64,000 nucleotides of DNA, from the NCBI GenBank assembly GCA_945957395.1, contig CAMFKE010000003.1:62001-126000 (forward strand), read 5' to 3'. Source of the stretch: an uncultured Opitutia bacterium. Lineage in GTDB: Bacteria; Verrucomicrobiota; Verrucomicrobiia; Opitutales; UBA953. Position numbers and translations under genes: made by a program. Below the pieces are notes generated by a model. The model ran no database searches, was not told the DNA's origin, and saw nothing but the letters and a program-made list of their open reading frames with translations. Numbering within the stretch: position 1 is the first letter of the stretch; each line of letters starts with the position of its first letter. Shown piece after piece: positions 1-64,000 of this stretch.

Positions 1-1357
1 CGCGGCCGCCGTTAAGGGCGTAAAGGAGGGCCTTGGCGAGGTTGGCGCGGGCGCCGAAGAACTGCATCTGCTTGCCGATGCGCATGGCGGACACGCAGCA
101 AGCGATGCCGTAGTCGTCGCCCCAGTGAGGACGCATCAGGTCGTCGTTCTCGTACTGGATGGAGCTGGTCTCGATGGAGACGCGCGAGCAGAAGTCCTTG
201 AAGCCCTTCGGGAGCGAGGTGCTCCAGAGGACGGTGAGGTTGGGCTCGGGCGCGGGGCCGAGGTTGAAGAGGGTGCTCAGGGTGCGGAAGCTGGTCTTGG
301 TGACCAGGGTGCGGCCGTCGAGGCCCATGCCGCCGATGGACTCGGTGACCCAGACGGGGTCGCCGGAGAAGAGCTGGTCGTACTCGGGCGTGCGCAGGAA
401 GCGCACGATGCGCAGCTTCATCACGAGGTCGTCGATGATTTCCTGGGCCTGCGACTCGTTGAGGGTGCCTTCGCGGAAGTCGCGCTCGAAGTAGATGTCG
501 AGGAAGGTGCTGATACGGCCGATGGACATGGCCGCGCCGTTCTGCTCCTTGATGGCGGCGAGGTAGCCGAAGTAGAGGGCCTGGGTGGCTTCGCGGCCGT
601 TCTTGGCGGGCGCGGAGATGTCGATGCCGTAGCTCAGGGCCATGGCGGCGAGTTCGCCCAGGGAGCGGATCTGCTCGGAGAGCTCTTCGCGAAGACGGAT
701 GCTGTCCTCGTTGAACTCGCGGGCGTCCATTTCCTTGAGCTCGCGCTTCTTGTCGGCGACGAGCTTGTCGATGCCGTAGAGGGCCACGCGGCGGTAGTCG
801 CCGATGATGCGGCCGCGGCCGTAGGCGTCGGGAAGACCGGTGAGCACGCCGGACTTACGGGCGGCGCGGATGTCGGCGTTGTAGGCGTCGAACACGCCCT
901 GGTTGTGGTCCTTGCGGTACTTGTAGATTTCCTCGACCTTGGGATCGAGCTTGTAGCCGAAGGCCTCGAGGCCGTTCTGCACCATGCGCAGACCGCCGTT
1001 GGGCATGATGGCGCGCTTCAGGGGGGCGTCCGTCTGCAGGCCGACGATGACTTCCTTGTCCTTGTCGATGTAGCCGGGGCCGTAGGCGGTGATGGACGAC
1101 ACCACGTCGGTGCTGGCGTCGAGGATGCCCTTCTTGCGCTCCTCCTTGATGAGGACGCAGAGCTTTTCCCAGAGCGCCTTGGTGCGCTCGGTCGCGGGGG
1201 CGAGGAAGCTGTCGTCGCCGGTGTACGGCGTGTAGTTGGCGACGATGAATTCGCGGACGGCGACGGCGTTCTGCCAGCCGGTTCCGGTGAAGCCGCGCCA
1301 GCCCTCGGGCGTGGCGGCGGCGGGTTTGGTGGCGGCGGTGTCCTTGGCGGTGCTCAT
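1..1357 (-). CDS. pflB: Pyruvate formate-lyase, N-terminal part (cut by window edge)
   Basis: Glycyl-radical enzyme that cleaves pyruvate with CoA to acetyl-CoA and formate in anaerobic metabolism. About 452 codons are visible of a family usually near 760 residues. The missing C-terminus, beyond the window start, would carry the glycyl-radical loop. The adjacent catalytic cysteine pair is present as GIACCVSAM near residue 425, and the PFL signatures [22 protein letters not shown] and the Y-rich CoA/pyruvate region are clear. Start is the ATG at 1355-1357, which opens MSTAKDT. No purine-rich ribosome site precedes it. It is divergent from the TetR gene. A 19-nt near-palindrome (GCCATTTCCCGGGAATGGC, 1422-1440) lies in its leader. 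The family assignment is secure; I cannot see the activating enzyme here. Confidence 0.96.
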
Positions 1358-1457
1358 GACTTTATGGTAAAAGCGTGAAGGGTTTGCATGTCGCCTGCTT
1401 CGACGACGCACCCGACCGTGCGCCATTTCCCGGGAATGGCGAATTTTTTCCTAAAGT

Positions 1458-1486
1458 ATTCTAATTTGCCCACCGGCGGTCGTTAA
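1458..1486 (-). promoter_or_regulatory. Candidate sigma70-type promoter of pflB
   Basis: Reading the minus strand, TTAACG (1481-1486) and TAGAAT (1458-1463) are separated by 17 bases, a 4/6 and a 5/6 match to the -35 and -10 consensus. They lie about 100 bases before the pflB start in an AT-richer stretch. The -35 element sits inside an 18-base motif that recurs upstream of the malic enzyme gene. The rest of the 1358-1661 gap holds the pflB leader and the tetR operator region. I saw no FNR-like TTGAT-N4-ATCAA box. Confidence 0.4.
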
Positions 1487-1607
1487 GAAAAACTTATCCT
1501 GTGAAGCAAAATCATACCAAACGGTCCGATTTAAGGAATTCCCTCCGAGGCCGCATGAAACCCCCTAAACATCGGAGGAATCGCGGTTTTCGAAGGCTTT
1601 AAAACAA

Positions 1608-1639
1608 CCGTTTGACTCGCACTCAAACGGGCGTTTCAT
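1608..1639 (+). promoter_or_regulatory. Putative TetR operator overlapping the tetR promoter
   Basis: A perfect 8-bp inverted repeat, CCGTTTGA (1608-1615) and TCAAACGG (1623-1630), is separated by 7 bases, giving a 23-bp dyad typical in size for a TetR-family dimer. It overlaps a possible promoter: TTGACT at 1612-1617 and TTTCAT at 1634-1639, 16 bases apart. The site lies 31 bases before the tetR start, so autorepression of the exporter operon is the simplest reading. This is inference from position and symmetry. Confidence 0.55.
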
Positions 1640-1661
1640 ACGGCGCCACATCCCCTCTCCC

Positions 1662-2420
1662 ATGACCGGCCGAACCGCGACAAAAACCTCCGGCGAAGAA
1701 AGCGACACGCGCGAACGCATCCTCGCGGCGGCGGCACCCCTGTTCGCCGAAAAAGGCTTCGAATCGACCGGGGTGCGCGCCATCGCCGCGGCCGCGGCCG
1801 TGAACATCGCCGCCGTCAATTACCACTTCGGCTCCAAGGACGCCCTCATCGACGCGGTGAGCGACCGTCATGTGAACACGGTGAACGCCTGTCGACACGC
1901 CGCCCTCGACGCCGTCTTGGGCGCCGCGGCCGCCGCAGGCTCGCCTCCCGCGCTCGAAGCAGTGGTCGAGGCCTTTGTCGGCCCCTCCGTGCGCTTCGTC
2001 TCGGGCGGCTCGCCGACCAACATCATCATCATGCGCCTCACCATCAACCGGGCCAAGATGGACCCGGAAAACACCGGCCGGCGCCTCGCGCAGATCATGC
2101 TTCCCACCCTGCGCCGCTTCGTCGACGCCCTCGCGCTGGCGCTTCCCGGCTCCGAACGCGCCCAACTCGAGGAAGGACTCCATTTTGTGACCGGCACCCT
2201 GCTTCACGAAGTGTCCTTCCGCGAAACGATGAACCGCATGTGCCCGCACAGCCCGCACGACCCGGAGTCGGTCATCGCCCGGCTCGTGGCCTTCGGCGTC
2301 GGCGGCATACGGGCGCTCGCCGCCATGCCCGCGCCCGCCGCGCCCTCCGCGCTCGACGAAATGGAAGACTTCGGAGCGCCCCCCCGACCGGGCAGCCACC
2401 CGCGCCGCACGCTTTCCTAA
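1662..2420 (+). CDS. TetR/AcrR-family transcriptional regulator
   Basis: One-component DNA-binding regulator of 252 residues. An N-terminal TetR helix-turn-helix occupies about residues 12-65, with RERILAAAAPLFAEKGFEST and the recognition region AAVNIAAVNYHFGSKDALI. The C-terminal ligand/dimer domain ends in a Pro/Ala-rich tail. The C-terminal half resembles the CecR-like (DUF1956) group in length and in conserved blocks, but this is tentative. It heads an exporter operon: the permease gene starts 30 bases downstream, and a 23-bp dyad lies directly upstream. It probably represses its own operon until an exported compound binds. The ATG at 1662 gives the full HTH, and its leader is C/T-rich with no Shine-Dalgarno. 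Confidence 0.9.
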   Translation: MTGRTATKTSGEESDTRERILAAAAPLFAEKGFESTGVRAIAAAAAVNIAAVNYHFGSKDALIDAVSDRHVNTVNACRHAALDAVLGAAAAAGSPPALEAVVEAFVGPSVRFVSGGSPTNIIIMRLTINRAKMDPENTGRRLAQIMLPTLRRFVDALALALPGSERAQLEEGLHFVTGTLLHEVSFRETMNRMCPHSPHDPESVIARLVAFGVGGIRALAAMPAPAAPSALDEMEDFGAPPRPGSHPRRTLS

Positions 2421-2450
2421 AAGCCCAGCCCGACGCCCCCCGTCCTCCCC

Positions 2451-3710
2451 ATGAGCGACTCCCCCGCCGCCGCCGCGGCCCCTCACGAAAAGCACGCCGC
2501 CGGATCGCGCCACGCGCGCGGCCTCCCCGTGCGCGCCCGCCTCTTCAACGGCGGGCTCTTCCGCATCGGCATGAACATGCTCTTCGGCGACCGCGCCAAG
2601 CTCGCCATGCTCCTGTGCGGCATGACCTTCTCCGCCCTGCTCATGTCGCAGCAGTCCTCCATCTTCTTCGGCATCATGGGCTGGACCTACACCCCCCTGG
2701 TCAACATCCGCTCCAAAATCTGGGTCTCCGACTCGAAGGTCGAGCAGGTCAACGACGCCAAACCCCTGCGCGACACCGATGTGAACCGCGTGCGCTCCGT
2801 CGACGGCGTGGCCTGGGCCGCCCCCCTGCACACCTCGCTCACCCAGGCGCGCCTCTTCGACGGCAACTTCAAGCTCATCCAGCTCATCGGCATCGACGCC
2901 TCCACCCTCGCCGGCGCCCCCGCCGTGATGGTCTCCGGCGACCTCGAGGCGCTTCGCCTTCCCAACACCGTCATCATCGACGAGTTCGGCGCCGAACGCC
3001 TCGCGCGCACCGACCCCGCCACCGGCAAGCAGGTCAAACTCGGCGTCGGCGACACCTTCGAGCTCAACGACCAGGAGGCGCGCATCGTCGGCGTCTGCAA
3101 AGCCAAGCGCTCCTTCACCGGCGGCCCCTTCGTCTACACCACCTACGACCGCGCCATCCGCTACTCCCCGGGCCAGCGCCGCACCCTCTCCTTCGTCCTC
3201 GCCGAGCCCGCCGCCGGCGAGCAGCCCGAGGCCGTCGCCAGGCGCATCAGCGCGACGACCGGCCTGCGCGCCTGGACCGAGGACGCCCTCTCCACCAACA
3301 CCTTCTGGTGGTACTGGGTGAACACCGGCATCCCCGTGTCCTTCGGCACCACCATCATCCTGGGCCTCTTCGTCGGCATCGCCGTATCCGGCCAGACCTT
3401 CTACGCCTTCGTCCTGGACAACCTCAAGTACCTCGCGGCGCTCAAGGCCATGGGCGCCACCACCTGGATGCTCTGCCGCATGCTCGTCCTGCAGGCCGTC
3501 ACCGCCGGCCTCATCGGCTACGGCATCGGCGTCGGCCTCGCCTCCATCATGGGCCGCAAGATGGCCGAGAAAGGCATGCCGCCCTTCGTCATGTATCCGG
3601 AAATCCTCATCGGCACCTTCCTCCTCATCATGGGCATCAGCCTCGCCTCCGCCGCCATCGGCATCATCCGCGTCGCCCGCCTCGACCCCGCCTCCGTCTT
3701 CCGCGGCTGA
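2451..3710 (+). CDS. ABC transporter permease, FtsX/DevC type
   Basis: Integral membrane subunit of an ABC exporter, 419 residues. The layout is that of the MacB/FtsX superfamily: one transmembrane helix near residues 45-72, a large periplasmic domain (about 75-285), then three C-terminal helices, ending in the cytoplasmic coupling stretch IIRVARLDPASVFRG. The N-terminal roughly 35 residues are polar and cytoplasmic. It sits between the TetR gene and the cognate ATPase gene (28-base gap), and the operon continues with a membrane fusion protein and an outer-membrane factor. That set is typical of DevBCA-TolC-like glycolipid or drug exporters. The substrate cannot be read from the sequence. Confidence 0.88.
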   Translation: MSDSPAAAAAPHEKHAAGSRHARGLPVRARLFNGGLFRIGMNMLFGDRAKLAMLLCGMTFSALLMSQQSSIFFGIMGWTYTPLVNIRSKIWVSDSKVEQVNDAKPLRDTDVNRVRSVDGVAWAAPLHTSLTQARLFDGNFKLIQLIGIDASTLAGAPAVMVSGDLEALRLPNTVIIDEFGAERLARTDPATGKQVKLGVGDTFELNDQEARIVGVCKAKRSFTGGPFVYTTYDRAIRYSPGQRRTLSFVLAEPAAGEQPEAVARRISATTGLRAWTEDALSTNTFWWYWVNTGIPVSFGTTIILGLFVGIAVSGQTFYAFVLDNLKYLAALKAMGATTWMLCRMLVLQAVTAGLIGYGIGVGLASIMGRKMAEKGMPPFVMYPEILIGTFLLIMGISLASAAIGIIRVARLDPASVFRG

Positions 3711-3738
3711 TCGCTCCGGCCCGCACCTTTCGCACCCC

Positions 3739-4464
3739 ATGTCCTCCGCCCACTCCCTCGCCGTCAGCGTCCGCTCCGTCGACAAAGCCTTCGGCTCCGG
3801 CGAAGCCGCCGTGCGCGCCCTCAAGCAGACCCACTTCGAGGCCCGCAAGGGCGAGCTCGTCATGCTCGTGGGCCCCTCCGGCTGCGGCAAGACCACCCTG
3901 CTCTCCATCATCGCCGGCACCCTCCACGCCGACGCCGGCGAGGTCGAGGTCTTCGGCAAAAAACTCCACAGCCTCAGCCACGGCGAGCTCACCCGCTTCC
4001 GCCTGAACCACCTCGGCTTCGTCTTCCAGTCCTTCAACCTCATCCCCACGCTCTCCGTCGCCGAGAATGTGGCCATCCCCCTCATCCTCCACGGCCTCCC
4101 CCACGCCGAGTGCCTCGAGCGCGCCCGCGACATGCTCGCCAGGGTCGGCCTCAAAGGCCGCGAGGAAACCCGCCCCAACGCCCTCTCCGGCGGCCAGCAG
4201 CAGCGCGTCGCCATCGCACGCGCCCTCGTGCACACGCCGCCCCTGCTCATCTGCGACGAGCCCACCTCGGCCCTCGACAAGGACACCGGCGCCACGGTCA
4301 TGGAAATCATCCGCGACCTCTCCCGCGCCCCGGACCGCTGCGTGATCATCGTCACCCACGACCACCGCATTTTCAAATACGCCGACCGCATCGCCGAGAT
4401 GGAGGACGGCCGCATCACCCGCGTCCACGACGACCCCTCCACCATCGACACGCAATACTCCTGA
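3739..4464 (+). CDS. ABC transporter ATP-binding protein (LolD/DevA/MacB class)
   Basis: ATPase subunit of the exporter, 241 residues, the usual length for a stand-alone LolD/DevA-type domain. Walker A is GPSGCGKTT (about residues 45-53), the Q-loop is FVFQSFNL, the signature is LSGGQQQRVAIARAL, Walker B is LLICDEPTSALD, and the H-loop is IIVTHDHR. It lies between the permease and the membrane fusion protein genes on the same strand, so it surely powers that transporter. The start at 3739 is preceded by a pyrimidine-rich leader (CGCACCTTTCGCACCCC), not a purine-rich ribosome site. Confidence 0.95.
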   Translation: MSSAHSLAVSVRSVDKAFGSGEAAVRALKQTHFEARKGELVMLVGPSGCGKTTLLSIIAGTLHADAGEVEVFGKKLHSLSHGELTRFRLNHLGFVFQSFNLIPTLSVAENVAIPLILHGLPHAECLERARDMLARVGLKGREETRPNALSGGQQQRVAIARALVHTPPLLICDEPTSALDKDTGATVMEIIRDLSRAPDRCVIIVTHDHRIFKYADRIAEMEDGRITRVHDDPSTIDTQYS

Positions 4465-4558
4465 ACAAGGCCCGAGGTCGGAGGCGCAAAGTGCGAGAGA
4501 AAACACCCGCCGCCCTCCCACCTTCCACCTTTCACCCGCCCCCTCTTTATCGCAGCCC

Positions 4559-5527
4559 ATGTACCGCTACCTCCTTCTCGCCATCGCGCTCGCCGGCATC
4601 CTCTCCGCCGCCCGCCTCTCCGCCAACGCCCGCCCCGACAGCCCCGTGCGCCCCCCGCCCGTCGCCCCGGCCGTCAAGCCCGGCACGCGCGCCATCGCCG
4701 CCGCCGGCCTCGTCGAAGCCGTGCGCGAAAACACCGCCGTCGGCGTCCCCGCCGCCGCCCTCGTCAAGTCCGTCGAGGTCAAGGTGTGGGACAAGGTCAA
4801 GGCCGGCACCCCGCTGCTGCGCCTCGACGACTCCGACCTGCAGGCCTCCCTCGTCTCCCTGCGCGCCGCCGTCATCTCCGCCGAGGCCGACCTCGCCGCC
4901 GCCCGCGCCTCCCTCGCCGCCTCCGAGGCCGAGCGCGCCCGCATCGCCGACACCCTCGCGCGCTGGAACTCCGTGAGCGACCCGCGCGCCGTCTCCGCCG
5001 ACGACCTCGCCGCCAAGCGCAGCGAGGACCTCGTGGCCGCCGCCCGCCTCGCCTCCTCCCGCGCCGGCGTCGCCCGCGCCGAAGCCGGCGTGAAACTCGC
5101 CCGCGCCAAGGTCGCCGAGGCCGAGACCCTCGTCGACCGCCTCGTCGTGAAGGCCCCCATCGACGCCACCGTCCTCCAGGTGAACACCCGCTCCGGCGAG
5201 TTCGCCTCCCCCTCCGCCGCGCGCCCCCCGCTCATGCTCGGCGACATCGACTCGCTCCAGCTGCGCTGCGACATCGACGAGCAGGTCGCCCCGCGCATGA
5301 AGCCCGGCCTCGCCGCCGTCGCCTACCTCAAGGGCGACTCCGACAAGCCCATCGAGCTCGAATTCGTCCGCATCGAGCCCTTCGTCATCCCCAAGCAGTC
5401 CCTCACCGGCGCCAGCAACGAGCGCGTCGACACCCGCGTGCTGCAGGTGATCTACCGCTTCGCGCGTCCCGCCGACCGCACCGTCTATGTCGGCCAGCAG
5501 ATGGATGTGTATATCCGCGAAAACTGA
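4559..5527 (+). CDS. Periplasmic membrane fusion protein (HlyD/DevB type)
   Basis: Adaptor of a tripartite exporter, 322 residues. It has an N-terminal signal/anchor segment (about residues 4-20), a lipoyl-like half (VEVKVWDKVKAGTPLLRLDDSDL), a long alpha-helical hairpin rich in Ala/Arg/Glu (about 95-195), the second lipoyl half (VVKAPIDATVLQVNTRSGE) and a beta-barrel domain ending VGQQMDVYIREN. It would link the inner-membrane permease and ATPase to the NodT-type outer-membrane factor encoded next. The 94-base gap before it contains CACCTT repeats, also found before the next gene. Confidence 0.9.
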   Translation: MYRYLLLAIALAGILSAARLSANARPDSPVRPPPVAPAVKPGTRAIAAAGLVEAVRENTAVGVPAAALVKSVEVKVWDKVKAGTPLLRLDDSDLQASLVSLRAAVISAEADLAAARASLAASEAERARIADTLARWNSVSDPRAVSADDLAAKRSEDLVAAARLASSRAGVARAEAGVKLARAKVAEAETLVDRLVVKAPIDATVLQVNTRSGEFASPSAARPPLMLGDIDSLQLRCDIDEQVAPRMKPGLAAVAYLKGDSDKPIELEFVRIEPFVIPKQSLTGASNERVDTRVLQVIYRFARPADRTVYVGQQMDVYIREN

Positions 5528-5594
5528 CCCGACGCCCTCAAAATCTGAAACCAAGAGACGAGACAGGACCCGCACGGCGCACCTCGCCCGCCCC

Positions 5595-5622
5595 CACCTC
5601 GCACCTTCCACCTCGCACCTTT
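5595..5622 (+). repeat. Two tandem 14-bp CACCTCGCACCTT[C/T] units in a gene leader
   Basis: CACCTCGCACCTTC (5595-5608) is followed directly by CACCTCGCACCTTT (5609-5622), four bases before the ATG at 5627. Related CACCTTCCACCTTTCACC lies at 4519-4536, and GCACCTTTCGCACC just before the ATPase start at 3739. The function is unknown. They make up most of the pyrimidine-rich leaders of this operon. Confidence 0.6.
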
Positions 5623-5626
5623 TAAG

Positions 5627-7159
5627 ATGAACCGCTCCTCCCGACTCCTCGCCCTCGCGCTCTTCCCGCTCCTCGCCGGATGCGCGCTCGACCCCGTCGA
5701 CCTCAAGCCCGAACAGAAGACCCCCGACGCCTGGTCCGCCGGCGCCACCTCCGCCGCCGCCGTCTCCGACGAATGGTGGAAGGCCTACGGCGACGCCGGC
5801 CTCGACACCGTCGTGGCCCGCGCCCTCGCCGCCTCGCCCGACCTCGACTCCGCCTTCGCCCGCGTGCGCGCCGCCCGCGCCGCCGCCGGCCTCGCCGACT
5901 CCGGCTTCTGGCCCACCATCGGCACCAGCGCCTCCTACAACCGCAACCGCCCCTCCGGCAGCAACGCCTTCAACCTCCCGCTGCCCACCACCGACAACTA
6001 TTCCGCCACCGGCTCCATCGCCTACGAAGTCGACCTCTGGGGCCGCGTTCGCAACGAATCCGCCGCCGCCGAGGCCGACTACCGCTCCGCCCACTCCGAC
6101 CTCGCCGCCGCCCGCCTGCTCATCGCCGCCGAGACCGCCAAACTCTGGCTCGACCTCCGCCAGGCCAAGGCCGAGAGCGCCATCCTCGCCGGCGAACTCG
6201 CCTCGCGCACCCAGGCCTACTCCCTCTACGCCGCCCGCGAAAAGGCCGGCCTCATCGGCGGCGACGAAGTCGCCCGCGCCAAGCTCAACGCCGACCAGAC
6301 CCGCTTCGAACTCGACGGCACCGAGCTCAAGGTCGCCCTCCTGCGCAACGCCCTCGCCGCCGCCATCGGCGAATTCCCCGGCGCCGCCCCCCTCCCCGAG
6401 CCCTCCGCCGACCTCCCCGCCGACGCCCCCGCCGTCCCCCTCTCCCTCCCCTCCGCCCTGCTCAAGTCGCGCCCCGACATCGCCGCCGCCGACCTGCGCC
6501 TCGACGCCGCCCTCGCCCGCGAAGGCGCCGCCCGCGCCAACTTCTACCCCAACCTCACCCTGTCCGCCACCGGCGGCTTCTCCTCCATCAACGCCGGCGA
6601 CCTCTTCAACTCCAACTCCCGCGTCTGGAACATCGGCCCTCAGGTCTCCCTCCCCATCTTCACCGGCGGCCGCAACGACGCCTCCCTCGAGGCCGCGCGC
6701 GCCCGCTTCGACTCCGACTGGGCCGCCTACCGCAAGACCATCCTCTCCGCCTTCCGCGAGACCGAGGACGCCCTCGTCACCCTCGACCGCCTCAACGGCC
6801 AGGAAAAGTCCGTCGCCGCCATCGTCTCCTCCGCCAACGACACCCTCGCCTTCGCCAAGGCCCGCTTCGACAAGGGCCTCTCCTCCAACCTCGAGGTCAC
6901 CCTCGCCGAACGCGACGCTCTCTCCGCCAAACGCGAGCTCGTCCGCGTGCGCTTCGACCGCCTCCGCGCCTCCGCCAACCTCGCCCGCGCCCTCGGCGGC
7001 GGCTGGAACCGCGACACCGCCATCGACAAGTCCGCCGAGGCCTTCGAACGCCGCCTCGAGGAACGCGAAACCGCCCTCGAAAAGGCCAAGGCCGACATGG
7101 AGGCCGCCGACAAGGCCCGCGCCGACGCCCCGCCCGCTCAGACCGTCGCCGCGCAGTGA
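5627..7159 (+). CDS. Outer-membrane efflux lipoprotein, NodT/OprM type
   Basis: TolC-like outer-membrane channel of 510 residues. It begins with a lipoprotein signal peptide (LLAGC, lipid-modified Cys near residue 19) and has the two repeated OEP domains: helices with ASPDLDSAFARVRAARAAAGL and KSRPDIAAADLRLDAALAREGAARANFYPNL, and beta segments such as YEVDLWGRVRNE and VSLPIFTGGRND. About 55 extra C-terminal residues form a charged, Ala-rich helix. It ends the TetR-regulated exporter operon and is followed by a strong terminator, so it is the dedicated exit duct for the upstream ABC pump. Confidence 0.95.
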   Translation: MNRSSRLLALALFPLLAGCALDPVDLKPEQKTPDAWSAGATSAAAVSDEWWKAYGDAGLDTVVARALAASPDLDSAFARVRAARAAAGLADSGFWPTIGTSASYNRNRPSGSNAFNLPLPTTDNYSATGSIAYEVDLWGRVRNESAAAEADYRSAHSDLAAARLLIAAETAKLWLDLRQAKAESAILAGELASRTQAYSLYAAREKAGLIGGDEVARAKLNADQTRFELDGTELKVALLRNALAAAIGEFPGAAPLPEPSADLPADAPAVPLSLPSALLKSRPDIAAADLRLDAALAREGAARANFYPNLTLSATGGFSSINAGDLFNSNSRVWNIGPQVSLPIFTGGRNDASLEAARARFDSDWAAYRKTILSAFRETEDALVTLDRLNGQEKSVAAIVSSANDTLAFAKARFDKGLSSNLEVTLAERDALSAKRELVRVRFDRLRASANLARALGGGWNRDTAIDKSAEAFERRLEERETALEKAKADMEAADKARADAPPAQTVAAQ

Positions 7160-7184
7160 CCTCGGCCCCGCGCCGAACCCACGA

Positions 7185-7215
7185 CGCCGCCCACTCCGGG
7201 CGGCGTTTTTCCTTT
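7185..7215 (+). terminator. Rho-independent terminator of the exporter operon
   Basis: Perfect 8-bp stem CGCCGCCC (7185-7192) / GGGCGGCG (7198-7205), loop ACTCC, followed by TTTTTCCTTTT. Confidence 0.9.
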
Positions 7216-7299
7216 TGAATCAGGATCGCCCGCCCCTCGCGCGCTTTATCCTTTTCCACCCCGTCGGGAACCTTTCCCTCGGCCCCCTCTTACACGACC

Positions 7300-8544
7300 A
7301 TGGCGCACCTCAACGACAACTTCCTCAAGCTCAAGGCCGGCTACCTCTTCCCCGAGATCGCCCGCCGCGTGAACGCCTTCTGCGAGGCCGACGCCGCCGG
7401 CAAGGCCCGCCTCATCCGCTGCGGCATCGGCGATGTCACCGAGGCCCTCCCCAAGTCCATCACCGCCGCCCTGCACAAGGCCGTCGATGAGATGGCCGAG
7501 CGCGGCAGCTTCCGCGGCTACGGGCCCGAGCAAGGCTACGCCTTCCTGCGCGACGCCATCGCCAAGAACGACTTCACCGACCGCGGCGTCGAGGTGTACG
7601 CCGACGAGATCTTCGTGTCCGACGGCTCGAAGTGCGACTGCGGCAACATCCTGGACATCCTCGGCCACGACAACCGCATCGGCGTCTCCGACCCCGTGTA
7701 TCCGGTCTATGTGGACACCAATGTCATGGCCGGCCACACCGGCGACGCCGACTCCAACGGCGCCTACGCCGGCATCACCTACCTGGTGTGCAACGAGGCC
7801 AACGGCTTCACGCCCTCCCCGCCCACCGACGGCACCAAGCTCGACGTCGTCTACCTCTGCTCGCCCAACAACCCCACCGGCGCCGTCGCCACGCGCGCCC
7901 AGCTCACCGCCTGGGTGGAATACGCACAGAAGAACGACACGCTCATCCTATTCGACGCCGCCTACGAGGCGTTTATCGCCGACCCCGCCATCCCGCGCTC
8001 CATCTTCGAGATCCCCGGCGCGCGCAAGTGCGCCATCGAGTTCCGCTCGTTCTCCAAGAGCGCCGGATTCACCGGCGTGCGCTGCGCGTTCACCGTGGTG
8101 CCCAAGGAGCTCACCGCCAAGGCCAAGGACGGCTCGCGCCAGCCTCTGCACCCGCTGTGGAACCGCCGCATGTGCACCAAGTTCAACGGCGTCTCGTACA
8201 TCGTGCAGCGCGCCGCCGAGGCCGTCTACTCGCCCGAGGGCAAGGCCGAGTGCAAGACGCTCATCGAGCACTACATGGGCAACGCCAAGATCCTCCGCGA
8301 AGGCGCCGCCAAGGCGGGCCTGAAGGTGTTCGGCGGCGTGAACGCCCCCTATGTGTGGGTGAAGGCTCCCGCCGGATACACCTCCTGGCAGATCTTCGAC
8401 AAGTTCCTCAACGAGGCCAATGTCGTCATCACCCCCGGCTCCGGCTTCGGCTCCGCCGGCGAAGGCTACTTCCGCGTCTCCGCCTTCAACTCGCGCGCCA
8501 ACGCCGAGGAAGTCGCCCGCCGCATCCAGGCCCTCAAGTTCTAA
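7300..8544 (+). CDS. dapL: LL-diaminopimelate aminotransferase
   Basis: PLP enzyme that converts tetrahydrodipicolinate and glutamate directly to LL-diaminopimelate, the one-step branch to lysine and peptidoglycan used by chlamydiae, Verrucomicrobia, cyanobacteria and plants. It has 414 residues, the usual length. Family signatures: [20 protein letters not shown] at the N-terminus, [23 protein letters not shown], the NNPTG motif in [12 protein letters not shown], and the PLP lysine in [15 protein letters not shown]. It stands alone between two terminators. This gene is the best single taxonomic hint in the window, since it argues for the PVC group. Confidence 0.95.
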
Positions 8545-8589
8545 GAACGGCAGCCTGTCCGAAACGGACCGGTATCCGAGAAACCACGT

Positions 8590-8624
8590 CGCCGCCCGGT
8601 CACCCCGGGCGGCGTCGCCGTTTT
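8590..8624 (+). terminator. Terminator-like hairpin downstream of dapL
   Basis: 10-bp stem CGCCGCCCGG (8590-8599) / CCGGGCGGCG (8605-8614) with loop TCACC. A short T-run (8621-8624) follows after six bases, so it is weaker than the others. It probably marks the undisturbed left flank of the insertion beginning at 8644. Confidence 0.6.
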
Positions 8625-8643
8625 CAGGCGCCACGGCGCAGGC

Positions 8644-8880
8644 AATCGCTCACCGCGCGAAGAACGGGTTGTGGGCGAGCTCACGGGCCACGGTGGTGAG
8701 CGGACCGTGCCCGGGCGCCACCAGCGTGCGCCCCGGAAGCGTCAGGATATGGCGGGCGGTGTTGCCCAGTTGCTCGGCGTACGCGCCGGCGCATCCGCCC
8801 ATCGACCCCGCGAACAGCGCGTCGCCGGACACGACCACCGGACGCGACAGCCCCGTGACGACATACGCGACCTGTCCCGG
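8644..8880 (+). repeat. 237-bp perfect direct repeat, left copy (3' fragment of MBL gene)
   Basis: Identical base for base, as far as I could compare, to 13789-14025, 5145 bases away. It contains the last 231 bases of the HTH-MBL hydrolase gene (minus strand, stop at 8650-8652) plus six bases beyond the stop. The left copy is a gene fragment: reading upstream on the minus strand it breaks off at 8880 into IS3 remnant sequence. The left flank (dapL terminator) looks like the native downstream sequence of the MBL gene, and the right flank of the other copy is the intact gene. Recombination between the copies would therefore restore an uninterrupted locus. Confidence 0.95.
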
Positions 8881-8882
8881 AG

Positions 8883-9217
8883 CTTCTTCAGCACTCGGAT
8901 CGGTGCGGGCAATACGCCTCCGACGCCTACGTGGACAGGCTCTCCGAACTCGGCTTCCTCCGCTCAATGAGCAGCAAGGGCAACTGCTACGACAATGCGG
9001 AGACCGAGTCCTTTTGGACGACGCGCAAACTCTAATGGCTCCATGGCATGCGATTCGGCACCCGCGTCGAAATCGAACCAGCGACCTTCGACTGCATCGA
9101 CGGCAGCCCCCTCGCCGCCGCCACTCATCGCTGGGCTACCTCAGCCCGGTTGACTTCGAAAAATCCCCCGTCATCCGAACATCTCTCCTGGTCCACTTTC
9201 AGTGGTTCAGGCTATGA
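8883..9217 (+). pseudogene. Truncated, frameshifted IS3-family transposase (OrfB) remnant
   Basis: The frame starting at 8883 reads LLQHSDRCGQYAS, then SMSSKGNCYDNAETESFW, and stops at 9033-9035. These are the second Asp region and the Glu of the IS3-family DDE integrase core. After a frame change the characteristic C-terminal RRRHSSLGYLSPVDFEKS is readable at about 9115-9165. Everything 5' of the second catalytic Asp is missing, because the remnant begins exactly where the 237-bp repeat ends. A GGTCCACTTTCAGTGG-like terminal sequence lies near 9187-9203. It is not able to make a transposase. Confidence 0.88.
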
Positions 9218-9343
9218 CATCTTGGGGTTGATTCCAGCCCACCTCACATGACCAGGATCTAAAAAACCGCCTCATTATCTGGCTGGCCTCCAGCGCGCCG
9301 TTTGCCTCGCTTAAATCGCGCGCCTTCACCGGCGGGCTGTAAC

Positions 9344-12300
9344 ATGACGAACGCCGACGCCTTGACCGAGACACGACCCCGGATTCATCCGACCAGCGGT
9401 ACGGAAGGGCGTTTGTCCCCGAAACGGGAGCGTGTTGAGCTCGGTGCGATGCTGCGGCGGGCGGACGAACTGACGGCGGCGGCCATCACCCCGAACTTAG
9501 CCGCACTGGCCGAGACGCGCGAGGATCGCGAACGCTTGAGGCGGTTTGCCGAAACCTGGGCAGGGTTCACCGTTTACACCGATGCGTCGCTGGCTGATGC
9601 CCGCGCAGTCAGTGATGAGGCGACCACGCTTACGGCGGTGCTCGACAAGTGGAGCGTACGCGGCGTGCCGACACTGATCGACGCGCTGGTGCCGTCCTCG
9701 ATTCCGTGCCGACGGGACGCGCTCAAGGATAAGCGCACGCGCGACGAGCTGCTGGTGGGCGCCGTGCGTTACTTGTGCCAGGCGCCAGCAACGGAGAACT
9801 ACCGGCAACTGGCGGCGGAACTCCCTGGGGCGGCAAGCAAGGAGGAGCGACTGTTTTATGAAGCCTGCCGGCGAAATTTACCGCCGGCGGCCTTCGCGAG
9901 AATGGTCCCGCAGGCCAGTATGCAGTCGATCGGGGTGGAGTTGCCCAAGGCGGCCGACCTGCGTGTCGACTTTGCCCTCTTATTGAAATCGAATTGGAAA
10001 TGGGTGGTGGAAATCGACGGGCGGCAGCACGAGGAGACAGTGCATGCGGCCGGCGACCGAGCGCGCGACGCGGCGCTCCACCGGGCGAACTGGCGCACCT
10101 TTCGCATCACCGCCGAAGCGGTGAGGGCGGATGCCGACGCGGCAGTAGAACGCTGGATACACGCGATGGGCGAGAGCGGCCGCAAGGTGCTGGAGTCGAT
10201 GCGCGTGCCCCCGTGCGAGGCGGACCGCTGGCAAGACGCCGCATACACCGAAATGGCATTCCCATGCGCGGTGCAGCGGTGCCTGCGGGCCTGGGTGCAT
10301 GCGCTGCGTCTCGGGCTGCTCCCGTATGACTCGGCGTGGGAGCCGCACCTGAGCGGGCCGGAATGGGAAGCACCGTATGTGGCGCTAGGGGTGCTCCGGC
10401 GCTGGTGGCGGTACCTCCATGACTTGGGATGGGTCGAAAACAGTCCGCCGGAGGTGAAATCCGTGCGGTGCGACAGGTTACCGGAATCCCTCATCCCGGA
10501 GGTGGAAGAGCTACCCTCGCCCACCGGACCGGGAGAATCCCCCGCGACGCTACGCTTGGATTTCTCGGCCGCCCTGCCCCCGGGCATGCACGGGGAAGCG
10601 GAAGTTTCTGAGGAAGCACCCACCCTTTACGTGCGTTGCTCTTACCGGTGCCTGCCTGAGCGCCGCCTGCGGTCGACGCAGAGGAAATTCTATCCCACGG
10701 TGGAAGAGCTGGTCGCCCAACGCGGCCCGGAGGCGGAAGCGGCGCACCAGAGAGCGGCGGAGGCGGTGTTAAAAACATTCTTCTGCTACCCGTCGTTCCG
10801 CGAAGGGCAGTACGCCTCAGTATCTCGGCTGATCGCGGGCAAAGATACTGTCACGCTGCTGCCCACGGGCGGAGGCAAATCTGCGGTCATCCACCTGTCG
10901 GGATTGCTGTTGCCAGGGGCTTCCCTGGTGATCGAACCCTTGGTGGCGCTGCTAACCGACCAGGTGGAAAACCTGCGCTCGGTGTTTTGTGACGCGAATG
11001 AGTTCATCGACAGCAGCCTAAGCGGGGAGGAAAGGGAACGCGTCATGCGGGGATTGGAGTGCGGCAGCCTGCACACGCTGTTCATTTCCCCCGAACGACT
11101 CCAATTGAAGAATTTTCGCCAAGCGGTCAGTCGGGCGGGACTGGCCTTCCCGATCGGGCTGGCGGCCGTCGACGAGGCGCACTGCGTTTCGGAATGGGGG
11201 CATGACTTCCGCCCCGCCTACCTCCACTTGGTGCACAACCTGCGCAAGTTCGCCCGCAGCCTCGACTCGTCTCCGGTGATTTCGGCGCTTACGGGCACCG
11301 CATCTTACGCCGTGCTCAGTGACATCCAGGCGGAAATCGGCATCCGCGACGAACGCGCGTTGGTGACCCCGACCTCGTTCGGGCGCAAAGAGATTCAGTA
11401 CGAGGTACTCGACACGCGGGGGAATTGGCAAAGGGAACTCAAAGCGCTGAAACGGCGACTACCTGAGGCCTTCGGCCTGGCCTCCGAGGCGGCGATTGAG
11501 GACCCCGCCAGCAAGGTCGGCGGAATCATTTTCTGCTCCACGGTGAACTCCCCTTACGGAGCATCGGTGCAGACAGTCTGCGCCGAACTGGGCCACCGAA
11601 ATCTCTACTCGGGAACCAAGCCGAAGTGCCTCGATGACTTGAACGACTGGGACTGGGCCGAGCACAAGCGGCGGGTGCTGCTGGATTTTAAGGCGGACAA
11701 GATCCAAGAAGTCATCGCGAGCAAAAGTATCGGCATGGGTTTCGACAAACCGAATGTCCGCTACTGTATCCATACCTCCCTCCCCGAATCCATCGAATCA
11801 TTCTACCAGGAGTCAGGACGCGCTGGACGGGACGGACGCCCCGGCGCCCGGTCCTATATCCTCATCGATCGGGACACCCTCCGCCACCGAGGTGTTTGGG
11901 AGGCGGATACGATTCAACAAAGCATCGAACGGATGAATGACGCCAAAGGAGAATGGGGGACACCCGCCTATTTCCTCCAACAAGGATTCCCTGGGGTGAA
12001 GGAAGAGGCGATGGGCTTGGTTAAATTCCTCAATCCCTTCCTTGGGGCGAAAGGAGTCGAGGTGATCCAGGAGGCCAAGGACACGGAGAAGTGCCTCTTT
12101 CGCGGCATCATGCTGGGTGTCATCGAGGACTATACCAAGGAGTTCCGATCCGGCCTGAAGACCTGTTACAAAGTCACCGTTCCCGATGTCGTCAACGCCG
12201 GTAGGATTATCGCCTCGCTGAAATCCTACCTGCGGCGGTGCAAATTTGACGATTATGTGAACGAGCGCTTTGCAGGACTTCGGGCGGACATGCCGACCGA

Positions 12301-12961
12301 GGTGGCGTTGGAGCAATGTGTCGATATCTACATGCGATACATTTACGAGGAGGTGCTCAGCCGGCGGCTGCAATCGCTCAAAACCATGGCCGAGCTCTGC
12401 TTGCATTTTAAGAACCATGACGCCTTCAAATCCGACATGCTGGATTACCTTTCGGAATCGGAGTACACCGAGGTCCTCAAGGAGTGGTTAGGCAAATCCC
12501 TACGGGAGATCCCAAACGGACAAGTGAAACAAACGCTGTCCGGAGCCCGAACGATGCAGGAGATGAACCTGCTTCTGGGCACAGCCCGGCGCTCGCTCGA
12601 CAATGATCCGAACAATGCCGCCGTGCTATGGCTGGCGATCACCACTGGAATCAAACTGCACCCGGATCGCCATCAGGGCATGGAAATAAAGCGTCTGCTG
12701 CGACTCACGCGCGGCGAGCTCGGCGAGCAAGGGCTCCCCTATGATTTGGCGGTGGAACTCTGGGGGCTGCTTTGTTCCGACTCCTCCAATCACCCGATTC
12801 TGGAGGAAATGAAAACAACTTGGTTTGGAGCCCCGAAGGGAATCGACTTCGCTCGACATGCCGTGAGGGAGTACGCGAACACCCCGTTCGGCCGGATGGC
12901 GCTGAATCATCTATTGGAACGCGCCGCAGAAAAAACCCGAAACCTCCTCAACAAACTATGA
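9344..12961 (+). CDS. Nuclease (DUF559/Vsr-like)-RecQ-type helicase fusion
   Basis: Large two-part enzyme of 1205 residues, unlike a housekeeping RecQ (about 600). Residues roughly 160-260 contain a restriction-endonuclease-like fold of the DUF559/Vsr type: Asp in RVDFALL (about 207), then WVVEIDGRQHE (about 219-229), then a D..RD..L helix. Residues about 480-860 form an SF2 RecQ-type helicase: motif I LLPTGGGKSAV (about 505), motif II AVDEAHCVSEWGHDFRP (about 608), motif III SALTGTAS, motif VI ESGRAGRDGRPG (about 820). I see no RecQ zinc-binding Cys set or HRDC domain. The C-terminal roughly 340 residues are unrecognised. The ATG at 9344 is chosen over an upstream TTG at 9302. The stop overlaps the next start (ATGA). 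It looks like an anti-phage or restriction-type effector, which is inference. Confidence 0.82.
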   Translation: MTNADALTETRPRIHPTSGTEGRLSPKRERVELGAMLRRADELTAAAITPNLAALAETREDRERLRRFAETWAGFTVYTDASLADARAVSDEATTLTAVLDKWSVRGVPTLIDALVPSSIPCRRDALKDKRTRDELLVGAVRYLCQAPATENYRQLAAELPGAASKEERLFYEACRRNLPPAAFARMVPQASMQSIGVELPKAADLRVDFALLLKSNWKWVVEIDGRQHEETVHAAGDRARDAALHRANWRTFRITAEAVRADADAAVERWIHAMGESGRKVLESMRVPPCEADRWQDAAYTEMAFPCAVQRCLRAWVHALRLGLLPYDSAWEPHLSGPEWEAPYVALGVLRRWWRYLHDLGWVENSPPEVKSVRCDRLPESLIPEVEELPSPTGPGESPATLRLDFSAALPPGMHGEAEVSEEAPTLYVRCSYRCLPERRLRSTQRKFYPTVEELVAQRGPEAEAAHQRAAEAVLKTFFCYPSFREGQYASVSRLIAGKDTVTLLPTGGGKSAVIHLSGLLLPGASLVIEPLVALLTDQVENLRSVFCDANEFIDSSLSGEERERVMRGLECGSLHTLFISPERLQLKNFRQAVSRAGLAFPIGLAAVDEAHCVSEWGHDFRPAYLHLVHNLRKFARSLDSSPVISALTGTASYAVLSDIQAEIGIRDERALVTPTSFGRKEIQYEVLDTRGNWQRELKALKRRLPEAFGLASEAAIEDPASKVGGIIFCSTVNSPYGASVQTVCAELGHRNLYSGTKPKCLDDLNDWDWAEHKRRVLLDFKADKIQEVIASKSIGMGFDKPNVRYCIHTSLPESIESFYQESGRAGRDGRPGARSYILIDRDTLRHRGVWEADTIQQSIERMNDAKGEWGTPAYFLQQGFPGVKEEAMGLVKFLNPFLGAKGVEVIQEAKDTEKCLFRGIMLGVIEDYTKEFRSGLKTCYKVTVPDVVNAGRIIASLKSYLRRCKFDDYVNERFAGLRADMPTEVALEQCVDIYMRYIYEEVLSRRLQSLKTMAELCLHFKNHDAFKSDMLDYLSESEYTEVLKEWLGKSLREIPNGQVKQTLSGARTMQEMNLLLGTARRSLDNDPNNAAVLWLAITTGIKLHPDRHQGMEIKRLLRLTRGELGEQGLPYDLAVELWGLLCSDSSNHPILEEMKTTWFGAPKGIDFARHAVREYANTPFGRMALNHLLERAAEKTRNLLNKL

Positions 12962-13632
12962 GTAACGCATCCACCGAACGACTGCTGCTCGCGGAGCGGC
13001 AGTTTTCCGAACTCGCCGAGCAACTCTCCAAACTGAAATCAGCGGCCCAAACCATCGAGCAGGCAGGCAAGGCGACCGGAGAGATGCGCGAGCTTGCCGA
13101 GTCCGCAATCAGGACTGCGGATGAACTCGGGCACAAGATCCACGCTACTGCGGAAATTCTCCAAAAACATAATTTGCCGCAACACTTGCGCGAGGGAGAG
13201 GAACGCCAAAACACCAAGTTCAGTAAGCTGATGAACCAAGTGGCGAACCTTGAGCTGGAATGCGAAGAGGCGACATCTCAGATCGTAGCCTCGCAAAAGC
13301 AATTACAGGTGCTTGTGGAAGCCCAGAAAATACACTCTGAAAAATTGTCCTCTGCGATTTCACAAACCGAGGCGTCACTGAAGGCAGTGATTGCGGAAAC
13401 CCAGCAAATACACTCGAACAAATTGTCCTTTGCGATTTCGCAGGCGGATGCGTCACTAAAGGCAGCGATTGCGGGGCTCGCCTCCGATCTTCGCAAGCAG
13501 GCGGATGAAGCTGCGACGATTTCGGCCAAGACAGATGCCCAGTTCGCCATGCTAACGCGGGTTCTTGCGGTTTCCATCTTCCTTCAACTTGGCTCTGCCG
13601 CTGCCCTCTTTTTCCTTTTGGCCAAACGGTGA
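12958..13632 (+). CDS. Coiled-coil protein with C-terminal membrane anchor, partner of the helicase
   Basis: 224 residues, no recognised family. Nearly the whole chain is polar alpha-helix/coiled-coil (Gln, Glu, Ala, Lys rich). A single hydrophobic segment, VLAVSIFLQLGSAAALFFLL (about residues 202-221), ends in AKR, so it is probably tail-anchored with the coil in the cytoplasm. It contains a tandem duplication of a 26-residue unit (bases 13321-13398 and 13399-13476) with the shared core IHS.KLS.AISQ..ASLKA.IA. Its ATG overlaps the helicase stop by four bases, so the two are translationally coupled. By analogy with other nuclease/helicase plus membrane-protein pairs it could be a membrane-acting effector or a scaffold. 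Nothing in the sequence proves that. Confidence 0.75.
   Translation: MSNASTERLLLAERQFSELAEQLSKLKSAAQTIEQAGKATGEMRELAESAIRTADELGHKIHATAEILQKHNLPQHLREGEERQNTKFSKLMNQVANLELECEEATSQIVASQKQLQVLVEAQKIHSEKLSSAISQTEASLKAVIAETQQIHSNKLSFAISQADASLKAAIAGLASDLRKQADEAATISAKTDAQFAMLTRVLAVSIFLQLGSAAALFFLLAKR
13321..13476 (+). repeat. Tandem 78-bp (26-codon) repeat inside the coiled-coil gene
   Basis: Two in-frame 78-base units (13321-13398, 13399-13476) encode nearly identical 26-residue helices. Differences are scattered single bases, which indicates an old or tolerated duplication. Confidence 0.85.
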
Positions 13633-13788
13633 TGGCCCGAGTTCTACCGTCCAACGCAACTTTTCAGGTGCTGCCAGATGAGGAAGGTCATTCCGCAAGC
13701 GACTGACCTCCATTTTTCTCAATCCAGAAAGTTACGCTGGAAATTAGAAACCGCGCGGGCGCCTTTCTTTCCCATCCGGCCTGATACG

Positions 13789-14025
13789 AATCGCTCACCG
13801 CGCGAAGAACGGGTTGTGGGCGAGCTCACGGGCCACGGTGGTGAGCGGACCGTGCCCGGGCGCCACCAGCGTGCGCCCCGGAAGCGTCAGGATATGGCGG
13901 GCGGTGTTGCCCAGTTGCTCGGCGTACGCGCCGGCGCATCCGCCCATCGACCCCGCGAACAGCGCGTCGCCGGACACGACCACCGGACGCGACAGCCCCG
14001 TGACGACATACGCGACCTGTCCCGG
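13789..14025 (+). repeat. 237-bp perfect direct repeat, right copy
   Basis: Right copy of the repeat at 8644-8880. Here it forms the genuine 3' end of the HTH-MBL gene, and homology stops at 14025/14026, inside the gene. To its left, 13633-13788 is a 156-base non-coding stretch of the insert in which I see no feature. Confidence 0.95.
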
Positions 14026-14613
14026 CGAGTGACCGCACGCCTCGCGCGACTCCACCCCGAGCGCACCGACGCGGAATCGCGCACCCGCCCGAAAAACCTC
14101 CGCAGGCACACCGGCAACCGGCTCACGCTCCTCCGTGATCACCGAGGCGCCCGTCTCCCGCACGACCTCGGCCAGACCGGCGACATGGTCGCGATGGGCG
14201 TGCGTGATGAAAACCCACCTCACGCCAAGCCCCTCGGCTCTCGCGAATGACAGGAGCTCGCGGGCCGCTCCGGCGTCGAACAGGGCCGCCTCGCGCGTCG
14301 CCTCGTCCCACACGAGAAAACTGTTCACGGTCATGTCGCCGAAAGGGGCCGTCGCCATGCGGAAGCCGACTGGGATGTCGGGCGTTTCCGGATACGGCGC
14401 GCCCGTCGCCGACTCCGCCAGCGCCTCGGCCCCCAGCCCCAACACCGGCGCCACCCTCCTTGCCGAATCCCCGTCGGGCGCGCCCGAGAGCAACGCCGAT
14501 ATGCGCTCCACGGGGACGCCCGAGCGCTTCGCGAGTTCGGACTCGGGCACACGCAGCCCTCGCATGGCCTTCAACAGGATGTCCTGGATACCGTCTTCAA
14601 GCGGGATTCTCAT
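13795..14613 (-). CDS. HTH domain-metallo-beta-lactamase-fold hydrolase
   Basis: 272 residues from the ATG at 14613, chosen over an in-frame upstream ATG that would overlap coaX. Residues about 10-65 look like an XRE-type helix-turn-helix (PESELAKRSGVPVERISALL). The rest is a metallo-beta-lactamase fold of the glyoxalase II-like group: THAHRDHVAGL is the HxHxDH metal motif, HSPGQVAYV carries the third metal His, VSGDALFAG the bridging Asp, and APGHGPLTT the last His. An HTH fused to an MBL hydrolase is uncommon. The substrate is unknown. It is divergent from coaX. Its 3' end is duplicated at 8644-8880 because of the inserted island, but this copy is intact. Confidence 0.85.
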   Translation of the reverse strand: MRIPLEDGIQDILLKAMRGLRVPESELAKRSGVPVERISALLSGAPDGDSARRVAPVLGLGAEALAESATGAPYPETPDIPVGFRMATAPFGDMTVNSFLVWDEATREAALFDAGAARELLSFARAEGLGVRWVFITHAHRDHVAGLAEVVRETGASVITEEREPVAGVPAEVFRAGARFRVGALGVESREACGHSPGQVAYVVTGLSRPVVVSGDALFAGSMGGCAGAYAEQLGNTARHILTLPGRTLVAPGHGPLTTVARELAHNPFFAR

Positions 14614-14729
14614 GGTCGGATGCGGGTTGCTCGCCGCACCCTCCACCGCCTCGGCGCCGTGCGCAATTCGCTTTTCCGGTGGGCGCCGCCTTGCCTTCCC
14701 CCCGTGATTCGCCGTCAATGCTCCCCGCC

Positions 14730-15518
14730 ATGCGCATCCTCTGCCTCGACATCGGCAACACGCACACCCACTTCGGCCTCCTCGAAAACACCGTCGTCAT
14801 CTCCGACGGTCAGGTGAAGACCGCCCTGCTCGACGACCCGCGCGAGGGGCTCCCCGCCGTGTTCTCAAGCCTGCGCAACCAGTGCGGCGACTTCGCAGGC
14901 GTCAGCTTCTGCTCCGTCGTCCCCGCCGCCACCGAACGCGTGCGCCCGCTTCTCGACAGGCTCGGGCTGCCCGTGTGGCACCTGCGCCACGACGCCGCCC
15001 CGGGCCTCGGCATCGCCTACCCGCGCCCGCATGAGATCGGGCAGGACCGCCTCGCCAACTGCATGGGCGCGCAGGCGCGCTTCGGCGCCCCCGCCATCGT
15101 CATCGACATGGGCACCGCCGTCACCTTCGACATCCTTACCGAGCGCGGCTACGAGGGCGGCGTCATCGCCCCGGGCATCGGCGTGATGACGCGCTACCTG
15201 CACGAACAGACCGCCCTTCTCCCCGCCCTCGACCCCAACGACCTGATGGTCTCCTCCGGTGTGGGCAAGAGCACCCTCGACGCCATGAAACTCGGCTGCG
15301 CCGTGGGCTTCGCCGGCATGATCGACGCCCTCCTCGTGCGCGTCCTCGCCGAGCTCGACGGATGGGGCGTCAAGAACCCCGCGCTCATCGCCACCGGCGG
15401 CGTGGCGGGCGTGCTGCCCAAAGCCTGGCTAGACCGCATCCGCTGGGAACCCCACATCACCCTTCACGGCCTCGAGGAGGCCTTCCTTCGCGGCCACGCC
15501 GCTCGCAAGACCCCGTAA
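14730..15518 (+). CDS. coaX: Type III pantothenate kinase
   Basis: Phosphorylates pantothenate, the first step of coenzyme A synthesis, and the CoaX form is not feedback-inhibited by CoA. 262 residues, normal for the family. ASKHA-fold motifs: DIGNTHTHFG at the N-terminus (phosphate 1), GQDRLANCMGA (the family's G.DR motif), and VIDMGTAVTFD (phosphate 2). GGVIAPG and ATGGVAG follow as expected. An in-frame ATG at 14718 would add four residues. The ATG at 14730 matches the usual N-terminus. The short divergent gap to the MBL gene must hold both promoters. Confidence 0.95.
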   Translation: MRILCLDIGNTHTHFGLLENTVVISDGQVKTALLDDPREGLPAVFSSLRNQCGDFAGVSFCSVVPAATERVRPLLDRLGLPVWHLRHDAAPGLGIAYPRPHEIGQDRLANCMGAQARFGAPAIVIDMGTAVTFDILTERGYEGGVIAPGIGVMTRYLHEQTALLPALDPNDLMVSSGVGKSTLDAMKLGCAVGFAGMIDALLVRVLAELDGWGVKNPALIATGGVAGVLPKAWLDRIRWEPHITLHGLEEAFLRGHAARKTP

Positions 15519-15585
15519 AAAATCCCCGGCTCCTTGCCCGCGCCCGCCCGCGCACCCACCATCCGCACCCTTTACTTTCAATCCC

Positions 15586-16485
15586 ATGACCAAGCTCCGC
15601 ACCCGTCTCGCGCTCGCCCTCTGCGCCCTCGCCCCGTTCGCCTTCTCCGGCTGCGCCGGCGACGACAGCGCCCACTCCTCGCAAGGCTCCGCCGTGGCTT
15701 CCCCCGCCCCGCGCGCCGCCTCCCTCGACGAGGCCCTCGTGGACCTCTCCGCCCGTATCCGCACTGCGGATGCCGCCCTCGCCGCCGTCGTCGCCGACAG
15801 CGTCACCTCCCCCGACGACCGCCTCGCCGCCCTCGACAAGGCCCTCGCCGGCCTGCGCGGCGACACCGCCTCGGGCCTGGGCGAAGACCTCCGCTCCTCG
15901 CTTACCGAAGTGATCGCCGGATGGGACGCCTCCGTCGAGGCCCAGACCGACCCGGCGCTGCGCAAGGTGGCCGAAACCGGCCGCGATGACGCCAAGGCCC
16001 GCGCCGCCAAGCTCACGGAAGCCCTGCGGGGCGCCGACGCAGCCGTCCTTTACCATGGTCGCCTGCTACGCGAGATTCGCGCCGCCATCGGAGCGCAGCC
16101 CACCTCCGCTCAGATCATCGCCGCGCGCAAGCCCGCCTCGCGTGTCACCGCGGCCGGCAAAAAGGCGACCGACTGGCTCGCCTACGCTTCCGTCATCACG
16201 AACAAGGCCGGCAAGACGCCGCTTCCGGCAGCGACCGCCGCCGACGCCGCCGAGCCCAAGGTCGAAGCCCCCGAAGTGCCGACCGAACCCGCCCCCGTCC
16301 CCCCGGCCGCCGAGCCCGAACCCGTCAAGACCGCGCCCGAGCCCGTGAAGCCGGCCGCCGAGCCCGCCAAGCCTGCGGCCGAGGCCCCCAAGCCCGCCGC
16401 GGAGCCCGCCAAGCCGACGGAGCCCGCAACGGCGGAACCTCAGCCCGTCGCCGAGGCCGACCCGGTCCCCGAACCCAAGGAATAA
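15586..16485 (+). CDS. Putative lipoprotein with Pro/Ala/Glu/Lys-rich C-terminal tail
   Basis: 299 residues, no recognised family. The N-terminus is a lipoprotein signal (ALAPFAFSGC, lipidated Cys near residue 23). Residues about 40-205 are alpha-helical and Ala-rich. Residues about 210-299 are a low-complexity run of KPAAEPAKP/AEP-type repeats, likely an extended spacer that could cross or associate with the cell wall. It stands alone between coaX and a strong terminator. Function unknown. Confidence 0.75.
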   Translation: MTKLRTRLALALCALAPFAFSGCAGDDSAHSSQGSAVASPAPRAASLDEALVDLSARIRTADAALAAVVADSVTSPDDRLAALDKALAGLRGDTASGLGEDLRSSLTEVIAGWDASVEAQTDPALRKVAETGRDDAKARAAKLTEALRGADAAVLYHGRLLREIRAAIGAQPTSAQIIAARKPASRVTAAGKKATDWLAYASVITNKAGKTPLPAATAADAAEPKVEAPEVPTEPAPVPPAAEPEPVKTAPEPVKPAAEPAKPAAEAPKPAAEPAKPTEPATAEPQPVAEADPVPEPKE

Positions 16486-16494
16486 GCCTCCAAG

Positions 16495-16520
16495 GCCGCC
16501 CCTCGCCGGGCGGCTTTTTT
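16495..16520 (+). terminator. Rho-independent terminator
   Basis: 7-bp stem GCCGCCC (16495-16501) / GGGCGGC (16508-16514), loop CTCGCC, followed by six T (16515-16520). Confidence 0.92.
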
Positions 16521-16577
16521 CATGGCGAAATCGCGCCCTTCCCTTCCCGCCGGGAATCCGCATTCCGCAGTCGTTCC

Positions 16578-17378
16578 ATGCATCGCCCCATCGGCATCCT
16601 CGACTCCGGCGTAGGCGGGCTCTCCGTCCTGCGCGAGATCCGGCGCGCCCTGCCGTATGAGAATATCGTGTACATCGGCGACAGCGCGCGCTGCCCGTAC
16701 GGACCCAAGCCGGCGGACGAGATACGCGACCGCGTGTTCGCCATCACCGACCGCCTGCTGGCGATGGACGCCAAGCTCATCGTCATCGCCTGCAACTCCG
16801 CCACCATAGCCGCGGTGGAGGCGCTGCGCGCGCACTACCCGGTGCCGTTCGCAGGCATGGAGCCGGCCGTGAAACCCGCGGCGGCGCGCACGAAAAGCGG
16901 CGTCATCGCGGTGCTCGCGACCGAGGCGTCCGTGGCCGGCGAGAAGTTCCACCGCCTGGTGAGCACGCACGCCCGCGGCGTGCGCGTGATCACCCGCCCC
17001 TGCCCCGAATTCGTGTCGCTCGTCGAAGCCGGCGAGACCGACACACCCGCGGTGCGCGAGGCGGTGGCGCGCATCCTGCCTCCGCTGCTGGAAGCCGGCG
17101 CCGACACGCTCGTGCTCGGCTGCACCCATTTCCCCTTCCTGCGAAAGGCCATCGAGGATTTCGCAGGGCCTTCCGTCTCGGTGATAGACACCGGCGAGGC
17201 CGTCGCGCGCCGCGTGAAAAGCCTGCTTTCCTCCGACGCGACGCAGGCCGGCGAAGCCGGGGAGCCCGGAAAAGTGAGTCTGCTCACCACCGGCGACCTC
17301 GGACGATGGAGCGAGCTGGCGCCCAGGCTTTGCCCGGAACTGGCCGACGCCACGCTCGCTCACATCGACATCGACTAG
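16578..17378 (+). CDS. murI: Glutamate racemase
   Basis: Interconverts L- and D-glutamate for peptidoglycan using two cysteine acid/bases. 266 residues, standard length. It opens with GILDSGVGGLSVLREI, and the two catalytic cysteines are in IACNSAT (about residue 75) and LGCTHFPFL (about residue 184). YIGDSARCPYGPK is also conserved. The stop codon overlaps the stop of the convergent dprA gene by the four bases CTAG-wise (17375-17378), so no room is left for an intergenic terminator. Confidence 0.96.
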   Translation: MHRPIGILDSGVGGLSVLREIRRALPYENIVYIGDSARCPYGPKPADEIRDRVFAITDRLLAMDAKLIVIACNSATIAAVEALRAHYPVPFAGMEPAVKPAAARTKSGVIAVLATEASVAGEKFHRLVSTHARGVRVITRPCPEFVSLVEAGETDTPAVREAVARILPPLLEAGADTLVLGCTHFPFLRKAIEDFAGPSVSVIDTGEAVARRVKSLLSSDATQAGEAGEPGKVSLLTTGDLGRWSELAPRLCPELADATLAHIDID

Positions 17379-18490
17379 CGTCCGCCCCGGCGCGCGGCCT
17401 CGTAGGCGCCGTCGTCGCGGCGCACCACGCGCCCCGCCAGCTCCAGAGACAGCAGGGCCGCATTGACCGCCCCCACGGGAAGCCCCGACTGCTCGGCCAG
17501 CATATCAGGCGTCTGAAAACCGCCGCCGGCAAACAAGGCCAGCACGCGCGCCTCCTCCGGCGTGGCCGGTTCGTCCGCCGACGCCCCCGCGTTGCCGCCG
17601 AAGTCCAGTTCACGCTGGGCCGGAGCGCCGCCGAGTTCCTGCAGGATGTCCGCCGCCCCCGTCACCAGCGTCGCACCCTCCCGGATGAGCGCATGGCAGC
17701 CGCGGCTGGTGGGCTGATCCACACGCCCGGGGAAAGCGCACACGACGCGCCCCATGTCGGCGGCGAAACGCGCGGTGATAAGACTGCCGCCGTCCTCGTC
17801 GGATTCGACCACCACCACCGCCTTGCACAGCCCGGCCACGATGCGGTTGCGCATCGGGAAGGTGCGCCTGTCCGCCGGGCGCCCCAGAGGAAACTCCGAC
17901 AACACCGCGCCCGAACGGGCGATTTCCCGGTAGAGCTCGAGGTTCTCGGGCGGATAAACGATGTCGGCGCCACACCCGAGCACGGCGACCGTGGCGCCAC
18001 CGGCGTCAAGCGCGCCGCGATGTGCCTCCGTGTCCACGCCGCGCGCCAGCCCGCTCACCACGCACCACCCGGCAAGCGCGAGCTCGCGCGCCACCTCGCG
18101 TGCGAGGGAGCGCCCGTAAGGCGTCGGCCGGCGCGTGCCGACCAGAGCCACGCAGCGCGCGCCGACCGTGTGCGGCCCGAGCGAATACAGGCCGATGGGC
18201 GGGTCGTAGATCTCCTTCAACAGCGAAGGATACGCCTCGTCCTCCGGGATCAGAAAGCGCATGCCGCGTTCCGCCAGGCGCTCCGCCTCCGGACCGGGGT
18301 CGAAATGCCTACGCCAGGCGCGAACGGTGTCCGCCATGACCGGCCCGACGCCCTTCACGCCCATAAGCCCCTCCCGCGAAGCCTCGAGGACCGACTCGGG
18401 CGTGCCGAAGGCGTCGAGCATGCGGCGAAGCGAAACCGGCCCGACATTGGGAAGGGCGTTCAATATGAGCCTGGCTCGTCGTGAATCCAT
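17375..18490 (-). CDS. dprA: DNA processing protein DprA/Smf
   Basis: Binds incoming single-stranded DNA and loads RecA during transformation. It is also present in many bacteria not known to be competent. 371 residues from the ATG at 18490 (MDSRRARL). N-terminal helix-hairpin-helix/SAM-like region (NALPNVGPVSLRRMLDAFG, GVKGVGPVMADTV), then the Rossmann-like core with VALVGTRRPTPYGRSLAREV, SGLARGVDTEAHRGAL, AVLGCGADIVYPPEN and SLITARFAADMGR. A C-terminal winged-helix DML1-like domain is present (about 310-370). Together with comF in this window it hints at natural transformation. It is convergent with murI. Confidence 0.95.
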   Translation of the reverse strand: MDSRRARLILNALPNVGPVSLRRMLDAFGTPESVLEASREGLMGVKGVGPVMADTVRAWRRHFDPGPEAERLAERGMRFLIPEDEAYPSLLKEIYDPPIGLYSLGPHTVGARCVALVGTRRPTPYGRSLAREVARELALAGWCVVSGLARGVDTEAHRGALDAGGATVAVLGCGADIVYPPENLELYREIARSGAVLSEFPLGRPADRRTFPMRNRIVAGLCKAVVVVESDEDGGSLITARFAADMGRVVCAFPGRVDQPTSRGCHALIREGATLVTGAADILQELGGAPAQRELDFGGNAGASADEPATPEEARVLALFAGGGFQTPDMLAEQSGLPVGAVNAALLSLELAGRVVRRDDGAYEAARRGGR

Positions 18491-18580
18491 GGATACAATT
18501 TTCCCGCCATCATGGCGTACGGGCGACCTTTGTTCAGACAAATCCCCTCGGGACGGGCGTTTTACCCGGCCGCGACCGCC

Positions 18581-20122
18581 TCACCCGCGAAGGAACTCGC
18601 CGATTCCGTCGAGGAGGTCGGTCGTTCTCAGCGGGAGCGCGCCCCGGCGCGACGCCACGGCGTCGGCGGCGGCGCCATGCAAGGCGACGGACTGAGCCAC
18701 CTCGGCGAGCCCGGCGCCGGGCTTCGCGGCGAGGGCGGCCCCGACCATGCCGGCGAGCAGGTCGCCCGAACCTCCGCGCGCCAGCGCCGGCCCTCCGTGC
18801 GGAATGAAAACGCCGCGCTCGCCATCGGCCACGCGCGTGCCCGGCCCTTTATGAACGACGATGGCTCGGGCCTCCCGCGCGTACTCATTCAACACCCCGA
18901 AACCGTCGCCGGCATCCCGTCCGCAGATGCGCAAAAACTCCCCGGCGTGAGGCGTGAGCACGACCGGGCCGCTGCCCGCAGGCCGCGCCTTCACCCCGGC
19001 AAGGACCTCGGGGCGAAGCGCATCCGCATCGACGACCACCGGCAGCGCCGTTTGCGCAAGCAGATCGGTCACAAGCGCCAGCGCGCCCTCCGAAGCGCCC
19101 AGACCGGATCCGCACACAAGGGCATCCGCCCGCGACAGGCGCTCCAGCGCGATCGGCAGAGCATCCTGCGAAAGGGAGCCGTCGGCCGACTCCGGAAGCG
19201 GCACCCACATCGCCTCGGGCGCCGCGGCGGCGAAGGCCGCATGCACCGATTCGGGACAGAACGCGGTGACCAAGCCCGCTCCCGAACGAAGGGCGCCGAG
19301 CACATTCAACATCAGCGCCCCGGGCATCCGGCGGCTGCCCCCCAGCACGGCGACATGCCCGTAATCACGCTTGTCGCTTGTTGCGGGCCGAAGCCCGCCC
19401 AACGTCCGCATCGCCTGCGGCGACGGCACGGCGATGCGCGACGCGGGAGCGAGCCTGTCGAAAAAGCCGATGTCGGCGTAGCGAATGCGCCCGGCCGCCG
19501 CTCGCACCGCCGGCTGCGCGACAAGCGGGGCCTTCACGACGCCCGTGGCCACCGTGAGGTGGGCGGAAAACAGGAGCGAATCGGACGCGTCGCCCGCACC
19601 GGACGGCAGGTCCACGGCGACGCGCACCGCGTCCTCGCAGGAATTCGCCGCAAGGATAAGGGCGCTCATGGCGGGCGACAGTGGCGGGCGGAATCCGGAA
19701 CCCGTCAGGCCGTCGAGCACGAGGCACGGAACGCCGGCGGGAGTCGCGGGAAAATCCTGACCGACATGCACGCGCACACCGACCAGCGACTCCAGGCGGG
19801 CCAGCGCCCATGCCGCCTCGGCGCACAGCGTCTCGCGCGGCGAGCTCAGACAAACCCGGCATTGCGCGCCCGGTCCAAGCAGCTCATGGGCCGCGAGCAA
19901 GGCGTCGCCGGCGTTGCGGCCGGTCCCGCAGAGCACGACCACGAAATCCGGGCGCAGGGCGCCCTCGGCGAGCAGCGCGCGAGTCTCCCTCGCCACGCCC
20001 GAGGCGGCTCTCGACATCGCCTCGCGCACGGTGAGGCCGGAATCGGCGCCTTGGAAGAAACCGTGCTCGAACCCGCGCGCCTCGGCGCAGGTCATGACCG
20101 GATGCAGGGCGGAGGGGCTCAT
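18581..20122 (-). CDS. nnr: Bifunctional NAD(P)H-hydrate epimerase/dehydratase
   Basis: Metabolite-repair enzyme that epimerises and then dehydrates damaged NAD(P)H hydrates using ADP or ATP. 513 residues, the full two-domain YjeF form. The N-terminal epimerase domain (about 1-215) has VVLCGTGRNAGDALLAAHEL. The C-terminal ribokinase-like dehydratase (about 230-510) has VAVLGGSRRMPGALML, VVLTPHAGEFLRICG, VVHKGPGTRV and GGSGDLLAGMVGA. The nucleotide-binding GRNAGD of the epimerase departs slightly from the usual GxGNNGGDG. It is 12 bases downstream of acpS in a pdxJ-acpS-nnr run, a common bacterial order. Confidence 0.95.
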   Translation of the reverse strand: MSPSALHPVMTCAEARGFEHGFFQGADSGLTVREAMSRAASGVARETRALLAEGALRPDFVVVLCGTGRNAGDALLAAHELLGPGAQCRVCLSSPRETLCAEAAWALARLESLVGVRVHVGQDFPATPAGVPCLVLDGLTGSGFRPPLSPAMSALILAANSCEDAVRVAVDLPSGAGDASDSLLFSAHLTVATGVVKAPLVAQPAVRAAAGRIRYADIGFFDRLAPASRIAVPSPQAMRTLGGLRPATSDKRDYGHVAVLGGSRRMPGALMLNVLGALRSGAGLVTAFCPESVHAAFAAAAPEAMWVPLPESADGSLSQDALPIALERLSRADALVCGSGLGASEGALALVTDLLAQTALPVVVDADALRPEVLAGVKARPAGSGPVVLTPHAGEFLRICGRDAGDGFGVLNEYAREARAIVVHKGPGTRVADGERGVFIPHGGPALARGGSGDLLAGMVGAALAAKPGAGLAEVAQSVALHGAAADAVASRRGALPLRTTDLLDGIGEFLRG

Positions 20123-20134
20123 GGTTTTCGAAAG

Positions 20135-20539
20135 TCAGGACACGAGGACGGCGCAGGCCTGGGCGAGCGAGCCCGTGTGCGTGAGTGAAATCAGGATACG
20201 CGAGGCGCCCCGGGCGCGCAGCAGTTCGGCGCCCTTGGCGTCCAGTTCCACGCGGGGCGCGCCGGCGGAATCGGTCACGACGGAGACGCTTCGCCAGTCG
20301 AGTTCGGCGCCGATGCCGGTGCCGAAAGCCTTGGATACGGCCTCCTTGGCGGCGAAACGCGCGGCGTAGCCGGGCCAGGGGTCGGCGCGTCCGGACATCG
20401 CGGCGCGCTCGGCGTCGGAAAAGACCTTTTCGAGGAAACGGTCGCCGTGGCGTTCGCCGGAGCCGCGAATCCTGGAGATTTCGACGAGGTCGATCCCCAC
20501 GCCAAGCACTCGTCCGGAAAGGGATTCGGGGGGAAGCAT
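20135..20539 (-). CDS. acpS: Holo-[acyl-carrier-protein] synthase
   Basis: Transfers 4'-phosphopantetheine from CoA to apo-ACP, activating fatty-acid synthesis. 134 residues, normal for AcpS. It has GVGIDLVEISRI (metal-binding Asp), RFAAKEAVSKAFGTGIG (catalytic/metal Glu and phosphate site) and ISLTHTGSLAQACAVL (the usual ISxSH region with Thr in place of Ser). It is preceded by a CT-rich leader and sits 57 bases after pdxJ. Confidence 0.95.
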   Translation of the reverse strand: MLPPESLSGRVLGVGIDLVEISRIRGSGERHGDRFLEKVFSDAERAAMSGRADPWPGYAARFAAKEAVSKAFGTGIGAELDWRSVSVVTDSAGAPRVELDAKGAELLRARGASRILISLTHTGSLAQACAVLVS

Positions 20540-20596
20540 GGGAAGGGGTCGGGGAAGGTCGGCGGCGCCGGGCGGCCTCCGACCAAGGAAGCGCGA

Positions 20597-21361
20597 TCAG
20601 GCGACGGGCTGGCGCTGCATGCGCGCCTTCATCGTGCGCACGGCCTCGCCCATGCCGGTGAGCAGGGCGCGCGACAGGATGGAGTGGCCGATGTTAAGCT
20701 CGTGCAGATGGGGCACGGTCAGGATGCCGGCGATATTGTGATAATTGATGCCGTGGCCGGCGTTCACCGTGAGGCCCGACCCGGCGGCGAGATCGGCCGC
20801 GCGGCGAAGGCGGAGCAGTTCGTCCTCGCGACCGGCGCCGTGCCAGGCGTTGGCGTAGGCGCCGGTGTGCAGTTCCACGAGACCGGCGCCGGAATCGGCC
20901 GCCGCGTTGATCTGCCGCAGCTCGGGATCGACAAAGAGGCTGACCTGTATGCCGGCGTCGGTGAGCGCGCGCACCACCTCGACCACGCGGGGGAATCCGC
21001 CGGCGACATCGAGGCCGCCCTCGGTCGTCACCTCTTCGCGGCTTTCGGGAACGAGGCAGACATAGTCGGGCTTCAGGCCGAGCGCGAAATCGACCATGAA
21101 ATCGGTGCACGCCATCTCCAGATTCAAACGGGTGCGGATGCAGGCGCGCAGGCGGCGAATGTCCTCCTCCTGCATGTGCCGGCGGTCTTCGCGCAGATGC
21201 ACCGTGATGCCGTCGGCTCCCGCCTCCTCGGAGAGGAGGGCGACGGCCACGGGATCGGGCTCGATCACGCCGCCGCAGGTGCGGCCGGCGTCGCGATAGC
21301 GGGCTTGGCGAAGGGTGGCGGCGTGGTCGATATTGACGCCGAGAAGCAGGGGCCGGGTCAT
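20597..21361 (-). CDS. pdxJ: Pyridoxine 5'-phosphate synthase
   Basis: Condenses 3-amino-1-hydroxyacetone phosphate with deoxyxylulose phosphate in de novo vitamin B6 synthesis (the DXP-dependent pathway). 254 residues forming a TIM barrel. Signatures: [17 protein letters not shown] (catalytic His and Arg loop), [20 protein letters not shown] (catalytic Glu/His region), [23 protein letters not shown], and [13 protein letters not shown]. It is the first gene of the pdxJ-acpS-nnr run. The PLP supply is consistent with the several PLP enzymes in this window (dapL, MalY type). Confidence 0.97.
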
Positions 21362-21382
21362 GAGCGCAGGTTTTGGACGGGG

Positions 21383-23434
21383 CTATTTCGCGGAGAAAGG
21401 CGCCTTGGTGAAGGTGATTTTGCAGGCGTTATCCTCACCCGAAATGCGCTTGGTGTTGAGCGCGCGGTGCAGGTGGTTGCCGATCTGACGCGGCGATATG
21501 GGCTTCTGCAACAGGTCGAGAATGCCCAGGGGGCGCACATTCTCGGCGGTCCAGGTGCCGCTGAATCCGGAGATGAGCAGCACGGGGAGCTCGCGACGCA
21601 GCGTCAGGAAACGCTTGGCGAGTTCGACGCCATTCAGGCCTGGCATGTTCACATCGGAGAGCAGGAGGTCCACGGACTTGGGATCCTTTTTGAAGGATTC
21701 CAGGGCCTGCATCGGGTCGGTGTAGGTGGTCACGCGATAGCCCAGGCTCTTGAGGACATGCTCGGTGACACCGCAGATGGCGGGCTCGTCGTCGACAAAC
21801 ATGACATGCTGTCCGGAGCCGCGCAGCACCTCGCTCGCGCCGCCGGCGGCGGGTTGAGCCTCGGTGCCGTCCTTGTAGACCGGGATATGGACGCGCAGCG
21901 TGGAGCCGACGCCCTTCTCGGAATTGGCGGTGATGAAGCCGTTGTGGCCGCGCACGATGCCGTGCACCACGGAAAGTCCCAGTCCGGTGCCCTCACCCTT
22001 GGTCTTGGTGGTGAAGAACGGCTCGAAGATGTGCGCCATCGTGTCGGCGTCCATGCCGCAGCCGTTGTCGGCCACGGAAAGCACGACATAGTCGCCGGCC
22101 TTGGCGTCGGGATTGGCGGCGGCCTGGGCCTGGGAGACCGAGGCGGAGTTCACCGCGATCTCGATGCGGCCCATGCGCTCGGGCATCGCCTGGGCGGCGT
22201 TGATGCAAAGGTTCATCAACACCTGGTGCAGCTGCGAGGTGTCGGCCAGCACGAGCGGGGCGTCGAACTGCAGCGAGGTCTCCAGCTGCACGGTGCGCGG
22301 GATGGTCGCACGAATCAGCTTCACGCCGTCCTCGATGCTGTCCTGCAGGCGCAACGGACGCAGCTCCTGCTTCTGCCGGCGGCTGAAAAGCAGAATCTGG
22401 CGGACGAGCTCGGCGGCGCGCTGGCCGGACTGGAGCATGTGCTCCACATAGCGCTCGGCGTCGGCGTTTCCGGCCACTTTCACGCGCAGCAGCTCGGCGT
22501 AGTTGAGGATGACGGAGAGCAGGTTGTTGAAGTCATGGGCGACGCCGCCGGCGAGCGAGCCGAGCGCCTCCATCTTCTGGGACTGGAAAAGCTGGGTCTC
22601 GATGCGGTGTCTGGCGTCCTCGGCCTTGCGGCGTTCGGTCACATCGCGAAGGCAGACCACATGGCCGACGCAACGCCCGTCGTCCCACTGGGGCACCACG
22701 AAGGCCTCGACGCTGCGCCCGTCCTTGAATTCCAAAGAATGGAAACCCTCCTTGGGCGTGGGCGACTGCGCGCGTTCGCAGAGGTGGTTGGCGATGACGG
22801 CGAACTCGGCGGAATTGACCAGACGGCCGACGAGGTCGTCCAGCACGGGCCTCGCGTCGCCCTCCTCGACCACACGCTCGGGCACGCCGGCGACGGCCGG
22901 GAACTTCTTGTTGGAAATGGTGATGCGGCTGTCGGCGCCCACGGCCATGACGCCGTCGGCGGTGGACTCCAGGGTGGCGCGAAGCAGGGAAATGGTGTGG
23001 CGAAGGCTGTCGTCGCTTTCGCGCAGGGCCGCTTCGGCGCGGCGGCGCTCACGACGCACGCTGGCCTCGCGTATCTCGCGCTCGATGGCGGGGCCCAGTC
23101 GGGCAAGGTTGCCCTTGAGGATGTAGTCGCTGGCGCCCATCTTCATGGCCTTGACGGCCACATCCTCGCCGACCGTCCCGGAGACGAGGATGAAGGGGAT
23201 GTCGAGCTTGCTCTCCAACAGGATCTCCAGCGCCTGGATACCCGAGAACCCCGGCAGGGAGTAATCGGCCACGACGATGTCCCACACATCGCGGGTGAGC
23301 GCGTCGCGGAACTGCTCGGGAGTCTCGACACGCTCGAATTCGGCGGCGATTCCGGCACGACGGATCTCCCGTTCGATGAGGAGGAAGTCATCCTCGCAGT
23401 CTTCGGCGTTCAGGATGCGAATGGTGCGGTTCAT
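21383..23434 (-). CDS. Soluble hybrid histidine kinase (REC-PAS-HisKA-HATPase-REC)
   Basis: 683 residues with no signal peptide or membrane segment, so it senses something cytoplasmic or works as a relay hub. Order: receiver domain about 1-120 (phospho-Asp in VVADYSLPGF, Lys in YILKGN), PAS-like sensor about 140-265, HisKA about 285-350 (phospho-His in GGVAHDFNNLLS), HATPase about 390-510 (VADNGCGMD, FFTTKTKGEGTGLGLSVV), and a second receiver about 545-665 (VDDEP, LLSDVNMPG, LLQKPIS). The N-terminal receiver means it is itself a phosphorylation target. The gene directly upstream on the same strand is another soluble kinase and a plausible phosphodonor or partner. No DNA-binding output is nearby. 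Confidence 0.93.
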   Translation of the reverse strand: MNRTIRILNAEDCEDDFLLIEREIRRAGIAAEFERVETPEQFRDALTRDVWDIVVADYSLPGFSGIQALEILLESKLDIPFILVSGTVGEDVAVKAMKMGASDYILKGNLARLGPAIEREIREASVRRERRRAEAALRESDDSLRHTISLLRATLESTADGVMAVGADSRITISNKKFPAVAGVPERVVEEGDARPVLDDLVGRLVNSAEFAVIANHLCERAQSPTPKEGFHSLEFKDGRSVEAFVVPQWDDGRCVGHVVCLRDVTERRKAEDARHRIETQLFQSQKMEALGSLAGGVAHDFNNLLSVILNYAELLRVKVAGNADAERYVEHMLQSGQRAAELVRQILLFSRRQKQELRPLRLQDSIEDGVKLIRATIPRTVQLETSLQFDAPLVLADTSQLHQVLMNLCINAAQAMPERMGRIEIAVNSASVSQAQAAANPDAKAGDYVVLSVADNGCGMDADTMAHIFEPFFTTKTKGEGTGLGLSVVHGIVRGHNGFITANSEKGVGSTLRVHIPVYKDGTEAQPAAGGASEVLRGSGQHVMFVDDEPAICGVTEHVLKSLGYRVTTYTDPMQALESFKKDPKSVDLLLSDVNMPGLNGVELAKRFLTLRRELPVLLISGFSGTWTAENVRPLGILDLLQKPISPRQIGNHLHRALNTKRISGEDNACKITFTKAPFSAK

Positions 23435-23582
23435 AGGGCCAATGTATTCGGGTTGATTGAAAGGGATGCGGCAAGCCGAGTGTGCAGTTTACTCATTAAA
23501 CCCGGCCCGCCCGCCGACGCGAATTTATTCCCAACCGCGGAGCACGCCGGACGGCGCGCGCGAGGAAGGCGGCTTACGCGGT

Positions 23583-24332
23583 CTATCTCGCGGAGCCGTC
23601 AGGCAGGATGCAGGTGAACTCAGCCCCCTCGCCGGGCTTTGAACGCGCCTCGACTTCGCCCCCCATCACCCGGGCGGCGCGCCGCGCGAGCGCCAGCCCG
23701 ACGCCGTTGCCGGGCTGCTTTTCCCGGTCGTGAAAGCACTGGAAAAGCCCGAAGAGCCTTTCGCCCGCGAGTTCCGAGTCGAAGCCGATGCCGTTGTCGC
23801 GAACGCGAACGGCGAAACGCCCGGGAGGCGCGCCGGCGCGCCCGACGCCGATGCGGGCGCCGGACACCCCGCGCGTGTACTTCCAAGCGTTGCCGATCAG
23901 CTCGTGAAGGACGACGCGAACCAGCGCGCGGTCGCCGGCCAGTTCCATGCCCGGCTCCACGTCGACCTCCACCTCGTGAGGAGGCGTGTTCTCGCGCAGG
24001 CCGCAGACGATGTCGCGCGCCATGTGCGAGAGGTCGACGCGGCCGGACTCCGGAGGCTTCACGGTGATGCGGGAAAGTCGCAGAATGCCATCGAGCATCT
24101 GGTCCATGCGCGCTGCGGCCGCCCGGATGCGCCGCACATGGTCGAGGCCGGCCCCCTCCAGCACCTTCGCATAGTCCTCCTGCAAGGCCAGGGAGAAGCC
24201 GTTGATGACCCGCAGCGGCGCGCGCACATCATGCGATATCGAATGGAGCAGCGCGTGCAGCTCCCGCTCGGCCACCTCAAGCCGGCGGGCGAGCTCGGCG
24301 TCGTGATTTTCCTGAGAATCGGGGTCGGGCAT
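23583..24332 (-). CDS. Short soluble sensor histidine kinase core
   Basis: 249 residues from the ATG at 24332. It has only a short N-terminal helix, HisKA with the phospho-His at about residue 34 (LHSISHDVRAPLR), and HATPase (LHELIGNAWKYTR, VRDNGIGFD, GNGVGLALARRAARVMGG). The HisKA/HATPase resemble the phytochrome-like group, in which a photosensory or GAF module is normally fused upstream. Here that module is absent, so input must come from a partner protein. It lies upstream of the hybrid kinase gene with a 148-base gap and the same orientation. Confidence 0.85.
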   Translation of the reverse strand: MPDPDSQENHDAELARRLEVAERELHALLHSISHDVRAPLRVINGFSLALQEDYAKVLEGAGLDHVRRIRAAAARMDQMLDGILRLSRITVKPPESGRVDLSHMARDIVCGLRENTPPHEVEVDVEPGMELAGDRALVRVVLHELIGNAWKYTRGVSGARIGVGRAGAPPGRFAVRVRDNGIGFDSELAGERLFGLFQCFHDREKQPGNGVGLALARRAARVMGGEVEARSKPGEGAEFTCILPDGSAR

Positions 24333-24527
24333 GGGGAAGTTTGCGGAATGCGAAAAAGAGTCGGGATGAATCGGGGCGATTTGGGAAGGCCACGCTAGGT
24401 TTGCAAAACACGGGAACCAAGCGATTTGAACGCGCCAAGGCGCGCCCCGGCGTTTTTCACGCAAAGCCGACAAAAAAACCGGTTGACACCCGGCCGACAA
24501 ACCGCCTTTCTGCGCCCCCTCACCAGC

Positions 24528-24603
24528 GGCCGGATAGCTCAGTTGGTAGAGCAGGGGACTGAAAATCCCCGTGTCGTTGGTTCGATTCCGACTCCGGCCA
24601 CCA
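24528..24603 (+). tRNA. tRNA-Phe (anticodon GAA)
   Basis: 76 nt with CCA encoded. Acceptor GGCCGGA (24528-24534) pairs perfectly with TCCGGCC (24593-24599). The D-arm is GCTC/GAGC. The anticodon stem GGGGA/TCCCC encloses loop CTGAAAA, giving anticodon GAA. The T-arm is GTTGG/CCGAC with loop TTCGATT. A perfect TTGACA lies at 24483-24488 upstream, but the matching -10 (CTTTCT) is poor. Confidence 0.98.
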
Positions 24604-24609
24604 TTTTCA

Positions 24610-24650
24610 AAGAACCCGCATCAAGGCTGAAAAGCGCGATGCGGGTTCTT
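24610..24650 (+). terminator. Hairpin terminator after tRNA-Phe
   Basis: 12-bp perfect stem AAGAACCCGCAT (24610-24621) / ATGCGGGTTCTT (24639-24650) with a 17-base loop, followed by CGTTTC. Confidence 0.75.
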
Positions 24651-24727
24651 CGTTTCAACGCGCCCGGGGGAACCGCGCCGCTTTTGGGATTCCGGAACGG
24701 GACGCTCCCGCCAAGGATGCGCGCACC

Positions 24728-25711
24728 ATGCCCGACCTGATTCGACTGCGCGTCAAGGACCTCAAAACGCTCGAGAGCGGCGTCGCCTTCGACGGCGTCT
24801 TCCTGCTCAAGAAGAAGGCCGTGAAGACGGCGAAGAACGGCAACCCGTTCATGATGGCCGAATTCGGCGACCGATCCGGCTCCTTCTCCGCCACCCTGTT
24901 CGGCGACAGCGCCGCCTACGGCGCGGTGGACGCCATGCTGGAGGGCGCCCCGGTCCGCCTGGAAGGCCGCTCGGACCGCTACAACGACAAGTTCAGCCCG
25001 AAGCTTTTCGGCGCCTACCCCATCGACCCGTCCGAGCCCGGCTACGCGGAATCGCTCGACGGCCTCGTGGAGTCGTGCCCGGAGGACGCCGAGGCGCTGT
25101 GGGCGGAGTTTCTCACGCACATCGAGGCCATCCCGCACGCCGGGCTGCGCGCCACCGTGCAGGACGCGTTCGCCGAGGTCGGCGAAGTGTTCCGCACCTC
25201 GTCGGCGGCGGTCGCCATGCACCACGCCTACCGCAACGGCCTGCTCGAGCACACCGTGCACATGGCGCGCGCCGGCCGCGCGCTGCTGCCGCTGTACCCG
25301 GAGGTGGACCCGTCGCTGGCGCTCGCCGGCATCCTGCTCCACGACACCGGGAAAATCGTGGAATACACGCAGGGGCTCGCCACCAAGCGCACCCGCACGG
25401 GCATCCTGCAGGGCCATGTCGTCCTGGGCTACGCGCTCGTGCGCAAGCACGGCCTGCGCCGCAAGCTCGACCCGCTGCTGCTGGAGCGCCTCGAACACAT
25501 CATCCTCTCGCACCAGGGCGAACTCGAGTGGGGCGCCGCCGCCATGGCCGCCACGCCCGAGGCCGTGTTCGTCTCCCAGGTGGACAACCTGGACGCCAAG
25601 ATGGGCATGGTGCAAAAGGCGCTGCGCGACGCCGCCGAGGGCGCGGAGTTCTCCGACTTCATCCCGGGCCTGAAGGCGCCCATGCTGCTCACGCCCCCGC
25701 CCGTCGCCTGA
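24728..25711 (+). CDS. YhaM-type 3'-5' exoribonuclease (OB fold + HD domain)
   Basis: 327 residues. The N-terminal OB-fold nucleic-acid binding domain is at about 5-95 (LLKKKAVKTAKNGNPFMMAEFGDRSG). The HD metal-dependent domain is at about 155-300, with HHAYRNGLLEHTV, the HD pair in GILLHDTGKIVEYT, the second His in LEHIILSHQG and the final Asp in VSQVDNLDAKMG. This domain order and length match YhaM/CBF1, which degrades short RNA or DNA from the 3' end. It begins soon after tRNA-Phe but behind its terminator. A weak AAGGA ribosome site precedes the ATG, unlike most heads of operons here. Confidence 0.9.
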   Translation: MPDLIRLRVKDLKTLESGVAFDGVFLLKKKAVKTAKNGNPFMMAEFGDRSGSFSATLFGDSAAYGAVDAMLEGAPVRLEGRSDRYNDKFSPKLFGAYPIDPSEPGYAESLDGLVESCPEDAEALWAEFLTHIEAIPHAGLRATVQDAFAEVGEVFRTSSAAVAMHHAYRNGLLEHTVHMARAGRALLPLYPEVDPSLALAGILLHDTGKIVEYTQGLATKRTRTGILQGHVVLGYALVRKHGLRRKLDPLLLERLEHIILSHQGELEWGAAAMAATPEAVFVSQVDNLDAKMGMVQKALRDAAEGAEFSDFIPGLKAPMLLTPPPVA

Positions 25712-25837
25712 ATCGCGAAAAAGGCCCGCTGCGGAAAAACCGCCGGCGCGGTTTACCCCGGCGGCCGTTTGGACTATGTTGCAGGTGGCGACGGTGAATC
25801 ACGCCGGCGCCCAAGGTACCTCAAAATCCCTGCAGTC

Positions 25838-26017
25838 ATGAAAACCAAGATTCTCCAACACCATGCCGGACGCGCCGTCGGGGACGGCCACGAATTCCGG
25901 CACGGCAACAGCGAAGCGCGCACGCGGCCCATGATCCGCGACTCGCGCCACCAGGCGCACCCGCGCGGCGGCAACCACCGCAGCCAGACGGGCCGCGTCG
26001 GCAACCCCAAGGGCTAG
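25838..26017 (+). CDS. Small basic His/Arg-rich protein, unknown
   Basis: 59 residues, very basic and His-rich, with no Cys and no hydrophobic stretch. The C-terminal half (GGNHRSQTGRVGNPKG) looks disordered. It is supported as a gene by strongly G/C-biased third codon positions, an ATG start, a stop followed 37 bases later by a strong terminator, and no competing gene. It might bind nucleic acid. I do not recognise it. Confidence 0.5.
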   Translation: MKTKILQHHAGRAVGDGHEFRHGNSEARTRPMIRDSRHQAHPRGGNHRSQTGRVGNPKG

Positions 26018-26054
26018 GGCCGACAGGCTGAAAAGCCATCGGCGCTCAAACGAC

Positions 26055-26092
26055 AAGGCCGTCCGAAAACCCGGACGGCCTTGCGCTTTTTT
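26055..26092 (+). terminator. Rho-independent terminator
   Basis: 11-bp stem AAGGCCGTCCG (26055-26065) / CGGACGGCCTT (26072-26082), loop AAAACC, then GCGCTTTTTT. It separates the small basic gene from the convergent malic enzyme. Confidence 0.88.
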
Positions 26093-26130
26093 GGAAAATC
26101 GCGCCCGCCGGCGGCGGACGGAAACCTTTT

Positions 26131-27789
26131 TTAGAACTGCTCGTACTCGGGCGTGAACATGCAGGAGCGCACCGCGGCGTTCAGGTCGGCCGGGCGGGCG
26201 ACCTGGGCGAGGCCGAGCTTGTAGGCCTCCTCGGCCACGGCCACGGCGATGCGCGCCGAGGCTTCGCGGATCATGGACAGCGAGGGGTACACGCGGCCGA
26301 CGGCGAGGTCGGCGTCGGTCACCATCTCGGCCAGGGTGCGCGCGGCGATGAGGAACATGCTGTCGGTCACCTTGGTGGCGCGGCAGGCGAGCACGCCCAG
26401 GCCCACGCCGGGGAAGATGTAGACATTGTTGCACTGACCGGTCTGCCAGGTCTTGCCGCCGAACTCGACGGGCGGGAACGGGCTGCCGCTGGCGAAGATC
26501 ACGCGACCCGCGGTGTGCTCGTAGGCTTCCTGCGCGGTGCACTCGGCCTTGGAAGTCGGATTGGAGAGGGCGAAGACGATGGGCGTCTTGTTCAGCGCCG
26601 CCATCTTTTGGAGGATGGCGGGGGTGAAGGTGCGCGCCATGCCGGCCACACCGATGATGGCGGTGGGCTTGATGGCGTCCACGGCCTCCTCGAAGGTCGC
26701 CACCGGGGCGTGCTCATGGGCGAAGGGACGCTTATGGTCGTTGAGGCTTTCCCAGCGGCTCTTCGTGATGAGGCCCTTGGAGTCCACGAACCAGCAGCGC
26801 TTGCGCGCCTCCTCTTCGGAAAGGCCTTCGTGGCGCAGCGCCTCGGTCCAGAGTTCGCCGATGCCCGTGCCGGCCTCGCCGGCGCCGAGGAAGAGCAGCT
26901 TCTGGTCGGCCAGCTTGCCGCCCATGCGGCGCACGGCGGAGATGATGCCGGCGACGGACACGGAGGCGGTGCCCTGGATGTCGTCGTTGAACGAGCAGAT
27001 GCGGTCGCGGTACTCGTGGAGGAGGGCGAACGCGTTGCGGTTGCCGAAGTCCTCGAACTGCAGGAGGCAGTCGGGGTACACTTCCTTCACGGCCATGACG
27101 AACTCCTCGAGGAACTCGTCGTAAGCCGGGCCTTCCACGCGCTTCTGGTTGAGGCCGAGGTAGAAGGGGTCTTTCAGGAGGGTCTCGTTGTCGGTGCCGA
27201 CATCGAGGGTGATGGGCAGGCAGTATCCGGGGTGCACGCCGGCGCAGCCGGTGTAGAGGGAGAGCTTGCCGATCGGGATGCCCATGCCGAGGGCGCCCAG
27301 GTCGCCCAGGCCGAGGATGCGCTGGCCGTCGGTGACGACGATGAGCTTCACCTTCTGCTGGGGCCAGTTGAGCAGGACCTCGCGGATGCGGCCCTTGTCC
27401 TTGATGGAGATGTACAGGCCGCGCGGCTTGCGGAAAATGGAGCCGAACTCCAGGCAGGCCTGGCCGACGGTGGGCGTGTAGATGAGGGGGAGCATCTCCG
27501 CCAGATTGTTGATCACCAGGCGGTAGAAGAGCACCTCGTTGCGCTGCTGCAGGTCGGTCAGGAAGATGTACTTCTCGAGGTTGTCGCTCTTCTTGCGCAC
27601 GGCGGCCAGGGCGCGGGCCTCCTGCTCCTCGATGGTGAAGACGCGCGGGGGCAGCATGCCGCGCAGGCCGTAGCGGTTGCGCTCGTCCTCGGTGAAGGCC
27701 GTGCCCTTGTTGAGCAGCGGGTCGGAGAGCAGGGCGTAGCCGGTGGGCAGATTGTGTTCGCCGGTGGCGGAGAGACCGAGGTTGGCCAT
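26131..27789 (-). CDS. maeA: NAD-dependent malic enzyme
   Basis: Oxidative decarboxylation of malate to pyruvate and CO2. 552 residues, typical of the SfcA/MaeA long form. Conserved: YTPTVGQACLEF (catalytic Tyr), VVTDGQRILGLGDLG, the metal-site Glu/Asp in LLQFEDFGNRNAF, FNDDIQGTASV, the nucleotide site FLGAGEAGTGIGEL, and NPTSKAECTAQEAY. The ATG at 27789 is chosen over an in-frame upstream start that would add 34 atypical residues. It feeds pyruvate toward pyruvate formate-lyase. Its upstream region shares an 18-base motif (15/18) with that of pflB. Confidence 0.94.
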   Translation of the reverse strand: MANLGLSATGEHNLPTGYALLSDPLLNKGTAFTEDERNRYGLRGMLPPRVFTIEEQEARALAAVRKKSDNLEKYIFLTDLQQRNEVLFYRLVINNLAEMLPLIYTPTVGQACLEFGSIFRKPRGLYISIKDKGRIREVLLNWPQQKVKLIVVTDGQRILGLGDLGALGMGIPIGKLSLYTGCAGVHPGYCLPITLDVGTDNETLLKDPFYLGLNQKRVEGPAYDEFLEEFVMAVKEVYPDCLLQFEDFGNRNAFALLHEYRDRICSFNDDIQGTASVSVAGIISAVRRMGGKLADQKLLFLGAGEAGTGIGELWTEALRHEGLSEEEARKRCWFVDSKGLITKSRWESLNDHKRPFAHEHAPVATFEEAVDAIKPTAIIGVAGMARTFTPAILQKMAALNKTPIVFALSNPTSKAECTAQEAYEHTAGRVIFASGSPFPPVEFGGKTWQTGQCNNVYIFPGVGLGVLACRATKVTDSMFLIAARTLAEMVTDADLAVGRVYPSLSMIREASARIAVAVAEEAYKLGLAQVARPADLNAAVRSCMFTPEYEQF

Positions 27790-28107
27790 GATGGTGATTT
27801 CGGGGAAAGGGGTTGTGCCCGCGACATGCGGGAAAGCGTGATGCAGGCGCCCGGCGCCCAAGTTGCAAACAAACTTCCCCACCCGCCTCACAAAAAACTT
27901 ACACTCACGGCCTCGTGCGTCGCGCTTATTTCACGCCGCAGGCCGTTAAGAAATCATGCCTGAGCAAGGCGGATGGGAGAGGCCCCCGACGGATTCTGCC
28001 TTCGCCACCACGGGTGCGGTCCGCGCCCCTTCCGCCGAAGAAGCGCGCACGACGCCCCCATGCATGGCAGCCCACGGAACCGCAGCCCCCGGGGGGGCCA
28101 ACGAAGG
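27790..28107. other. 318-bp intergenic region upstream of malic enzyme
   Basis: It contains the malic enzyme leader and, at 27936-27953, CCGCAGGCCGTTAAGAAA. On the minus strand this is TTTCTTAACG followed by GCC, matching 15 of 18 positions of the sequence overlapping the pflB promoter candidate (1473-1490). I cannot assign a convincing -10 after it. Nothing gene-like is visible on either strand. Confidence 0.5.
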
Positions 28108-28653
28108 TCAGTGGGCGACCTTGAGGGGCACGCCGGCGGCGCGGGCGGCCTGGCGTTTCATCATCCAGCGGTTGACCATGCGCGGGAGGGTGACGCCGAG
28201 GGTGATGCCGATGATGATGATGAGGGCCTTCAACCCGTACTCGAAGGTGGCGACCAGGGCGGCCTGACGCTCCGTCGGGTTCACATGGTTGATGTTCACC
28301 AGGTTCATGAGCGCCTTGTAGGAGAACACGCCGGGCACGAGCGGGATGACCGCCGGCACCGAGAGCACCGAAGACGGCGTGCGCAGCTTGTGCGACCAGA
28401 GCACGCCCCACACGCCGGCCACCAGCGCCCCCACCGTGGCGCCGACCTCGATGCCGAAGCCTTTCCAGCCGAAGGTGTGACCGAAGAGCGCGTAGGTGTG
28501 ATCGAGCGCCACGAGGCCGCGCGTGGCCACGGCGATGCCGCCCCCCAGCACGCACACGAGCAGCAGTCGCGGGGGGACGTTGAACAGGATGCCGAAACCG
28601 GCGGCGCCGGCGCAGCCGCAGGCGAAATACACGGGAGTGGGAAGATCGATCAT
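28108..28653 (-). CDS. YjjB/ThrE_2-like exporter subunit
   Basis: 181-residue membrane protein with about five hydrophobic segments, matching the small C-terminal half of threonine/serine exporter ThrE (DUF3815). Conserved-looking features are SSVLSVPAVIPLVPGVFSYKALM and HTFGWKGFGIEVGATVGALVAG. In E. coli the homologous YjjP-YjjB pair exports succinate, and in Corynebacterium ThrE (one fused chain) exports threonine and serine. It starts 7 bases after the YjjP-like gene. Given pflB and malic enzyme in the window, dicarboxylate export fits a fermentative life, but the substrate is not proven. Confidence 0.85.
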   Translation of the reverse strand: MIDLPTPVYFACGCAGAAGFGILFNVPPRLLLVCVLGGGIAVATRGLVALDHTYALFGHTFGWKGFGIEVGATVGALVAGVWGVLWSHKLRTPSSVLSVPAVIPLVPGVFSYKALMNLVNINHVNPTERQAALVATFEYGLKALIIIIGITLGVTLPRMVNRWMMKRQAARAAGVPLKVAH

Positions 28654-28660
28654 GGCTCGG

Positions 28661-29473
28661 TCAGATCTTGGAGATGTCGAGGAGGTTGAGCGCCACCACC
28701 ATGCCGCAGGTGACGGACAGCACGATGAGCGTGGCGATGGTGACGCGACCCAGCCCCATCATCGTGTAGCCGTCCAGCAGGTCGTCGAAGGTGTTGATGA
28801 GCGGCACGCCGGGGATGAGGTACAGCACCGAGGCCGCCACGGCCAGCGTGGGCGCGGTGTCGGCGGCGACGCCGAGTCCCAGGTTGTTGAGCAGCCCCAG
28901 CAGCGGCGCGTGGCAGGGGATGTTCAACGCCGCCACGACGCAGGCCACAAACGCCGCGATCATCACGGTGAAGTAGAGGTTGAATCCGGCGTGGTGCAGC
29001 TTGCGGCGCACGAACAGGCCGGTCATCGTGCCCAGCACGGCGAACAGGATGGCGGACACCGAGCCGCCCAGCACGGTGCAAAAGCCGCCGTCGGCGAGGC
29101 CCACGGCGAGGATGAGCAGCCACTCGGGGTAGGCCTGCCCCAGCGAACCGACGCGCTTGAGCTCCGAGCGGAGTTCGTCGGCCGTGGCGCCGGAGGCGAC
29201 CATGCGCTCGAGCGCGCGCTGCATGCCGGAGATGATGAGCATGTTCACGCCGAGCGCCTTCACCTTGCGGAACTTGGTCACATACCGCCCGCCGTCCTCC
29301 ACGCTGATCATGATGGTGCGCAGGTTCAGGTGCAGGTGCACATGGTCCGGCGGCAACCGCAGGATCCTGGCGGCGTCGAAGATGGCGCGCTCAATGCGCG
29401 TGCTGTTGGCGCCGCTGCCCAGCAGAAGGGCCCCGGTGTGCAGGAGGAGGTCGAGCTTGGACTCGGTTTTCAT
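28661..29473 (-). CDS. YjjP/ThrE_1-like exporter subunit
   Basis: 270-residue partner of the YjjB-like protein (DUF1212 half of ThrE). The N-terminal cytoplasmic domain has LLHTGALLLGSGANSTRIE, then there are about five transmembrane helices including GGFCTVLGGSVSAILFAV and VAASVLYLIPGVPLINTFDDLLDGY. The motif SGANSTRIE near residue 20 is characteristic of the family. It is followed almost at once by the YjjB-like gene, the normal arrangement for the two-gene form. Confidence 0.88.
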   Translation of the reverse strand: MKTESKLDLLLHTGALLLGSGANSTRIERAIFDAARILRLPPDHVHLHLNLRTIMISVEDGGRYVTKFRKVKALGVNMLIISGMQRALERMVASGATADELRSELKRVGSLGQAYPEWLLILAVGLADGGFCTVLGGSVSAILFAVLGTMTGLFVRRKLHHAGFNLYFTVMIAAFVACVVAALNIPCHAPLLGLLNNLGLGVAADTAPTLAVAASVLYLIPGVPLINTFDDLLDGYTMMGLGRVTIATLIVLSVTCGMVVALNLLDISKI

Positions 29474-29517
29474 GGGAAAGGATTTTTCTCGGGCGAAAAA
29501 ACGGGGAGATTCCCTCG

Positions 29518-30507
29518 TCAGGCCTTGCGCAGGGTCACCTCGCCGGCGTTCACCGCGGTGAGCGAGCCGTCAGGCAGGCGCAGCAGCAGCGCGCCGCGTT
29601 CGTCGACCCCCTCGGCCACGCCGGAGAGCGGCGTGCCGCGAAGGCCCACCGACACCGGGCGGCCCCGCAGCGAATCGTACTTGGAAAACAGGGCGCGCGG
29701 GTCGGGCGCGACGCGGGAGGACTCGAACTCCTCGTAGGCGTCGAGCACCCCGGCGATGAGGTCGGCCGCCTCGGCGTGCAAATCGAGTTTGGAGCCGAGG
29801 GCGTGGGCGAGCGAACCGGCTGTGTCGCGCACCTCGGCGGGCAGCGCGGCGGGGTCGCTGTTCACATTCAAACCGATGCCGAAGACCAGATCGCGCACCT
29901 GGTCGGAATCCATTCGCGCCTCGGTGAGCATGCCGGCCAGCTTGCGTCCGGAGCAGACCAGGTCGTTGGGCCACTTCAGCCGCAGCCCGGGCAAGGCGTG
30001 CCGGATGGCGAGCCGCTCGCACACGCGCAGCCCCATCATCAGCGTGAAACTCTGCATGCGGTCGGGCGACAGGAACGGTCGGAACGCGAACGACGCGTAC
30101 AGGTTTTCCGGATGCTCGCTGTGCCAGACCCGCCCCAGACGGCCGCGCCCGGCGGTCTGCCGCCCGGCCAGCACCACGAACGGCGCCTCCGCCCCGCCGG
30201 CCAGCCGGCGTTCGGCCTCGCTGTTGGTCGAGTCCACCTCCGGCAGGAAATCCACGCGGGCGCGCACCTTGAGCAGTCGCAGGTGGGCGTCCAGCAGCGC
30301 CGGATGCAGGCCCGGCGGGATGTGCGTGAGCCGGTAGCCCTTGCGCGGCGCGGCGTCGAACACGAACCCGGCCGACCGCAGCCGCTCCAGCCGCTGCCAC
30401 ACGCTCACGCGCGACACACCCAGCTCGCGCGCCATCCGGTCTCCGGAGACGGGCGCGCCGTCGGCGAGAAGGAACGCCTTCAGGATGCTGCTTTCGAGGT
30501 CGTACAT
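29518..30507 (-). CDS. birA: Biotin-[acetyl-CoA carboxylase] ligase with HTH repressor domain
   Basis: Attaches biotin to the biotin carboxyl carrier protein. 329 residues, the bifunctional length. The N-terminal winged HTH is at about 1-65 (GDRMARELGVSRVSVWQRLERL), the catalytic domain at about 85-265 with the biotin loop AGRQTAGRGRLGRVW, KWPNDLVCSGRKLAGML and IGLNVNSD, and the C-terminal SH3-like cap is LSGVAEGVDERGALLLRLPDG. The HTH suggests it also represses a biotin locus outside this window. It is divergent from the pel cluster and shares a 234-base intergenic region with it. Confidence 0.95.
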   Translation of the reverse strand: MYDLESSILKAFLLADGAPVSGDRMARELGVSRVSVWQRLERLRSAGFVFDAAPRKGYRLTHIPPGLHPALLDAHLRLLKVRARVDFLPEVDSTNSEAERRLAGGAEAPFVVLAGRQTAGRGRLGRVWHSEHPENLYASFAFRPFLSPDRMQSFTLMMGLRVCERLAIRHALPGLRLKWPNDLVCSGRKLAGMLTEARMDSDQVRDLVFGIGLNVNSDPAALPAEVRDTAGSLAHALGSKLDLHAEAADLIAGVLDAYEEFESSRVAPDPRALFSKYDSLRGRPVSVGLRGTPLSGVAEGVDERGALLLRLPDGSLTAVNAGEVTLRKA

Positions 30508-30741
30508 GGCGCCGGTTGGCAAGGTGTGCTTGGGTTGGTCCGCCGCCGAATAAGCCCGGCGCCCGACCGATTGTCCACCGGCAATCCGCGTCTTGCGCGC
30601 CCGCCGCAAAGCCCTCCCGCACACCCGCCGCCCCCGGGGGCAATGACCCCCATGCATTAAAACATACCGAGGAAATGATAGGGCATAATCACCGGAGCCT
30701 CTAAAATAATACGCCCTGAGCCCGGAAAAAGCACCCGGCTG
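30508..30741 (+). promoter_or_regulatory. birA/pel divergent intergenic region
   Basis: An AT-richer patch at about 30658-30712 is the likely promoter area of the pel operon. It contains an imperfect dyad AGGGCATAAT (30680-30689) and AATACGCCCT (30708-30717), 8 of 10 bases complementary, which could bind a regulator. I cannot define -35/-10 boxes with confidence. Confidence 0.3.
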
Positions 30742-33700
30742 TTGTCGCTGGACAGCACGCCTGAGCTCAAGGAGCTTAACGAGGTAAAAACCTTGTCCAA
30801 AAGCCCGACAGACTCGGCCGTCACAACGGAGGCCTCGAAGCCCCCGCAGGCGAAGCCGCGCGCCGAAAGCTTCGCCGCCAAGCTGCGCCGGCTGAAGGCC
30901 GAGGGCGAAGCCGAACGCACGGGCGCCGCCTTGTCGGCCGAAGAACCGCCCCCACAGGCGCCCGTAGCGACGCCCGAGGATCTCTGCGTCCAGCCCCTCC
31001 TCGCATTCGAACCCGCCGACGCCGCGATTTTCGACGCCCCCGAGCCCGAACCTTCCGCACCCGGGGAGCTCGGGAATCCCCCGGAGACCTCCCCCGCGCT
31101 GCCCCCGCCGCCCTCGCCGGGACCCGCTCCCGACGCCTTCAAGGTCACCGTCGGCGCCGGCACCAGGCCGCTCGACATCCTCTCGCTCCTGCGCGACATC
31201 CCGGACAATCCCGAGGGCGCCGAGCCCCCGGCTGAGCCGGTGCCCCCTCCCGTTTCCGGAGAACAGGCCGCGCCGGCCCTCGTGGTGCGCGCCGGCAACC
31301 GCCCGCGCGACATCCTTTCCCTGCTGGAGGAGCACCCCGCCGAAACGGAAAACGCCGCCCCGGAACCCGCGCCTTCCGCAGCGCGACCGGCCGCCCTCGC
31401 GCCCGACGCCATCCCGCCGCCGGACGCCCCGCCCGCTCTGGTGAACGGACGCCCCCCGCTCATCCGCGCGACGGAACCGCCCGCCATATCGACCTGCCCC
31501 CGGGAACCCGACGCCGCGCCGCGCCCTCCCGAGAAAATCCACCGTTTCTGGGTGCGCCGTCACCGCCATGCGGAAACCGCGCTGCCGCTCCTGCCCCCGC
31601 ACCGGCACCACCACGCCCACCCGCACCTGCGGCTGCGCACCGACGCCGACGCGCGTTTCGTGCGCGGCCTCACCGTCGCCGGCGCCGGTGTCATCCTGCC
31701 GGCGATCGTCCTGGGCTGGCGCCTCCTCGTGCCCGACGAGGCCCAGATGGTCGACCGCCTCGTGGCCGACGGCCGCCTCAAGGAGGCCGCCGAGATTTCC
31801 AACAGGCTCGCCGACAACGCCAAGGGCGGGCCCGACTACCGCTTCCTTTCCGCCGCCATGCTCGTCGAGAAAGCCACCGGCGCCGGACACGACGAACGCC
31901 GCGCCGCCTTCGCGCGCGCCCTCAACCTCGCCCGCACCTCGCCCGGCGACGCCCTGGCCGCCTCCACCGCAGCCAAGGCCCTGAACAAGCTCGCCGTGTG
32001 CGACGGCGCCGACGCGTTCTTCGAGGAAAACGCGCCCGGCATGCCGGCCCACATCGCCACCATCTGGGTCGAAGGCCTCGTGGAGCGCCACCTCGCCGAC
32101 GCCCGCCCGGACAGCGCCCTGCGCTCCGCCATCATCGGGTGGGACGCCGCCCCCGGCCGCGCCGTGTCCGCCGAATACCTCCTGCGTGTCGCCCGCCAGG
32201 CCAACAAGGCCGACGCGGTCACCTCCCGCCTGCGCGACTATGTCGTCACCGGCGCTCGCCACGACCTCATCGGCGTCTACCGCACCGCCATGCGCGAAGC
32301 GGGCCGCGAGGCCGAGGCGCTCGCCGAGCTCTGGCCCGTGATCATGCTGCAAACGCAGCCCGCCGGATACGAGGACCTCGCCAAGTCCATCCTCGCCTGC
32401 GGCCCCTCCGCCCTACCCGCCCAGACCGCCGAACTGATCGAGCGCGCCCTGAAGTCGGCGGACCTGCCCGCACCCGCCGGCATCGCCCTCATCAGCCTCT
32501 GCCACTCCCGCACGCTGCTCGGCCCCGCCAACGCCCTGGTGGACAAACTTTCCGCCGCCGGCTGCGATTCCCCCGAGTTCCTCCGCCTCGCCGCTCACAC
32601 CAAGCTGTGGAGCGACAAGCCGGGCCTCGCACTCTCCTTCATCCGCCGCGCCTACCTCGCCACCGGCGACGACGCCGACTTCGACGAGGCCTTCCGCATC
32701 GCCGTCGCCCTTTCCTCCACCCGCGACATCGTCGCCCTCTGCGAACGCCGCGGCGCCCGGCGGCTCGACGACTCCCGTCGCGCCCTCTACGCCGACTCGC
32801 TCACCGGACTGGGCGACTACGACGCCGCCCTGCGCGTCTTCCGCACCTCCTCCAAACTCGACGCCGGCACGCTCGCCAAAGTGGCCCGCCTCGAGCGCGC
32901 CCTTCGCCGCACCGAGGAGGCCCTCGTCTCCTACCGCAAGCTCGTCGCCCTGGAGCCCAAGAACGAGGAATGGCGCGACCGCGAATTCCGCCTCCTCGTC
33001 ACGCTCGGCCGCAACGCCGAGGCCGCCTCAGCCGCCGAGGCCGCCTGGCACGCCCTGGGCGACCCGCGCCGCCTGCGCGACGGCCTGCGCGCCGCCGTGA
33101 GCGCCGGCGACCGCGAGGCCACCCTGCGCCTCGCCGAGCTCGCCACACGCGCCGCGCGCACCGGCGAGCCCGCCGCTCTGCTCGAGGCCTGCCATGTGCT
33201 TCGCCAGGCCCGTCGCGAGGAGCCCCGCGCCGCCATCCTCGCCGTCCTCGCCGAACGCTTCCCGCAGCGCCTCGACCTCGCCCGCGAGCTCGCCGTGTAC
33301 GACTTCAACCGCGGCCGATTCGACCTCGTCGAACGCCGATTCGACCTCACGCCGGCCCTTCGCGAATCCCGCGAGAACTGCGCCCTGCTGCTCACCGCCC
33401 GACTCACCGCCGACAACCGCGACGGCGCCCGCGACCTGCTCGAATCCGCCCTGCGCTCGCACCCCGACTGGGCCGATTACGACGACTTCGCCGAGGTCGC
33501 CACACGCGCCTGCATCGCCCTGCGCCTCGACGACACCGCCGACGAACTCCACCCGCGCTTCCTCGCCCGCCGCGCCGGAGCGCCGCGCATGCGCGCCCTC
33601 GCCGCGCGACTGCTCGCCATGCGCGGCAGAAACGACGAGGCGCTCCCGCTCTTTGGCGAAATGGGCGAGCGCCTCACGCCGGACCTGCGCATGGATTACG

Positions 33701-33891
33701 CGCGCTCCCTCGCCGCCACCGGCCGCTTCGCCGACGCCGAATCCCAAATGCTCCTCGTGGTGGCGGCCTCCCCCAAGCCCGACCCGCGCACACTCTCCGC
33801 CCTCGGCGACCTTCGCCTTTCCTCCGGCGCGGCCGAACCCGCACGCGACGCCTACCGCCGGGCGCTCGGCCTGCTTGAGGCGAAACAATGA
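30742..33891 (+). CDS. pelB: PelB-like inner-membrane TPR scaffold (N-terminal half of a split PelB)
   Basis: Up to 1049 residues. Residues about 1-270 are disordered, Pro/Glu-rich and contain a repeated peptide (AG.RP.DILSLL, at 31144-31200 and 31279-31340), then a His-rich patch, then one transmembrane helix (about 307-328: LTVAGAGVILPAIVLGW), then about 700 residues of TPR-like helical repeats in the periplasm. This matches the anchor plus TPR part of Pseudomonas PelB, which guides Pel polymer and modifying enzymes. The outer-membrane barrel is encoded separately by the next gene (4-base stop/start overlap). The start is uncertain: TTG at 30742, or TTG at 30793 with GAGGT (30781-30785) seven bases before it. 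There is no suitable ATG. Confidence 0.8.
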   Translation: MSLDSTPELKELNEVKTLSKSPTDSAVTTEASKPPQAKPRAESFAAKLRRLKAEGEAERTGAALSAEEPPPQAPVATPEDLCVQPLLAFEPADAAIFDAPEPEPSAPGELGNPPETSPALPPPPSPGPAPDAFKVTVGAGTRPLDILSLLRDIPDNPEGAEPPAEPVPPPVSGEQAAPALVVRAGNRPRDILSLLEEHPAETENAAPEPAPSAARPAALAPDAIPPPDAPPALVNGRPPLIRATEPPAISTCPREPDAAPRPPEKIHRFWVRRHRHAETALPLLPPHRHHHAHPHLRLRTDADARFVRGLTVAGAGVILPAIVLGWRLLVPDEAQMVDRLVADGRLKEAAEISNRLADNAKGGPDYRFLSAAMLVEKATGAGHDERRAAFARALNLARTSPGDALAASTAAKALNKLAVCDGADAFFEENAPGMPAHIATIWVEGLVERHLADARPDSALRSAIIGWDAAPGRAVSAEYLLRVARQANKADAVTSRLRDYVVTGARHDLIGVYRTAMREAGREAEALAELWPVIMLQTQPAGYEDLAKSILACGPSALPAQTAELIERALKSADLPAPAGIALISLCHSRTLLGPANALVDKLSAAGCDSPEFLRLAAHTKLWSDKPGLALSFIRRAYLATGDDADFDEAFRIAVALSSTRDIVALCERRGARRLDDSRRALYADSLTGLGDYDAALRVFRTSSKLDAGTLAKVARLERALRRTEEALVSYRKLVALEPKNEEWRDREFRLLVTLGRNAEAASAAEAAWHALGDPRRLRDGLRAAVSAGDREATLRLAELATRAARTGEPAALLEACHVLRQARREEPRAAILAVLAERFPQRLDLARELAVYDFNRGRFDLVERRFDLTPALRESRENCALLLTARLTADNRDGARDLLESALRSHPDWADYDDFAEVATRACIALRLDDTADELHPRFLARRAGAPRMRALAARLLAMRGRNDEALPLFGEMGERLTPDLRMDYARSLAATGRFADAESQMLLVVAASPKPDPRTLSALGDLRLSSGAAEPARDAYRRALGLLEAKQ

Positions 33892-35360
33892 GCCGCGCGA
33901 CCCTCCTTCTCGCGGCACTCCCTCTCGCCGCGCCCCTCGCCCTCGCCGCCTCCGGCGAACCCGCGAAACTCGACAACGCCGCCGTCGAGGACCTCGCCTT
34001 CCGCACCTACCTTCACGCCCGCCTCGGCGATCGCGAAAACGCCCTCAAGTACGCCTCGCTCGCCCTGGAGGCCCGACCCGGCCACCCGGCCACACTCCTG
34101 GCCCTGGCCTCCCTCTGGGAGAGCGAGCGCGACGCGCAGCGCCTCCACGCCACCGCCATGCGCCTGCTCGCCGAGATCCCCGACGACGACCGCGCACTCT
34201 TCTTCAAGGCCTCCGCCGAATATCTCCTGCGCAACTACGCCGAGGCGCGCGAAACCCTTCTGGACAACAAGCGCGTCAATTTCCGCAACGAGCGCGACTT
34301 CCCCTACGACGCCACGCTCGCCGACTCCGCCGCGCGCGCCGGCGACTGGCGCACCGCCATCGCCGCGCGCACCCGCCTCGTCGGCTCCGACGGCGACCCC
34401 GCCGCCGCCGCGCGCAACCGGCGCATCCTCGACGACCTCCTGCGCTCACACCTGAGCGTCCTCTCCGCCGACGCCTCCCTGGCCGCCGCCCCCGGCAGAT
34501 TCACCCTGCACACCCTGCGCGCCGCCTGCGAGACGCCCGTCACGGCTCGCACCCGCATCTCGGGCATGCTGACCAACCGCCACGCCTCGCTCTTCGCCGC
34601 CGACGGCTACGCCGCCACCTCCGTGGACAGGCAGGAGGCGCTCGCCGCCGTCGAGTACGAGTTCGACACCGAGCTCTCCTTCGGCGGCTCCCTCGGCGCG
34701 TCCGACACCGGCGACCCGCGCGCCTCCCTTTCCGTCACCCACCGCCTGCGCGAATCCGGCAAACTCGGCCTCATGGCCGAATACGACGCGCCCGCCGAGG
34801 ACGACGCCCCCTACCTCGCGGCCAACCTGCGCCAGAGCCGCCTCATCGCCTCCTACAACGACCTGTGGACCGAGCGCACCGGCGCATCCGTCTCCGGCGG
34901 CCTGCGCAGCCTTCACGCCCCGGAGCACGGACCGGGAAACCCGGGCTGGGTCTTCTCCGGCGAGCTCTTCCACCAAAGCCGGCAGCGCACGCCCAAGGTC
35001 ACGCCTTACCTGCAGACGATCTGGATCTCCAACCCGCGCAACGAGCCCGTGTCCGCCGCGCTTTCCGCGCTGCGCTCCGACGGCGCCACCGTCGACGCCG
35101 AAGGCACCTTCGACCTGCAAAAGGCCGGCGTGCGGTTCGACTTCCCGCTCAAGACCACCGCCTCTCTCGGCTTCGACACCTACGCGGGCTCCTCCCTGCT
35201 CGACGGCGGCTTGCTCGCCGGCGCCTCCGGCGAGCTGCGCTGGCGGCCCGTGAAATCCCTCACCGTGCGCCTCGGCTCCGGCTGGGACCGCGGCAACATC
35301 TTCGGCAGCCTCCCCTCCGGCATCGTGCGCGCCTTCGCCGCAGCCGACTGGACTTTCTGA
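33888..35360 (+). CDS. PelB-like outer-membrane barrel with short TPR lead (C-terminal half of a split PelB)
   Basis: 490 residues with its own signal peptide (LLLAALPLAAPLALAA). Residues about 25-130 form TPR-type helices (LHARLGDRENALKYASLALEARPGH). From about 200 on, alternating amphipathic strands and short turns end in SGIVRAFAAADWTF, with the terminal aromatic typical of an outer-membrane beta-barrel. In canonical PelB a 16-strand porin follows the TPRs in one chain. Here it is a separate protein whose ATG overlaps the upstream stop, so the pair is almost certainly made together. It would export Pel together with PelC. Confidence 0.78.
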   Translation: MSRATLLLAALPLAAPLALAASGEPAKLDNAAVEDLAFRTYLHARLGDRENALKYASLALEARPGHPATLLALASLWESERDAQRLHATAMRLLAEIPDDDRALFFKASAEYLLRNYAEARETLLDNKRVNFRNERDFPYDATLADSAARAGDWRTAIAARTRLVGSDGDPAAAARNRRILDDLLRSHLSVLSADASLAAAPGRFTLHTLRAACETPVTARTRISGMLTNRHASLFAADGYAATSVDRQEALAAVEYEFDTELSFGGSLGASDTGDPRASLSVTHRLRESGKLGLMAEYDAPAEDDAPYLAANLRQSRLIASYNDLWTERTGASVSGGLRSLHAPEHGPGNPGWVFSGELFHQSRQRTPKVTPYLQTIWISNPRNEPVSAALSALRSDGATVDAEGTFDLQKAGVRFDFPLKTTASLGFDTYAGSSLLDGGLLAGASGELRWRPVKSLTVRLGSGWDRGNIFGSLPSGIVRAFAAADWTF

Positions 35361-35384
35361 CAGCGCCCCGCCCCCTCCCCTCCG

Positions 35385-35393
35385 CCCCCCCCC
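35385..35393 (+). repeat. C9 homopolymer six bases before pelC
   Basis: Nine C in a row (35385-35393), just ahead of the pelC ATG at 35399. Slippage here would change spacing in the leader but not the frame. Confidence 0.8.
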
Positions 35394-35398
35394 TTTCC

Positions 35399-36169
35399 AT
35401 GCGTCGACTCCTCGCCTTCTCCGCCCTCGCCGCCGCCGCCGCTTTGTGCGGCTGCCAGACCGTCCTCCATGGCAACCTCGACGACACCCGACACGAGGCC
35501 GGCACCGACATCCGCCGCGTCGTCCTGCTCCCCTTCGACAACGCCACCTCCGACCCCGCCGCCGCGCGCGCCCTGCGCGACTTCACCGCCAGCGCACTCG
35601 CCGAGCGCGGCCTTCGTTTCCGCCAGACCGAGGAGTCCCTCCTCATTTCCGCGCGCAAGAGTGCGGCCGGAGAAAGCGGCCTGTATCCGGAACTCGCCCG
35701 ACTGACGGGCGCGCGCTACTTCATCACGGGCTCCGTCCACGAGTACCGCTACATGGCCGACCTCGAGGGCAGCCCAGCCGTCGGCTTCTCCCTCCGCCTC
35801 GTCGACGCCCGCGACGGTCGCACCCTCTGGCTGGGCACCGCCGCCAACACCGGCTACGGGTGGCAGTCCCTCAGCGAGCTTTGCGCCGACTCCGCCCGCA
35901 AGATCGCCTCCGACATCCCCGTCGAAATGCGCGACGAGAGCGAGCCGCCCCGCGTCTGCCTGCGCACCGGCAAACCCGCCGTCTACACGCCCACCGGCAA
36001 GCCCGACTGCTACGAGGTCGACACCACCGACGGCGCCCTCTCCTACAGCGTCGAAATCAAGGGAGGCCAGCTCCCGCCCGTTCACTCCAACGTGTCCGCC
36101 CCGATCATCGTCGTATCCGGAGCCGTGATACAGACTCCCGCGGCGACACCCGCTCCCGAGACCAAGTGA
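35399..36169 (+). CDS. pelC: PelC-like outer-membrane lipoprotein
   Basis: 256 residues. Lipoprotein signal ending AAALCGC (lipidated Cys at about residue 18). The core, RRVVLLPFDNATSDPAAARALRDFTASAL, then ELARLTGARYFITGSV and FSLRLVDARDGRTLWLG, has the fold signature of PelC/CsgG-type lipoproteins, which form a ring below the PelB barrel and funnel the cationic polymer. It is longer than Pseudomonas PelC (about 170): roughly 80 C-terminal residues are extra and Pro/Thr-rich at the end. Its position between pelB and pelD supports the call. Confidence 0.8.
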   Translation: MRRLLAFSALAAAAALCGCQTVLHGNLDDTRHEAGTDIRRVVLLPFDNATSDPAAARALRDFTASALAERGLRFRQTEESLLISARKSAAGESGLYPELARLTGARYFITGSVHEYRYMADLEGSPAVGFSLRLVDARDGRTLWLGTAANTGYGWQSLSELCADSARKIASDIPVEMRDESEPPRVCLRTGKPAVYTPTGKPDCYEVDTTDGALSYSVEIKGGQLPPVHSNVSAPIIVVSGAVIQTPAATPAPETK

Positions 36170-36250
36170 CCCCGGGCGCCCCCCCGAGGAGCCCCCCCCA
36201 AGCGACAACCCCTGTAACTCCCCGCGCCCCGCACCGGTTCACCGACACCC

Positions 36251-37546
36251 ATGCCCGACATCCTGCCACGCGACCTGGAGCTGCGATCGCCTAGCGATCT
36301 GCGCACCGGGCGTCTCGCGGCCGCCACCGACATCCTGGTCGGCATGGCGGTGGGGTCGGCGCTGTGCCTGATGATCCACCACCCGCCTTTCGGCACGCGC
36401 GTCGCCAACCCCTCGGTGTGGGTGCTGCTGCCGGCCGCGATCGGCGCGCGCCACGGCGAGCTCGCCGGCATCTCGGCCGGAGCCGCCGCCTGGCTCATGC
36501 ACTCCGGTCTGCTCGCCACCGGCAACGCGCCCGCCATGGCCGGCCCGGCCGGCGCCGGCTCGGCGTTCCTGTTCATGCTCACCGGCGGCCTCTCCGGCTT
36601 CCTCTCCGGCAACCTTCGCAAGATCGCCTCCGAGGAGCTCGCCAAGCACCGCGTCGCCCGCGCGGCCATCCACCGCACCAACCTTTCCCTGCGCATGGCC
36701 TCCCGCGTGCGCGACGACCTCGTGCTAGAGCTCTTCCGCGCCCGCTCCGGCGGCTCCGCGGTCGCCGCGCTCATGCGCCGCGTCCTGCTCGCCCCCGCCG
36801 ACCGCCGCCGCGACGAGATTCTCGAATACCTGGACACCGTGCACGAGGTGAAGTCCTGCGCCGTCTACCGGCATGTCGACCGCGACGACTGGCGCCTCGT
36901 CACCTCGCGCGGCCCGCACCCCGACGGCGCGTATCCGGAAAAACTGCACAGAGGCCTGGACATGGCCGGCACCGCCCGCTTCGCGCTGGAGCCGGTGTTC
37001 GCCGGCAACCCGCACGCCGAGACAGGACTCCCCCTGCTGGTCGCACCCCTGGTCGTCTCCGACCTCGGCGTAGAGGAGGTCGTGGTCGTCGAGGACATGG
37101 CCGCCGAACGCCTCATGCCGCGCGAGACGCTGGGCGTGGCCACCGCCATCGAGTTCTTCGGCAGCACCCTGCACGCCGCCGGCGACGACGCCGCGCGCCG
37201 CTTCTCCGACACCGCCGACCTGCTCCTGCGCATGCGCCGCGGCTGCGGCGTGGAATCGTGCGCCCTGGTGTTCGCCGACAACGCCGACGGCGAGGCCGCC
37301 TGCGCCGCGCTGCAACGGCGGCTGCCGGGCTCGCTGAGCGGCCGCTGGCGCGCCGCCTCGGGGGCTCCCGCGCTGCTCGCGCCCGGCGAACACATCCGCA
37401 GGCTCGCCCCCATGGTCGAGGAGGCTCGCGCCGCTCGCCCCGGATGCGTGACCTGGGCCGCCGGGTTCCACGAGGCGGCGGACGACCTCATCTGCGCCGA
37501 CGAGTGGGTGGCGCGCGCCCTCTCGGGCGACGATTGGTGCATATGA
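36251..37546 (+). CDS. pelD: PelD-like inner-membrane regulator (TM-GAF-degenerate GGDEF)
   Basis: 431 residues: hydrophobic helices at about 25-130, a short coiled linker, a GAF-like domain at about 175-305 (VHEVKSCAVYRHVDRDDWRLV, PLLVAPLVVSDLGVEEVVVVED) and a degenerate GGDEF-like domain to the end (CALVFADNADGEAACAALQ). Pseudomonas PelD binds cyclic-di-GMP through an RxxD inhibitory-site motif and switches on synthesis. Here I find no RxxD at the equivalent place in the last domain (an RFSD occurs only at its beginning), so c-di-GMP control is doubtful. The stop overlaps the pelE start. Confidence 0.82.
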   Translation: MPDILPRDLELRSPSDLRTGRLAAATDILVGMAVGSALCLMIHHPPFGTRVANPSVWVLLPAAIGARHGELAGISAGAAAWLMHSGLLATGNAPAMAGPAGAGSAFLFMLTGGLSGFLSGNLRKIASEELAKHRVARAAIHRTNLSLRMASRVRDDLVLELFRARSGGSAVAALMRRVLLAPADRRRDEILEYLDTVHEVKSCAVYRHVDRDDWRLVTSRGPHPDGAYPEKLHRGLDMAGTARFALEPVFAGNPHAETGLPLLVAPLVVSDLGVEEVVVVEDMAAERLMPRETLGVATAIEFFGSTLHAAGDDAARRFSDTADLLLRMRRGCGVESCALVFADNADGEAACAALQRRLPGSLSGRWRAASGAPALLAPGEHIRRLAPMVEEARAARPGCVTWAAGFHEAADDLICADEWVARALSGDDWCI

Positions 37547-38475
37547 GCGGACCCCGCGACAGCACCCGCACCTGGGCTCTCGTCTCGGCCTGCGAGGCGC
37601 TGGCCCTGGCCCTCTTCTCCCAGGCCGGACCTCGCGTGGCGATCGCCGCCCTCGCCGCCGCTTCCCTCGCCGCCTGGGCCGGCGCGGCCCTGGCCCTCTC
37701 CCTTTCCGGCAGGCGCGCGCTTCTGGGCGCCCCCGCGGCGGCAGCGGTCCTCCTGCACGGGGCGCCCGGGGCGCTCGTCGTCTGGGCTGCCGGCGCGCTG
37801 GTGATCGCCGTTCGCCGGCGCGGAGAGGGCGCACCGCCTTCCGCCGCCTTCGTGACCCGCACGCGGCACATGCGGCGCGTGATGGACATGCCCACGCCCG
37901 CCGACGACGCCTACCGCGCGCTGCTCGACGGCTTCGCCGGCCCGCCCGAGGAGCTGCGCGCCGCCATCGCGCCGGTCGCCTCGCTGCCGCCGTCGGTCGC
38001 CATCCCGGTGCTTTCCCGACTCTCCCTGCACACCGACTCCATCACGCGCCTCACGGCGAGAAAGCGGCTGGAGCTGATGCTGCTTGCGCTGCGCGAGGAG
38101 GGCGAATCGCCGACCCCCGAACGCGACGCGCGCCATGCGGCGTTGCGCATCCGCAAGGCCGAGAGCCTGCTCACGCTCGCCGACCTGGGCGCCTCCGACC
38201 CCGACGAGCGCCGCCGCCTTCTCACCGCCGCTGCCGCTCTCGCCACGGTCGCCGCCGCCGACTTCCCGGGCAACCCCCACTACGCCGCCACCGCCGCCTG
38301 CGCGGCGGCTCGCGTGGGCGAGCTCGACGCCGCCCGCAAGCTGCTCACCCGGGTGAGCGACCCGCGCAGGGCTTGGAGCGCGCGGCGCGTGGTGCGCCTG
38401 TGCGAACGCATGATGCCCGCCCGCAGGACGCCCGCGCTCGCCGAACCTCCGGCGCAAGGAGACGCACGCGCATGA
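37543..38475 (+). CDS. pelE: PelE-like membrane protein
   Basis: 310 residues: two or three hydrophobic helices at about 12-90, then an alpha-helical, TPR-like cytoplasmic region with Arg-rich helices (RKRLELMLLALREEG, AAACAAARVGELDAARKLL). This matches PelE, which joins PelD, PelF and PelG in the inner-membrane synthase complex. It overlaps both pelD (ATGA) and pelF (ATGA). Assignment rests on topology, size and place rather than on strong motifs. Confidence 0.78.
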   Translation: MSGPRDSTRTWALVSACEALALALFSQAGPRVAIAALAAASLAAWAGAALALSLSGRRALLGAPAAAAVLLHGAPGALVVWAAGALVIAVRRRGEGAPPSAAFVTRTRHMRRVMDMPTPADDAYRALLDGFAGPPEELRAAIAPVASLPPSVAIPVLSRLSLHTDSITRLTARKRLELMLLALREEGESPTPERDARHAALRIRKAESLLTLADLGASDPDERRRLLTAAAALATVAAADFPGNPHYAATAACAAARVGELDAARKLLTRVSDPRRAWSARRVVRLCERMMPARRTPALAEPPAQGDARA

Positions 38476-40064
38476 AGCCCGCCGAGACATTCCGCGCGGC
38501 GCCACCGGGCGTCGTGCCCGACGTGGGCTATGTGCTGGAAGGCACCTTCCCCTATGTGAAGGGCGGCGTGTCGTCGTGGATCGACCAGGCGCTCAACGCC
38601 ATGCCGCAGATCACCTTCGGCGTCCACTTCATCGGCGGCCCGCGCGAGCTTTACCACGGGCAGGCCTACAAGCTCGGCCCCAACATCCTCGCCTACACCG
38701 AGGACTTCCTGCGCGGCGAGCCCCTCCCGCCGCGCCGTCGCGCCACGGCCGCCACGCGCCGCCGTTTCGCCGCCGCGGTGGACGAGCTCATCGGGTCGCT
38801 CAACGGGCCGGATGAGCTGCGGGCGTTCTGGGTGGTGTCGGACATGGTCACGGACGACGCGCTGAACCTGTGCGTGGACGACCTCTTCGCCACGCCCGAG
38901 GGATGGGAGGTGGTGCGCCACACCTACAACCGCTTCGCCGCCGGCGAGTCGTTCCTCGATTTCCACTACGCGTTCCGCAATGTCGCCGCCTCGCTATGGG
39001 AGGCCCTGCTGCTCTCGAAAAAGACGCCGCCGGCGCGCATGTACCACTCCGTCTGCACCGGGTACGCCGGCATGGCGTCCGCCGCCGCCGCGCGCCGCGA
39101 GGGCGCCAAGTTCTTCCTCACCGAGCACGGCCTGTATGTGATGGAGCGCGTGGTCGAGATCTCGGCGGTGAAATGGCTGCGCGACGCCGGCACGCTCAAC
39201 ATCGACCTGACCGCCGGCATCTCGCCGGTGAAGAAGCTTTTCATCGACCTCTTCCTGCTGGTGGGCCGGGTGTGCTACCACTCGGCCGACCGCATCTCCA
39301 ACCTCTTCCCCGCCAACGACGCCATCCAGGTCTCCCTCGGCGCCCCCGCCGACCGCATCGAGTCCATCGCCAACGGCATCGACCCGGCCGTGTTCGCCAA
39401 GGCGCTCCAACTGCGCCGCGAGCGTCGCGCCAAGGAGACCGCCGAAACGCCCGGCATGGTGGGCTTCGTCGGGCGCGTGTCGCGCATCAAGGATGTGCCG
39501 ACGCTCATCCGCGCCATGGCCATCGTGTGCAAGAAACGGCCCGGCGCGAAGCTGCACCTGGTCGGCCCGGGCGACGAGGAGCCGGACTACTACGAGGAGT
39601 GCAAACGCCTGGCGCGCGAACTGGGCCTGGGCGACGCCATCGAGTTCGCCGGCGCGCGCAAGGTGACCGAGGAGCTGTGGAAAATGGATGTGCTCGTGCT
39701 CACGAGCCTCTCGGAAGGGCTGCCCTTCGTCATCCTCGAGGCGTTCGCCGTGGGCATCCCGTGCATCTCCACCGATGTGGGCTCCTGCCGCATGATCATC
39801 GAGGGCAACGGCAGCGCTGAGGACGACCGCCCCGCCGGATACATCACGCGCGTGGGCATGGCCAACGAGACCGCCGACGCCATCCTCAAGCTCATCGGCG
39901 ACCGCGACAACTGCGAGCGCATGGGCGCCAACGGGCTCGACCGGGTCGTCTCGCTCTACCGGCAGAGCGAGATCATGGGCCGCTACGAGCGCATCTACCG
40001 CGAGCTGGCCGACCAGAACCCGCGCCACCCGCACTCCGGCGCGAAACCGGCGGAGGGAGGATGA
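38472..40064 (+). CDS. pelF: PelF glycosyltransferase (GT4 family)
   Basis: Soluble polymerase of the Pel polysaccharide, using UDP-sugars. 530 residues. The N-terminal hallmark is VGYVLEGTFPYVKGGVSSW. The GT-B C-terminal half has VGFVGRVSRIKDVPTLIRAM, KLHLVGPGDEEPDYY and the EX7E-like SEGLPFVILEAFAVGIPC. The ATG at 38472 overlaps the pelE stop. An AAGGAG ribosome site lies ten bases upstream. This is the most diagnostic gene of the cluster. Confidence 0.96.
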   Translation: MKPAETFRAAPPGVVPDVGYVLEGTFPYVKGGVSSWIDQALNAMPQITFGVHFIGGPRELYHGQAYKLGPNILAYTEDFLRGEPLPPRRRATAATRRRFAAAVDELIGSLNGPDELRAFWVVSDMVTDDALNLCVDDLFATPEGWEVVRHTYNRFAAGESFLDFHYAFRNVAASLWEALLLSKKTPPARMYHSVCTGYAGMASAAAARREGAKFFLTEHGLYVMERVVEISAVKWLRDAGTLNIDLTAGISPVKKLFIDLFLLVGRVCYHSADRISNLFPANDAIQVSLGAPADRIESIANGIDPAVFAKALQLRRERRAKETAETPGMVGFVGRVSRIKDVPTLIRAMAIVCKKRPGAKLHLVGPGDEEPDYYEECKRLARELGLGDAIEFAGARKVTEELWKMDVLVLTSLSEGLPFVILEAFAVGIPCISTDVGSCRMIIEGNGSAEDDRPAGYITRVGMANETADAILKLIGDRDNCERMGANGLDRVVSLYRQSEIMGRYERIYRELADQNPRHPHSGAKPAEGG

Positions 40065-40068
40065 ACTC

Positions 40069-41406
40069 ATGGCCGGCATAAGCCTGCAACTGCGCCGCAT
40101 GGTGCGCGGCAACACCGCCTTCTCCTGGCTCAAGGGCGGCGGCTACGCGCTCATCATCTCCACCGGCCCCTGGGTGCTCTCCATGGTGGCCGTCGCGCTG
40201 GTGGCCGCCCTGCTCGGCGGCGACGGCTCCGAGCACGCCGCCTTCTTCGCGTCCGTCAGCTATTCGCAGGCGGCTTCGCAGATCCTGTTCATGCCGGTCA
40301 TCCTGGTGTTTTCGCGCCACCTCGCCGACGGCATCTACCTGAAAAAGCCCGAGGTCATCGGCGAATCCCTGATCGCCGCGCTGCTCGTCACGCCGCTTCT
40401 GGCGTATCCGGCGGCCCTCATACTCGCGCCGGGAAGCGCCGCGCTGCACCTGACCATGATCAACGGCGCCAACGCCTTCGCCGGCGCCTGCCTGGGCGCC
40501 AGCCAAAGGTTCCTGCGCGTGCTGCTCGCGTACGCCGCCGGCTACGCCGTGTCCTGTCTGGGCGTCATCCTCGCGCTGTCGGCGGGCGGTTCCAACGCCG
40601 ACTGCGTGAGCGGCTTCCTCGTCGGGCAGTGCGTGCTGTTCGCCCTGCTCATATCGGGCATGCGCGCCGAACTTTCGCTGCTGCGCGGCGCCGACTTCTC
40701 CTGGCTGGCCGGGCTCTGGCGCAACCCCGCCCTTTCGCTGGGCGGACTCGGCCTGGCCGCCGGACTCTGGTGCGAGAAGTTCGCCTATTGGTTCTTCGCG
40801 CCCGACCGCGTGGTGACGGAGCTGGGCATCGGCTACTGCCCCAGCTACGACCTGCCGATGTTCCTGGCCATGCTCTCGGCCACCCCGGGCATCGCCTTCT
40901 TCTACCTCCAACTGGAAACCGGTTTCGCCGACGCCATGGAGCGCCTGACCGACCGTCTGTCCTTCGGCGCCGCGCTCGCCGAGGTCGACGAGGCGCACGC
41001 CGAGGTGCGCTCGACCGTGGTGCGCTGCCTGACCATGCTGTGCCGCGCGCAGGCGGGCATCACCCTCTTCGGCCTGCTTTTCGCCGAAGGGCTGATGGAG
41101 GGCGCCGGCGTGGGTGCGGTGCAGATGGGCGTGTGGCGCGTGGCCTTCTTCGCCGTATTCTTCCTCGTGCTCTTCGTGTGCGTGCAGGCCCTCCTGTTCT
41201 ACATGAACGCCATTCGCGAGGCCGCCTGGTGCTCCCTGTGCCTGCTCGCCCTCAACCTGGGGCTCACCGCCGTGTTCCTGCGCGCCGGCACCGCCTACCA
41301 CGGCGTGGGCTTCATGATCGCCTCGGCGGCCTCCCTGCTGCTCTCCCTTTTCTTCCTCGGGCGCGCGGTCACACGCCTGCCCATGCGCATGTTCACCTCC
41401 CGATGA
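40069..41406 (+). CDS. pelG: PelG polysaccharide transporter/synthase membrane subunit
   Basis: 445 residues with about twelve hydrophobic helices, of the PelG/MOP-like family that moves the growing Pel chain across the inner membrane. The N-terminus MAGISLQLRRMVR...AFSWLKGGGYALIISTGPWVLSM is typical of PelG. Conserved interior: SYSQAASQILFMPVILVFSRHLAD and LGIGYCPSYDLPMFLAMLSATPG. A GGAGG ribosome site lies eight bases before the ATG. The stop overlaps the pelA-like start. Confidence 0.95.
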   Translation: MAGISLQLRRMVRGNTAFSWLKGGGYALIISTGPWVLSMVAVALVAALLGGDGSEHAAFFASVSYSQAASQILFMPVILVFSRHLADGIYLKKPEVIGESLIAALLVTPLLAYPAALILAPGSAALHLTMINGANAFAGACLGASQRFLRVLLAYAAGYAVSCLGVILALSAGGSNADCVSGFLVGQCVLFALLISGMRAELSLLRGADFSWLAGLWRNPALSLGGLGLAAGLWCEKFAYWFFAPDRVVTELGIGYCPSYDLPMFLAMLSATPGIAFFYLQLETGFADAMERLTDRLSFGAALAEVDEAHAEVRSTVVRCLTMLCRAQAGITLFGLLFAEGLMEGAGVGAVQMGVWRVAFFAVFFLVLFVCVQALLFYMNAIREAAWCSLCLLALNLGLTAVFLRAGTAYHGVGFMIASAASLLLSLFFLGRAVTRLPMRMFTSR

Positions 41407-44222
41407 GCCCCTCCCTCACGATCCGCCCGCTGCTCGCCCTCCTGGCGCTCGCCACCGCCCCGCTGCTCACCCGCGCCGCGGACACCCGCGCGCCCTTCAT
41501 CGTGAACTACGACGCGACGGTGGACGGGCGGGAGGTCGGCCTTCACCGCACCGCCATCCTCTCGCCGGAGGCCGCCGTGGAGGAGGCCTCGGCCGCCGAG
41601 GGCGTCCGCATTCTCGGGTACATCAGCCTGGGCGAACTCTCCGCCGCCGACGCGGCCACGCCCGAAGGGCGCGCCATCCCCACGCTCGGGGTGAACGCCG
41701 CATGGGGCAGCGCGCTGCCCGATGTCACCTCCCCCGCCTGGGCCGCCTGGATTCTCGACCGTTGCGCGCCGCGCGTGGCGGCCCGCGGCTGGTCGGGCTT
41801 CTTCCTCGACACGCTCGACAGCGCCCGGCTTCCCGCGGGGCTCCCGGAATCCGTCTATGTGGCGCGCGAACGGGCGATGGCCGACCTGCTGCGGCGCCTT
41901 CGCGCGAAATACCCGCGCATGACCATCGTGGCCAACCGCGGCTTCGCCTCCCTCGCCCTGGCGCCCGAGGCCTTCGACGGCGTGCTCGCCGAGGGCGTGC
42001 TCTCCACGCACACGGCGCCGGGCCGATACGCCCGCGTCCCCGAGCCCGAGTCGCGCGCGCTGCGCGCCGAGCTCGACCGGTGGAAGGCGGCGGGCAAGCG
42101 CGTGCTGGCGCTGGACTACTGCGACCCGTCCGACAGACGCGAGGCGCGCTCGCTGTACGAGCGCCTCAGCGCCTTCGGCTACGAGGCGGCGGTCGCCACG
42201 CCCGACCTCATGCGCGGCAGCTCTCTGGCTCCGCTGCGCAAGGAGCCCGACCGCGCGCTCGTCGTCTACGGACGCGACATCGGCCCCGGGCTGGTGCAGC
42301 ACCCCACGGAGAGCGAGACGAACGGCACCCTCAAGCATCCGGTGGAATGGCGCGGTTACTCGCTCGAGTATGTGAACATCCGCGAGAGCGGCTTCCCCGA
42401 CCTCACGCCGTATGACCTGGTCATCCTCGAGAACTTCGAACCCCTCGACCGCGAAGCCTTCCGCGCTTTCGCCCGCCGGGTGGCCGACCGCCTGAAATCC
42501 GGCCGAAAGACCGTCTTCCTTTCCGAGCTTTCCCCGTGGCGCTCCGACGCCGAATGCTGGGAGGCCATCACGCTGGCGGCCGGATGGGGCGGCTCGGGCG
42601 GATACAGCCAGACCGGCCTCGCCCCCGTGCCGGTGATGCTCGACCCGCTTGTCGCGCGCGGCGAGGCCGGCGCGAAGCCGGCGCCGGACGAACCGCTGCC
42701 GGACCTGAGCGCCCCGCCCGACGCGACGCCGCTGGTGCGCATGAACATCATCGGAGAAGGCGAAACCCTGCGCAGCGACCCCGTTTTCGCCGCGCGTTTC
42801 GGCGGAGTGCTGCTCGAACCGTGGCTCAACGAGGCCGACGCCATCGGCCGCGAAAAAAGCCGCGTGGACCTCTTCGCCTTCGCCGACCGCGCCCTGGGGG
42901 CGCCCGTGCCGGTGTTCGACACCGCCACGCGCTTCGGCAACCGGATGTTCTTCGCCCATGTGGACGGGGACGGCCTCCAGGCCAGATCCAAGGTCGACCT
43001 TTCGCTCGTATCCGGAGAGGTGATGCGCGACGAGATTTTCAAGGCCTACGGCATGCCGTTCAGCGTCTCCGTCATCACCGGCGAAATCCGGGGCATGACC
43101 GCCCCTCGCGCCGACGCCGACGAGGTGCGCCGCAGGCACGAGGTCGCTCGCTCCATCTTCGCGCTGCCGAATGTGGAGATCGCCAGCCACACGCACTCGC
43201 ACCCCTTCGCCTGGACGCAGGACAGTTCGACCGCCAAGAACTACCGGGCCCCCAGGCTCTCGATGCTGCCGGAGTTCGACCGGCCGGTCGACATGCTCGA
43301 GGAGACCGTCGGCTCGGTGGACTACATCGAACGCCACCTCGCCCCTCCGGGAAAACGCTGCCGGCTCATGCTGTGGTCGGGCAACTGCATGCCCCCTCCC
43401 GAGGCCATCGCCGCGCTGGACGCCAGGGGCATCCCGAACCTCAACGGTCTCACCGGCGCCCCCACATTCGAATACCCTTTCCTGTCCGCCATTCGCGGCG
43501 GCGCCATGCGCTACCGCGGGGTCACCCAGGTGGGCGCGCCGTTCGAGAACGACAACGTCTACTACGACATGGAGGAAGACGGGCTCGAGGGCGGCTTCGA
43601 CCGCGTGATCGAGGCTTTCGAAATCACCGCGGCGCCCCGCCGCCTCCTGCCGGTCGACGCCTACTGGCACTTCTTCAGCGCCGACACGCAGGAGCGCCTG
43701 CGATCGCTCAAGCGCGTGCTCGACTGGGCCGCCGCGCGCCCGCTGCACCCGGTCTTCGCCTCCGAGTATGCCGCCATGATGCGCGACCTGCCCAAAGGCG
43801 CCCGCTATGACGACGCCCGCGGCGGCAGGCTTTTCCTCATGCCTCCGGGATGCCTCACCCTCCGGTATCCGGGCACCGTTTACATCGACATGGCCAAGTC
43901 CTCCGGCGTCCTGGGCTACCGCCACGAGCTGGGCGTCACCTATGTCCACACCGACGGCGCCCCCTCCGTCCGCCTGTTCACCCGCGACGACGACGACCGG
44001 CTTCCGCGCCTCGTGCACTCCACGCGCCCGGTGAGCGTCGTGCGGGCCGATGGCGAATGGACAGCGACCTTCTCAGGCTTCTCTCAGGGCGTCGCACGCT
44101 TCGCCGGGTTGAAGCCCCGCGCCGAGGTGCGCGCCGCCGGGGCGACGCTGCGCGTGGGCGACGACGGCGAATTGGAGCTGCCCGCGCGTCCGGGCGAGAC
44201 GGTGAAGCTGCCCGTGCGCTGA
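41403..44222 (+). CDS. pelA: PelA-like periplasmic hydrolase/deacetylase
   Basis: 939 residues (Pseudomonas PelA 948) with a signal peptide (LLALLALATAPLLTRA). N-terminal GH114-like glycoside hydrolase at about 28-260, with likely catalytic Glu in DGVLAEGVLS (about 198). A middle flavodoxin/reductase-like domain. A CE18-type deacetylase with metal/catalytic Asp in FFAHVDGDGLQ (about 519-521) and the His motif IASHTHSHPF (about 596-600), positions close to PelA D528/D530 and H600/H604. A C-terminal beta-sandwich-like region follows. It partially deacetylates Pel, giving the cationic polymer, and can cleave it. Unusually it is last in the operon rather than first. Confidence 0.92.
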   Translation: MSPSLTIRPLLALLALATAPLLTRAADTRAPFIVNYDATVDGREVGLHRTAILSPEAAVEEASAAEGVRILGYISLGELSAADAATPEGRAIPTLGVNAAWGSALPDVTSPAWAAWILDRCAPRVAARGWSGFFLDTLDSARLPAGLPESVYVARERAMADLLRRLRAKYPRMTIVANRGFASLALAPEAFDGVLAEGVLSTHTAPGRYARVPEPESRALRAELDRWKAAGKRVLALDYCDPSDRREARSLYERLSAFGYEAAVATPDLMRGSSLAPLRKEPDRALVVYGRDIGPGLVQHPTESETNGTLKHPVEWRGYSLEYVNIRESGFPDLTPYDLVILENFEPLDREAFRAFARRVADRLKSGRKTVFLSELSPWRSDAECWEAITLAAGWGGSGGYSQTGLAPVPVMLDPLVARGEAGAKPAPDEPLPDLSAPPDATPLVRMNIIGEGETLRSDPVFAARFGGVLLEPWLNEADAIGREKSRVDLFAFADRALGAPVPVFDTATRFGNRMFFAHVDGDGLQARSKVDLSLVSGEVMRDEIFKAYGMPFSVSVITGEIRGMTAPRADADEVRRRHEVARSIFALPNVEIASHTHSHPFAWTQDSSTAKNYRAPRLSMLPEFDRPVDMLEETVGSVDYIERHLAPPGKRCRLMLWSGNCMPPPEAIAALDARGIPNLNGLTGAPTFEYPFLSAIRGGAMRYRGVTQVGAPFENDNVYYDMEEDGLEGGFDRVIEAFEITAAPRRLLPVDAYWHFFSADTQERLRSLKRVLDWAAARPLHPVFASEYAAMMRDLPKGARYDDARGGRLFLMPPGCLTLRYPGTVYIDMAKSSGVLGYRHELGVTYVHTDGAPSVRLFTRDDDDRLPRLVHSTRPVSVVRADGEWTATFSGFSQGVARFAGLKPRAEVRAAGATLRVGDDGELELPARPGETVKLPVR

Positions 44223-44275
44223 AGACGCGTAGTCGCGGGCTTGCCGGGCTCGGTCGCGCCCCCAAGGTGCGCGCC

Positions 44276-44857
44276 ATGAAGTATGTCATCCTAGGTTCCG
44301 GACGCGGCTCTAACGCCGACGCCCTGCTGCGCGCCCAGGCCGAAGGCCGGCTGGGCCCCGCCCGCTGTGTGGGCGTCTTCTGCGACAAGGCCGGCGCGGG
44401 CATCCTCGGGGTGGCCGCCCGCCACGGCGTTCCGTCCTTCACGCCCGACCCCGGCGCGTTCCGCACGAAGTTCGCACCCGAGGTCGAAGCAGCCTGGGCC
44501 GACGCACTGCGGGAGACCGGCGCCGAGCTCGTGGTGCTCGCCGGATTCATGCGCGTGATCAAGGCGCCCCTGCTCGACGCGTTTCCCGGACGCATCATCA
44601 ACCTGCACCCCAGCCTGCTTCCGGCGTTCCCCGGGCTCGACGCGATAGGCCAGGCCTGGCGCATGGGCGTGCGCTACGCCGGATGCACCGTGCACTTCGT
44701 GGACGCCACGGTCGACGGCGGCCGCATCATCGACCAGGCCGCGGTGCGTCGCGAGGATTCGGACACGCTCGAATCGCTCGAGGAAAAGGTTCACGCCGCC
44801 GAACACGCGCTGCTGCCCGGCGTCGTGCGAGGGCTGGCGCTCGGCGAGATCCGCTAA
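44276..44857 (+). CDS. purN: Phosphoribosylglycinamide formyltransferase
   Basis: Third step of purine synthesis, transferring a formyl group from 10-formyl-THF to GAR. 193 residues. It has VILGSGRGSNADALL (GAR-binding), VVLAGFMRVIKAPLLDAFPGRIINLHPSLLPAFPG (catalytic Asn/His region) and YAGCTVHFVDATVDGGRII (catalytic Asp). An AAGGTG ribosome site precedes the ATG. It is 53 bases downstream of pelA and could be read through from the pel operon, although the function is unrelated. Confidence 0.95.
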   Translation: MKYVILGSGRGSNADALLRAQAEGRLGPARCVGVFCDKAGAGILGVAARHGVPSFTPDPGAFRTKFAPEVEAAWADALRETGAELVVLAGFMRVIKAPLLDAFPGRIINLHPSLLPAFPGLDAIGQAWRMGVRYAGCTVHFVDATVDGGRIIDQAAVRREDSDTLESLEEKVHAAEHALLPGVVRGLALGEIR

Positions 44858-44878
44858 GACCGGCATCGGGACACCGCC

Positions 44879-45559
44879 ATGACCGGAGCACTGCGCGCGG
44901 CGGGGATACTCGCCCTTCCCGGCGCCCTCTGCGCCCTCGCCGGCGAACCACCCGTCCCGGTCGAAAAGCCCGAAGACGACGCCGTCGCGCCCTATGCGCA
45001 TGTCACGGCGGCCTTCATCGAATCGCACACGCGCCCAACCGACGGCACCGCGTCCAAGACGCAGAACTTCTTCGGCGGCGCCTGCGCGCTGGGAGTCGCG
45101 CTCAGGACCGGCGAAACCGGTTTCCACACGGTCGACCTGCAATCCGGGGCGGCCGACGGCGAGGACTCCCTGCCGACGAGGTCGGCCGAATACACGGTCG
45201 TCCCGGTGATTCTCAGCTACAACTACGCGCTGCGCACGCCGCTGGAGGGAGGTCCGATAACACGCTCCTACGCCTACGCCGGAGTCTCCGCAGGCACGAT
45301 GGTCGTGACCCTCGACGCCGCCTTCCGCGCGGGGGGCGGCGAATCGCGCTCGAGCGACACGGCGGCGCCGCTGGCCGCCGGCGCCGGGGGCGGCGTGTAC
45401 CTGAGCGTCGAGGACAAGGTGGGCGTCCTCCTCGGCTACCGGTGGCTGCGCCTGCAATCGCATGAGTTCGGACTGAGCGCCTTCGGCAACCCGCTCACCG
45501 CGCGGTTCGCCGCCCAGGATGTGCACATCGCGCAGGCGGGCCTCATCTTCCGATTCTGA
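44879..45559 (+). CDS. Exported outer-membrane beta-barrel-like protein, unknown
   Basis: 226 residues with a signal peptide (ILALPGALCALAGEP). The mature part is Gly-rich with alternating strands (VVPVILSYNYALRT, RSYAYAGVSAGTMVV, GGGVYLSVEDKVGVLLGYRW) and a C-terminal phenylalanine (AGLIFRF), as in small eight-stranded barrels of the OmpA/Ail type. No specific family is recognised. It lies 21 bases after purN and is followed by a strong terminator. Confidence 0.75.
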   Translation: MTGALRAAGILALPGALCALAGEPPVPVEKPEDDAVAPYAHVTAAFIESHTRPTDGTASKTQNFFGGACALGVALRTGETGFHTVDLQSGAADGEDSLPTRSAEYTVVPVILSYNYALRTPLEGGPITRSYAYAGVSAGTMVVTLDAAFRAGGGESRSSDTAAPLAAGAGGGVYLSVEDKVGVLLGYRWLRLQSHEFGLSAFGNPLTARFAAQDVHIAQAGLIFRF

Positions 45560-45564
45560 GCCGA

Positions 45565-45585
45565 AGCCCCCGCCGGGGGCTTTTT
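45565..45585 (+). terminator. Rho-independent terminator
   Basis: Stem AGCCCCC (45565-45571) / GGGGGCT, loop GCC, followed by a T-run to 45585. Confidence 0.88.
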
Positions 45586-45645
45586 CATTTGCAAGAAAGG
45601 CGCGCGGCGGGGATGCATTCGGCGTTCCACCTCACGAAAAGCGCC

Positions 45646-46527
45646 ATGATCGAACTCCGCTGCGAAATCCCCTCCGACTGGGCCCAGCCGCTTGAAGACT
45701 ACTTCTGCGAGCTGACGCGCTCGCCGTGGATGCTCTACAACGAGAACCCGCGCACGCCGCATTTCCTCATGGGCTACTTCGACACCGAGCCCGAGGCGCG
45801 CGACGCCTGGGCCGAGCTGCGCAAGGCGTTCAAGAAGCTCCCGGAGTCTCCCGCCTACGGCACGCTGGAAGACCGCGACTGGAAGGAGGCCTACAAGGCC
45901 CACCTGCACCCGTGGTCGCACGGCCCGCTGCACTGGGTGCCCGAATGGCGCCGCGCCGAATATGCGGTGCCCGCGGGAGCGGCCGTCGTGTACTTCGACG
46001 CCGGCCTGGCCTTCGGCACCGGAGACCACCCGACCACGCGCCTGTGCGCCATCCGCCTGCTGGACTTTTTGGATACGCATGCGCCCAAGGGCGTGAGCGT
46101 GATCGACGCCGGCTGCGGCTCCGGCATCCTCGCCATCTCCGCCGCCCAGCTCGGCTGCGGCAAGGTCGCCGGCTTCGACCGCGACCCGGAATCGGTGCGC
46201 GTCTCGATCGAGAACCGCGCGGCCAACGGACTTCCCGAAAGCGCCGCCGCGTTCGCCCACGCGGGGCTCGAGGAGGGGCTGCCGATGTTCGGCCCGGCCG
46301 ATGTGGTGCTGGCCAACATCATCAGCGATGTGCTGTGCATCTACGCCGACAACCTCCTCGCCTCGGTGAAGCCGGGAGGCGTCCTGGCGCTCTCCGGCAT
46401 CCTGGCGCGCGAGCAGGACAATGTGCGCGCCGTCTTCGAGGCCAGGGCGGTCAAGGCCTGGGGCTCCGCCAAGGTCGACGGTCGCATCATGGGCGAGTGG
46501 AGCGACGTCGCGATCTTCCGCCCCTGA
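45646..46527 (+). CDS. prmA: Ribosomal protein L11 methyltransferase
   Basis: SAM-dependent methylation of ribosomal protein L11. 293 residues from the ATG at 45646 (MIELRCEI); another ATG at 45613 would add eleven. N-terminal L11-recognition domain, then the class I methyltransferase with FGTGDHPTTRLCAIRLLD, motif I VIDAGCGSGILAISAAQLG, and the catalytic-site VVLANIISDVL. The last twelve codons (GEWSDVAIFRP plus stop) are duplicated at 55147-55187, marking this 3' end as the integration point of the following accessory block. Confidence 0.95.
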   Translation: MIELRCEIPSDWAQPLEDYFCELTRSPWMLYNENPRTPHFLMGYFDTEPEARDAWAELRKAFKKLPESPAYGTLEDRDWKEAYKAHLHPWSHGPLHWVPEWRRAEYAVPAGAAVVYFDAGLAFGTGDHPTTRLCAIRLLDFLDTHAPKGVSVIDAGCGSGILAISAAQLGCGKVAGFDRDPESVRVSIENRAANGLPESAAAFAHAGLEEGLPMFGPADVVLANIISDVLCIYADNLLASVKPGGVLALSGILAREQDNVRAVFEARAVKAWGSAKVDGRIMGEWSDVAIFRP

Positions 46528-46532
46528 GGGCC
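46492..46532 (+). repeat. 41-bp imperfect direct repeat, left copy (prmA 3' end)
   Basis: Matches 55147-55187 at 38 of 41 positions (differences at 46497, 46512 and 46513). It encodes GEWSDVAIFRP-stop, against GEWSDVALFRP-stop in the right copy. It has the form of an att-like pair flanking 8.6 kb of accessory DNA. Confidence 0.9.
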
Positions 46533-46543
46533 CGAGATAGGAT

Positions 46544-48400
46544 TCAGTTGGAACCTACAGGCTTTGGTGCCCTTCGGCCAAAAGGCGTATTGCCGTCATC
46601 GGCAGCGCGATCGGACGGCGCGGGCGAGGTCGATTCCCGCATCAGGGCTCGAACTGTAGCTTCGGCCTGAAGCATGGCGGCAGACTTGGGCTCTTGCGAA
46701 TCGGTAGCCGTCGAAGCACCGTAGGTTGTCGTCATGCCGTTCGCCCTGAAGAGGCGCGCCAGCGATTCCTCTGCCGCTTTCAGCGTCTCTTGCTTCAACT
46801 GCGGATGCCGGGCCTTGTCACGCTCCCGCAGAAGCTCGGCCTCCGCGACTTTCAGACGATCAATCGACGCAGCGAGCGCTTCCGAATCCAACCGCAACCG
46901 TCGGACTGATTCTTCCGCCTTCTTCTTCTCGTCCGCCTTGGCGGCGGCTATGGTTCGCTCCTCCTCCTCGTACGAGTCGACACCCGTCATCGCCCATACG
47001 GCAGCCCACCGTTCATCCGGCAAAGGAACCCGCAGCGCCTCGGGCACCCACTTCGCGCTGTCCGCCGATACGACGGTCTGGTTGAGCCAGTCACCATAGT
47101 AACGAGGTGTCGAAAACTCACTCACGCCTTTTCCGCTCAGTACGGAATCAAAGAACTGACGCGCCAGTCGGTGACACCCTGCTGCGTCGTTGTGACCGAG
47201 ATTGGGGATGACCTTGTAGACCATGGGATAGCCCAGCTCCCGGCATTTTCCAAAAAACTTGGCGGAGCCGGCATAGCCGTAATCGCGCTCGCCAGTGGAA
47301 AGACACCAGAGCGCGGACTTGCCTGCCGGGGTGGGCCTGTCGAAGGAACTCGGGATATGCAGGTATACCGCGCGAAACAGCTCGGGCCTTCTCAGCGCCA
47401 GCCGCTTTGCATACTGGGCGGAGGCACTATAGCCCCACAGAAGCATGTCTCTTGGATCGAAGCCCTGCTCGGCCCCCAATTCCTTAACGCCTCGCACCCA
47501 GGCGGAGCTCACACGGTCGAACACGCGAGCCTGCTGCGCCGCCACTGCAGAGTCGAGCTGATCCCAATCGCGCGCACCGTCCCACACCTTGTGCGAACCC
47601 CAGCAGACCACGAGGAGCCGGCGACGCTCGGCGTATCGCAGCAGGTGATACACATCGTCGTGCGCCTCGTCCAACAACAGCCTGCGCTTCACGCCATCTA
47701 CACTTCCGGCGGTCAGGCACAGAGCGAGCACGCCCTTCGCCTCGCGCGGAGCGTCAACCGTGGCCGGCGTCTTGAGAAAGAGCGTGAGCTTAGGGTACTC
47801 GGGTAGGCCCGTGAACACCACCTTCTCCGCCAGGCGCAATGACTTGAGCTCGCGCGACACGGGTGCGCGTTCCGCGCTCATCGCAGCCTCCTTCTCGGGG
47901 AATATATAGTCTTGAATGACTCCTGCCGGGTAAACCTTCGCCACCGTCTCCTGAGCATCGCCAACCACGATGACGCAGCGCCAGTCACGCTCACGGAGCA
48001 CCGCCTCCGGCAAAACAAAACCGCAGGGCAACGGGCGCCCCTCGGTAGGGAAAAAAGCAGGCATCGATGCGGCGACGCCGTCAAACTCCCGAGGCTGCGG
48101 CGCGGCGAGTGAGGCGATAAGTCGCTTCGCATCATTGAAAAAATAGGCGCGCACAAAGCACCCCGGGGAGGGCACGGGAGACTGCGCACGAACCTCCACC
48201 TCCAAGTAGGGCCGGAAGTCTTTTTTCGTGCCGAGCAGAGGCTCGCGACTCACCGGAGCGCGCGCCACCACCTTCGCGTCGCCGACACTGAAGAACGTGG
48301 CCCCCGCATGCACGCAGGTCGGAAAGACGAGCGCACCGGCGAGCAGAACAAACGCGGACCGCCCTGCGCCCAAGAAAAAATATTCAGACTGAAGCATCAT
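46544..48400 (-). CDS. Exported alpha/beta hydrolase with C-terminal coiled coil
   Basis: 618 residues from the ATG at 48400 (a second ATG at 48397). The signal peptide is FVLLAGALVFPTCVHA. Residues about 45-190 form a beta-rich N-terminal domain. The alpha/beta hydrolase follows at about 200-460, with nucleophile elbow LLWGYSASAQYA and late His in NLGHNDAAGCH, similar in plan to PHB-depolymerase/feruloyl-esterase-like enzymes. A charged coiled coil is at about 490-570. The substrate is unknown. The start overlaps the MauE-like gene, so it is the downstream member of a five-gene minus-strand run in the accessory block. Confidence 0.75.
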   Translation of the reverse strand: MMLQSEYFFLGAGRSAFVLLAGALVFPTCVHAGATFFSVGDAKVVARAPVSREPLLGTKKDFRPYLEVEVRAQSPVPSPGCFVRAYFFNDAKRLIASLAAPQPREFDGVAASMPAFFPTEGRPLPCGFVLPEAVLRERDWRCVIVVGDAQETVAKVYPAGVIQDYIFPEKEAAMSAERAPVSRELKSLRLAEKVVFTGLPEYPKLTLFLKTPATVDAPREAKGVLALCLTAGSVDGVKRRLLLDEAHDDVYHLLRYAERRRLLVVCWGSHKVWDGARDWDQLDSAVAAQQARVFDRVSSAWVRGVKELGAEQGFDPRDMLLWGYSASAQYAKRLALRRPELFRAVYLHIPSSFDRPTPAGKSALWCLSTGERDYGYAGSAKFFGKCRELGYPMVYKVIPNLGHNDAAGCHRLARQFFDSVLSGKGVSEFSTPRYYGDWLNQTVVSADSAKWVPEALRVPLPDERWAAVWAMTGVDSYEEEERTIAAAKADEKKKAEESVRRLRLDSEALAASIDRLKVAEAELLRERDKARHPQLKQETLKAAEESLARLFRANGMTTTYGASTATDSQEPKSAAMLQAEATVRALMRESTSPAPSDRAADDGNTPFGRRAPKPVGSN

Positions 48401-48842
48401 TGGAAACAAAGGTTCCGTCGCCACGGGGCGCGGCGTGCGCGCGGTATGTTTCATGCACAAAAACATATGAGGCCAGAACACCCAACGCGCCCGCCCGCGC
48501 CAGCGAAACAGGCACCGAACTCTTCAGGTTTTCACCAAGACAGCCGCAATCGGCTGTGTCGCCCTGCGCGATACGCCACGCGAGGACTGAGAAAAACACC
48601 AGCGACAATGCGAGCGCGGCGAGGGCGCCGGCCGCGCAGTGCCGTCGCGTCATCAGGCAGACGCCGGCGGCCACCTCCATCCCCGGAAGCACAAGCGCGA
48701 CGGTGCCCGTGAGCGTCTCATCACTCAAGGCATACGAGGCCACACTCGTCGCGAAGTGAGCGCCGTCGAAAATCTTCATCATGCCCGAGACAAGAAACAC
48801 CGCCCCGACCAAGCGGGCCGCTGCGACAGGCAAACGACTCAT
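48384..48842 (-). CDS. MauE/DoxX-like membrane protein
   Basis: 152 residues with four hydrophobic helices. LVGAVFLVSGMMKIFDGAHFATSVASY, LPGMEVAAGVCLM and the pair DCGCLGENL are typical of the MauE/DoxX group, in which the Cys pair is linked to disulfide or redox chemistry. It starts within the rhodanese stop (4-base overlap) and overlaps the hydrolase start by 17 bases. Next to a rhodanese, a thiol- or sulfur-redox role in the envelope is plausible. Confidence 0.8.
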   Translation of the reverse strand: MSRLPVAAARLVGAVFLVSGMMKIFDGAHFATSVASYALSDETLTGTVALVLPGMEVAAGVCLMTRRHCAAGALAALALSLVFFSVLAWRIAQGDTADCGCLGENLKSSVPVSLARAGALGVLASYVFVHETYRAHAAPRGDGTFVSNDASV

Positions 48843-49351
48843 GGCGACACCTCCGACGGCAGGCCTGATTCGCGCCACAGCTTCCAGCCCCCGGCAAACA
48901 CGCGCACGTCCTTGCACCCACGCGACAACAGCGCGCGGGCCACGGAGCCGGCGTTGTCGCAGTTCGCGGAGGCGCAGTATACGACGAGCGTCTCCGCCGC
49001 CTCCAACTGCGCCCGGTTCTTCGCCCACGCGGCATCCGTGGCGTCGTGCGGCAGGGACACTGCGCCGGGCACATGTCCCTCCGCATACATCGTTGCGTAG
49101 CGCGCGTCCACCGCGAGCGCTCTGCCGGTGGCCAGCGCAAAGCGAAACTCCTCCAGTGTCGCAGCAGTCACTCCCGCCGGCAGAGCTGACGCCACGGAGG
49201 TATCGGAGTGAGCGCGCCAGACAAGCGGCAGCGGCCGGGCCGAGATCGCGTTGACGAACACGCCCAGCAGCGAACCGGCCGCGAGCACCGCGCACGCATG
49301 AGAAGTATGACGCCGAAGGGCCGGCCGACCGTCGATTTCAGCGTCGCTCAT
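48839..49351 (-). CDS. Rhodanese-domain protein with N-terminal membrane segment
   Basis: 170 residues: one hydrophobic segment at about 16-38 (signal anchor), then a rhodanese homology domain with DARYATMYAEGHVPGAVSLP and the active-site loop VVYCASANCDNAGSVARALL (catalytic Cys). The loop CASANCD is longer than the six-residue loop of classical thiosulfate sulfurtransferases. It is coupled by 4-base overlaps to the O-antigen-ligase-like gene upstream and the MauE-like gene downstream. Confidence 0.86.
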   Translation of the reverse strand: MSDAEIDGRPALRRHTSHACAVLAAGSLLGVFVNAISARPLPLVWRAHSDTSVASALPAGVTAATLEEFRFALATGRALAVDARYATMYAEGHVPGAVSLPHDATDAAWAKNRAQLEAAETLVVYCASANCDNAGSVARALLSRGCKDVRVFAGGWKLWRESGLPSEVSP

Positions 49352-50685
49352 GGCACGACATACCGGGGCCAGTCGGAAAGATAGCCCGATTCGCCTTCCA
49401 CCACGCTGACACGCGCGACGCGCTCCCAGGCGGCGCGGCCCGGCTTGCGCGCGAATTCGCCGTAGATTACGCGCACCGCTCCGGCGTACCCGGCTGGCAG
49501 GAGCTCGTCCGGCGCACCCTCGGGATTGATGAGCACAAGCACAGCCGGCGCATCATCCCCCGTGAGGCGCGCACCCGGGAAACGCACGAGCGTATCCGCC
49601 CGCAGGCCCGTGACCGGTCGCCCGGACGCGTCGGGCCACAGCGTCGTGGGCCGGCCCGCGATAACAGGGAAACACTCGCGCCACTCGCGCGGCGTGGGCC
49701 CGCCCTCGCCTGGCATCGCCCGGATCTCAAGCAAGCCCGGAAGTTCTCCGGCTATCGCGACGCGCGAGGCCCCGCGACGAATCTCGCCGCCACACACGAG
49801 GTTCACTCCCGCGACAAGCGCGACCGAGGTAAGGAGCGCCCCGGCGGCGCCCTTCACACCGGTTAACGCGGCGGGAGAAATTTCAAAACGGCCCTTCTCA
49901 GACGTGAGCGCAAGGCGTACGAGCGCGTACAGTGCGGTCGCGACGGTCAACCCGAGCACGGCGCGCGATTCCGCGACATCGGAGAACTGCCAGGCCGCCG
50001 CCTGCCCCGCGAGCGCGCCGAGCGCGGCGGCCTCGCGCGTGCGCCGCGCGTGCGACCAGGATGCAAGCAAGGCGCCGATCCAAGAGAACAAGTACAGCGT
50101 GCGCGCGAGATTTCCATGCTCCGCGAGGAACGTGAGGTGCGAGCTCACCAACACGCGGTACGGCTGCGAATGCGCCGGGTTCTGGTACCACCGTCCATAC
50201 TCCGGGCCCGCCCGCCCCTCTCCCCACCCGTCGGGCGCGTCCGCGATCATCGCCGGAGCCGCGCGCCAAAGGCTTAGACGGTTCGCGATGGACGCGTCGC
50301 CCGCCGCGTAGGCCGGCTCCATACGCCGCAGCGCGCCCACCCGGCCGGCGACGAAAACGCATGCAAGCACCGCGAGCGACACGGAGAGCAACCGCCCGCG
50401 TGGCCACGGTCGCGGCGTGTACGCGGCGAGAACGCCCAAAGCCAGGAGCGCCCCCACCACGCCGCCTCGCGACTCGGTGAGCAGCAGGCAGACGCCCAGC
50501 GCCGCGCAGGCGGCGAGGCCGGCGGCGAACAGCGCGGTGCGGGCGTGAGCACCGCAGACGCGACGCATCGCATGGGCGACCACGCCCCACACGAGGGGCA
50601 GGAGCAGGGCGATGAGCGCACCCGTCTTGTTCGGGTTGCCCAGCCCCCAGTCGAGCCGCCCCGCGGCGGCCAGTATCATTGGCAT
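49348..50685 (-). CDS. O-antigen ligase/polymerase-like membrane protein, probably N-terminally shortened
   Basis: 445 residues, many hydrophobic helices up to about residue 290, then a soluble C-terminal domain. The motif LGNPNKTGALIALLLPL and a periplasmic-loop region (GRAGPEYGRWYQNP...SSHLTFLAEHGNLA) are typical of the Wzy/WaaL/O-antigen ligase superfamily. GNPN normally occurs after four or five helices but is at residue 17 here, and an in-frame stop lies a few codons upstream. The protein therefore seems to lack its first helices, or starts unusually late. Linked to rhodanese and MauE-like genes by overlaps. Confidence 0.7.
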   Translation of the reverse strand: MPMILAAAGRLDWGLGNPNKTGALIALLLPLVWGVVAHAMRRVCGAHARTALFAAGLAACAALGVCLLLTESRGGVVGALLALGVLAAYTPRPWPRGRLLSVSLAVLACVFVAGRVGALRRMEPAYAAGDASIANRLSLWRAAPAMIADAPDGWGEGRAGPEYGRWYQNPAHSQPYRVLVSSHLTFLAEHGNLARTLYLFSWIGALLASWSHARRTREAAALGALAGQAAAWQFSDVAESRAVLGLTVATALYALVRLALTSEKGRFEISPAALTGVKGAAGALLTSVALVAGVNLVCGGEIRRGASRVAIAGELPGLLEIRAMPGEGGPTPREWRECFPVIAGRPTTLWPDASGRPVTGLRADTLVRFPGARLTGDDAPAVLVLINPEGAPDELLPAGYAGAVRVIYGEFARKPGRAAWERVARVSVVEGESGYLSDWPRYVVP

Positions 50686-50811
50686 GGGGAAAAAAGAGGA
50701 AAAAAGGATTCAGAGGGATTTCTGCGGGAGCGCGGGCTTCCTCGCCCCCCCTGCTCATCGGCGTCGCAATGGGCACCAGGCGGACGGGGGAGCCGCGCCA
50801 CGGCGGCGTTC

Positions 50812-51666
50812 TCAGTTCTTCGGTTCCTTCGCGCGCGTGGTTTTGCGCCAGAGGGCCGCCGTCTCCTCGTCCGGCAGCCAGGCGGTGACCTGGCCCGGGG
50901 CGTCCTCCGGCATGACGAAGCGCACGAGCACCCCGCACTCCGGCGGATTGTCGCCGGAGCACGGCACGGGCGCCGAAAGTCCCTTTTCGCGCAGGCGCAG
51001 CACGCCCAGCATGAAGCGCTGCGCGAGCGCGCGGCCAGCAGGCGTCACCTCGTGCCCGCTATCGGGAATCTCGGCCCAGCACACGGGAAGCCCATTGCGG
51101 CGGCAGGCCAGGAAATAGTCCGCGCTCGCCGGGCGCCTCGGGTCTTTCGCGCCGCACAGAATGAGCCCGGGCGGATAAGTCACGGTGGGGGTTCGGTTTT
51201 CGGTGCCCGGCGCTGCGGGAGCGCCGATTGCGGAAGCCGCCCGGCCGCTCGGAACCTCGGGCGCCGGCCCCCTCGCGACACTTTTTCCTTTTTCGTTCCC
51301 ACTTTTGAGTTTCGGCGCCGGCGGGTCGTCCCACCAGCCGGCGGAATAAGCGCACCACACGAGCACACGCTCCGGGTGACTATGCACAAACCGGTGCGTG
51401 AAGTGCGCGCCGCCCGAGTACCCGAACATCGCCAGCCGGAAGTCTTTCCCGTGCCGCTGGCCCAGCTCCCGCACGAGCCTCTCATGCGAACCCGATTCGG
51501 GGTAATAGTAACCCTGCCTTGAGTCCGCAGAGAGAAGCTCGTCCGGCGACCGGTAGTTCAGCCCCTCCTCCTTCAGCCGCCCGGCCCGCGCCAACTCGTG
51601 CCAGCCGGGCTGGTCGAACCACGCCCGCCCGTCTCCATTTTGCCCGGGACAGAGGAGAAGCACCAT
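50812..51666 (-). CDS. Alpha/beta hydrolase, N-terminus likely truncated
   Basis: 284 residues, starting immediately with a core beta-strand (MVLLLCPGQNGDGRAWF) and no signal peptide. The nucleophile elbow is AMFGYSGGAHFTHRF and the catalytic His region IPDSGHEVTPAGRAL. It resembles the hydrolase part of the 46544-48400 protein. A low-complexity insertion (KSGNEKGKSVARG...) interrupts it near residue 145. The missing leader peptide and the abrupt junction with the AT-richer gene at 51670 suggest the 5' end was lost at a recombination joint. Confidence 0.65.
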   Translation of the reverse strand: MVLLLCPGQNGDGRAWFDQPGWHELARAGRLKEEGLNYRSPDELLSADSRQGYYYPESGSHERLVRELGQRHGKDFRLAMFGYSGGAHFTHRFVHSHPERVLVWCAYSAGWWDDPPAPKLKSGNEKGKSVARGPAPEVPSGRAASAIGAPAAPGTENRTPTVTYPPGLILCGAKDPRRPASADYFLACRRNGLPVCWAEIPDSGHEVTPAGRALAQRFMLGVLRLREKGLSAPVPCSGDNPPECGVLVRFVMPEDAPGQVTAWLPDEETAALWRKTTRAKEPKN

Positions 51667-51669
51667 GGG

Positions 51670-52473
51670 CTAAATAAGCCGGATGGTTGTCGAACCAGTC
51701 CAACGAAGCCAAGTACCATATATCGTTCGACTCTCTACACCTGCACCAACATCCAGGTAGAGGGAGGAGTCTTGGAGCGATCCGCCATAAATAACGGGGT
51801 CATACCCCCATCGAGCTTCAACCGTATATCTGGCCGTTGTTTTAAACACCATCGCGGTCCAAACGTAGGTTTCAGCATTGGCAAAACGATAACCCGCAGT
51901 CGCCGTAACCTGTACGCCAACGGAAGCATCAACCGGGACATCAGTGTACCCCACCGTGGTCGTTGCGGAGGCTGAGCCGGAAGGCGTGCATCCTCCCCTA
52001 TAAATCAGCTGCGTTTTCACAGGCGTCGTTGTTACCGCCGCAAACCCGGAAATAGTTGCGCACCAAGGATGCAGTGAAGTCCCCCCGGAAACATCATATG
52101 CGATATCAATGGAACCGCTGCCGAGATTGATGGTCGCATTAGCATTCTCCCAATCCGTCATCTTCTCGACCTTGCCATTGCAGCACTCTTCCCAAGTCAC
52201 CTCTTTCCCCGTTATAGAGCCCGAAGGGCTTGTAAAATCAAACTTTAACTTATACCTATCAACAGAGAGCGCGCAAATCCGTTTAGTGGCCACCTCTGCC
52301 ACATCCTTTAAATCCTTGTACAGATTAGCATCCTTCCGTATATAACCCCCGTCCAGCTTAACAGCATACTGCGTCCTCTCGGCCTTATTGCAGCACACCA
52401 TCTTAGTACCTGATTCGCCCGCACCATGAAGAGCGCAGACAGGCGCAAGCGCCAATAAAAAGATTCTTTTCAT
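51670..52473 (-). CDS. Small exported protein, unknown (last gene of secreted operon)
   Basis: 267 residues from the ATG at 52473. The signal peptide is RIFLLALAPVCALHGAG. The mature chain has a Cys pair (MVCCNKAERTQ, WEECCNGK), is beta-rich with many Thr/Ser/Gly, and ends in strands typical of a beta-sandwich (GYRFANAETYVWTAMVF, RTIYGTWLRWTGSTTIRLI). No family is recognised. It starts one base after the previous stop. Base composition is clearly more AT-rich than the core genome. Confidence 0.7.
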   Translation of the reverse strand: MKRIFLLALAPVCALHGAGESGTKMVCCNKAERTQYAVKLDGGYIRKDANLYKDLKDVAEVATKRICALSVDRYKLKFDFTSPSGSITGKEVTWEECCNGKVEKMTDWENANATINLGSGSIDIAYDVSGGTSLHPWCATISGFAAVTTTPVKTQLIYRGGCTPSGSASATTTVGYTDVPVDASVGVQVTATAGYRFANAETYVWTAMVFKTTARYTVEARWGYDPVIYGGSLQDSSLYLDVGAGVESRTIYGTWLRWTGSTTIRLI

Positions 52474-52474
52474 T

Positions 52475-53266
52475 TCAGTTTCCAATGTAGGTGATTTCCG
52501 GGGCCTGAAGCTGGCCTTTGAGAACACGGCCAAAGTATTCTCCGAAGTAAACAGGAGAGGTCCCATGCAGCTCGCGCGTCATCGAATAGTGTTTCCACCG
52601 ATTCTCATCCCATTTGTAGGCATCGCACCAATACTGACCACCTGGTGTATCCAAAAACAACGCCCTTACGACGACCATAAGAAAACGCCCGTCCCTCGTA
52701 TCAATACGAAAAGCACACACCTCGCTCTTGGCAACCTTAGTAAATTCAGGGCCCGCGCTTTTCACAAGCCCAACAAAGTCTGCTTCACTCTTAAAGCAGC
52801 CTTGTCCGCGATGTTCACTTTCAGCATGCAACATCGCCAAAGACTCCTTATAATCCATCAAGCCTGTCGCAAAAACGCCCATGCTAAACGCAACAGCTCT
52901 TCCGTACGGGGACTTCAAATCCGTTGTTTTCTTAAATTCTTCCGCCGAACCGAGCCGGCTTGCATCAAATTTAAGCGAAGAACCTTGCCCATGATAATAT
53001 GTCTTCAAGTAAGTGCGCAAGGGATCCTTCTTTGTTCCTTTTCCATATAGCGAAGCTTCCAGCATCTTAAGCTGCCTTGAAATCTTTTCATCAAAGACAA
53101 TATGGCATGGCTTACCGGGGAAATCATCCCCTTCTATTTTCGGAGGTAGTGCCGACTCGTGGTCGGCCTTGATCTCAGTTTTAAGCGTCGTTTCTACGGC
53201 ACCGGCAATCGGATGCATGCAGAGTGCGCTGAACACGAGAAGCGCGAAGGATTTAGGGTTTCTCAT
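52475..53266 (-). CDS. Exported protein, unknown
   Basis: 263 residues with a signal peptide (FALLVFSALCMHPIAGAVE). The mature part has several Cys, a helical middle (LKSPYGRAVAFSMGVFATGLMDYKESLAML) and a C-terminal half that reads like a small globular domain (RDGRFLMVVVRALFLDTPGGQYWCDAYKWDENRW), a pattern seen in SnoaL/lumazine-like or DUF secreted domains but not assignable. It lies five bases after the YD-repeat gene and one base before the next gene, so it is one transcription unit with low GC content. Confidence 0.7.
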   Translation of the reverse strand: MRNPKSFALLVFSALCMHPIAGAVETTLKTEIKADHESALPPKIEGDDFPGKPCHIVFDEKISRQLKMLEASLYGKGTKKDPLRTYLKTYYHGQGSSLKFDASRLGSAEEFKKTTDLKSPYGRAVAFSMGVFATGLMDYKESLAMLHAESEHRGQGCFKSEADFVGLVKSAGPEFTKVAKSEVCAFRIDTRDGRFLMVVVRALFLDTPGGQYWCDAYKWDENRWKHYSMTRELHGTSPVYFGEYFGRVLKGQLQAPEITYIGN

Positions 53267-53271
53267 TTCTA

Positions 53272-54810
53272 CTAGTTTTTGGTTTCAAAAAGCTTGCGCT
53301 CAAGCGCGCTAAAGTCGTCGTAAGAAAAGCCGTGGCCGGCTATCTCCAAGTAGACAGGGGGTGATGGCAGGCTGATAACAACCTTTGGCTTGTCGCTCGG
53401 GATATCAAAATGCACCACCAGATTCAAATGATCAGTTGAACCTACATTTACACCGGAAGGCATTTTCCCGGCAACTTTCTTCATGATATAATCAAATGTG
53501 GAAGACCCTTTGTTAATCCTTACGCTGGTGCTAACAAGCTTTCCACGAACTGAAAGAACGACGCGCACACTCCCATCGGCGGCATAACTTGTAAATTCTT
53601 CCGTATCCCCATGGGAGAACTCAACGGCCCTACCCTTATCATCATATCGAGTCCTGGATTCAACACCCCTCATGAACACATAGATGCAATTCCCCTTGGA
53701 ATCGTAATCATACTTCTCAACCAGACGCTCCGCGCCACCTTCGAGAACCGAAACAGAGCGAACAACCCCCGCCAACGGACCTGTTACAACTCTTCGAGTC
53801 ACTTTCGTGACACCGTCATCATCTGTTTTAGTCAGGACCCCGGCGCCAATGTCATTATAAAAACGCATAGTGGCTCCATCCGGTTTAACCAACTTAAACT
53901 CAGCGCCGCCAAAATTACCCGGATGAGGGATGATACCGTAGGCAATTTCGCCGACGGAAAGAACCATGCGAGAAGACGGGTCCCATCGAACAACAGGCTG
54001 TGCTGAAAACGCCACACATGCAGGATCCTTCCTATACTCGAAGGACAAAGAGCCACCGTCCGAGAATGCTATCTCAGCAAGCGACATCAACTCCACCCAC
54101 TTGCCATTGGAACTCAAAGCAGGAGCCAACGAATATCGGCAGGTGGCTAGCGCCCCGCCTGAGGGACGATAACTAGCCAAGCGGCCTGTGTCATCATACT
54201 CAAATGAAACCAAGGGTGTGATATTATTCAACTTAAGTTCCGATACATTACCTTTGGGGTTTCTTAACAGCGTGTAGGAGCGACCATCCACTGCGACTTC
54301 AGCCAACCTCCCTTTGCCATCAAAGACGAGCCTGTCACCACAGGAGGAACTGATTCGAACGATCTTGTTTGAATCCTGCGTACCCAGCCAGCCCGAGCCT
54401 TCCAGTCGACGGGGAAACTGCTCCCTTCCATTGGCCATGCGTCGAGTGATTCGCAGTTTCTGCGAATATCCCTCAGGAGTGACCATCACTAACTCATCGT
54501 GCCCCGCAGGGGTGCACCTGGACTCCAGTAGCGGAACAAACCACCCGGCGCCCAAGGGGCCGGGTGAATCATCGGCAGTGATTCGGGTAGTCCAGTATGC
54601 GTGCAAGGGAAGAGCATCCACCTCTCCACCGAGAGACTTTCCCGGCAATGCAAGGGAGGCAAGCGGCTGATGAAGCCAAACAAAACCCTCAATATCCACT
54701 GCGGGAAACGGGCCTCCCACAGGAACCCTAAGGCTCAGGGAGCAAGCCGCATGCACAGCGCAGGAAATGAAAAGCGAAGCTGCAATAGCAGCTCGTTTAA
54801 AAACACTCAT
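53272..54810 (-). CDS. Exported YD/RHS-repeat protein
   Basis: 512 residues from the ATG at 54810 with a signal peptide (AAIAASLFISCAVHAAC). It begins like the N-terminal shell of RHS proteins (LSLRVPVGGPFPAVDIEGFVW, GPLGAGWFVPLLESRC) and has YD repeats (FEYDDTGRLASYRPSGG, YDSKGNCIYVFMRGVESRTRYDDKGRAVEF). It is far shorter than toxin-delivering RHS proteins (over 1200) and shows no PxxxxDPxGL-type core-end motif or toxin domain. The last 90 residues are unlike repeats. It is the main gene of an AT-richer four-gene unit of exported proteins, possibly a surface or secreted complex. Confidence 0.8.
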   Translation of the reverse strand: MSVFKRAAIAASLFISCAVHAACSLSLRVPVGGPFPAVDIEGFVWLHQPLASLALPGKSLGGEVDALPLHAYWTTRITADDSPGPLGAGWFVPLLESRCTPAGHDELVMVTPEGYSQKLRITRRMANGREQFPRRLEGSGWLGTQDSNKIVRISSSCGDRLVFDGKGRLAEVAVDGRSYTLLRNPKGNVSELKLNNITPLVSFEYDDTGRLASYRPSGGALATCRYSLAPALSSNGKWVELMSLAEIAFSDGGSLSFEYRKDPACVAFSAQPVVRWDPSSRMVLSVGEIAYGIIPHPGNFGGAEFKLVKPDGATMRFYNDIGAGVLTKTDDDGVTKVTRRVVTGPLAGVVRSVSVLEGGAERLVEKYDYDSKGNCIYVFMRGVESRTRYDDKGRAVEFSHGDTEEFTSYAADGSVRVVLSVRGKLVSTSVRINKGSSTFDYIMKKVAGKMPSGVNVGSTDHLNLVVHFDIPSDKPKVVISLPSPPVYLEIAGHGFSYDDFSALERKLFETKN

Positions 54811-54835
54811 AAGCCCCGACGCGCTTGAAGGGAAA

Positions 54836-54973
54836 TTATTCTCCAGGATTGGTAGGCGGCTTAGGGTCGTCACAGGGATGCGTCGGAACAGGCGGCGTGC
54901 CAGTTGCCGCAGAAACGGAGGAGCATAAAGCGACCACCGACAGGAGGACCAAGAGGATTACGGGCGTTTTCAT
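54836..54973 (-). CDS. Very small secreted peptide
   Basis: 45 residues: a strong signal peptide (MKTPVILLVLLSVVALCSSVSA) and a mature part of about 23 residues, Pro/Thr-rich with one Cys, ending in KPPTNPGE. It is the first gene of the minus-strand unit leading to the YD-repeat protein (25-base gap). The poly-G tract of its promoter region ends 27 bases before its ATG. Function unknown. Such peptides can be signals, bacteriocin-like or assembly factors, but nothing here decides. Confidence 0.6.
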   Translation of the reverse strand: MKTPVILLVLLSVVALCSSVSAATGTPPVPTHPCDDPKPPTNPGE

Positions 54974-54994
54974 GATTTCGATTGGATGTTCGCG

Positions 54995-55024
54995 GGAATA
55001 CCCCCCCCCCCCTTGGCAAATCAA
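54995..55024 (-). promoter_or_regulatory. Candidate phase-variable promoter with G12 spacer
   Basis: On the minus strand, TTGATT (55019-55024) and TATTCC (54995-55000) are separated by exactly 18 bases, 12 of which are an uninterrupted G run (C on the plus strand, 55001-55012). Slippage would change the spacer around the optimal 17. The boxes match consensus only 4/6 and 3/6. An alternative is TTAACA (55042-55047) with TTGATT as -10 and the tract in the leader. Confidence 0.4.
55001..55012. repeat. 12-bp homopolymer (C on plus strand)
   Basis: Twelve identical bases, the longest homopolymer I noticed in the window, placed between a possible promoter and the first gene of the secreted operon. 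Confidence 0.95.
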
Positions 55025-55146
55025 GCAAATTCTTTGCCGTATGTTAAAAACCTACGACAACAAACTTTGCACGCTTTTCAACAGGCGAAGATGTAAGCCC
55101 AATCCGCCGCAAGAAAGCTTCGCCAGCACTGTTCTGATTCGAGCAC

Positions 55147-55187
55147 GGCGAATGGAGCGACGTCGCCCTCTTCCGCCCCTGAGGGCC
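55147..55187 (+). repeat. 41-bp imperfect direct repeat, right copy (old prmA 3' end)
   Basis: 38/41 match to 46492-46532, including the stop codon. It is followed by a terminator hairpin, as expected for the original end of prmA. The upstream side (55013-55146) is AT-rich accessory DNA with no homology to prmA. Confidence 0.9.
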
Positions 55188-55216
55188 TCCGGCTCCCGGT
55201 TTGATCCGGATGGCGA

Positions 55217-55248
55217 AAGGCCGCGAACCCTTGGGTTCGCGGCCTTTG
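55217..55248. terminator. Bidirectional hairpin (old prmA terminator / coiled-coil gene terminator)
   Basis: 14-bp perfect stem AAAGGCCGCGAACC (55217-55230) / GGTTCGCGGCCTTT (55235-55248) with a 4-base loop. A-rich and T-rich ends on either side allow use in both directions. Confidence 0.75.
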
Positions 55249-55270
55249 CGCAAACGCCCACCGGCGCGCC

Positions 55271-55975
55271 TCAGATCTCCTCGCCCTTGGCGCGGAGCTT
55301 CTCGGCGAGGGCGTTGAGCCGCTCCTCGAGTTTGCGGAGGTTGTCGGCCTTCTGGTCGAGCTCGGTCTCGTGCTCCTGGTGCTTCTGCATCTTTTCGAAA
55401 AGCGTGTTCTCGCTCTCGTCGAGGAACTCCTCGCGCTCGCGCAGGGACACCTTCTCCTCCTCCAGCGACTTCGCCTGCTCGTCCAGCCGCACCTGCAGTT
55501 CCTGCATGGCCTTGAGGCTGTCCTCGCTGACGGGCGCCGAGGCGCCCGAGGAGCTTCCGGCGGAGCGCAGACCGGATTCGAACACGGCGCGCTGCTTGTC
55601 CAAAAGACGGCGGGCGTCGGCGAGCTCGGAGGCGCGTCGGGTCAGAGCGGCCTCGGTATCGGCCAGTTCCAGCTCCTTCTCGCGCAGGGCGCGCTCCTTT
55701 TGCACGAGCTCCTTCTGAAAGGCGCGCAGGGAGTTTTCGAGCGCCTGGGCCTCGGCCTCCACCGACCGGTCCTGATCGGCGGGCACGCCCTTGGCGGCCA
55801 TGGAGCCGAACGGACTGCGCGTCTTGCGCAGGAGATCCACGATGCTCGACTCGGATTCGCGGGTGAATTCGGAAGGCTTGGCGATCTCCAGACGCAACTG
55901 CAGCCGCTTCTGCGACTCCGCGTGAGCGGGAGGCGGAGGAGCGGGCACATAGCGGCGGGGGGGCGGCGTATCCAT
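55271..55975 (-). CDS. Cytoplasmic coiled-coil protein, unknown
   Basis: 234 residues, no signal peptide. Residues 1-30 are Pro-rich, and from about 70 to the end it is almost entirely heptad-like coiled coil (KERALREKELELADTEAAL, ASELADARRLLDKQ, LEEEKVSLREREEFLDE), with a short Ser/Ala hinge near residue 140. No catalytic motif is visible. It is convergent with prmA's old end and divergent from comF. Confidence 0.75.
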   Translation of the reverse strand: MDTPPPRRYVPAPPPPAHAESQKRLQLRLEIAKPSEFTRESESSIVDLLRKTRSPFGSMAAKGVPADQDRSVEAEAQALENSLRAFQKELVQKERALREKELELADTEAALTRRASELADARRLLDKQRAVFESGLRSAGSSSGASAPVSEDSLKAMQELQVRLDEQAKSLEEEKVSLREREEFLDESENTLFEKMQKHQEHETELDQKADNLRKLEERLNALAEKLRAKGEEI

Positions 55976-56065
55976 CAGGGCGCAAAACCGATACGCAGGC
56001 GTGACGGCGCGTCAATCGCGCATCTGCGCGCTTTGCGTCCGGGGGTTTTTGCCCAAGATGAAGGT

Positions 56066-56839
56066 ATGAAAACCCCGGGCACAGTCCGTTCAGGAGCGTT
56101 AACCGGCGCAGGCTCGCCGCCCGCGCCGATCGATGCGCTGCTGGACCTCATATACCCGCGCGAGTGCCCGCTCACCGGCGCTGCGCCCGACGACGACTCG
56201 GGTTTCCGGCACCTGTCGGCAGCCGCCGTCGCGGGGCTTCCGCTGGTGACGCCGCCCTGCTGCCGCGTCTGCGGCGCCCCCTTCTTCGGCGTGCTCGACG
56301 GCCCCCAGGATTGCCCCCACTGTCGCGACCTGTCTCCGGAATTCGAGGACGGGCGCACCGTGATGCTCGCGCGCGAGGGCGGGCGCACGCTCGTGCACGA
56401 GTTCAAGTACCACGGGGGGCGACATCTCGCCGGCGATCTCGCCCGCCTGGCGACGCTCGCGCCGGGCTACCTGGAGCGACTTGAGGGTGCCGTGCTCGTG
56501 CCGGTACCGCTGCACGCGGACAAGCTGAGGCGGCGCGGGTACAACCAAAGCGCGCTGCTCGCTCGCGCCCTGGCGCGACTGGCGAAGGGGGCGCGGGTGG
56601 AGGAGCTGCTGGTGCGCGTGAGCGACATGCCTTCGCAGACCCGGCTGGACCGCGAGGCGCGCCGGGCCAACGCCAAAAATGCGTTTGCCATCCGGGTGGG
56701 GGCACCCATCAACCCGGCCTTCAAGCATGTGGTGGTGGACGATGTCTTCACGACGGGTGCCACCCTCAACGCCTGCTGCGCCGAGCTTCGGCGGTCGGGA
56801 ATCCCCCGGCTGTCCGTAGCCACCCTGGCGCACGGTTGA
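56066..56839 (+). CDS. comF: ComF-family phosphoribosyltransferase-like protein
   Basis: 257 residues. N-terminal zinc-binding region with Cys pairs ([22 protein letters not shown]), then the PRT fold: [25 protein letters not shown] and the PRPP loop [20 protein letters not shown]. ComF/GntX proteins take part in DNA uptake in competent bacteria. Together with dprA this suggests transformation capacity, although many non-competent bacteria keep both. It ends 44 bases before accD. Confidence 0.92.
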
Positions 56840-56883
56840 GCAGCGCCACAGCGCCACAGATACGCATCAACCGCTTTCATCCC

Positions 56884-57900
56884 ATGGCCTTCGTCAAAAG
56901 GAAACACACCCCCTCGACCGCCCGTAAGGACATCCCGAAGGGACTCTGGACCAAGTGCCCGGCGTCGGGCGAGATGGTCGACACCAAGGACCTGCACGAC
57001 AACTGGAACGTCGTGCCCGTCTCCGGCTACCACTTCGCCCTGGGCGCGCCCCGCCGTATCGAGCTGCTCATCGACGAAGGCACCTGGAAGGAGTTCGACG
57101 CCGGCCTCGCCTCGAAGGACCCGCTCAAGTTCCCCAAGTACGCCGAGAAGCTCGCGGAAAACGTGAAGAAGACCGGCGTGAAGGACACCGTCATCGCCGG
57201 CATGGGCCGGATGAACGGCATGCCCATCTCGCTGGCCGTCATGGACTTCAGCTTCCTGGGCGCCTCCATGGGCTCCGTGGCCGGAGAGAAGATCACGCGC
57301 GCCATCGAGCGCTCGCTCAAGCACAAGTGCCCGTGCATCGTGGTGTGCGCCTCCGGAGGAGCCCGCATGTACGAAGGCATCCTCTCGCTCATGCAGATGG
57401 CCAAGACCTCCGCCGCCCTCGCGAAGCTCAAGGCCGCCAAGATCCCCTTCATCCCGGTTCTCACGAACCCCACGATGGCCGGCGTCATGGCCTCCTTCGC
57501 CACGCTCGGCGACGTGATCGTGGCCGAGCCCGGCGCGCTCATCGGCTTCGCCGGCGCCCGCGTCATCAAGGAGACCACCAACCAGGCGCTCCCCGAGGGC
57601 TTCCAGACCTCGGAGTTCCTGCTCAAGCGCGGCCTCATCGACATGGTCATCCCCCGCAAGGAGCTGAAGGGCCGCCTGTCCTCCATCCTTCGCGTGCTGG
57701 CCTCCCGCCTCCCGTCCGAAGCGGCAACCAAGGGCAAGTCCTCCGCCAAGATCGCTCCCGCCAAGAAGCCCGTCGTGGCCAAGCCCGCGGAGGCTCCCGC
57801 CAAGAAGGCCGCCCCCGCGCCCGCGAAGAAAGCGGCGCCGGCCAAGAAAGCTTCCGTGCCGGCGAAGCCGGCCGCCAAGGGTGCCAGGAAGCGCGCCTAA
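56884..57900 (+). CDS. accD: Acetyl-CoA carboxylase carboxyltransferase subunit beta with decayed zinc ribbon and Lys/Ala tail
   Basis: Makes malonyl-CoA with AccA. 338 residues from the ATG at 56884. The crotonase-like core is intact: [74 protein letters not shown]. The N-terminal zinc ribbon normally carries four Cys (CxxC...CxxC); here only C25 remains, with Ser28, Val44 and Ser47 at the other positions, so zinc binding is probably lost. The last roughly 60 residues are a histone-H1-like tail of repeated AAPAKKA units, absent from typical AccD. It may bind nucleic acid or a partner. No alternative carboxylase is visible. Confidence 0.93.
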
Positions 57901-58056
57901 CGGCGTATCCGAAAGGACCCGACGCCCGCGACGCCCCGATGACCGGGGTTCGCGGGCGTCGTCGTTTCAGCCCGGCACGGCGAGGGCCGGCGGAAGGAGA
58001 AACGCCCCGGATAGGGCGTTGACCTGCGCCGGCGCTACCCTTGCATGCGCGCGCCC

Positions 58057-60162
58057 ATGAGCTCCACAACCCCCACGCCGGACAACCCCGCCGGACACCT
58101 CACGCTACCCAATGCGGAAATTTCCGAGTGCTACGAAGATGTCGGCGTGAACCTGGTGGAGCACGAGCCCTTGCCGCCGGAACCCCCCGCGGGCGCACCG
58201 GTGGCGGTGCGCGACGCCTACTGGCGCAAGTATGTCTACCTGGGCGACAAGCAACGCCAGTTCACCCTGCGCGCGGCGATCGTGGGCGGCCTGTTCTGCG
58301 CGCTGCTGTCCATCTGCTCCCTCTACATCACCCTTCAGATCGGCTGGGGGCTGGGCCTCGTGCTGCTCGCCGTGCTCGGCACCTACTCGGGCTCCAAGCT
58401 GCTCTCCGGCCTGACGGGCGGACGCTTCCGCGAGTTCACGATGCTGGAAAACTCCGCCATGGGCTCCGTGGCCTCCACCGCGAGCTCGACGACCGGCATG
58501 TGCGTGGTGGGCGCCTTCGGCGGACTTCTGCTGGTGACCGGCGAACACCCGGACTGGCGCGCCTTCGCGGGCGTGCTGGCGTTCAACGGCGTGCTCGGCG
58601 TGTGCCTGGCCATCCTGTTCAAGCGCCGCATGGTGAACGAGGAGGACCTCCCGTACCCCTCGCCCAAGGCGGGCGCGGTGATGCTCAAGAGTCTTTACGC
58701 CGACGGTCGCGAAGGCCTCATCCAGTCGCGCGCCCTGTTCGCCACGCTCGCCGCCGGCGGCCTCGTGGGCCTGTTTCGCTCCTGGGAGGGACTGGCTGAA
58801 AAGTTCGGCGAGGCCCAATCCGCGCTGAAGGCCAAGGCGCTGAGCCTGGGCTGGGTGGATGCGGGTCGCGAGTTTCTCGAAAAAATGTCCCGGTGGGGCA
58901 TCCCCTCCGAAATCGCCTTCAAGTTCTCCGCGCTCCCCCTGGCGGAGCGCAACATCGCCATCGCCGGACTGGCGTTCGAGCCGAGCCTGCTGCTGACCTC
59001 CGTCGGCCTCATCGTCGGCCTGCGCGTCGCGCTCTCCATGCTGCTGGGCGCCATCGTTCTCAACTTCATCCTGGTGCCCGCCATGTACCATACGGACCAG
59101 GCCGTGCTGGCCGCGCCGGGCGCCCTGGCCGAAGGATTCAAGGCGGCCATGCCGGTCATAGGACATGGCGCCGATCAGACCGTGGTGCCCATGAAGTGGT
59201 CGCTCTGGGGCGGCACGGCGCTCATGGTGATGGCCAGCTTCACCACGCTGGCGCTGCAGGCGCCCAACCTGATCCGCTCCATGAAGTCGATGTTCGCCGC
59301 CAAGGCCTCCGGCGCGGACGCCGTGGCCGATGTGGAGATCCCCATGTCGTGGGCCTTCGTGCTGGGCGTACCGGCGGCGTTGGGCCTGATTTTCGTGCAG
59401 TGGTGGGGCTTCGGCGTGCACCCGCTGCTGGGGCTGGCCGCCGTGGTCATCTCCTTCGGCGTGGCCCTCGTCTGCAGCCGCGCGGCGGCCGAGGCCGACA
59501 TGAACCCGGTCGGAGCGATGGGCAAAGTGTCCCAGCTCGTGTTCGCGTTCCTTCCCGGCGCCAAGGGGAGCGCCGCCATCAACCTGCTTTCCGCTGGCTC
59601 CACCTCCTCCGCCGGCGGCGCCTCGGCCGACCAGCTGGCCGACCACAAAAGCAACAGGCTTATCGGCGGCAACCCGCGCCAGGTGCTCTTCGCGCAGCTC
59701 ACCGGCATCCTCTTCGGCGTGTGCAGCGTGATCCCCGCGTGGTTCCTGCTCGTCCCGGACAAGGAGCACCTGGAGAAGTATCCGGCCGTGCCGGCCAAGA
59801 TGTGGAGCGCGGTGGCCAAGTTGCTCACCGAGAAGGCGCCCTCGCTGCCGCACGGGGCGCCCACGCTCATGGTCGTTTGCGCCATCCTCGGCGTCGCCAT
59901 CCCCCTCGTCGGCCATTTCCTGCCGAAAGTCGGCAAATGGCTGCCGTCCACCATGGGCCTGGGCCTTTCGCTCACCCTGCCCTTCTCCAACGCCCTCTCC
60001 TTCGCGATGGGCGCGGTCATCATGGTGATCTGGGAAAAGGGCCACAAGAAGTCGGCCGTCACCTTCGCGCTGATCTTCGCCTCCGGCCTCATGTCGGGGC
60101 AGGCCCTGGTCGAATCCTTCCTGCTGCTTGGCGGCGAAGCCGTGAAACTGATCGCCCAATAG
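58057..60162 (+). CDS. OPT-family oligopeptide/metal-chelate transporter
   Basis: 701 residues with about fifteen hydrophobic helices. The first core segment is LRAAIVGGLFCALLSICSLYITLQIGWG. Other OPT-like parts: GGRFREFTMLENSAMGSVASTASSTTGM and KRRMVNEEDLPYPSPKAGAVML, where the NEEDLPYPS-type motif is characteristic of bacterial OPT/YSL proteins. The C-terminal half has HPLLGLAAVVISFGVALVCSR and MGLGLSLTLPFSNALSFAMGAVIM. Proton-driven uptake of peptides or metal chelates is the family role; the substrate is unknown. A second in-frame ATG at 58045 would add four residues. Confidence 0.9.
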   Translation: MSSTTPTPDNPAGHLTLPNAEISECYEDVGVNLVEHEPLPPEPPAGAPVAVRDAYWRKYVYLGDKQRQFTLRAAIVGGLFCALLSICSLYITLQIGWGLGLVLLAVLGTYSGSKLLSGLTGGRFREFTMLENSAMGSVASTASSTTGMCVVGAFGGLLLVTGEHPDWRAFAGVLAFNGVLGVCLAILFKRRMVNEEDLPYPSPKAGAVMLKSLYADGREGLIQSRALFATLAAGGLVGLFRSWEGLAEKFGEAQSALKAKALSLGWVDAGREFLEKMSRWGIPSEIAFKFSALPLAERNIAIAGLAFEPSLLLTSVGLIVGLRVALSMLLGAIVLNFILVPAMYHTDQAVLAAPGALAEGFKAAMPVIGHGADQTVVPMKWSLWGGTALMVMASFTTLALQAPNLIRSMKSMFAAKASGADAVADVEIPMSWAFVLGVPAALGLIFVQWWGFGVHPLLGLAAVVISFGVALVCSRAAAEADMNPVGAMGKVSQLVFAFLPGAKGSAAINLLSAGSTSSAGGASADQLADHKSNRLIGGNPRQVLFAQLTGILFGVCSVIPAWFLLVPDKEHLEKYPAVPAKMWSAVAKLLTEKAPSLPHGAPTLMVVCAILGVAIPLVGHFLPKVGKWLPSTMGLGLSLTLPFSNALSFAMGAVIMVIWEKGHKKSAVTFALIFASGLMSGQALVESFLLLGGEAVKLIAQ

Positions 60163-60189
60163 CCGGCCCCGTTCCGACCGCCCGAAAAG

Positions 60190-60222
60190 ACCCGGACGCC
60201 CCTCGCGGCGCCCGGGTTTTTC
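60190..60222 (+). terminator. Terminator hairpin after the OPT gene
   Basis: Imperfect stem ACCCGG-A-CGCC pairing with GGCG-C-CCGGGT around a CCTCGC-type loop, followed by TTTTT. Confidence 0.75.
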
Positions 60223-60303
60223 ATAACCCGCCACGAACCGGGCCGCCGACCCCTCGTTTGTTTTTTGCCATCCGCCCGATTCCCCCTCATTTGCCGACGC
60301 CTA

Positions 60304-61467
60304 ATGACTTACGACTTCACCTCCTGCCCCGACCGCTCCGGCACCGACAGCGGCAAGTGGGCCCGTTACGCCGGTCGCGACATCATCCCCGCCTGGGTCG
60401 CCGACATGGACTTCGTCGTCGCTCCCGAAATCCGCGAAGCGCTCCAACGGCGCCTCGACCACGGCGTGTACGGCTACCCGACCCAGCCCCCGGCCTCCGT
60501 CGCCCAAGCCGTCGTCGAATATCATGAGCGCGAGCACGACTGGAAGATCTCCCCCGAGTGGCTGGTGTTCACGCCCGCCCTGGTGCCCGGCCTGCACGCC
60601 ACCATCCGCGCCTGCTCGGCGCCCGGCGAATCGGTGATGACGCACACCCCCATCTACCCGCCCTTCCTCTCCGCCCCCCCCCTTTCCGAGCGCGTCGCTC
60701 GCAGGGTGCCCATGGCGTGGGACTCCTCCGCCGCCCGCTGGCACATGGACCCGGACGAGCTGGACGCCGCCACGCCCGCCGACGCGCGCGTGTTCATGCT
60801 GTGCAACCCGTTCAACCCCCTCGGCCGCGTGTTCGACCGCGCCGAGCTCGAGCGCATCGCCGATTACGCGACGCGCCGCGACATGGTCATCTGCTCCGAC
60901 GAGATCCACTGCGGCCTCCTGCTCGACAAGTCGAAGCGCCACATCCCCATCGCCACACTCTCCGAGGAAATCGCCCAACGCACCGTCACCCTGCATGCGG
61001 CGAGCAAGACCTTCAACATCCCCGGCCTCTTCTGCGGCTACGCCATCATCCCCAACCCGAAGATCCGCGCCGCCTACCGCCGCGTCATCCAGGGCATCGC
61101 GCACGAAGTGAACATCTTCGGCTACGCCGCGCTGGAGGCCGCCTACCGCCATGGCGAACCCTGGCGCCTCGCGCTGCTCGAGCGCCTCCGCGCCAATGTC
61201 GACTTCGTGTGCGACGCCGTGGCGGCGACTCCGGGCGTGAGCGTGCGCCAGCGCCCCGAGGCCACCTACCTCATTTGGGTCGATGTCTCCGCTCTCGGCT
61301 TCGAAAACCCGCAGGCCGCCTTCGAGGCGGGAGGCGTGGGCTTCAACAACGGCGCCGATTTCGGCGTGCCCGGGCATGTGCGCATCAACGCCGCCTGCCC
61401 GCCCGCCCGCCTCGAGGAGATCATGCGCCGCTTCTGCGCCGTCGCCCGATCCGCCTCGCGCAAGTAA
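60304..61467 (+). CDS. MalY/PatB-type PLP aminotransferase (cystathionine beta-lyase-like)
   Basis: 387 residues, fold-type I. Family signatures: IPAWVADMDFVVAPEIREAL, GVYGYPTQP, CNPFNPLGRVF, ICSDEIHCGLL, and the PLP lysine in LHAASKTFNIPGLFCGYAIIPN. MalY/PatB enzymes cleave cystathionine to homocysteine or act as aminotransferases. A C9 run inside the coding sequence (60674-60682, encoding part of SAPPLS) is a possible slippage site. The start at 60304 is preceded by a stop three bases earlier in another frame and has no Shine-Dalgarno. Confidence 0.92.
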   Translation: MTYDFTSCPDRSGTDSGKWARYAGRDIIPAWVADMDFVVAPEIREALQRRLDHGVYGYPTQPPASVAQAVVEYHEREHDWKISPEWLVFTPALVPGLHATIRACSAPGESVMTHTPIYPPFLSAPPLSERVARRVPMAWDSSAARWHMDPDELDAATPADARVFMLCNPFNPLGRVFDRAELERIADYATRRDMVICSDEIHCGLLLDKSKRHIPIATLSEEIAQRTVTLHAASKTFNIPGLFCGYAIIPNPKIRAAYRRVIQGIAHEVNIFGYAALEAAYRHGEPWRLALLERLRANVDFVCDAVAATPGVSVRQRPEATYLIWVDVSALGFENPQAAFEAGGVGFNNGADFGVPGHVRINAACPPARLEEIMRRFCAVARSASRK

Positions 61468-61563
61468 AAGGCCGGAGCAAGCCGCGCAAACATGCGCATT
61501 TGACGGGAAATCGCCGGCGTCGAGCTTGACACCGGTGGGCGGCGTTTCACTTTGCCGCCCACT

Positions 61564-61797
61564 ATGGCAAACAAGAGCGACAAGTGGCCCAGCAACGTCT
61601 CCGGTAAGTACTACGTCGATTCCCAGTGCATCGACTGCGACCTCTGCCGCGAAACCGCCCCCGATTACTTCAAGCGCGACGACGACGGCGGTTACTCCGT
61701 GGTCTTCAAGCAGCCCACCACCCCCGAAGGCATCGAGCAGTGCAAGGAAGCCATGGAAGGCTGCCCGGTCGAAGCCATCGGCGACGACGGCGAATAA
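61564..61797 (+). CDS. Single-cluster [4Fe-4S] ferredoxin
   Basis: 77 residues. The cluster ligands CIDCDLC and the distant CP of EGCPVEAIGDDGE fit the mono-cluster ferredoxins (CxxCxxC...CP). It is acidic, as expected for an electron carrier. It stands alone behind a pyrimidine-rich leader and is followed by a hairpin. It could serve pyruvate or hydrogen metabolism. The partner is unknown. Confidence 0.9.
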   Translation: MANKSDKWPSNVSGKYYVDSQCIDCDLCRETAPDYFKRDDDGGYSVVFKQPTTPEGIEQCKEAMEGCPVEAIGDDGE

Positions 61798-61815
61798 TCC
61801 GCTCTCCCTCGCGAC

Positions 61816-61839
61816 AAGCCCGCCGGCAACGGCGGGCTT
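61816..61839 (+). terminator. Hairpin after the ferredoxin gene
   Basis: 10-bp perfect stem AAGCCCGCCG / CGGCGGGCTT with GCAA tetraloop; no long T-run follows. Confidence 0.65.
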
Positions 61840-61927
61840 GCCTCGTTTGCGCGAGCTTCAAGTTTCCCGCGCGGCGCGCCCACGAGCGCCCACCCCGAAC
61901 CCTCTCACCCGCAAACCTTCCCCGATC

Positions 61928-62338
61928 ATGTCCGTCCGCATCGACTCCACCTACCTGGGCGACCTTCGCTTCGAATCCGTCCACGGCCCCTCCAAGGTCA
62001 AACTCATCACCGACGCCCCCGTGGACAACCATGGCAAAGGCGAATCCTTCTCCCCGACAGACCTCGTGGCCACCGCCCTGGTGAACTGCATGGGCACGCT
62101 CATGGGTATCAAGGCCAAGGGGCTCGGGCTGGACCTCGCCGGCATGACCTTCTCCGTGGAAAAAGTCATGAGCGCCGACGCGCCGCGCCGCATCGTGGCC
62201 CTGCCCATCACGGTCACCGTCACCGTCCCCACAACCGAGGACCAACGCCGCTCCCTCATGGCCGCCGCCGACACCTGCCCGGTCGCCAAGTCCATCCGCG
62301 CCGACATCGAGCGCCCCGTGGTCTGGAACTGGGCCTGA
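61928..62338 (+). CDS. OsmC-family peroxiredoxin-like protein
   Basis: 136 residues. The two redox cysteines of OsmC/Ohr-type thiol peroxidases are present, in VNCMGTLMGI (about residue 55) and DTCPVAKSI (about 117). SPTDLVATALVNCMGT is the YhfA/OsmC-like signature. It is likely to reduce organic hydroperoxides or bind small thiol substrates, giving oxidative protection to an anaerobic metabolism. Terminated by a strong bidirectional hairpin. Confidence 0.92.
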   Translation: MSVRIDSTYLGDLRFESVHGPSKVKLITDAPVDNHGKGESFSPTDLVATALVNCMGTLMGIKAKGLGLDLAGMTFSVEKVMSADAPRRIVALPITVTVTVPTTEDQRRSLMAAADTCPVAKSIRADIERPVVWNWA

Positions 62339-62355
62339 GCGCCAAACCCGAAACG

Positions 62356-62385
62356 AAAAAGCCCTCCGATTCAGGAGGGCTTTTT
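62356..62385. terminator. Bidirectional rho-independent terminator
   Basis: 12-bp stem AAAAAGCCCTCC (62356-62367) / GGAGGGCTTTTT (62374-62385), loop GATTCA. It serves the OsmC gene on plus and the lut genes on minus. Confidence 0.95.
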
Positions 62386-62403
62386 CGTTCCCGGACCCGG
62401 CGT

Positions 62404-63072
62404 CTACTTCTCCGCCAAAATCAGGTAGATGACGAGGCTGGTCGGGCCGTGCCCGCTCGCCACCGGCCGCCGCTCCGCCCCGTAGGTCATCGAAGGTCCG
62501 GTGAACAGCGTCAGCCCGCCGGGCGAACCGGCGACACGGATCGCCTCATCCAGGCTTCCCGCCAGTCGGTGCGCCCGCCCGAACACCACCAGCGTGGGCG
62601 CGCAGGCCGAGACCTCCAACGCCCCGTTCTCGGCGCCCACGACAACCGCCCCGGTCTGGGCGTCCATCGCCCGGCACTCGACAATGCCGGCTTCGCACGC
62701 GCCCAAGGCGGACTTTCCCTTGTCGGCGGTCACCCGCTCGACTCCGCCCGGCAACCCCGCCAGCACATCGCCCACGAACGGCGACGACTGCACGCCCAGA
62801 CGCCTCCACTTTGCACGCTCGCACAGGGCCGCCATGCCCTCGGCGGCGTCCTGCAGCGTGTCGCACAGCACGAAGCTCGTGCGCAGCTCCTCCATCCTTC
62901 TGGCGAAAGCCGATATGCGCCCGCCTCTGTCCGCATGAGGCTCGGGAAGCCCGTTTCTGCCGTCGTAAGCCGGCATGGGCGTGGCCGCCCTAAGCCCGGC
63001 CGCCTTCGACGCCTCACGGATGCGCGCCATGATGATTTCCCGCCCGTCGGCGGGCTCGCTTTTCCTGCTCAT
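62404..63072 (-). CDS. lutC: LutC/YkgG-type LUD-domain protein
   Basis: 222 residues, DUF162/LUD fold, a subunit of the LutABC L-lactate dehydrogenase complex. C-terminal family features include ALGACEAGIVECRAMDAQTGAVVV, PTLVVFGRAHRLAGSLDEAI and LTLFTGPSMT...VASGHGPTSLVIYLI. Its ATG overlaps the lutB stop by four bases. With the upstream [4Fe-4S] subunit it implies lactate oxidation to pyruvate. lutA would lie beyond the window. Confidence 0.88.
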   Translation of the reverse strand: MSRKSEPADGREIIMARIREASKAAGLRAATPMPAYDGRNGLPEPHADRGGRISAFARRMEELRTSFVLCDTLQDAAEGMAALCERAKWRRLGVQSSPFVGDVLAGLPGGVERVTADKGKSALGACEAGIVECRAMDAQTGAVVVGAENGALEVSACAPTLVVFGRAHRLAGSLDEAIRVAGSPGGLTLFTGPSMTYGAERRPVASGHGPTSLVIYLILAEK

Positions 63073-64000
63073 GCTTTATCCTTTCTGGCGGCGGAGGAGG
63101 TCGCCCCCGCCGTGCTTTTCCACCAACCTCGGAATGTCTTTTTGGGAGTTTCCGGAAGCGTGCGATGCCGCATCCAATCCGAAAGAGGGTTGAAGGAGGT
63201 CTTGCGCGTCAGGTCCGCGAGCACGGCCAGGATTCTGACAATCCTGGTGCCGCGATTGTAGCGGGCCTGGGACGACATCATGCGCTCGTGCAATCGCAGC
63301 ATCGCGTTCACCTTCCACCCTCGCGATGCGGGGGGCATTTCCCTGCGCTGCGAAACAAGCGCCCGGTGAAGGTCGATGCCCACGGGGCATACATCCCCGC
63401 ACGCGCCGCACAAGGGTGTGGCCAACGGAAGCGCCTGAGCGCCCCGCGCGGGCATGAGGTGCCTCGTCAACACCGCTCCGATCGGACCCGGCAGCACGCT
63501 TCCGTAGGCGCGCCCGCCCGCCATGCGGTACACGGGGCAGATGTCCGCGCAGGCGCCGCACTTCACGCAGCGCAACGCCTCCGCGCTGGCGGTGTCGGCC
63601 AGCAGCAGCGAGCGTCCGTTATCCACCAAAATCAGATGCATGACCGCGGTTTCTCCGCACGCGCGAGGCGTGTCGGGCCCGATGAGCGAAACACCGGAAG
63701 GCAAAGCCGTGCCGCCGGCGGAAGCGCCGACGAGCTGCAAAAGCAGCGGCAAATCCGAGACGGATTCCGTCACCTTCTCGATGCCGGCCACGACCACGAA
63801 CACGCGCGGCATGGACGCTATCAGGCGAAGATTCCCCTCGTGCTCCACCAGGGCCACCTTGCCCTCCTCGGCCAGGAGGAACGAGGCCCCGGCAAGGCCC
63901 ATGTCGGCCTGCAGGAAGCTCTCCCGCAGCGACTTGCGCACCAGCGCCACCTGCTCTTCGGGATTGGAAGTGGTGGGCGAGCCCATCTTGGCGTGCAGCG
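63069..64000 (-). CDS. lutB: LutB-type iron-sulfur protein, C-terminal part (cut by window edge)
   Basis: About 310 codons are visible. The frame is open to the last base, so the N-terminus lies outside. The visible part is the end of the LUD domain (IPR-like SMPRVFVVVAGIEKVTESVSDLPLLLQL) and two 4Fe-4S ligand sets: CVKCGACADICPVYR (with the usual CP) and CGACGDVCPVGIDL. A C-terminal helical tail ends in Lys/Ala-rich residues. Electron-transfer subunit of lactate utilisation, coupled to lutC. Confidence 0.9.
   Translation of the reverse strand, partial: LHAKMGSPTTSNPEEQVALVRKSLRESFLQADMGLAGASFLLAEEGKVALVEHEGNLRLIASMPRVFVVVAGIEKVTESVSDLPLLLQLVGASAGGTALPSGVSLIGPDTPRACGETAVMHLILVDNGRSLLLADTASAEALRCVKCGACADICPVYRMAGGRAYGSVLPGPIGAVLTRHLMPARGAQALPLATPLCGACGDVCPVGIDLHRALVSQRREMPPASRGWKVNAMLRLHERMMSSQARYNRGTRIVRILAVLADLTRKTSFNPLSDWMRHRTLPETPKKTFRGWWKSTAGATSSAARKDKA

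What the first reader, a model, noticed from the sequence alone, without database searches (positions are those of the whole stretch)
51670..54973. AT-richer operon of four exported proteins around a short YD-repeat protein
Four genes in tandem (gaps of 25, 5 and 1 bases), each with a signal peptide: a 45-residue peptide, a 512-residue YD/RHS-shell protein without toxin domain, and two unrecognised proteins (one with paired Cys motifs). Such a compact all-secreted unit with foreign composition and a poly-G start region looks like a surface or secreted antagonism or adhesion module that is not described to my knowledge.
Basis: partly seen in the sequence, partly recalled or inferred. Interest (0 to 1): 0.65.

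Follow-up and report, generated by a model that had tools for sequence, protein, structure and literature searches.

The report
Exported RHS half-shell and peptide cassette
Four neighbouring genes for exported proteins (a tiny cysteine peptide, an open half of an RHS "cocoon" and two unrelated-looking proteins) are one copy of an apparently undescribed cassette found next to the same envelope genes in many Verrucomicrobiota relatives, probably a surface-display or cell-contact device.

Summary
In detail: four minus-strand genes (45, 512, 263, 267 aa; gaps 25, 5, 1), each with a hydrophobic N-terminus, in a block of 0.51 GC within 0.69 (change points 51630-55140), with a 12-nt G tract upstream. 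It is not a random foreign island. The 512-aa protein models as the "cork" plus first third of an RHS barrel (VIA Z 17 to RhsP), with no C-terminal core or toxin found: an open half-shell. Homologues occur across the class (29/384 sampled genomes); 27 of the 29 also carry the neighbouring esterase HydA (16 of the other 355; p=5e-28), often with HydB, an O-antigen-ligase-like protein, rhodanese, MauE and an ABC exporter. The 45-aa gene is a real conserved part: a tiny exported peptide with a Cys followed by a low-complexity tail lies immediately upstream of 27/44 half-shell genes, against 0/412 other genes. The two remaining genes are orphans by sequence; in relatives their positions hold fast-changing exported proteins (CC-motif, Ig/PKD-like, Cys-rich, giant RHS). 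Most likely this is an exported surface-display cassette: fixed half-shell, peptide, variable cargo. Its role is inferred; antagonism and RiPP-like peptide maturation are rivals. No published description was found in the open library searched.

The parts
55001..55012 (-). 12-nt G tract (minus strand) 27 nt upstream of g1; candidate but unproven phase-variation site
54836..54973 (-). g1: 45-aa exported peptide, mature part about 'ATGTPPVPTHPCDDPKPPTNPGE'; member of a conserved family of Cys + low-complexity-tail peptides encoded just upstream of half-shell genes
53272..54810 (-). g2: 512-aa exported YD/RHS half-shell; residues about 30-406 model as the cork plus first third of an RHS barrel; two conserved Cys (C23, C157); no C-terminal core or toxin domain detected
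52475..53266 (-). g3: 263-aa exported orphan protein in the position of a variable partner protein
51670..52473 (-). g4: 267-aa exported orphan protein with CC pairs (MVCC, EECC), in the position of variable cargo; its TAG stop is 3 nt before, and in frame with, the HydA start
50812..51666 (-). HydA: alpha/beta hydrolase of the conserved core; lacks the roughly 35-40 N-terminal residues (signal peptide) of its relatives, consistent with the cassette having replaced its 5' end
   Evidence: match starts at model position 36
49348..50685 (-). Wzy_C / O-antigen-ligase-like membrane protein of the core
48839..49351 (-). rhodanese-like protein of the core (exported in appearance)
48384..48842 (-). 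MauE-family redox-associated membrane protein of the core
46544..48481 (-). HydB: second alpha/beta hydrolase of the core, with a C-terminal coiled-coil-like extension (start codon uncertain)

Best explanation
The four genes are the variable cassette of a conserved Verrucomicrobiota envelope system. Shown by sequence and model: g2 is an exported open half-shell of RHS type; g1 belongs to a conserved family of tiny exported Cys-tail peptides tied to such half-shells; cassette genes sit beside a core of two esterases, an O-antigen-ligase-like protein, rhodanese, MauE and (in relatives) an ABC exporter. Inferred: the proteins cross the inner membrane by Sec; thiol chemistry by MauE and rhodanese, and possibly glycan attachment by the ligase-like protein, mature the Cys-containing parts; the half-shell acts as a scaffold that holds or displays the peptide and a fast-evolving cargo (g4, with partner g3) at the cell surface, for adhesion or cell-cell recognition. 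In this genome the cassette has joined on to HydA and removed its signal peptide.
For: Operon layout and export signals. Half-shell fold: Foldseek E 3.7e-11 to Rhs cores; VIA Z 17, 301-319 residues, to RhsP, first third of the barrel only (RhsA anatomy in PMC8765631). Peptide upstream in 27/44 half-shell loci against 0/412 controls. Genome co-occurrence of half-shell and HydA 27/29 against 16/355, p 5e-28; 34 of 52 places within 15 kb. Cargo in relatives includes Big_2, Ig and PKD domains, typical of extracellular binding proteins, CC-motif proteins and Cys-rich proteins. MauE, rhodanese, Wzy_C, PMT_2-like and ABC genes in the cluster. The window genome still has the ABC (52% identity) and TPR partner elsewhere. 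YD repeat proteins are in the outer-membrane proteome of Akkermansia (PMC4960237), not shown to be this family.
Against: No experiment. g3 and g4 have no detectable homologues and g4 could not be modelled (pLDDT 34). The window genome lacks C39 peptidase and DUF1573 by Pfam models, which many relatives have. Some half-shells lack the peptide (17/44) or come with a radical-SAM variant. Surface location, disulfides and glycosylation are inferred from gene company only.
Confidence: 0.42

Rival explanations
1. Antagonism module: the half-shell and peptide chaperone or deliver toxic cargo (g4 or g3) against neighbouring cells, as polymorphic RHS toxins do, with the other gene giving immunity.
For: RHS fold shared with T6SS Rhs effectors and Tc B-C; highly variable cargo; in L105 two giant RHS proteins (1857 and >=1268 aa) each follow a peptide and a half-shell gene.
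Against: No toxin domain detected in g2, g3, g4 or the cargo proteins scanned; no RHS C-terminal autoprotease region, no PAAR/VgrG partner seen; cargo with recognisable domains is Ig/PKD-like; all members carry their own export signal.
Confidence: 0.2
2. Peptide-maturation system: the tiny peptide (or Cys-rich protein) is a RiPP-like product or signal, matured outside the cytoplasm by the thiol/ligase/esterase core, with the half-shell as its binding or maturation scaffold.
For: The peptide family is tied to the half-shell; L043, L050 and L104 carry a PapB/QhpD-like radical SAM/SPASM enzyme followed by Tat-signal CPGG/Asp-rich repeat proteins in place of the peptide; C39-like peptidases in several loci; ICMT/PEMT-like methyltransferase in the core of relatives.
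Against: The window genome has no C39 by Pfam model and no radical SAM gene was seen beside the cassette; peptide tails are low-complexity and vary (Ser, Pro-Thr, Asp-Ser runs), unlike a defined product; large cargo proteins co-occur.
Confidence: 0.2
3. A horizontally acquired AT-rich remnant that truncated HydA and has no function in this genome.
For: Sharp composition change, loss of the HydA signal peptide, absent DUF1573 and C39, orphan g3 and g4, single copy.
Against: All four ORFs are intact with tight spacing; the g1-g2 pair keeps the arrangement of its relatives; the half-shell gene is AT-richer than the core in 33/35 loci; the core is retained.
Confidence: 0.13

Closest known systems
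T6SS Rhs effectors (RhsA, RhsP, Tse15)
   Same: RHS barrel fold; residues about 30-406 of g2 match cork plus first third of the barrel (VIA Z 15-17)
   Different: No PAAR or VgrG seen, no C-terminal autoprotease region or toxin; own Sec-type signal; 512 aa instead of more than 1000
Tc toxin B-C components (TcdB2-TccC3, YenBC)
   Same: Sheet of RHS repeats with a homologous cork; TcB alone also forms only part of the shell
   Different: Lower structural score (Z about 10-12), no beta-propeller part recognised, no TcC or TcA partner seen
Teneurins / teneurin-like protein
   Same: Extracellular RHS/YD shell used as an adhesion scaffold without an encapsulated toxin (fold match Z about 14-15)
   Different: Teneurins have a complete shell, an NHL domain and further domains; g2 is a free-standing half-shell with separate peptide and cargo genes
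Radical SAM (PapB/SCIFF/QhpD type) RiPP clusters
   Same: Three relative loci pair the half-shell with such an enzyme and Cys-rich Tat-exported repeat proteins
   Different: None seen near the window cassette; the enzymes score below the curated cut-offs of the named NCBIfam models

Membership tests
RHS/YD repeat proteins | RHS repeat sequence above Pfam gathering score | tested here: not met
   PF05593 E 0.057, 14.3 bits against 22
RHS/YD repeat proteins | RHS beta-barrel fold | tested here: met
   Model pLDDT 70-92 over most of 30-400; Foldseek 3.7e-11; VIA Z 17
RHS polymorphic toxins | C-terminal conserved region/autoprotease sealing the barrel, followed by a toxin domain | tested here: not met
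   Best alignments end near residue 406-445, within the first third of the barrel; the last 110 residues are low confidence and have no family hit
T6SS Rhs effectors | PAAR domain or adjacent VgrG | tested here: not met
   No such Pfam hit in g1-g4 or the flanking genes scanned; T6SS genes elsewhere in the genome were not searched
Tc toxin B component | SpvB/beta-propeller plus half shell with TcC partner | tested here: inconclusive
   Only the RHS part aligns; no partner seen in the operon
Cassette family described here | Tiny exported Cys-tail peptide directly upstream of the half-shell gene | tested here: met
   27/44 loci against 0/412 controls, window included
Cassette family described here | Linked HydA-HydB-Wzy_C-rhodanese-MauE core | tested here: met
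   Window order and homology to L034/L036 and others
Cassette family described here | DUF1573 and C39-like proteins found in many relatives (not in all) | tested here: not met
   No hit in the window genome
RiPP cluster | Precursor peptide modified by a cluster enzyme | not testable with these tools
   Would need mass spectrometry; radical SAM enzyme present only in three relative loci

The most novel reading that the evidence does not exclude
A previously undescribed export and display system of Verrucomicrobiota in which a dedicated envelope core (ABC exporter, ligase-like glycosylation, rhodanese/MauE thiol chemistry, esterases) covalently matures a lone-Cys tail peptide that assembles with an RHS half-shell to present interchangeable cargo proteins: a modular, teneurin-like surface recognition machine built from separate genes.
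Probability: 0.3. Interest if true: 0.88.

Novelty: new variant of a known kind. Interest (0 to 1): 0.68.

Why it matters
RHS/YD proteins are known as closed toxin cocoons or as teneurin adhesion scaffolds. A widely distributed lineage of free-standing, exported half-shells, many with their own tiny Cys-tail peptide and interchangeable cargo beside one conserved envelope gene set, would be a separate way of using this fold, and gives a testable handle on the poorly known cell surface of Verrucomicrobiota (including Akkermansia and Cerasicoccus). It also shows that 45- to 65-residue ORFs that annotation often drops can be the most conserved signature of a system.

Tried and rejected
Pfam, NCBIfam and PHROGs scans of g1-g4 gave no significant family; Pfam FST_N for g4 and PDB outer-membrane protein hits are sub-threshold. 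A g4 search over 273 order genomes found one marginal foreign hit, which lies in no comparable cluster and looks like chance. hhalign of single sequences g3/g4 against positional counterparts gave no support except a 15-residue motif. The g4 structure without an alignment failed. Direct repeats flanking the island: none of 10 nt or more. Poly-G phase variation: kept only as a possibility because such tracts are expected from composition. The idea that the peptide Cys pairs with a conserved Cys of the half-shell is weakened, because one half-shell with a peptide has no Cys (L105) and the two conserved Cys also occur in loci without the peptide. The idea of a random foreign island is rejected by synteny and co-occurrence. 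A genome-contig search with the diverse half-shell alignment A1 could not be run, so HydA was used instead. Literature searches found no description; subscription papers are not covered.

Full report
OBSERVATION. The four minus-strand genes exist exactly as described: g1 54973-54836 (45 aa), g2 54810-53272 (512 aa), g3 53266-52475 (263 aa), g4 52473-51670 (267 aa), with gaps of 25, 5 and 1 nt. Every product starts with a hydrophobic segment that reads as a signal peptide (direct reading; no signal-peptide program was available). A two-change-point fit finds one AT-richer block at 51630-55140, GC 0.51 against 0.69, log-likelihood gain 136. The poly-G tract is 12 nt, 27 nt before g1.

WHAT g2 IS. 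Pfam sees only a sub-threshold RHS repeat. A model from 13 window and relative sequences has pLDDT 70-92 over most of residues 30-400 and is poor for the last 110 residues. Foldseek ranks T6SS Rhs cores, teneurins and Tc B-C first (E 3.7e-11). VIA-align gives Z 17 to RhsP and the S. bongori Rhs core and 16 to RhsA, aligning about 300-320 residues of g2 to the first third only of each barrel, e.g. RhsA 299-686. In RhsA the cork is residues 305-386 and a C-terminal region of 14 repeats seals the other end (PMC8765631). So g2 is the cork plus the first third of a barrel: an open half-shell. Closing it would need a partner or a second copy (inference; some relatives have two half-shell genes: L047, L053, L097).

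THE NEIGHBOURS BELONG TO IT. A first search found divergent homologues in same-family genomes, where the half-shell is followed in several loci by a Cys-rich exported protein, a 310-350-aa exported protein, a C39-like peptidase and a DUF1573 protein. An order-wide search then found Cerasicoccus loci in which the half-shell lies between homologues of the window's own GC-rich neighbours. Alignments confirm homology of HydA (33%), HydB (27-29%) and the O-antigen-ligase-like protein (32%), and Pfam identifies Wzy_C, rhodanese and MauE in the window. A scan of named genomes with HydA recovered the same cluster in records labelled Chthoniobacterales, Kiritimatiellae, Opitutales, Akkermansia and Puniceicoccaceae. 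In a class sample of 384 genomes the half-shell occurs in 29, HydA in 43 and both in 27 (Fisher p 5e-28; genomes are related, so the p-value overstates independence); 34 of 52 half-shell places lie within 15 kb of HydA. The core also carries an ABC-2 exporter, a TPR protein, a PMT_2-like glycosyltransferase and an ICMT/PEMT-like methyltransferase in relatives; the window genome keeps the ABC protein (52% identity) and the TPR protein elsewhere, but has no DUF1573 or C39 by Pfam models.

g1 IS A CONSERVED TINY PEPTIDE. Many half-shell genes are directly preceded by a 45-95-aa ORF: signal or anchor segment, short linker, a Cys, then a low-complexity tail, e.g. CSSSSSSGGGE, CTPTPTPTPAE, CEPPSSPPPDTPPGG, CDDDDDNDE, and in the window CDDPKPPTNPGE. 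Under fixed criteria it is found for 27 of 44 half-shell genes and for 0 of 412 other genes of 200 aa or more in the same loci. The criteria were set after seeing examples, and the 44 loci include a few paralogues and related strains, so independent events are fewer than 44, but the contrast is very large. Loci without it are mostly those with a downstream Cys-rich protein plus C39, or with a radical SAM enzyme and Tat-exported CPGG/Asp repeat proteins (L043, L050, L104). In the Opitutales-type loci the tail mostly ends in a related motif (around D-x-M-P-x-E-L-G-E).

g3 AND g4. Neither has a detectable homologue among cassette proteins; g4 was also sought in 273 order genomes without a credible hit. 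Positional counterparts in relatives are themselves very diverse: CC-motif proteins (L037, L047, L098, L099), a second CC/Ig-like group (L036, L091, L101, L107), PKD/Ig-like proteins (L097, L100), small Cys-rich proteins, and giant RHS proteins (L105). g4 resembles the CC type only in its CC pairs and length, which I treat as suggestive, not shown. The single-sequence model of g4 is uninformative.

COMPOSITION AND HISTORY. The half-shell gene is AT-richer than core genes in 33 of 35 loci (mean difference 5 points; cargo 8 points), so low GC marks the cassette generally; in the window the difference (about 15 points) is larger than usual. Here the cassette abuts HydA so closely that HydA has lost the first 35-40 residues, including the signal peptide, of its relatives, and the g4 stop TAG is in frame 3 nt before its ATG. 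I infer that the cassette was exchanged or inserted within an ancestral cluster rather than landing at a random place.

MECHANISM. Shown (sequence and model): export signals, half-shell fold, conserved peptide, linkage to the envelope core, variable cargo. Inferred: surface display of peptide and cargo on the half-shell; maturation of Cys-containing parts by MauE and rhodanese; possible glycosylation by the ligase-like protein; a role in adhesion or recognition (Ig, Big_2 and PKD domains in several cargos; YD proteins in the Akkermansia outer-membrane proteome, PMC4960237, not shown to be the same family). I give this 0.42. Antagonism (0.2), a RiPP-like or signalling peptide system (0.2) and a non-functional remnant (0.13) remain.

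NOVELTY. The fold is known; the free-standing exported half-shell with a dedicated tiny peptide, interchangeable cargo and a fixed envelope core was not found described in seven literature searches of a limited open-access library. I rate it a new variant of the RHS kind, with a 0.3 chance that it is a new kind of system.

Noticed in passing
L043:4427-9816, L050:1544-9082, L104:7258-11858: Half-shell gene followed by a PapB/QhpD-like radical SAM/SPASM enzyme and Tat-signal proteins of 350-390 aa built of CPGG/Asp-rich Cys repeats: looks like an undescribed RiPP-like cluster.
   Followed up: partly
L105:1-14207: Two giant RHS genes (1857 aa and at least 1268 aa) in tandem, each directly preceded by its own half-shell gene and tiny Cys-tail peptide gene.
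   Followed up: partly
window 51666-51672: g4 ends in TAG three bases before and in frame with the ATG of HydA, which lacks its relatives' signal peptide; a read-through or a former fusion could export HydA.
   Followed up: partly
L031:7346-8650, L032:7426-8547, L033:6504-8321: A second, more distant group of short YD proteins in genome G001; in L031 and L033 they follow genes for other exported-looking proteins.
   Followed up: no
L007, L009, L010, L011, L029, L048, L049: C39-like peptidases as stand-alone exported or membrane-anchored proteins (not fused to an ABC transporter), followed by a DUF1573-like protein in most of these loci.
   Followed up: no
L037:14469-17271, L038:2777-5370, L042:14765-17488: Paired core genes; in L037 one has an ICMT/PEMT-like methyltransferase domain and the other is PMT_2-like glycosyltransferase, and similar-looking pairs stand in L038 and L042.
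   Followed up: no
L048 (contig labelled Candidatus Gastranaerophilales): Cassette-type genes and HydA on a 3.2-kb contig binned as Gastranaerophilales; possibly a mis-binned Verrucomicrobiota contig.
   Followed up: no
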